Position numbers and translations under genes: made by a program
Part shown: positions 1 through 21,583 of the stretch, one piece after another
Layout: each line of letters starts with the position of its first letter
Numbering within the stretch: the stretch's first letter is position 1
The notes under the pieces: generated by a model
What the model saw: the letters and a program-made list of their open reading frames with translations, nothing else
Told to the model about the DNA's origin: nothing
Databases searched by the model: none
Source of the DNA: Tannerellaceae bacterium
GTDB taxonomy: Bacteria > Bacteroidota > Bacteroidia > Bacteroidales > Tannerellaceae
DNA length: 21,583 nt
Assembly (NCBI GenBank): GCA_031273385.1
Contig: JAISRY010000154.1
Span: 1 to 21,583, forward strand
Direction: 5' to 3'

Positions 1-13
1 TCAGCATGCGATT

Positions 14-160
14 GTCATGTCGACCGAGCGCAGCGAGTGGAGACAACTCCGATCGAGAGGGCGGAAAATGAGTGTGTCGCACCTCTGGATTGCTTCACTG
101 CGTTCGCAATGACGGGTACTAAGCGTTGATTTCCATACGATTATGATTCGTCGTCATTAT
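14..160. repeat. Dispersed intergenic repeat DNA at window start
   Basis: I see no gene in the first 140 bases. The stretch holds short repeat-like words. The segment near 81-113, read on the minus strand, begins GTCATTGCGAACGCAGTG and continues into GCAATCCAGAG. A degenerate copy in the opposite orientation is at 1260-1291. The words GACGGGTACT (111-120) and GATTCGTCGTCAT (145-157) recur at 17281-17290 and 17312-17324, and the second also at 1252-1264. Repeats of the 'GTCATTGCGA...' kind are common between genes in many bacteria, but I cannot assign a family without a search. Confidence 0.6.
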
Positions 161-496
161 AAGTGGAAGATGAAGGATTACCATGATTTCGTCTACATAC
201 GCATAAGCCTCTCGCTTACACAAATGGCCTGGCTGATTGCCATACAGTTGCTGCTGCAAACGCTGGCGCTGGGCTACATGTACCTGTTCTATCGAACCAA
301 TGAAAAATTGAAGAAAACGATCAGGGACAACAAAATGCGCGACGATTATCTGGCGCGGAAAACGCAGGAGTTGAAGCGGTTTATGATCGTTTTAGCGTTT
401 ATATTATTGCGGAAAGCTTACGGACGTTTGCGAGGCGTTCGCTCCACGACTTGTTCTGGCGAATGGCCTGCAAATTGTAACGTACTTGCATCCTGA
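143..496 (+). pseudogene. Remnant ORF with one transmembrane helix
   Basis: This open frame encodes 117 residues, but only the middle looks like protein. Its first five codons lie in the dispersed GATTCGTCGTCAT repeat; an internal ATG at 170 would exclude it. Residues ~29-50 form a convincing transmembrane helix (WLIAIQLLLQTLALGYMYLF), followed by a charged, coiled-coil-like stretch to about residue 80. From ~86 on, the frame is simply the antisense of the HigA-like C-terminus. A TM helix followed by a charged linker resembles part of a sensor or signalling protein, but no domain is recognisable. I infer a gene fragment cut by repeat insertion on one side and the toxin-antitoxin module on the other. 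A small functional membrane protein is possible. Confidence 0.35.
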
Positions 497-743
497 TAAG
501 CATTTCTGCTTCAATACCCAATGCTGCTTCAAAAAGCAAAGCATATTCGGCTAATAGCGGACGTTTGCAGTTCAACACTTCATTCAACAACGTATGGGAA
601 ATACCCATTTGTGCGGCAAGTTTGCGTTGTGAAATGCCACGATATTCGATTTCTTCTTTGAGTACTTCACCCGGATGCGTTGGTTCATACGGGGTAAGGT
701 TGTTTGCTATCATGCGGGGGTCAATCCCTTTTAACGTAATCAT
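399..743 (-). CDS. higA: HigA-type antitoxin, XRE-family HTH
   Basis: A 114-residue DNA-binding antitoxin of the HigA/VapI class. These bind and neutralise the partner toxin and repress their own operon. The family signature THPGEVLKEEIEYRGISQ is at residues ~22-39. The helix-turn-helix spans ~37-64, with the recognition region around GISHTLLNEVLNCKRPL. It follows the toxin gene by seven bases; the toxin stop runs into GGCAGGT just before the ATG, a possible ribosome site. Toxin-before-antitoxin order is typical of higBA. The 3' end overlaps an antisense remnant ORF. Internal ATG at residue 11 is an alternative start, but the N-terminal stretch looks natural. Assignment rests on motif recognition; activity is not proven. 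Confidence 0.85.
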   Translation of the reverse strand: MITLKGIDPRMIANNLTPYEPTHPGEVLKEEIEYRGISQRKLAAQMGISHTLLNEVLNCKRPLLAEYALLFEAALGIEAEMLIRMQVRYNLQAIRQNKSWSERLANVRKLSAII

Positions 744-750
744 ACCTGCC

Positions 751-1068
751 TTATTTATAATGGTTTGACAATTCTAAAATGTTGCACACCGTGGCAACAG
801 GTTCAACACCGTTGTCCGATACGGTAAATTCAATTCGGTATTGCCTGTTTATCCTGATGGAAGAAATACCTGCCTTGTCGCCTTTCAATACTTCGTAATT
901 CAAAGAGTTGATGCCATACAATGATTCAATTCCGCTTGCATCAAAAAGTATATCAATACAACGCTTATATTTACGCACGATTTCAGGTTGATAACGGTGT
1001 TTTTTGTCATCGGTTTTACCTTTTTCGTACAATTCCTGCAAATAGTTCTCTTCAAAAAATACAATCAT
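751..1068 (-). CDS. higB: HigB/RelE-family toxin
   Basis: A 105-residue protein of the RelE/ParE superfamily, HigB-like ('plasmid maintenance system killer'). Members are usually ribosome-dependent mRNA nucleases. The C-terminal half carries the typical core: GDKAGISSIRINRQYRIEF at ~63-81, followed by the strand EPVATVCNILEL. The N-terminus (residues ~1-45) is helical and charged, as is usual. Length fits the family. It is the first gene of a two-gene operon with the HTH antitoxin, spaced by seven bases. A TACCTTTG -7 box sits 20-27 bases upstream. The module is bordered by repeat DNA and by a remnant ORF, so it may have arrived by transfer; that is inference. Confidence 0.85.
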   Translation of the reverse strand: MIVFFEENYLQELYEKGKTDDKKHRYQPEIVRKYKRCIDILFDASGIESLYGINSLNYEVLKGDKAGISSIRINRQYRIEFTVSDNGVEPVATVCNILELSNHYK

Positions 1069-1088
1069 ACCATCTCACTTATCCGATA

Positions 1089-1119
1089 CAAAGGTACTGC
1101 TTGTTTTTGACGTTCACAA
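1089..1119 (-). promoter_or_regulatory. Promoter for the higBA-like operon
   Basis: On the minus strand TACCTTTG (1089-1096) matches the Bacteroidetes -7 consensus TAnnTTTG exactly. A TTG (-33 core) lies 23 bases further upstream at 1117-1119. This spacing is the same as in two other promoters proposed here. The toxin ATG is about 20 bases downstream. Confidence 0.6.
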
Positions 1120-1198
1120 GCGGGTGAATGATTTTCTTTCACTTGTTGAATCGCTGTGTGTCATAAAGCAGGTGTTGTTTCGCAAGAGAGGGCACAAG

Positions 1199-1428
1199 TT
1201 ACAAACCCGCGCAACAGGGTCAACGCATTAAAATGTATGTTTCAGTACTGTGATTCGTCGTCATCATAAACGCAGCGTCGGCAATCCAGAGTATGCACCC
1301 TCTTTCCAAAGAGTATGCATACTTTTTCGGAAAAGGATGCATACTCTTTCGGGAAAGGATGCGCCCAGTCATGTTCGGAAGAAGTATCAACGGCTCTCGG
1401 AGAGAGCCATTTTAATGCGTTGACCCTG
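1199..1428. repeat. Mosaic intergenic repeat element bounded by inverted repeats
   Basis: The gene-free stretch 1097-1485 is mostly repeat modules. In order: TTACAAACCCGCGC (1199-1212, again at 17356-17369); the GGGTCAACGCATTAAAATG module (1214-1238); GATTCGTCGTCAT (1252-1264); a degenerate 'GCAATCCAGAG' repeat (1260-1291); a 22-bp-period array (1290-1377); and an inverted copy of the GGGTCAACG module (1408-1428). The two end copies match over 21 bp as inverted repeats about 170 bp apart. No transposase is present, so this looks like non-autonomous repeat DNA. I see no clear features in 1120-1198 beyond this. Confidence 0.7.
1290..1377 (+). repeat. 22-bp-period array, ATGCATAC core (4 units)
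   Basis: Four consecutive units start at 1290, 1312, 1334 and 1356, exactly 22 bp apart. Each begins AGTATGC or AGGATGC. The two middle units contain the palindromic core ATGCAT followed by ACTTTTTCGG or ACTCTTTCGG. The outer units carry ATGCACCC and ATGCGCCC. The rest of each unit varies. The period equals that of the array at 12676-12807, although the core differs. Confidence 0.75.
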
Positions 1429-1469
1429 GCCCGGAGATGGAAACCGTAGGCGGTGTGTCATTTTTTTAT

Positions 1470-1477
1470 TAGATTTG
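1470..1477 (+). promoter_or_regulatory. Putative -7 box before the M23-like lipoprotein gene
   Basis: TAGATTTG matches TAnnTTTG exactly and ends only eight bases before the ATG at 1486. If used, the 5' UTR would be a few bases or absent. No TTG is found at the -33 position, so the promoter is uncertain. Confidence 0.4.
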
Positions 1478-1485
1478 TAGCTATT

Positions 1486-2748
1486 ATGAGACACGAGATA
1501 GACAAAACGGTTTTGCTTTCGATATGGGGGTTGCTATTGGCGATGGCTTTCTCCTGTGTGGGGAAGCAGGGTGGCGAAGATGAGGTGAATAGCGAGTGGG
1601 TGGATAGCTTGCAGTATACGTATCAGTATGGTATCCGTACCGATTCGCTGGAGGTGACGGCCTATACGGTGAATAGCGGGGATAGCCCGGTGGGGATTTT
1701 TACGCGGTTGGGGTTTTCCGTCGCCGATGCCGACAGGATCAGCCGGATAGCCGCGCCTGTCCTCCACCCCGCCCGCCTACGCGCCGGTACGCATTATTAC
1801 ACCTTTACGACGCGGGACAGCCTGGCCGGTATACGCTATGTCTCTTTTGAAAAGTCGTTTACCGATTATGCCATTATCGACTTTACCGCCGATACCCTTG
1901 CCGCCTACGAATACAACAAAACCATCACCCTGAAGCGGGTATATACCGCAGGGGTGATCCGCTCCTCCCTCTGGAACGCCCTGCAAACCAGCGGCGCCGA
2001 TCCTATGCTGGCCAACAGGATAGCCGACGTCTTTGCCTGGCAAATCGACTTCTACGATGTGAAAGAGGGCGATTCGTTCGAGGCGCTTTACGACGTCGCC
2101 TATATCGACGATACGGTCGCTATCAATATCGCCCATATCGAGGGAGCCCTCTTTACCCATCAGGGGAAACCCTTTACGGCTATCTCCTTTATGCAGGAGG
2201 ACAGCATACGGGAATATTTCGACAAAGAGGGGAACAGCCTGCGCAAAACATTCCTCAAAGCGCCGCTGGATCTGGTGCGTATCACGTCGCGCTTCTCCAA
2301 CTCCCGCTTCCATCCGATACTGAAACGTTACCGCGCCCATCATGGCGTGGATTATGCCGCGCCGGTAGGGACGCCGGTGAAGACGATCGGCGCGGGCGTC
2401 GTTACGGCCAAAGGCTATCAGCGTGGCGGGGGGAACTTTATCAAGGTCAGGCATAACTCCGTCTATACCACGACCTATATGCACCTGAGCCGCTTCCCGA
2501 AAGGGATCAGGACGGGCAGCAAGGTGCAGCAGGGAGAGGTGATCGGCTATGTCGGCTCTACCGGCCTCTCCACCGGCCCGCACCTGGACTTCCGCGTGCA
2601 TAAGAACGGACAGCCGGTCAACCCGCTGAAGATCGAGTCGCCGCCCTCCCATCCGGTGAAGCCGGCGCTGAGGGACAGCTTCGAAATAGTTAAACAACGG
2701 ATACTGGCGGAGCTTGACAGCTTCCGGTATCTGACTAATACGTTATGA
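1486..2748 (+). CDS. M23-family (LytM-like) lipoprotein, altered zinc motif
   Basis: A 420-residue predicted lipoprotein. The signal peptide ends in lipobox MAFSC, with Cys24 as the lipidation site. Residues ~60-255 resemble the OapA/Csd3-type N-terminal region; the segment LANRIADVFAWQIDFYDVKE at ~176-195 is typical. The M23 domain spans ~280-385. It shows H285 and D289 of HxxxD (in HHGVD) and H333 in the TYMHL segment. The usual HxH reads H366-L-D368, so the third zinc ligand is Asp. Family members cut peptide cross-links in peptidoglycan, or act as non-catalytic regulators when degenerate. The start at ATG 1486 is preferred to an in-frame GTG at 1453 because it gives a clean signal peptide. 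Its stop overlaps the yccF-like start by four bases, suggesting coupling. Confidence 0.85.
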   Translation: MRHEIDKTVLLSIWGLLLAMAFSCVGKQGGEDEVNSEWVDSLQYTYQYGIRTDSLEVTAYTVNSGDSPVGIFTRLGFSVADADRISRIAAPVLHPARLRAGTHYYTFTTRDSLAGIRYVSFEKSFTDYAIIDFTADTLAAYEYNKTITLKRVYTAGVIRSSLWNALQTSGADPMLANRIADVFAWQIDFYDVKEGDSFEALYDVAYIDDTVAINIAHIEGALFTHQGKPFTAISFMQEDSIREYFDKEGNSLRKTFLKAPLDLVRITSRFSNSRFHPILKRYRAHHGVDYAAPVGTPVKTIGAGVVTAKGYQRGGGNFIKVRHNSVYTTTYMHLSRFPKGIRTGSKVQQGEVIGYVGSTGLSTGPHLDFRVHKNGQPVNPLKIESPPSHPVKPALRDSFEIVKQRILAELDSFRYLTNTL

Positions 2749-3119
2749 ATATGAAAGTTTTAGGAAACATTCTCTGGTTGTTGTTGGGAGGGATTGTCAC
2801 GGCTGTCGAATACCTGGTAGCCAGCCTGCTGCTGATGGTGACGATCATCGGGATCCCTTTCGGGTTGCAAACGCTGAAGTTGGGGATGCTGGCGTTGTGG
2901 CCTTTCGGGAGTACGGTCGTCGACAATGCCAATGCGGGAGGATGCCTGTCGGTGCTGATGAATGTGATCTGGATTCTGATAGGCGGTATCTGGATTAGCC
3001 TGACGCATCTTCTCTTCGGCCTGCTCCTGTGCCTCACCATTATCGGCATCCCTTTCGGCATGCAGCATTTCAAGATGGCTACCCTGGCGTTGACCCCTTT
3101 CGGAAAGAGCATCAACTAA
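2745..3119 (+). CDS. yccF: YccF-domain inner-membrane protein
   Basis: A 124-residue hydrophobic protein of the YccF (DUF307) family, whose function is not established. Two similar halves are visible, each with a hydrophobic helix, the phrase TIIGIPFG (residues ~33-40 and ~98-105) and a following K-LALxPFG segment. This internal duplication is typical of the family. About four membrane segments are expected. The ATG lies in the ATGA overlap with the M23-like gene; an ATG two codons later (2751) is an alternative. The gene ends two bases from the convergent M15 dipeptidase gene, so no terminator fits between them. Confidence 0.85.
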   Translation: MNMKVLGNILWLLLGGIVTAVEYLVASLLLMVTIIGIPFGLQTLKLGMLALWPFGSTVVDNANAGGCLSVLMNVIWILIGGIWISLTHLLFGLLLCLTIIGIPFGMQHFKMATLALTPFGKSIN

Positions 3120-3121
3120 GC

Positions 3122-3787
3122 CTATTCGATCAGCCGGTAGTTGGCTTTCGCCTCCTGGCGGGTGCAGGCGTTGAAGTGCCACCATTCGTAGGCAATGGTG
3201 CGGAAGCCGGCCTGTTTCATCACCTGGCGTAGCAAGCGGCGGTTGTTGAACGCCTCGCGGGTGATCCTGCCGGATTGCACCAACCCCTCTTCGGCGGTCG
3301 TATGCGCCTCTTCGCCGAAGTAATCGAAAGGCGTTCCCATCGGGAGCGGCCTCCCCAACCGGTCGACGATGCCCACGTCTACCGCCATGCCGTAGTTGTG
3401 CAACCCTCCGCCGTTGGCCGGATTACTCACATAGTTCGTCTTGTCCGTACCCCTCACCAGGCTCCACATTTTCCGTTGTACCGACATCGGGCGGGCGGCG
3501 TCGTACACGATCAGGGAGTAGGCGGGATACCGCTCTTTCAATAGCCGTTGCGCTCTCCGCAGTTTCCTTGCCGCATCGGGGTGCAGCCATATACCGGAAA
3601 TACCTGCATAAACGGCCTCCCCCATGATGTTATCCGCCGTGGCATATTTCAGGCAAACACGGAGGGAGGTATCCATCGCGGCGGCATCGACCAGCCCTCC
3701 GGAGGCGAGGTAACTGTCCATCCGCCCCGCCTGGGCGTGGCAGAAAAGCGGGAAAAAGAGGAGGATCAGGAGACAAGGCTGTTTCAT
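3122..3787 (-). CDS. VanX/DdpX-like D-alanyl-D-alanine dipeptidase (M15D)
   Basis: A 221-residue zinc dipeptidase with a signal peptide (cleavage near HAQA, residue ~20), so it should act in the periplasm. It would hydrolyse D-Ala-D-Ala. The M15D elements are all visible: YDAARP with Arg99, H130 and D137 in GLHNYGMAVD, and E201 and H204 in EWWHF. These correspond to the substrate-binding Arg, zinc ligands and catalytic Glu of VanX. VanX used for glycopeptide resistance is cytoplasmic, while exported relatives (DdpX-like) more likely recycle or scavenge wall peptides. There are no vanH or vanA homologues here, so resistance is not implied. It follows murI by three bases and probably shares its transcript. 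Confidence 0.88.
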   Translation of the reverse strand: MKQPCLLILLFFPLFCHAQAGRMDSYLASGGLVDAAAMDTSLRVCLKYATADNIMGEAVYAGISGIWLHPDAARKLRRAQRLLKERYPAYSLIVYDAARPMSVQRKMWSLVRGTDKTNYVSNPANGGGLHNYGMAVDVGIVDRLGRPLPMGTPFDYFGEEAHTTAEEGLVQSGRITREAFNNRRLLRQVMKQAGFRTIAYEWWHFNACTRQEAKANYRLIE

Positions 3788-3790
3788 CTT

Positions 3791-4630
3791 TCAGGAGATA
3801 ACGATTTGCTCCGCCTCTATCGGGCGGCTGAGGAAAAGGGAGGCGGATTCGGAGAACCTGCCGGCGGATTCGGTGGTGAGGAAACGGCGGGTAGACTGCT
3901 TACCCAAGCGGCTGTCCATCTCCGGGTGGCGCGCCAAATAGTCTTTCAGACTCTCGGCGACACGCTCCCCTTGGGCGAACAGCGCGACCCCTTCGGGCAG
4001 GTAGCGCCTGATCTTGCGGATCAGCAGCGGGTAGTGCGTACAGCCGAGGATCAGCGTATCAATGGCCGGATCCACCGCCAGGATATGCTCGATATGCTGC
4101 CGGATAAAATAGTCGGCGCCCGGAGAATCAAACTCGTTGTTCTCGACCAGCGGCACCCACATCGGGCACGCCTCGCCGGTCACCGTCATATAGGGGAACA
4201 TCTTTTCGATTTCGATCGTATAGGAGAGGGAGGAGATGGTGCCCGACGTCCCCAGCACACCGATATGCTTCGTCCGGCTGATCGAGTCGATAGCCTCCAC
4301 CGTAGGGCGGATCACCCCCAGCACCCTCCGCGTGGGATCCATCAGAGGCAGATCCCGCTGCTGGATTGTCCTGAGCGCCTTTGCCGATGCCGTGTTGCAG
4401 GCCAGGATAACCAATTGGCAACCCTCTTCAAAAAGCCTGCCTACCGCCTGCCGGGTGAAGCGGTAAACCACCTCGAACGAACGTGTCCCGTATGGGGCGC
4501 GTGCGTTGTCGCCCAGGTAGATATAGTTGTACTGGGGCATGGCCTGCGCTATCTTGTCGAAGATAGTCAGCCCGCCGTAGCCGGAATCAAAGATACCGAT
4601 CAGGCCGGATGGATGGGGATGCGTCGTCAT
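3791..4630 (-). CDS. murI: Glutamate racemase
   Basis: A 279-residue cytoplasmic enzyme that interconverts L- and D-glutamate to supply D-Glu for peptidoglycan. The family motifs are intact: FDSGYGGLT near residues 14-22, the first catalytic Cys78 in ACNTAS, and the second Cys197 in LGCTHYPLL. Length is normal. It lies downstream of the two OmpH/Skp genes, an order I recall from other Bacteroidales, and three bases before an exported D-Ala-D-Ala dipeptidase. A strong terminator hairpin ends only 14 bases before its ATG, leaving no room for a promoter between the two. Expression therefore probably depends on read-through or regulated termination. Confidence 0.95.
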   Translation of the reverse strand: MTTHPHPSGLIGIFDSGYGGLTIFDKIAQAMPQYNYIYLGDNARAPYGTRSFEVVYRFTRQAVGRLFEEGCQLVILACNTASAKALRTIQQRDLPLMDPTRRVLGVIRPTVEAIDSISRTKHIGVLGTSGTISSLSYTIEIEKMFPYMTVTGEACPMWVPLVENNEFDSPGADYFIRQHIEHILAVDPAIDTLILGCTHYPLLIRKIRRYLPEGVALFAQGERVAESLKDYLARHPEMDSRLGKQSTRRFLTTESAGRFSESASLFLSRPIEAEQIVIS

Positions 4631-4644
4631 GCTGATAAGGAACG

Positions 4645-4674
4645 AAAAAAGAGACTGCCCGCCGGACAGCCTCT
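4645..4674 (-). terminator. Intrinsic terminator between ompH and murI
   Basis: On the minus strand an 11-pair stem (AGAGGCTGTCC pairing with GGGCAGTCTCT through two G-T wobbles; loop GGC) is followed by six T. It lies 22 bases after the OmpH stop and 14 bases before the murI ATG. It should end the bamA-ompH transcript or act as an attenuator for murI. Confidence 0.85.
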
Positions 4675-4696
4675 TCCTATCGTTTCGTCATACGGA

Positions 4697-5191
4697 TTAT
4701 AACCCTAATTTAGCTCTTACAAGAGGTGTCGCGTCCGTGGCATCCGGGCTGATATACAACAATCCGTTGGGGTTGAAGATATAGGTATATCCCTTTTCAT
4801 CTCCTACCGCTTTGATGGCGTTCTGTACTTTCTGCTGGATGGGCTGAAACAGCTCCTCATATTTCTTCTGTACATCCTGTTGGGCGATCTGGCCAAAGTT
4901 CTCCATTTTGGTACGGATATCTTCTATATCCTGCATCCTCCTCAGCTTGATGTTTTCCGTCAGCGAGTCCTGCTGGGCGACGTAGTCGGCCGCTTTCTTC
5001 TGATAGTCGTTTTCCAGTAGTTTCATCTCTGCGGTATACTTTTCGTTCAGCGCCGCGATCTGTTTTTCCATATTGGAAACGTCCGGCAGAGCCATCATCA
5101 CTTCATTCACATTAACATAAGCGATCTTTACCTCTTGCGCAAAGGCTCCTAAAGGAAGGAGGGATAACAATAAAACAATAAGTCTCTTCAT
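4697..5191 (-). CDS. ompH: OmpH/Skp-family periplasmic chaperone (second copy)
   Basis: A 164-residue protein with a Sec signal peptide (MKRLIVLLLSLLPLGAFA) and a mature part dominated by long charged helices (~45-125), the layout of Skp/OmpH. Skp-type trimers hold unfolded outer-membrane proteins and hand them to the BAM complex. The mature start VKIAYVNVNEVM and the closing GYTYIFNPNGLLYISPD match the small beta core of the family. An upstream in-frame TTG at 5200 is possible, but the ATG at 5191 gives the better signal peptide. It sits downstream of a paralogue and bamA and just before a strong terminator. A TACATTTG box upstream may give it its own promoter. Confidence 0.92.
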   Translation of the reverse strand: MKRLIVLLLSLLPLGAFAQEVKIAYVNVNEVMMALPDVSNMEKQIAALNEKYTAEMKLLENDYQKKAADYVAQQDSLTENIKLRRMQDIEDIRTKMENFGQIAQQDVQKKYEELFQPIQQKVQNAIKAVGDEKGYTYIFNPNGLLYISPDATDATPLVRAKLGL

Positions 5192-5245
5192 TTTATTCAA
5201 TATAATTTATTAGTAATTCTGTTGTGCTCAATTATTTAAACCCCA

Positions 5246-5253
5246 CAAATGTA
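5246..5253 (-). promoter_or_regulatory. Internal -7 box upstream of the second ompH
   Basis: TACATTTG on the minus strand fits TAnnTTTG exactly, in the gap between the two ompH genes and ~55 bases before the ATG at 5191. No good -33 TTG is seen. It could allow separate transcription of the terminal ompH gene. Confidence 0.45.
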
Positions 5254-5258
5254 CGCAT

Positions 5259-5780
5259 TTATTTTGAATATCCTAATTTTAGAAGCACTTCGTCGCTAAT
5301 ATCAATCTTCGGCGAAGCGAAAATCACGCTCATCGCCGACGCCCTGTCGATAATCAACTGGTATCCTTTATCCTCCGAGATCTCTTTTATGGCATTATAA
5401 ATCTCATCCTGTATAGGTTTCATCAGGCTTTCACGCTTCTTGTACAGCTCGCCGTCGGCGCCGAAATACTGGCGTTTCACATCCTGCGCTTCCTGCTCTT
5501 TCTGCACGATGGCCTCTTCGCGTTTGGACTTCATTTCGGCCGAAAGGAAGACCAGGTCGCTCTGGTAGGCTTTATACATATTCTGCGCTTCCTGCTGGAT
5601 CGCTTCCACTTCATTCTGCCATTTCTTGGAAATCTGGCTCAGTTGCTCATTCGTCATTTCATACGCCGGAATATTCTTTAAAATGTATTCCATGTCAATC
5701 AGTGCAAACTTCTGCGCTGTACCTGCAAAAGAGCAGAGGAGCGTCAAGCTGCATAAGGCAATCAATTTTTTCATACTCAT
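5259..5780 (-). CDS. ompH: OmpH/Skp-family periplasmic chaperone (first copy)
   Basis: A 173-residue exported protein (signal peptide MKKLIALCSLTLLCSFAGTAQ within the first ~23 residues). The mature part begins KFALIDMEYILKNIP, followed by a long alpha-helical arm (~45-130) rich in Glu, Gln and Lys. It ends with GYQLIIDRASAMSVIFASP, the core strand region of Skp. Its role should be as a chaperone for outer-membrane proteins in the periplasm. Two ATGs six bases apart can serve as start; the first is used here. It follows bamA by 27 bases. The paralogue downstream differs clearly in sequence, so the pair is not a recent duplication. Confidence 0.92.
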   Translation of the reverse strand: MSMKKLIALCSLTLLCSFAGTAQKFALIDMEYILKNIPAYEMTNEQLSQISKKWQNEVEAIQQEAQNMYKAYQSDLVFLSAEMKSKREEAIVQKEQEAQDVKRQYFGADGELYKKRESLMKPIQDEIYNAIKEISEDKGYQLIIDRASAMSVIFASPKIDISDEVLLKLGYSK

Positions 5781-5807
5781 ATTTTTTGCATTTAAAAATT
5801 ACGTGAA

Positions 5808-8480
5808 TTAAAACTCCTGTCCAATAATAAAATGGAAATTGCTGCCGCCCCTTGAGCTTGATCCGTCAGGACGGTCAAACCCGTAAGCCCAGTCGATCCC
5901 CATTAGCCCGATCATCGGCAGGAAGATACGGACGCCGACACCGGCCGAACGTTTCAGCCCGAACGGGTTAAAGCTCCCCAACGTCTGCCATGCATTACCG
6001 GCCTCGACAAAGAGCAGCCCGTAGATCGTCGAAGAGGGTTCGAGGATAAACGGATAGCGCAGCTCCATGCTTAGGCGGGAATAGGCATACCCGTATCCGC
6101 GCCCGTTACCGGCGATACTCCCGTTCTCATACCCCCTTAGCCCGATAGTCTCTATGCCGTAGGTGCCCGAATAGCCGCTCATCCCGTCGCCCCCCATATA
6201 GAACGTTTCGAAGGGCGAGCGTTTATACTTGTTGTAATCCCCCAGGAAACCGTACTCGATGCGCGACATCAGCACCGGGGTGCGTTTGACGGCCTGCGGA
6301 GTGAGGGGGGAAAATATCTTCGCTTTGAACTTCCATTTATGGTATTCGATCCATTTGTATTTCTTGGCATTGTCGTCGCCCATCGCCGCATAGTCTTTTC
6401 CGTCCCACAAGGAGTAGGGCGGCGTAGCGCTGACGGAGAGGGAGAACTGCGACCCTTTGCGGGTATATAGCGGGTTGTCGATCGAACTGCGTTGCAACGA
6501 CAGCTCCAGGTTGAAGTTGTGGCTGGTACCGTCGGTGAACGACGACATGAAGTAGCGCCAGTCCTTAAGGATATACAGCTGGTAGTTCAGCGTCGCCATA
6601 AACTGGAAATAGTCGTCCGGCCAGTTCAGGCGCTTCCCGTATCCGGCGGAAACCCCTAATGTCATAATGGATTTATTGGGGTCGTAAGCCAGCTCGTAAT
6701 TGTTGTACCCGTAGCCGCTGCCATACCCATAACCCGATCCATACCCGTAGCCTGATCCATATCCGTAACCCGGATAGTACATGGAACTGTTATACAGGTT
6801 GTTGGTATAATACCGGTCGCTGATATCCGTCTGTTTGGAGAAGTAGGCGCTGACGGATAGCATATTGGGGCGTTTCCCGCCAAACCAGGGGTCGAGGAAA
6901 GAGATGCTGTAGGCCTGGTAGTACCGCCCGTTGGTCTGTCCGCTTAACGTCAGCGTCTGCCCCTCGCCCTGCGGGATGATACCGCGGTAGGTCTTCGGGT
7001 GCAGGAAGTTTTTCATCGAGAAGTTGGTGAACTTCAGGCTCAGCTTGCCGATAATACCCGTCTGCCCCCAACCGGCGGAGAACTCCACCTGGTCGTTCGC
7101 TTTGGATACCAGGTTGTATTGGATATCCACCGTTCCGTTGTTTTCGTCGGGCAGGGGAACGGGGTTCATGTTTTCCGGGTCGAAGTGCCCCATCTGGGCG
7201 ATCTCGCGAACCGAACGGATCAAATCATCACGGCTGAACAGCATACCGGGTTTCGTCCTCAGCTCGCGGCGGATAATATCTTCATATAGCCGGTCGTTCC
7301 CATTGATAATGATACGGTTGATCGTTGCCTGAGCCCCCTCCTGTATACGGATCTCCAACGAGATGGAGTCGTTCTCGACCTCCACCTCGACAGGCTCGGC
7401 ATGGAAGAAAAGGTATCCGGTATTGTAATAGACGTTCGACACGGCGTCTTCGTCCGTCGTCAGGCGCTCCTCCAGTTTCTTCTGGTTATAGACGTCGCCC
7501 TGTTTCATGGACAGCACCGCCTCGAGGTAGTCCGTCGCATACTGCGTATTGCCGACGAAGTTGATATTCTTCAGGTAATACTTCTCCCCCTCGTCCAGCG
7601 AAATGAAAATGTCGACGGCTTTCTCGCTGGAGTTGACGACGCTGTCTGCCAGCATGACGGCGTCGCGGTATCCGTATTCGTTGTATTTGCTGATAATGTT
7701 CTTCTTATCCTTTTCGTACTCTTCGGTGGTAAACTTCTTCGTACTGAACATCTCAAGGATACTGGTTTTAAAACGCTTGGGGAGCGAAAACCGCTCATTG
7801 GTCTTCTTCATCGCTTTCTTCAGCTGGAAGTCGGTCAATGCCGCGTTGCCGGTAAAGACGATTTGGTTGATCTTCGTCTTCTCGTTTTTATTGATATTGA
7901 TATCGACAATGACCTCGCCCTCATGCGCCAGGTCGTCTTTTTGTACGATATCGACATCGACGTTCTTAAAGCCCTTACCGTCGAAATAACGTTGGATCAC
8001 GATCTTGGTACGGTCCATGGAGTTCGGCGTAATCTGGTAGCCTTTCCTCAAGCCCAGCCGCCCCTCCAGCTCTTCCCGCTCACTCTTCTTTATCCCGTTA
8101 TAGTTGACCGAAGAGATGCGCGGACGCTGTTTCAGTTGGATCTCCAACCAAATCAGGTTACCCTCGATCTTTGTTGCCAGGATCTTCACGTCCGAAAACA
8201 ACCCATGCTTCCAGAAGCGTTTGACCGTCGTCGTGATCTCCTCGCCAGGCACCGTTATTTCATCTCCAACCGACAAACCGGAGAATCCAATCAACGTAAA
8301 ATCTTCCATTGTCGTCACACCGGAGACCTTGATATCGGCAATCTTGTATTTCCTAACCAGTGTGTACGAAATGACCGGTACTTCAACCGGCGTCTCAACA
8401 TGGGTCGTGTCGGTTTCCTGAGCCGTTATGCCAAAGGCAAAGCTAAGGAAGATAAAAAACAGCGCTAATCTCTTACACAT
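5808..8480 (-). CDS. bamA: BamA, outer-membrane protein assembly factor
   Basis: An 890-residue Omp85 protein that inserts beta-barrel proteins into the outer membrane. There is a signal peptide (residues 1-20), then a run of POTRA domains (~45-470; for example KIADIKVSGV and INRIIINGNDRLYEDIIRRE). The C-terminal 16-strand barrel begins near 480 (VEFSAGWGQTG). The loop-6 motif appears as LRGY with Arg782, and the chain ends in aromatic FHFIIGQEF, as expected for a beta-signal. Odd feature: residues 571-592 are a Gly-Tyr-Ser tandem repeat inside the barrel region. It stands six bases after uppS and before two Skp-like chaperones. Confidence 0.96.
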   Translation of the reverse strand: MCKRLALFFIFLSFAFGITAQETDTTHVETPVEVPVISYTLVRKYKIADIKVSGVTTMEDFTLIGFSGLSVGDEITVPGEEITTTVKRFWKHGLFSDVKILATKIEGNLIWLEIQLKQRPRISSVNYNGIKKSEREELEGRLGLRKGYQITPNSMDRTKIVIQRYFDGKGFKNVDVDIVQKDDLAHEGEVIVDININKNEKTKINQIVFTGNAALTDFQLKKAMKKTNERFSLPKRFKTSILEMFSTKKFTTEEYEKDKKNIISKYNEYGYRDAVMLADSVVNSSEKAVDIFISLDEGEKYYLKNINFVGNTQYATDYLEAVLSMKQGDVYNQKKLEERLTTDEDAVSNVYYNTGYLFFHAEPVEVEVENDSISLEIRIQEGAQATINRIIINGNDRLYEDIIRRELRTKPGMLFSRDDLIRSVREIAQMGHFDPENMNPVPLPDENNGTVDIQYNLVSKANDQVEFSAGWGQTGIIGKLSLKFTNFSMKNFLHPKTYRGIIPQGEGQTLTLSGQTNGRYYQAYSISFLDPWFGGKRPNMLSVSAYFSKQTDISDRYYTNNLYNSSMYYPGYGYGSGYGYGSGYGYGSGYGYNNYELAYDPNKSIMTLGVSAGYGKRLNWPDDYFQFMATLNYQLYILKDWRYFMSSFTDGTSHNFNLELSLQRSSIDNPLYTRKGSQFSLSVSATPPYSLWDGKDYAAMGDDNAKKYKWIEYHKWKFKAKIFSPLTPQAVKRTPVLMSRIEYGFLGDYNKYKRSPFETFYMGGDGMSGYSGTYGIETIGLRGYENGSIAGNGRGYGYAYSRLSMELRYPFILEPSSTIYGLLFVEAGNAWQTLGSFNPFGLKRSAGVGVRIFLPMIGLMGIDWAYGFDRPDGSSSRGGSNFHFIIGQEF
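6705..6770 (-). repeat. 18-bp tandem repeat inside bamA (GYGYGS units)
   Basis: Three full units plus a partial fourth encode GYGYGS-GYGYGS-GYGYGS-GYGY at BamA residues 571-592. The units differ only at some third-codon positions on the DNA level. They lie in the barrel half, probably in an extracellular loop. Copy number could change by slippage in whole six-residue steps without breaking the frame. Confidence 0.85.
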
Positions 8481-8486
8481 ATATTG

Positions 8487-9233
8487 TTATTTTAGACTTA
8501 ATTGTTCGCTTGTTTTCCCAAAACGGCGTTCGCGGTGTTGGTAATACAATACTGCTTCATACAACTCCTTTTCCCTGAAATCAGGCCAAAGGATATCGGT
8601 AAAATAAAATTCGGTATACGACATCTGCCATAACAGAAAATTACTGATCCGTTTCTCCCCTCCCGTGCGTATCAACAGGTCGGGATCGGGAATACCTTTG
8701 GTTGCCAGGTGATCCGAAACCATCGCCTCGGTAATGTCGCGGGGATCTATTTTCCCCTCCGCCGCTTCTGCGGCGATCTGCCTGGCCACCTCGGTGATCT
8801 CCCATTTCGAAGAATAGCTGAGCGCCAGTATCACGGTCGTTCCCGTATTCGCCGCCGTTTCGTGGATGCAGTCCATCAGCGTGGCGTAGGCTTGTTCGGG
8901 CAGGCGGCTGAGGTTACCGATCGCTGCGAGGCGGATATTATTCTTCATCAGCTCCGGCGTCTCGTTGTGGATCGCTGCGACAAGCAGCTCCATCAGCGCC
9001 ACCACTTCCGCTTCGGGACGGTTCCAGTTCTCGTTCGAAAAGGTATAGACAGTCAAGTATTTAATGCCTATATCGGAAGCGGCCTCCACAATCTTGCGAA
9101 CGGAAACGACACCCTCCTGGTGCCCTTTGCTCCGCTCCTTTCCTTTTGCTTTAGCCCATCGCCCGTTGCCATCCATGATGATGGCGACGTGTTGCGGCAA
9201 ATATGTCTTATCTATACTCTCAATCAACGACAT
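8487..9233 (-). CDS. uppS: Undecaprenyl diphosphate synthase (isoprenyl transferase)
   Basis: A 248-residue cis-prenyltransferase that makes the C55 carrier lipid used for peptidoglycan and surface glycans. Motifs in order: [13 protein letters not shown] with catalytic Asp21, the [14 protein letters not shown] block at ~60-73, and the C-terminal [20 protein letters not shown] followed by [15 protein letters not shown]. Length and motif spacing are standard. The gene begins eight bases after the DUF6089-type gene and ends six bases before bamA, so they are co-transcribed. This couples supply of the wall and glycan carrier to outer-membrane assembly, as in other Bacteroidetes. Confidence 0.96.
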
Positions 9234-9241
9234 GCGTTTTT

Positions 9242-9943
9242 TTATTTAATATTGTTGCAGGGCTGGCTTCGCGGGCCAAAGTCCCAGGTTACGGAAAGCG
9301 TCAGGAAAGAATACCAATCCTTGTTCTTTAATACACTGCCGCCTATTCCATACGGATTATCCAGTATGGCGTTGCTCTCGTCCGTTACATCGAAACCGTC
9401 GGCAAACAATTTACGGAACGCGAACTCACACCCCAGGTTAATCCGGTTTTTCAATTTATACTTTACGCCTACTCCCAACGGGAGGTTCAACCCCGCAAAC
9501 GTGCTTCCCCTACCCGGCGCAACCGTCATCCCCAGCCCCAAAAGGACGTAAGGCGTGAAGCGTTTGGTATTGGCGTAGGCGAATTTATCGCTGTACGCAA
9601 AGAAATTGAACTCAACCTGTCCGCCCAGCTCAAAGAAGTCCCGTCCAAACGAAGCCTCTGCATTGCCGGGAAAAACATGCTCCCCTCCGGCCGTCGTTCC
9701 CGATACGCGCCCCCACACCAGGTCGGCCTTTACAGCCCACCGGAAGTTGGCATTATACCGGAATACACCGCCAAAAGCGGGGTTCATCCCTTTAAACGGA
9801 GTGTTCCTGTTGACGTCTCCCATATAAAACGCCCCACCGGCCATTCCTCCTATCTCATATTTATATTCCTGCCCCCTGAGGGCAGCGAACAGTCCGGCCA
9901 ACAGAAGCGTGAGGGCGATACGCCGGGAAAAAGCAGAAGTCAT
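9242..9943 (-). CDS. DUF6089-type outer-membrane beta-barrel protein
   Basis: A 233-residue exported protein. The chosen ATG (9943) gives a typical signal peptide, [20 protein letters not shown]; an ATG eight codons upstream (9967) would add an unlikely cysteine-containing leader. The mature part is a series of alternating strands: [51 protein letters not shown] and, near the end, [15 protein letters not shown]. This suggests an eight-stranded outer-membrane barrel. DUF6089 proteins are usually found just upstream of uppS and bamA in Bacteroidetes, and the position here agrees. Specific function unknown. A weak -7-like TACTTTTA lies ~60 bases upstream. Confidence 0.8.
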
Positions 9944-10024
9944 ATTCACATTATTACATTTCCACATCTTTCCCTATCTAACGCGAAAAGCCCCATAAAA
10001 GTATACGTTACGTCACGAACTTTC

Positions 10025-11389
10025 TCACTTCTTAAAACCCAACCGGTTGATACGCCCCCGCCAGAGCTCATCCAACGGCTGCGCCTGTTTGCCCGTTTTC
10101 CCTCCGAAAATAAGCATATAATTGTCTTTATCCACATGCACCGAAGCATAGCCCCTCGCCTTGTATTCTTCCGGCAATACCACCATCGAATCAATCGGCG
10201 CCCAGCTTACCCCGTTGTCTATAGAATAATGAATCTCTTTGGAAGCTTCGCCGGCGGCATTGATCCCACCGATCAGGTAGAACTTGTCGTCATACCGCGT
10301 CAGCATCACCCCCTCTTTCTTTTCGAAAAACTCAAGATCGCTGTTTGTCAGCAACACCCACTCGGTGGCGTTCGCCGTCGCCCAGGCATGATTGGTCGGC
10401 TGAAGCCCAGCGTTCAGTCCGGCAACAACCATCAGGTATTCGTAATACATCGAATGATACCGGATATGGCCGAAACCGCTCAACGGGAAACCCGCAGGCA
10501 CAGCCTCGCCATACCTCCACTGCCCATCCTTGTCCATGGCGGCAAACAGCAACGCCCCATCCCGCTCCGCCACGACAGCCAAAGCGGACGATTGCCTCAC
10601 CCCCTTGTCGACGGCGCCCAGCAAACTCCGGACGACAGGCGCGTTCTGCACCAGTTCCCAGTCCCTGCCATTGCCCGATTTATACAGCGCGCCGGCGGAA
10701 GAGGGCATATAGTAAATACTTTCATATTCTGTAAATTGTGAAATACGCATATCGCTCGACGGCAATCCGGCCAGGGGAAGCGCCGTCCACGTCCTGGCAT
10801 CCGTTACGGGCGAAAAATAGAGTTCATACCCTTTGTCCGGCGCTGCCGGCTTCACATACAGGAAGTAGGCCTCCTGCCCATCGTATGGGCATATCGTAAC
10901 GGCCTGCTCGTCCACGGCCTGCCCGGTCAGCCTGCCGGCATATTTTTCCCAGATCATCGTATCGGGCTGTACCTGATGGATATTGACCTGGGCGATATAG
11001 GTCTTGGTCGTAATCAGGTCGTAGGCTGTGGTCACAAACTTCACCGGTTTGGAGAAGTTCAGCGAATCGGTGCCGTTCCACCAGATCGTGTCGCCCGTTG
11101 CCTCCTGCATCACCTGCGTACCGGCAACCCCTATCACATATTCCAGTGTACAAACCGCATTTTCCAGCTTTGTCCCAAAAGGCATCGAGTCAAGGTTAAA
11201 GATACGCCCGTTCAACTGATCTATGGTAAAAACGACTTTACTCAAACCGGCCACCGAATCGTTCTGCAACGTGAAAGAGGCGATTTGCGCATCCCTGATC
11301 ACGTAAGTATCCGAATTGTCAGAACCCAGGCACGACGTTAAAAACCACAATGTAATACACCCTGTAATAAATACTACTATATTCTTCAT
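10025..11389 (-). CDS. DUF6242-like lipoprotein with beta-propeller region
   Basis: A 454-residue predicted lipoprotein (lipobox FLTSC, Cys20). Residues ~25-150 look like a beta-sandwich module (IASFTLQNDS, then SLNFSKPVKFVTTAYDL). The C-terminal ~300 residues contain repeated segments such as GRDWELVQNAPVVRSLLGAV, YDDKFYLIGGINAAGE and YMLIFGGKTG. This is the pattern of kelch-like propellers and matches the DUF6242 architecture as I remember it. It is probably surface or periplasmic; ligand unknown. The ATG at 11389 is preferred over an adjacent in-frame TTG. It has its own -7 box (TACTTTTG) and is divergent from the HTH regulator. The gap to the downstream DUF6089 gene (81 bases) suggests separate units. 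Confidence 0.75.
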   Translation of the reverse strand: MKNIVVFITGCITLWFLTSCLGSDNSDTYVIRDAQIASFTLQNDSVAGLSKVVFTIDQLNGRIFNLDSMPFGTKLENAVCTLEYVIGVAGTQVMQEATGDTIWWNGTDSLNFSKPVKFVTTAYDLITTKTYIAQVNIHQVQPDTMIWEKYAGRLTGQAVDEQAVTICPYDGQEAYFLYVKPAAPDKGYELYFSPVTDARTWTALPLAGLPSSDMRISQFTEYESIYYMPSSAGALYKSGNGRDWELVQNAPVVRSLLGAVDKGVRQSSALAVVAERDGALLFAAMDKDGQWRYGEAVPAGFPLSGFGHIRYHSMYYEYLMVVAGLNAGLQPTNHAWATANATEWVLLTNSDLEFFEKKEGVMLTRYDDKFYLIGGINAAGEASKEIHYSIDNGVSWAPIDSMVVLPEEYKARGYASVHVDKDNYMLIFGGKTGKQAQPLDELWRGRINRLGFKK

Positions 11390-11421
11390 CAAAACTATAA
11401 AGTTAGTTGCGTATTAAGCCA

Positions 11422-11429
11422 CAAAAGTA
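11422..11429 (-). promoter_or_regulatory. -7 box for the DUF6242-like lipoprotein gene
   Basis: TACTTTTG on the minus strand fits TAnnTTTG exactly, about 33 bases before the ATG at 11389. No clear -33 TTG is seen. Confidence 0.5.
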
Positions 11430-11512
11430 GAAACATTTTTGGCTTTATGCCCCATGTCCCGCAATATTTATAATATTTTAGTAGAGCCCGCCACCCGCCG
11501 GACGCCCAAAAC

Positions 11513-11543
11513 TTGCACATCTCATATAATTCGTTTAATTTCG
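11513..11543 (+). promoter_or_regulatory. Promoter for the winged-helix regulator
   Basis: TTG (11513-11515) and TAATTTCG (11536-11543, one mismatch to TAnnTTTG) are spaced by 23 bases, as in the toxin-antitoxin promoter. Transcription would begin near 11547, at the edge of a perfect palindrome. Confidence 0.45.
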
Positions 11544-11547
11544 CACA

Positions 11548-11566
11548 GTTTCCCAATGTGGGAAAC
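11548..11566. promoter_or_regulatory. Palindromic operator candidate (GTTTCCCA-ATG-TGGGAAAC)
   Basis: A perfect 8-bp inverted repeat with a 3-bp spacer sits at the expected transcription start of the regulator gene, 41 bases before its ATG. Position and symmetry fit an autoregulatory operator bound by a dimer. A short hairpin in the mRNA leader is the alternative. Confidence 0.5.
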
Positions 11567-11606
11567 CATGCTTAAATGCAGGTAACAAGTTGATGTATTT
11601 TTGATT

Positions 11607-12605
11607 ATGGCAATAGGAAATAGCTGTTCGATAGAAGAATATGTCGGTAAAACGATTGGGCTTACGTTCAAAGATCGAGGTTCGGCGAATGAGCTGGTAA
11701 AGTCGTTGCCGCAGTATCTTAAAGGGGCGTTCGGTTTCTCGCTTGTAGAGATTGAAAGCCAGGGGTTTTTATTGATGCTGCCATCGATGGAGGCCGATTT
11801 GTCCATTGCGCGGATCGTCAAGTTTGCCGGGCAGGTCCGTAAGCAAACAGGTAAATCGACGCTCATTCAGTTCAAGTCTATGGATAGTATCAGGCGGCGA
11901 ACCTTGATTAAACATAGGGAAAACTTTATCGTTCCTGATAAACAGATCTATATTCCCTCGTTGAGGATGTTCCTCAATGAAAGCGGGAGTATTCGGCAAT
12001 TTGCCGGTAAGGAGCGCCTTTCCCCCTCCGCCCAACTCCTGTTGCTGTACCATCTTCAAAAAAAATCATTGGAGGGATTGCCATTCAAGGATGTGGCGGA
12101 AATATTGAACTATTCAAAGAAAACGATATCCGTCGTGATTGCCGAACTCCAGAACCATTCTGTCTGTGAGGTGGAGCGGCTGAATGAGCGGAATAAAGTT
12201 TTGCGTTTTAACGAAAAAGGGTGTGAGCTGTGGAGTCGTGTTTCATCGTTGATGTCTTCCCCCGTTCAAAAAGTCTGGTATGTCGAAAAAAGCAGGCTTC
12301 CGGCAGGTTTACCCCTCTATGCTTCTTATGATACGGCGTTGGCTCATTACACCTTTATCGCCGATTCTTCGCAGATTTCATTTGCGATTGACAGGGGGTT
12401 TTTCACCGAACATCAAAAGATGTTTCAGGAATTTCTACATCCCGAAGAGGGAGATGTCCGGTTGGAAGTCTGGAAATACGATCCGGCGCTATTAGCCGAT
12501 AGGGAATTTGTAGATAAACTCTCCCTAACGCTCTGTTACAGAAATACGGATGATGAGCGAGTCAGAAAGGAAATAACAACAATGACAAATAAAATAGTAT
12601 GGTAG
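11607..12605 (+). CDS. Winged-helix regulator, AbiEi-antitoxin-like
   Basis: A 332-residue cytoplasmic protein without signal peptide or TM. Residues ~139-205 form a winged-helix domain (LSPSAQLLLLYHL, FKDVAEILNYSKKTISVVIAELQNHSVCEV, then a wing reaching KVLRFNEKG). The C-terminal half ends with LEVWKYDPALL, DKLSLTLCYRN, DDERVRKEI and a terminal KIVW. I recall this layout from Bacteroidales proteins annotated as MarR-like or AbiEi-like antitoxins, normally next to an AbiEii nucleotidyltransferase toxin; this is memory, not a search. No such partner is present. ATG 11607 is preferred to TTG 11601. A palindrome at its promoter suggests autoregulation. A repeat hairpin begins at its stop codon, so a downstream partner may have been lost. 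Confidence 0.65.
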   Translation: MAIGNSCSIEEYVGKTIGLTFKDRGSANELVKSLPQYLKGAFGFSLVEIESQGFLLMLPSMEADLSIARIVKFAGQVRKQTGKSTLIQFKSMDSIRRRTLIKHRENFIVPDKQIYIPSLRMFLNESGSIRQFAGKERLSPSAQLLLLYHLQKKSLEGLPFKDVAEILNYSKKTISVVIAELQNHSVCEVERLNERNKVLRFNEKGCELWSRVSSLMSSPVQKVWYVEKSRLPAGLPLYASYDTALAHYTFIADSSQISFAIDRGFFTEHQKMFQEFLHPEEGDVRLEVWKYDPALLADREFVDKLSLTLCYRNTDDERVRKEITTMTNKIVW

Positions 12606-12666
12606 CAGAGTCAACGCATTCGTCATTGGCGTACTATAACAATACATTTTAATGCGTTGACCCTGT
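12605..12666. repeat. Inverted-repeat hairpin of the GGGTCAACG module
   Basis: Starting at the last base of the regulator's stop codon, GCAGAGTCAACGCATT (12605-12620) pairs with the module at 12642-12666 (AATGCGTTGACCCTG inside it), with one mismatch. The right arm matches 1214-1238 over 25 bp on the opposite strand. It may help end transcription, but it has no T-run, so it is better called a dispersed repeat. Confidence 0.75.
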
Positions 12667-12675
12667 GGAGGAGAT

Positions 12676-12891
12676 ATACAATAGTGTAGCCGGACGTACA
12701 CAATTGTGTAAACGGGAACAGACAATTGTGTAGCTCGGACTACACAATAGTATAGCCGGGACAATACAGTTGTGTAGCCGGATCAATACAGTTGTGTAAA
12801 ACCGGAAATAGCTCTCGAGCAAATAAAAATAGCTCCCGACTGAAAAAAAATAGCTCCCGTCCCGTTGAAAATAGCTCCCGTCCGGCTTTTT
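12676..12891 (+). repeat. Phased array: six 22-bp units then four 21-bp units
   Basis: Six units of exactly 22 bp start at 12676, 12698, 12720, 12742, 12764 and 12786. They share a near-palindromic core of type ACAATTGTGTA, then usually GCCGG, with variable ends. Without a gap follow four 21-bp units at 12808, 12829, 12850 and 12871 with core ATAGCTCCCG and an A-rich remainder. There are no constant-repeat/unique-spacer units, no cas genes and no ORF. It is part of the 788-base gene-free stretch 12606-13393. The rest of that stretch is the hairpin before it, an unremarkable AT-rich part (12892-12959), a 21-bp duplication and the long palindrome. Confidence 0.85.
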
Positions 12892-12959
12892 TGAACATCG
12901 TCACACGCACCGTCTTCTTGTTTATTCTTTAGGATATATCCATACTAAATGCCTTACTT

Positions 12960-13001
12960 TTTATGGTACAAATTTGATTCTTTATGCTACAAAATTGAAG
13001 A
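12960..13001 (+). repeat. Two 21-bp direct repeats (TTTATGSTACAAA core)
   Basis: Two adjacent 21-bp units (12960-12980 and 12981-13001) share TTTATG-G/C-TACAAA and similar tails. The period equals that of the ATAGCTCCCG units. They directly precede the long palindrome. Confidence 0.6.
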
Positions 13002-13399
13002 AATAGCGCAAAAAGCCCTCCAGATAAAGTTTTCCTTTTTTTGCCTTCACAGCTTCACCTTTCTTGTAACGCATTGACTGATACTTTGGTGCGGTGAAGG
13101 TAGGGTGAAGGGAGGTGAATGAAAAGTGAAAGGGGGTGCCAGGGAGGGCGGTCTGACCTTATTGTGCAAATTCGTCGATAATCAATTGACGTTTGTTTTT
13201 GCCGGCTCGGGAATCGGTTGTTTTGATTATTTATACAATAAGGTGAACGAGGCCTTCCCGATACCCCGTTTCACCTTACCTTCACCTCCCTTCACCTTGC
13301 CTTCACCACATTCAGGTGTCAGCCAGTGTGTTACAAGAAAGGTGAAGCTGTGAAGGCAAAAAAAGGGAAACTTTATTTGGAGGGCTTTTTGCGCTATTT
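13001..13399. repeat. ~399-bp imperfect palindrome downstream of folE
   Basis: The outer arms, 13001-13080 and 13321-13399, are near-perfect inverted repeats (for example AAATAGCGCAAAAAGCCCTC against its complement ending at 13399; CTTCACAGCTTCACC; CTTGTAAC). Similarity continues inward through GGTGAAGG-rich segments (GGTGAAGGGAGGTGAA against TTCACCTCCCTTCACC) to ACCTTATTGT (near 13158) and its complement ACAATAAGGT (near 13236). The unpaired centre is only ~50-70 bp. The right end overlaps the folE stop codon. No transposase or credible protein lies inside. A MITE-like element or a long-hairpin RNA is possible. Confidence 0.85.
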
Positions 13400-13975
13400 G
13401 ATCAGGTTGATAAATTCTTCGCGCGTTTTGGCTTGCTGGAAGAAGCCGGTGAAATCGGAGGTCGTCGTGAGGGAATGTTGTTTCTCAACGCCCCGCATCT
13501 GCATACACATGTGCTGGGCTTCGATGACCACCATAACGCCTAAGGGGTTTAAGGTGCGCTGGATACATTCCTTGATTTGTAGCGTCATGCGCTCCTGTAT
13601 TTGCAGGCGGCGGGCAAAGATATCGACGACGCGGGGGATCTTGCTTAATCCGGTAATGTATTTGTTCGGGATATAGGCGACATGGGCTTTCCCGAAAAAC
13701 GGCAGCAGATGGTGCTCGCAAAGGGAAAAGAAATCAATATCCTTTACGATGATCATCTGTTTGTACCCCTCTTCGCGGAACATGGCGTCTTCCAACACCT
13801 TTTCAGGGTTTTCGTTATACCCTCCGGTCAGGAACTGCATGGCTTTCGCTACGCGTTCGGGGGTCTTGAGCAGCCCCTCGCGCCCGGGGTCTTCACCTAA
13901 CAACCCGATAATGCTTTTATAATACCCGGCGAGTTCTTTTCTTGTATCTAATGTCTCTTCGTCTATTTTCTTCAT
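13394..13975 (-). CDS. folE: GTP cyclohydrolase I
   Basis: A 193-residue cytosolic zinc enzyme converting GTP to 7,8-dihydroneopterin triphosphate, the first step to tetrahydrofolate. The zinc ligands are visible as Cys86 and His89 in [20 protein letters not shown] and Cys157 in [11 protein letters not shown]. The substrate-site region [20 protein letters not shown] and the closing [11 protein letters not shown] block are typical. Length is near normal for the family. It is the last gene of the DUF1599 - DoxX-like - tpiA - SPOR operon, 19 bases after the SPOR gene. Its stop codon lies inside the outer edge of a long palindromic repeat. Confidence 0.96.
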
Positions 13976-13994
13976 TCGTTTCCGTTTTAGTTCT

Positions 13995-14507
13995 TTAATA
14001 GTAATAATCCAACGGGATTTTCACCTCTTCCCTGACAATATACATCTCTTTTCCAAAGGAGGGGAACGCCCTCGCCAATTGGCGCAGGACGTAAAACGCC
14101 TCTTCGTGCGTGCCGTAGTCGCCCACGCGCAATTTCCAGAAAGGGGCGATCAGGGTGACATACGTCTGGAGATGGGGAAAGGACTCGTTGATCTGTTTCT
14201 CTTTCCTTAACGCCTCCTCTTTGGATACGCGCTGCTCGTTCCCCGAAAATACCTGTACGCGGTAGCCTTGTACTTTGAGGTATGTCCGTCCGTTGACCGT
14301 TTCGATGTTCGCCCCGTAGCGGCGTGCGCCGACCATATCCTGTACGGCGGGGGGCTGGTCGACGGTCACTCTTCCTTTGCGGGAGGAGGCAGGCTCCTGT
14401 AACGCATCGAAGATCGTATACTTCTGCTCGGATGGATATTGAGCGGATACGCCGGAAAAGCCGGCGCATACGATCAATAACGCAATGAGGTAAAACCGTT
14501 TGTCCAT
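13995..14507 (-). CDS. Exported SPOR-domain protein
   Basis: A 170-residue protein with a Sec signal peptide ([21 protein letters not shown], residues 3-22) and one SPOR domain at ~78-160 ([20 protein letters not shown], then [20 protein letters not shown]). SPOR domains bind septal glycan strands lacking stem peptides, so a periplasmic wall-associated role is likely. The middle region (~25-75) is low in recognisable features. It starts four bases after the tpiA stop. A SPOR gene between tpiA and folE agrees with the arrangement I recall in Bacteroides. No lipobox is evident. Specific role unknown. Confidence 0.85.
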
Positions 14508-14511
14508 AGGT

Positions 14512-15267
14512 TTAGAACGCTTCGATGATGGGGAGGAAGTTCTCTACCGAAAGCGATGCCCCACCAATCAGGCCGCCGTCCACATCCGGCTTGGCGACCA
14601 GTTCCTTGGCATTACCGGCGTTCATGCTCCCGCCATAGAGGATGGAGCAGTTCTCCGCGATCGCCTGTCCGTATTTCGACGCAATGGTACTGCGTATGTG
14701 TGCATGGATCTCCTGTGCCTGTTCGGCGGTAGCCGTTTTGCCTGTGCCGATCGCCCAGACAGGTTCGTAGGCAATCACCAGGTGGCTGAAATCTTCGGCG
14801 GAGAGGCCGAACAAAGAGGCTTTCACCTGTTCGTCCACCACGTCGAACTGCTTACCGGCATCCCTGTCGTCCAGCGTTTCGCCGATACAGAAGATCGGTG
14901 TCAGGCGGTTTGCCAGCGCGAGGATGACTTTCTCTTTCAGTACTTCGGCCGTTTCGTGATAGTAGGCACGCCGTTCGGAATGGCCGAGGATCACATATTT
15001 TGCGCCTGTCGAGGCCACCATCGCCGCCGATACCTCTCCCGTATAGGCGCCCTTTTCCTTGTCGGCGCAGTTTTGTGCGGCAACGGCTATCCGGCTGGTG
15101 TCTATGGCGGCGGCAACGCTTGCCAGGTGAATAAAAGGAACGCCAATGACGACATCGCATTTGACCGTCTTGCCGTTCAATGCCTCGTTCAATCCTTTTG
15201 CCAATGCCAGGCCTTCGGGAAGGGTCGTGTTCATCTTCCAGTTTCCGGCAATCAAATTCTTTCTCAT
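14512..15267 (-). CDS. tpiA: Triosephosphate isomerase
   Basis: A 251-residue TIM-barrel enzyme that interconverts dihydroxyacetone phosphate and glyceraldehyde 3-phosphate in glycolysis and gluconeogenesis. All active-site elements are visible: Asn9 and Lys11 in AGNWKMN, His96 in ILGHSERR, Glu168 in [14 protein letters not shown], the phosphate-binding ILYGGSMN, and GGLIGGASL. Length is standard. It lies 36 bases after the DoxX-like gene and four bases before the SPOR gene. It is therefore expressed as part of the five-gene operon starting at the -7 box near 17160. Confidence 0.98.
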
Positions 15268-15303
15268 GATCTGATAAATTAATAATGTATATATACTGTT
15301 CGT

Positions 15304-16578
15304 TTATTCTTTTTCCTCTTTTCTGCGGCGAAAGCGCAGCATGTCGTATAACCAAACGAGCGACAAAGGTACGGTAAAAGCCGTAAGATTAAAAATAATC
15401 CAGCTATTTCGTTCATCATCCGCCTGTTTGTCGTCCAGATAAGCGGTCAGGACGCCGTCGATATCCTCCTCTTCGGGCATATTCTTGTAGTGCCATTTCA
15501 TCAGGATCGTTCCGCCTTTCAGCAGGATAAGCCCCGGATTGGAGCGGATCATCGTTTTCAGCAGGATATCATCCGCTATCAAAAAGGGGTATTCCGCTCC
15601 CGTATTGTCTGTCCATTTCAGTATCTCGTCGCCGGAAGAGGCGGTGAGGCAATAGAACGGAATCCGGTGTTCGAGCGCATAATCATAGAGGTTGTTGATG
15701 TCGTCGATGCGGTCGTCGCTGGCCTCTTCCAGGCGGGGGGAGGCCAGCAAAAGGACGCCCCCGGGGTTCTCCAGTAGCAGCCCTGCCGCCTCTTCCCCCG
15801 ATGCGTCGTAGATACCGAACGACTCGATGGCCGGCCGGTAGCCCTCCTTTACCAGCTCCGTTTTATCCTCTACAAATGTCCATGTCGTATCGTTGGCCGG
15901 ATAGTCTTCCAGCGAAAAGGCCTTCTGCACGCCCTCTTTCTCATAGATAAACGTATAGCGGTATTCGTCTTCCGGGGCGTCGTCGGGAATCTCCATCAAT
16001 GCCGGGATGTTCGCGCCGATCCGGTAGGGGAGGAAGTCGATCACGGGCAGATGGTTGTAGTTCCAGTACGAGAAGCCGGCACAATAGACGTAGGCATACA
16101 GGGCGACGAACCAATAGGCCTTATAGGTATAGCATTGAAACAGCGTCCTGCTGCGGAAGCAGACAAAAATGGCGGCGGCCAGTAAGACGAGGTTTTTATA
16201 AAAGGTCTCCCAATTGGTCAGGACAAGGGCGTCGCCAAAACACCCGCAGTCGGAAACCGGATTGAAAAGCGCCAGGTAAAGGGTCAACGGCGTCATCACC
16301 GCCATAAAAAGCAGCACAAAGAAAGAGGCATACCGCCTGTATACGCCCAGCAACAAACATACGCCCAGCATAAACTCGACGGCGATAAGCCCGAAAGAGA
16401 CGACGACCGCGAACGGACGAAAGGCCTCCAGCCCCCAGGCCGCCAGGTAGTCATTGATCTTGAGCGCAAACCCGGCAGGATCGACAGCCTTGACAAACCC
16501 TGAAAACGCAAAGACCACCCCAATCAGGAGGCGGCACAATTCCGCAAGCGTCCTTATCGTCATGTCTTTGTTCTTCAT
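15304..16578 (-). CDS. DoxX/MauE-like membrane protein with redoxin-like tail (BT_3928 family)
   Basis: A 424-residue inner-membrane protein. Residues ~8-150 form a DoxX/MauE-like four-helix module (LLIGVVFAFSGFVKAVDPAG; LIAVEFMLGVCLLLG) with conserved Cys111 and Cys113 in SDCGCFGDA. A further helix near ~160 is followed by a soluble domain. There, segments such as PFLIADDILLKTMIRSNPGLILLKGGTILMKWHYKNMP (in part) resemble a thioredoxin-like fold without CxxC. A last TM is near ~395-412, followed by a basic tail. It resembles what databases name the 'BT_3928 family', as I remember. The ATG at 16578 is chosen over an upstream TTG (16599) because it leaves a 4-base gap to DUF1599. Role unknown; membrane redox work is a guess. 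Confidence 0.8.
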   Translation of the reverse strand: MKNKDMTIRTLAELCRLLIGVVFAFSGFVKAVDPAGFALKINDYLAAWGLEAFRPFAVVVSFGLIAVEFMLGVCLLLGVYRRYASFFVLLFMAVMTPLTLYLALFNPVSDCGCFGDALVLTNWETFYKNLVLLAAAIFVCFRSRTLFQCYTYKAYWFVALYAYVYCAGFSYWNYNHLPVIDFLPYRIGANIPALMEIPDDAPEDEYRYTFIYEKEGVQKAFSLEDYPANDTTWTFVEDKTELVKEGYRPAIESFGIYDASGEEAAGLLLENPGGVLLLASPRLEEASDDRIDDINNLYDYALEHRIPFYCLTASSGDEILKWTDNTGAEYPFLIADDILLKTMIRSNPGLILLKGGTILMKWHYKNMPEEEDIDGVLTAYLDDKQADDERNSWIIFNLTAFTVPLSLVWLYDMLRFRRRKEEKE

Positions 16579-16582
16579 CTGA

Positions 16583-17134
16583 TTATATGTTTTCGCCAAA
16601 TTCCAGTTTTATCAATCCGAACAGGGCATAATTGATCATATCCATATAGTTGGCGTCCACGCCCTCGGAGACCAGCGTCTCCCCTTTGTTGCTCTCTATC
16701 TGCTTGGTGCGGTAGATCTTCATCAGGATAAAGTCGGTATATGAGCTGATCCGCATGCTTCGCCAGGCCTCATCGTAATCGTGATTCTTGGCGTACATGA
16801 GTTCCTTTGTCGTTTTCATCTGCTTGTCATACAGCGCCAACGCCTCGCACGGACTGATATCCACCCCCGCCTCCGGCAAGCCCAGCTCCAACTGGATCAG
16901 CCCGATGATCCCGTAATTGACAATGGCCATAAACTCAGGCTTAATCCCCTCATCTACCAGGCTAAACCCTTTCATCTCCAAATTCCGGATGCGGTTGGCC
17001 TTTATAAAAATCTGGTCTGTCACCGATTCGGGACGCATGACCCGCCATGAAAGGCCGTAGTCTTTCAGCTTCTTTTCAAACAACCCCCTGCATCCGGCGA
17101 TTACCTTTTCGAATTGCGCTTTCGTATCTGTCAT
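16583..17134 (-). CDS. DUF1599 (Nmad1) protein with duplicated domain
   Basis: A 183-residue cytosolic protein made of two similar halves. Each has a K-x-DY segment, a W-x-x-MR, a TD-x-I-x-x-K-x-x-R stretch, and ends in NYG/A-x-x-GLI-x-LE. The first is at about residues 22-84, the second 116-179. This is the DUF1599 or 'nucleotide modification associated domain 1' family, proposed to act in modified-nucleotide metabolism, mainly from phage relatives. Biochemistry is unknown to me. The ATG at 17134 is preferred to an upstream TTG at 17158, which would overlap the -7 box. It is first in the operon with tpiA and folE. Confidence 0.85.
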   Translation of the reverse strand: MTDTKAQFEKVIAGCRGLFEKKLKDYGLSWRVMRPESVTDQIFIKANRIRNLEMKGFSLVDEGIKPEFMAIVNYGIIGLIQLELGLPEAGVDISPCEALALYDKQMKTTKELMYAKNHDYDEAWRSMRISSYTDFILMKIYRTKQIESNKGETLVSEGVDANYMDMINYALFGLIKLEFGENI

Positions 17135-17155
17135 CTCTTCACTATGTATGAACCA

Positions 17156-17163
17156 CAAATATA
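17156..17163 (-). promoter_or_regulatory. -7 box for the DUF1599-tpiA-folE operon
   Basis: TATATTTG on the minus strand fits TAnnTTTG exactly and lies ~22 bases before the ATG at 17134. The -33 region falls in the end of the 21-bp-period array (ATAGCTCCCG units), so the array lies directly upstream of the promoter. Confidence 0.55.
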
Positions 17164-17171
17164 CGATTTGT

Positions 17172-17272
17172 TTTTATTCGGGAGCTATTTTTATTTGGTC
17201 AAGAGCTATTTGAAACGGGACGGGAGCTATTTTTATTTGCACGGGAGTGAAAATTTAACGTACACAATAGTG
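17172..17272 (-). repeat. 21-bp-period array, ATAGCTCCCG core, inverted orientation
   Basis: On the plus strand GAGCT or GAGTG recurs at 17182, 17203, 17224 and 17245, exactly 21 bp apart. The first and third units carry GGGAGCTATTTTTATTTG. Read on the minus strand these are the ATAGCTCCCG units of 12808-12891. One TACACAATAGTG (17261-17272) follows, corresponding to the 22-bp core of 12676-12807. Thus the order, 22-type then 21-type, is kept in an inverted, shortened copy. Confidence 0.8.
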
Positions 17273-17280
17273 CTTATAAT

Positions 17281-17369
17281 GACGAGTACTTATTGGTTTT
17301 CAGGCGATTGCGATTCGTCGTCATTGTGATTATGGATATAGGGAAAGCGCACGGGTTACAAACCCGCGC
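17281..17369. repeat. Mosaic of dispersed repeat modules
   Basis: This gene-free stretch holds GACGAGTACT (17281-17290, like 111-120), GATTCGTCGTCAT (17312-17324, like 145-157 and 1252-1264) and TTACAAACCCGCGC (17356-17369, identical to 1199-1212). Together with the neighbouring array it fills the gap between the flippase and DUF1599 genes. Confidence 0.7.
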
Positions 17370-17406
17370 GAGCGGGATCTGGTGCAAAATAGGACAAAAA
17401 AGCGAG

Positions 17407-17430
17407 AACTTTATTTGGAGGGCTTTTTGC
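17407..17430. repeat. Copy of the long-palindrome arm over the flippase stop codon
   Basis: These 24 bases (core TTTATTTGGAGGGCTTTT) are identical to 13369-13392 in the right arm of the folE-side palindrome and match the left arm (13008-13031, inverted) with one difference. They encode the last codons and the stop of the flippase gene. Confidence 0.8.
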
Positions 17431-18688
17431 ACTTTTCCTTTAAATACAAGTAATCGTTTCTGTCCGGCAAAAAGTCGGCGAGGGTGGACTTTGTCTGGCG
17501 GGCAAATACGCAGAGGGAAAACAGCAACATCGCTACGGAGGCGATACTGACGCTTGCCGCAGAGCCGGTAATCCCGTAAGCCGGAGTCAGGTAATAGCCG
17601 GCGATAAGGAGTGTGGCCAGTCCGATACACGAAGCGGCCGTACTGTATTTGATCTTCCCGCTGCCAATGAAATAATGGCTGAAGATCGAATGGCAGCCCA
17701 GCGCGATAATGCCGCAGGATAACGCCCCGATCACGTTCCGTATTCCGGCGAACTCGGGGCTGAAGAGGTAACCGGTATAGATCCGCTCCGGGATCAGGAG
17801 GATCGCCGCCATCGTTGCGGTGAGGGCTAAGGCGGTGAATTTGAAGAGCCGGAGGGTGATCCGCTTTTGCTCTGCCCGGTCGGCGGTCTGGGCGATGCGG
17901 CTATATTCGATAAAGGCGATGCTGCGGCTGATATGCCAGACGCTTTCGGATATCTTCGTTCCTGCGTCGAACAGGCCGACGCTGCCCAGGCCGGCCAACC
18001 GTTCGATAAAAAAGTAGTTCAACCGTGTGGTGCAGGTCTCCGCCATATTGTCGGCCACCCCCCAGAGGCCGTATGCAAACATCTCTTTCAGCATGGCGGA
18101 AAGCGGCTTTCCGGTGCTTTCAGGCTTCCCTTTCAGCAGGTCGGGGAGCAGCCAGGCTATGCTGGCGAGGAACGCTGCCCCGTTCGTCAGGTAGGCGCTC
18201 CAGATGTAGGCCTCCACCTCCCGGCGTCCGGCGATGTAGTAGAAGTAGAGGACGAAGAAAAAGAGCAGTCCCCCCTGCAGCAGGTAGGTGAGGTTGAACC
18301 CCTTGATCCGCCCACACCCCAGCAGTAGGCGCATATTGCCCGTTACCAGCGCGTTGAGGACGGACAGCCCGTAAATATCGGCCAGGTAGTTCTCTGGTAT
18401 GATACCCAGCCCGTACATGACGCCGCAAGCCGCCCCCGATCCAACAAACGCCCATACGGAAGCGACGGGGAAAAGCCTCCGCGCCGGATAGCGGCTGAGA
18501 AAATAGACGAGCATATTCCCGCTGAATACCCCGTTGACAATGAGTATAATGCTGATGCAGGCGATGATAAGCCCGATCATCCCCACCCCCTCGATACCCA
18601 GCGCCTTGGCGTTGATGAGTACCAGCGCAAAATTGAGGATGGCAATAAGGTAACGCGTTCCGACCACGCCCAGGATATCTTTCAGCAT
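17411..18688 (-). CDS. Oligosaccharide flippase / polysaccharide-biosynthesis membrane protein
   Basis: A 425-residue polytopic inner-membrane protein of the MOP (Wzx/RfbX-like) superfamily. It opens with LGVVGTRYLIAILNFALVLINAKALGIEGVG (in part), the usual first-helix and GxxGxG pattern, and contains roughly twelve hydrophobic segments. LNYFFIERLAGLGSVGLFDAG (~236-256) is typical of the central region. Such proteins flip lipid-linked sugars across the membrane. No glycosyltransferases are nearby, so the substrate cannot be guessed. It starts 25 bases after the argE-like stop, so they are probably co-transcribed. The last residues (KKPSK) and the stop are encoded by a dispersed repeat arm, so the native C-terminus may have been replaced. 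Confidence 0.82.
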   Translation of the reverse strand: MLKDILGVVGTRYLIAILNFALVLINAKALGIEGVGMIGLIIACISIILIVNGVFSGNMLVYFLSRYPARRLFPVASVWAFVGSGAACGVMYGLGIIPENYLADIYGLSVLNALVTGNMRLLLGCGRIKGFNLTYLLQGGLLFFFVLYFYYIAGRREVEAYIWSAYLTNGAAFLASIAWLLPDLLKGKPESTGKPLSAMLKEMFAYGLWGVADNMAETCTTRLNYFFIERLAGLGSVGLFDAGTKISESVWHISRSIAFIEYSRIAQTADRAEQKRITLRLFKFTALALTATMAAILLIPERIYTGYLFSPEFAGIRNVIGALSCGIIALGCHSIFSHYFIGSGKIKYSTAASCIGLATLLIAGYYLTPAYGITGSAASVSIASVAMLLFSLCVFARQTKSTLADFLPDRNDYLYLKEKCKKPSK

Positions 18689-18713
18689 ACGGTGTGTGTA
18701 GGGGGTGTGGGGG

Positions 18714-19769
18714 TTACAGTTGCAGGTTGTCCAACAGGCGAATATAGGTCTCGATAGCCTCCCGTATCTCCATAAGGCAGATATACTCGTCCGCTATATG
18801 CGAGCGTGCCGACTCGCCCGGCCCGATCTTGACGGAGGGGAAAGGCATGAGCGCCTGGTCGCTGAGGGTGGGCGAGCCGAAAGGCGTTTTACCCATCATC
18901 ACCGCCCGCCGGACAAAGGGATGGCCGTCCGGCGTCCGCGTCGAGTTGAGGCGGAAACTGCGCGCTTTCACCTCGCAGCCTACCTGCTCTTTTATGTGGC
19001 GGAAAAGCGCCTCGTTCGAATAGTACTCGTTTGTCCTGACATCCACCGTAAAGTCGCAACGGCCGGGGATCACGTTGTGCTGCGTCCCGGCTTGAATCAT
19101 CGTGACGCTCATCCTGACAGGCCCGAGCAGGTCGCTTTGCAGGGGAAACGGCGAGGCGTGAAACCATTCGATATCTTTCATAGCCAAGGCGATCGCGTTT
19201 ATTCCCTCGTCCCTTGCGGCATGTCCCGCCTTGCCCGTCGCGGTACAGTCCAGCACCATCAGCCCTTTCTCGGCCACCGCCGGCTGCATACCTGTCGGCT
19301 CGCCCACGACGGCAAAGGCGATGGGCGGAAGCTCCTCCAACACGCTTTCAATCCCCTCCCTGCCCGATACCTCCTCCTCTGCCGAGGCCAGGAAAACCAG
19401 GTTACAGGGCTGCCCTTTCCCGCTCAGTACCCGGAAAGCGGCATAGAGCGAAACGAGGCTTGCCCCCGCATCATTGCTGCCCAGTCCGTACAGCTTGTCG
19501 TCGGGAGACTCTTCGGGGGTAAAAGGGTCTTTTGTCCATCCCGAAGCCGGCCTGACCGTGTCGATATGGGAGTTCAGCAGCAAGGTAGGGCGGTTCCCGT
19601 CAAATGCCGGCGCGGTGATCCAAAGGTTGTTGTTTTTCCGGCGTACCTCATGGCCGTCCTCCTCCCACAGGTGTTGCAGGTAGTCGGCGACGGCCTTTTC
19701 CTCCCGGCTGAACGAGGGGCGGGCGATCATCCCCTTTAGCCTGTCTACGGCTTCGTAATAATAGTCCAT
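18714..19769 (-). CDS. argE: M20 deacetylase, ArgE-like (acetyl- or succinyl-ornithine/citrulline)
   Basis: A 351-residue metallopeptidase-fold amidohydrolase, likely cytosolic, removing the N-acyl group in arginine synthesis. Metal and catalytic residues are seen: H68 and D70 in NSHIDTV, D100 in GSNDAGAS, E131-E132 in SAEEEVSG, E157 in VVGEPTG. A lid-domain GKAGHAARDEGINAI follows, and a late His lies in ARSHIADEY. In Bacteroides the arginine route uses succinylated intermediates, so the substrate here may be N-succinyl rather than N-acetyl; that is family knowledge. ATG 19769 is preferred because it fits the family N-terminus; ATG 19796 would overlap the ribF stop. No other arg genes are in the window. 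Confidence 0.82.
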   Translation of the reverse strand: MDYYYEAVDRLKGMIARPSFSREEKAVADYLQHLWEEDGHEVRRKNNNLWITAPAFDGNRPTLLLNSHIDTVRPASGWTKDPFTPEESPDDKLYGLGSNDAGASLVSLYAAFRVLSGKGQPCNLVFLASAEEEVSGREGIESVLEELPPIAFAVVGEPTGMQPAVAEKGLMVLDCTATGKAGHAARDEGINAIALAMKDIEWFHASPFPLQSDLLGPVRMSVTMIQAGTQHNVIPGRCDFTVDVRTNEYYSNEALFRHIKEQVGCEVKARSFRLNSTRTPDGHPFVRRAVMMGKTPFGSPTLSDQALMPFPSVKIGPGESARSHIADEYICLMEIREAIETYIRLLDNLQL

Positions 19770-19789
19770 CTGTCGCTGAAAAGTTAGGT

Positions 19790-20737
19790 TTAACATCCTG
19801 TTTTGTCCTTGCTCAATAGATTGTTCACCGTTTCCCTGTCCCGTTCCAACTGCTCTTTGAGCGCCTCCAGGGAATCGAAACGGATATCCCCGCGTATATA
19901 ATATATGAACGAGACGGTGACCTCATTCGTATAGATATCGTTGTCGAAATCAAAAATATTCACTTCGAGCGTGATGTGTCCGTCGTCCTCCACCGTAGGG
20001 CGGCTGCCGATATAGAGCATGCCGTTGTACCGCTTCCCTTTCCATTCCACCCTGACGGCGTAAACGCCCGTTCCGGGGATGACTTTGGCGGGGTCGTCCA
20101 CCTGTATGTTGGCCGTAGGAAAGCCGATGATACGCCCGATCCGTTGTCCGCCGACGATATGCCCTTTCAGGCGGTAGGGGTAGGTGAGCAGTTGGGCGGC
20201 CGTTTCTACCCGTCCATCCGCCAGTTGCCGCCTGATTTCCGACGAACTGACGGCGATCCCCCCATCGGTATAGGGCGAGGCCTTGAGCGTTTCCAGTCCG
20301 CAGGCTTTCCCGTAGGCCTCGTATTGCTCGAAACGGTCTGTCCGCCCATGGCCGAACCGGTGATCGTAACCGGTCAATAGCGTTTTTACCCGCAACCGCT
20401 CAACGAGGATGGAGCGGATAAACTGCTCCGCCGTAAAGAGGGAAAGCTCTTTCGTAAACGGCAGGACGATACAGTAATCCACCCCCGTGGCGGCCAATTG
20501 TTCCAGCTTTTCTTCAAACGTATTCAGTAGTTTCGGCTGGTAATCCGCCTGCAGCACCGTGCGCGGATGTGCCGGAAAGGTGATCACCGCAGTGGGTAAA
20601 CGGCGTATACGCGCCGCCTCGCCCATCTCCCGTATCAGGTGCCGGTGCCCGAGATGTACGCCGTCGAAAAATCCGGTTGTAGCCACCAGACCTGTCGCCA
20701 TTTCCTCTATTTTTTGTGTATCATATAAGATAATCAT
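19790..20737 (-). CDS. ribF: Bifunctional riboflavin kinase / FAD synthetase
   Basis: A 315-residue cytosolic enzyme making FMN and FAD from riboflavin. The N-terminal adenylyltransferase domain (~15-170) shows GFFDGVHLGHRHLI at 22-35, GYDHRFGHGR near 119-128 and SSSEIRRQL near 163-171. The C-terminal kinase domain (~180-310) shows GHIVGGQRIGRIIGFPTANI, with the family's PTAN, and GMLYIGSRPT. Length is standard. The ATG at 20737 is the natural start. The gene begins the ribF - argE-like - flippase run. No strong -7 box is visible upstream on the minus strand; TAAATTTA close to the ATG is only a weak match. Confidence 0.95.
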   Translation of the reverse strand: MIILYDTQKIEEMATGLVATTGFFDGVHLGHRHLIREMGEAARIRRLPTAVITFPAHPRTVLQADYQPKLLNTFEEKLEQLAATGVDYCIVLPFTKELSLFTAEQFIRSILVERLRVKTLLTGYDHRFGHGRTDRFEQYEAYGKACGLETLKASPYTDGGIAVSSSEIRRQLADGRVETAAQLLTYPYRLKGHIVGGQRIGRIIGFPTANIQVDDPAKVIPGTGVYAVRVEWKGKRYNGMLYIGSRPTVEDDGHITLEVNIFDFDNDIYTNEVTVSFIYYIRGDIRFDSLEALKEQLERDRETVNNLLSKDKTGC

Positions 20738-20842
20738 CCGTTAAATTTAGCAGATTTTAGTCTTCGTATATGTAGCTTTGCTCCATCTGACATCTTTTTG
20801 CATTGTAAGGTTTTTGCTTAACACTTTTTAGCCGAAATAGGC

Positions 20843-20873
20843 TTGACAGATTCGTTTTCATGCCTTACCTTTG
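20843..20873 (+). promoter_or_regulatory. Strong plus-strand promoter in the ribF-FKBP gap
   Basis: TTGAC (20843-20847) and TACCTTTG (20866-20873) have exactly 23 bases between TTG and TA, the same spacing as two other promoters here. Both boxes are consensus. Transcription would start near 20878 and go right, with no plus-strand gene downstream. Confidence 0.7.
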
Positions 20874-20877
20874 CATC

Positions 20878-20957
20878 GTGGTTTTTTCATAATAGTATTA
20901 GATTTAAGGTTAACAAAGTTGGTTAGGGGATGTCGGGAGACATCCTTTAATTTTTTT
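20878..20957 (+). ncRNA. Candidate ~80-nt small RNA with its own promoter and terminator
   Basis: Between a consensus promoter and an intrinsic terminator lies an AU-rich segment containing TTTTTTCATAATAG, TTAGATTTAAGGTTAAC and AAAGTTGG, then the hairpin. No ORF of note is present, and both flanking genes are on the other strand. So this is not a leader of anything in the window. I have an unverified impression that the TTAGATTTAAGGTTAAC block recurs in Bacteroidales leaders. The exact start is an estimate from the -7 box. The 237-base gap 20738-20974 shows nothing else clear. Confidence 0.5.
20928..20957 (+). terminator. Intrinsic terminator, plus strand
   Basis: GGATGTC (20928-20934), loop GGGA, GACATCC (20939-20945) form a perfect 7-bp stem followed by TTTAATTTTTTT. 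The T-run is only on the plus strand, so this does not serve the minus-strand FKBP gene. Confidence 0.75.
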
Positions 20958-20974
20958 ATCCCTCCGGTCATCCA

Positions 20975-21496
20975 TTATTCCTTGACGATTTCCACGACTT
21001 CCACTTCAAACTTCAGCGTAGAATAGGGCGGTATCACGTAATAGGAGCCCGTGGCGTCTTTCTGTCCGGAAGAGCCGTATCCCAATTCATACGGTACCCA
21101 TATCTCCCACCGGTCGCCGACAACCATGTGCTGCAGGGCGGTACCGAAACCGTCTGCAGTCGCCGATACGCTAAACTGTGCGGGAGCGTTGTAGGGCGGT
21201 TCGGACTGGTCGAAAACCGTTCCGTCAATAAATGTCCCCGTATAGTAGACCTTGACCTTGTCGGTATAATAGATCTGTTCCGTCCCTTCCCCTTTCGTCA
21301 ATACCTTATAAAATATGGATCCCGCCTTTGAGAACGATTCCAGGCGGGTATACGACGTGTTTTTCAACAAATCGAAGATGACCTCTTCATTCTCCACTTT
21401 CCATGCCGCGTAATCCTCCGTCTCATCATCCTTTCCGCAGGAGAGAAAAATTATGGCGCACAACAGCGCCCATATTCCTGTCTTATAACTCTTCAT
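20975..21496 (-). CDS. FKBP-type peptidyl-prolyl isomerase lipoprotein
   Basis: A 173-residue predicted lipoprotein (lipobox FLSC, Cys20, followed by GKDDE). The FKBP domain covers ~75-172: DKVKVYYTGTFIDGTVFDQS, then ALQHMVVGDRWEIWVPYELGYG and a closing IPPYSTLKFEVEVVEIV. These contain the active-site aromatic and Asp positions (YTG, VFD, W in RWEIWVP, IPPYSTL) of the family. It should assist folding of proteins in the periplasm or at the cell surface, catalysing proline isomerisation. A short linker (~25-70) separates lipid anchor from domain. It begins five bases after the stop of an upstream gene cut by the window edge, suggesting an operon. Confidence 0.92.
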   Translation of the reverse strand: MKSYKTGIWALLCAIIFLSCGKDDETEDYAAWKVENEEVIFDLLKNTSYTRLESFSKAGSIFYKVLTKGEGTEQIYYTDKVKVYYTGTFIDGTVFDQSEPPYNAPAQFSVSATADGFGTALQHMVVGDRWEIWVPYELGYGSSGQKDATGSYYVIPPYSTLKFEVEVVEIVKE

Positions 21497-21501
21497 CTTG
21501 T

Positions 21502-21583
21502 TTATTTTATGACTGTTTTCAATAAATTCTTCATACTGACCTTTTCGGCAATGATGCCATGTAGCGTGTTGATGCTGACGCGC
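21502..21583 (-). CDS. 3' end of a gene cut by the window edge
   Basis: Reading the minus strand inward from the edge (frame starting at 21582) gives an open 26-residue tail, RVSINTLHGIIAEKVS then MKNLLKTVIK, ending in TAA at 21502-21504. The stop is five bases before the FKBP ATG, the tight spacing of operon genes here. The fragment is too short to name. Confidence 0.4.
   Translation of the reverse strand, partial: RVSINTLHGIIAEKVSMKNLLKTVIK

Follow-up and report, generated by a model that had tools for sequence, protein, structure and literature searches.

A phased array of short dyads beside folE in a Tannerellaceae genome is one copy of a dispersed family

Between an open reading frame (ORF) and folE, a Tannerellaceae bacterium carries ten short repeat units whose period changes from 22 to 21 bp partway along the row. 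What are these units, and why are they spaced so evenly? The window, that is, the whole stretch of DNA analyzed here (21,583 nucleotides of contig JAISRY010000154.1), had been read in a first-pass annotation as containing six units of exactly 22 bp and then four of exactly 21 bp, each set with its own core, no gap at the switch, and widely varying bases outside the cores. That annotation suggested selection for spacing, for example, through cooperative protein binding on one DNA face, or alternatively a replication-based amplification. Our analysis identifies the array as one copy of a dispersed family, and the features of the window are listed in Table 1.

Table 1. Positions of the array, its neighbors, and related features in the window
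Positions	Strand	Feature
1288-1367	+	Third 22-bp array type, ATGCAT core at 1293, 1315, and 1337, fourth unit degenerate
11601-12605	+	334-aa ORF, homologue of the first member of AbiEi/AbiEii-like gene pairs, without partner
12675-12798	+	Module A, six 14-bp dyads, 22-bp pitch
12675-12688, 12697-12710, 12719-12732	+	Module A dyads 1 to 3
12741-12754, 12763-12776, 12785-12798	+	Module A dyads 4 to 6
12799-12805	+	A/B junction; insertion site in other copies
12806-12888	+	Module B, four 20-bp units plus one base each, core ATAGCTCCCG, centers 21 bp apart
12889-12995	+	Linking stretch, many indels, common to nine full-length copies
12996-13404		Fold-back module, inverted arms 12996-13171 and 13229-13404, 82% complementary
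13394-13975	-	folE, on the other side of the array
17166-17271	-	Second copy, degenerate: three B units at 21 bp, one A core

Layout of the array and of its copies in the host genome

The arrangement of six 22-bp units followed by four 21-bp units was confirmed from the dyad centers and by Tandem Repeats Finder, which independently detected both the A and the B array (scores 99 and 135, and 73). The dyads of module A, with the 14-bp consensus TACACAATTGTGTA, are centered at 12681.5, 12703.5, 12725.5, 12747.5, 12769.5, and 12791.5, in steps of 22 bp, and the units of module B, with the sequence AAATAGCTCCCG, at 12815.5, 12836.5, 12857.5, and 12878.5, in steps of 21 bp. The cores are less uniform than first described: the B core is exact in three of the four units, but the exact A core ACAATTGTGTA occurs in only two of six. 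Nor do the modules join without a gap, as the center-to-center step across the switch is 24 bp. With up to two mismatches allowed, the A core occurs 15 times in the window versus 3.8 ± 2.2 times in shuffled sequences, none of which (0 of 100) reached 15, and the B core alone shows no excess in the window (20 versus 18.8). Pairs of spaced cores, which the annotation had recommended seeking in the whole genome, are plentiful there: A-A pairs at 22 bp occur at 103 places and B-B pairs at 21 bp at 153 (both strands, up to three mismatches), versus 0 for either reversed pattern.

A BLAST search of the host genome, an assembly of 251 contigs totaling 2.3 Mb at 70% completeness, yielded 84 matches; of 118 first-look candidates, 40 were scored. 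We examined 62 loci, namely, 30 found by BLAST, 31 stretches chosen by place, and one from the A-pair search of the family genomes, and called an A array where at least three cores with up to three changes each could be chained at distances of up to 50 bp, the spacing being otherwise free. In the 43 distinct A arrays recognized in this way the step was 22 bp in 164 of 167 instances and 44 bp in the other three, and the number of units was nearly fixed at five (37 arrays; four units in four arrays, and six in two, including the one in the window). B arrays with at least two cores numbered 48, in 61 of the 62 loci, and mostly spanned four units (38 arrays; three units in five, five in two, six in two, and two in one). 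Their centers were 21 bp apart in 118 of 130 steps, 42 bp in eight, 63 bp in one, and 22 bp in one; the remaining two steps (36 and 57 bp) come from a chance match inside an A spacer, and we read the two six-unit B arrays as those with this match.

Each B unit, judged from the printed sequences, is a 20-bp quasi-palindrome (AAATAG..CTATTT) plus one base, and its dyad nature is partial: the right arm is missing in many A-B copies. B units occur in both orientations, and all 12 directly neighboring pairs of opposite orientation keep the 21-bp center step; hence, individual units seem to have been inverted at their original position. The bases between the cores do differ, as the annotation stated, but within the genome they are not random (a GCCGG-like 8-mer, with 98 distinct forms among 170), and the spacers of the dispersed A copies are specific to their position in the array. 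With a nearly fixed unit number and position-specific spacers across dispersed copies, the replication-based local amplification suggested earlier finds no support for the copy in the window. Nor are the copies recent duplications of free length, which the annotation had named as grounds for giving up the idea of conserved spacing.

The array is combined with other modules. In nine copies, it is followed by the linking stretch and then by a fold-back of about 410 bp, for a total of 663 to 735 bp. The fold-back of the window, whose two arms measure 176 bp each and which contains inner 11-bp repeats, belongs to a dispersed module, lies between the array and folE, and ends flush with the folE stop codon; behind folE at 13 other loci of the same genus, no fold-back was seen by eye in the up to 330 bp displayed. 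No clean empty site was demonstrable, as in G013, the closest relative, synteny near folE breaks down. Other orders also occur: A alone, B alone, B then A, A beside a fold-back, and B within the loop of a fold-back, the last of these at three other loci (L153, L159, and L167). A phage or plasmid origin was considered and rejected, since neither the A nor the B pair pattern had an exact match in viral contigs and BLAST gave no match among plasmid or phage records.

The window contains a further small element of 214 bp (positions 1215 to 1428), in which perfect 21-bp terminal inverted repeats (CAGGGTCAACGCATTAAAATG; 1215 to 1235 and 1408 to 1428) enclose the third array type with its own 22-bp period. 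The same repeat pair is found again at 12606 to 12666, immediately to the left of the A/B array.

The 26 A arrays of the host that could be placed relative to genes (17 were unplaceable) comprise 24 in intergenic regions and 2 in predicted ORFs; 11 are in convergent, 7 in divergent, and 6 in same-strand gaps, and their direction relative to the genes is mixed. In the window, the neighboring ORF scored weakly and below cutoff for a winged helix. Homologues of it were found in 8 of 40 genomes, including two copies in the window's own; all three genomes of that set with A pairs (G000, G013, and G020) have one, both G000 copies lie near an A array, and a 23-bp array (TATCACAGCA..GTGC; L178, 2817 to 2943) lies near the AbiEi-like gene of G020. 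Eight homologues read elsewhere all adjoin a nucleotidyltransferase gene, and we take the ORF and these neighbors to be AbiEi/AbiEii-like. We rejected the ORF product as a candidate for a protein binding the array, given its subthreshold winged-helix scores, the AbiEii-like partners, and the presence of the gene in five genomes without A pairs (G006, G015, G038, G041, and G042). The association between its homologues and the arrays is treated here as chance, arrays being dense in G000, and not as disproved.

Pitch and core in the host, its relatives, and other Bacteroidales

How strictly is the pitch kept? The 37 five-unit A arrays differ from their position consensus at 638 of 3774 sites and contain no indel. 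The remainder of the element, taken from the nine full-length copies as an internal control, shows 44 indel events alongside 798 substitutions. At the control ratio, A should contain 35 indels, and the Poisson chance of finding none is 5e-16; this value is indicative only, since the copies share descent and most loci were recruited through similarity or pitch, so that broken arrays may be undercounted. When the nine copies are compared pairwise (36 pairs), the array with its junction has 0.033 gap openings per substitution, versus 0.116 in the rest. The lack of indels beside so many substitutions supports well the conclusion that the pitch of the array is under constraint.

Conservation within the A core is dyad symmetric, with positions 2, 4, 5, and 6 and positions 9, 10, 11, and 13 of the 14 at 80 to 100%. 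In 213 A cores, there were 0 compensatory double changes versus 339 one-sided changes (and 3 other double changes), which argues that an RNA stem is not what A preserves.

The same core is found at the same pitch in other genera. The A pair pattern (22 bp, up to two mismatches) is present in 16 of 123 family genomes, the host included, and its reversed control in none. Among the 17 other genomes of the same genus searched, only G013 has A pairs; hence, the system is lineage specific, turns over fast, and cannot represent a chromosomal function conserved throughout the genus. When exact A cores were sought at any gap of 2 to 32 bases (steps of 14 to 44), 10 of the 123 genomes were positive, again including the host, and the steps in other genera, for the 48 listed of 68 places, were 22 in 35 instances, 44 in 9, 23 in 3, and 24 in 1; in the host genome, 26 of the 33 listed (of 36 places) were at 22 and 7 at 44. 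An exact-core search of 60 other genomes of the phylum from outside the order gave no match.

We inspected 15 loci from 14 other genomes, all of them recruited through the 22-bp pattern, and found steps between neighboring cores of 22 bp in 43 instances, 23 in 4, 44 in 2, 11 in 1, and 33 in 1, with a single array showing steps of 22, 11, and 33. Random spacing in relatives, which the annotation had named as evidence against its proposal, is not what is observed. The spacers of these loci are mostly distinct (39 of 43), most clearly in G020 and G095, where 12-bp cores are almost constant between mutually unlike spacers. The B pair pattern (up to one mismatch) was found in 3 of 60 genomes: the host (99), G004 (11), and G013 (3). 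In G004, the B units (L120, L125, L128, L130, and L132) form inverted pairs with A/T tracts and resemble bidirectional terminator hairpins.

The two-turn period extends beyond this core. Tandem Repeats Finder reported 153 rows, some overlapping, in 80 folE-centered loci of other genomes (818,535 bases), with 37 periods of 21 to 23, 5 of 18 to 20, and 2 of 24 to 26. A scan of intergenic regions (period 10 to 60, at least 38 matches of 60) gave 16 arrays of period 21 to 23 in 85 kb at the folE loci, 8 in 50 kb from the same family, 2 in 10 kb from the same genus, 3 in 38 kb from the order's other families, and 2 in 126 kb from elsewhere in the phylum. The density in Tannerellaceae-centered samples, of which the folE set also contains Dysgonomonas and other Bacteroidales, is about eleven times that found elsewhere in the phylum (P = 8e-6); for the other families of the order, the comparison with the rest of the phylum gives a P value of 0.08. 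In 11 of the 80 folE loci (L040, L043, L045, L049, L062, L064, L066, L077, L082, L085, and L091), an array of 21 to 24 bp lies closely behind folE, each with its own core.

Leaving aside the rest of the phylum, the scan recovered 57 arrays, 29 at 21 to 23, 15 at 40 to 46, and 13 at other periods, and their cores vary between genomes. A palindrome score of at least 0.67 was reached by 22 of 29 arrays of period 20 to 24 versus 3 of 13 others (Fisher P = 0.002, in a comparison that leaves out the 15 arrays at 40 to 46), and the maximum at 300 random places was 0.62. Sixteen of the 29 arrays exceed the unrounded threshold, and these contain 11 compensatory changes versus 75 one-sided ones, with about 2 compensatory changes expected; this count is inflated because the palindrome center was chosen for maximal pairing, and it suggests that palindromy is kept somewhat better in these arrays than in A. 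The indel deficit relative to the internal control, the 22-bp pitch of the core elsewhere, and the 21- to 23-bp peak in the family together support the earlier suggestion of selection for spacing.

Phased protein sites and competing explanations

The array forms the left portion of a dispersed, noncoding element of modular build, and we hold with moderate confidence that its units are phased sites for a putative dimeric DNA-binding protein. In this element, module A provides five (here six) 14-bp dyads at a 22-bp pitch and module B four quasi-dyadic units at a 21-bp pitch, and both modules appear able to travel with the fold-back. Each unit would probably be the site of one dimer, and a pitch of about two helical turns would bring all these sites to the same side of the double helix, where dimers could bind cooperatively; the data fit such binding. 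If the dimers touch along this face, the dyad centers could not move, and selection would act on their position, so that spacers may drift and B units may flip in place while indels are removed. The nearly fixed number of sites, the turning of B units in place, and the free spacers would follow naturally from phased dimer binding. The outcome would be a compact intergenic nucleoprotein patch, which may act as local DNA architecture or as a block to transcription from neighboring genes, and the modules may, as a guess, have spread through transport with the fold-back.

The main rival is a nonautonomous, MITE-like transposon, in which a transposase would bind the A and B units and the unit number and pitch would serve transposition. 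The ends of Tn7 and Mu, with several 22-bp protein sites each, are a model for this reading, and the numerous dispersed copies, the combination of array, linking stretch, and long-armed fold-back common to nine of them, and the recombination of modules in several orders are what a transposon might leave behind. However, Tn7 and Mu duplicate their target and carry one motif at each of their ends, and neither feature was found here. At 27 A-B copies, the best flanking repeat averages 2.2 bp versus 2.8 bp in 200 mismatched pairs, no repeat reaches 6 bp (8% in the control), and the flanks listed for these copies have no common terminal repeat. The cores of A and B also differ, and the arrays of G020, G065, G095, and other genomes occupy few loci and differ in their spacers, whereas transposon copies look otherwise. 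We consider a transposon unlikely.

Could the units instead act as RNA, forming hairpins at transcript ends as terminators or mRNA stabilizers? In other genomes, 12 of 38 arrays with periods of 20 to 24 or 40 to 47 lie in convergent gaps, versus 14.5% expected (P = 0.006), and several A-like arrays of other genera lie a few to about 30 bases past stop codons; within the gaps of other genomes, the arrays are positioned as in random placement. The excess of compensatory changes in the palindromic units of other genomes would also suit hairpins, and the A array folds better as RNA than its shuffles (z = -5.9 on the plus strand and -3.0 on the minus strand), but a row of dyads gives such folding by itself. 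Against this reading stand the uncompensated changes in the host A cores, a B array that folds no better than its shuffles (z = -0.7 on both strands), and the 7 of 26 placed A arrays between divergent ORFs, and RNA hairpins do not need an exact pitch. We judge an RNA device to be quite unlikely. No Rfam family matched at the array. The sole Rfam match in the window, FopS, a Bacteroidetes small RNA family (RF04319; 64.4 bits, gathering score 56), lies outside the array at 20878 to 20960.

Very unlikely, in our view, is a neutral minisatellite that arose by tandem duplication, spread by chance, and merely inherited its pitch: the position-specific spacers imply that the host copies descend from a founder, and an exact gain or loss of two units, in phase, is seen between apparently orthologous loci (G065/G066 versus G079), but the indel deficit, the recurrence of the core at 22 bp in other genera with differing spacers, and the 21- to 23-bp period peak across unrelated cores all argue otherwise.

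Comparison with known systems and a possible wider class

The nearest described system that we found is BrickBuilt of Porphyromonas gingivalis, a MITE with a 23-nucleotide minisatellite in 19 copies, which has 1 to 22.8 units with 0 to 6% indels within elements, a leader and a tail with IS5-type terminal repeats, and repeats resembling target site duplications in three of four complete copies (PMC4596501). One copy, BrickBuilt_11, adjoins folE (PMC4596501), like the element in the window. Both systems belong to the same order and are intergenic (here, 24 of the 26 placed A arrays) and dispersed, and both have tandem units of about two helical turns (22 and 21 bp here) with a conserved and a variable part. 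In contrast to the variable unit number of BrickBuilt, the A arrays here consist of five units in 37 of 43 cases, and the B arrays span four in 38 of 48; A is free of indels and its unit is a dyad; and terminal inverted repeats with target site duplications were not found at our array, whose fold-back has long inverted arms of its own.

REP sequences are described as stem-loops of 20 to 40 bp that bear the tag GTAG or CGTC and are in most cases solitary or paired, at varied distances (PMC3733652). The likeness to REPs and BIMEs lies in the numerous small intergenic palindromes, at times grouped; the array here, by contrast, consists of 14-bp dyads at a single exact pitch. A further mark of REPs is their mobilization by a RAYT transposase.

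Plasmid iterons and phased operators are rows of direct repeats of about 22 bp bound on one face by dimers or monomers, and the array resembles them in having several such repeats in a row. In the center pitch it behaves as phased operators do, being constant near whole helical turns independently of the spacer sequence. Iterons, however, occupy a single location beside a rep gene, whereas here there are dozens of chromosomal copies with no shared neighbor gene among the loci read, and the neighbors in the window are the AbiEi-like ORF and folE in place of a replication initiator. CRISPR arrays have repeats of 24 to 48 bp, unique spacers of equal length, and cas genes; the dyads here measure 12 to 14 bp and the spacers 8 to 10 bp. 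No earlier description of a phased class was found in the open-access literature searched.

Tentatively, and with considerable doubt, we suggest that Tannerellaceae, and perhaps Bacteroidales more widely, may possess a general class of such arrays, in which a lineage-specific dyad is repeated about 3 to 10 times at 21 to 23 bp. These arrays could be landing strips for fast-evolving dimeric DNA-binding proteins that form phased intergenic filaments, an undescribed nucleoid-organizing or silencing system.

Members of the Bacteroidales rank among the main inhabitants of animal guts. Should unrelated arrays between genes converge on a pitch of two helical turns, a protein-DNA architecture would exist in these bacteria that is easily overlooked, because its geometry is common and its sequence is species specific. 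The arrays would be direct bait for finding the protein of this architecture. Moreover, minisatellite-like repeats of Bacteroidales may be constrained and hence would not be neutral typing markers.
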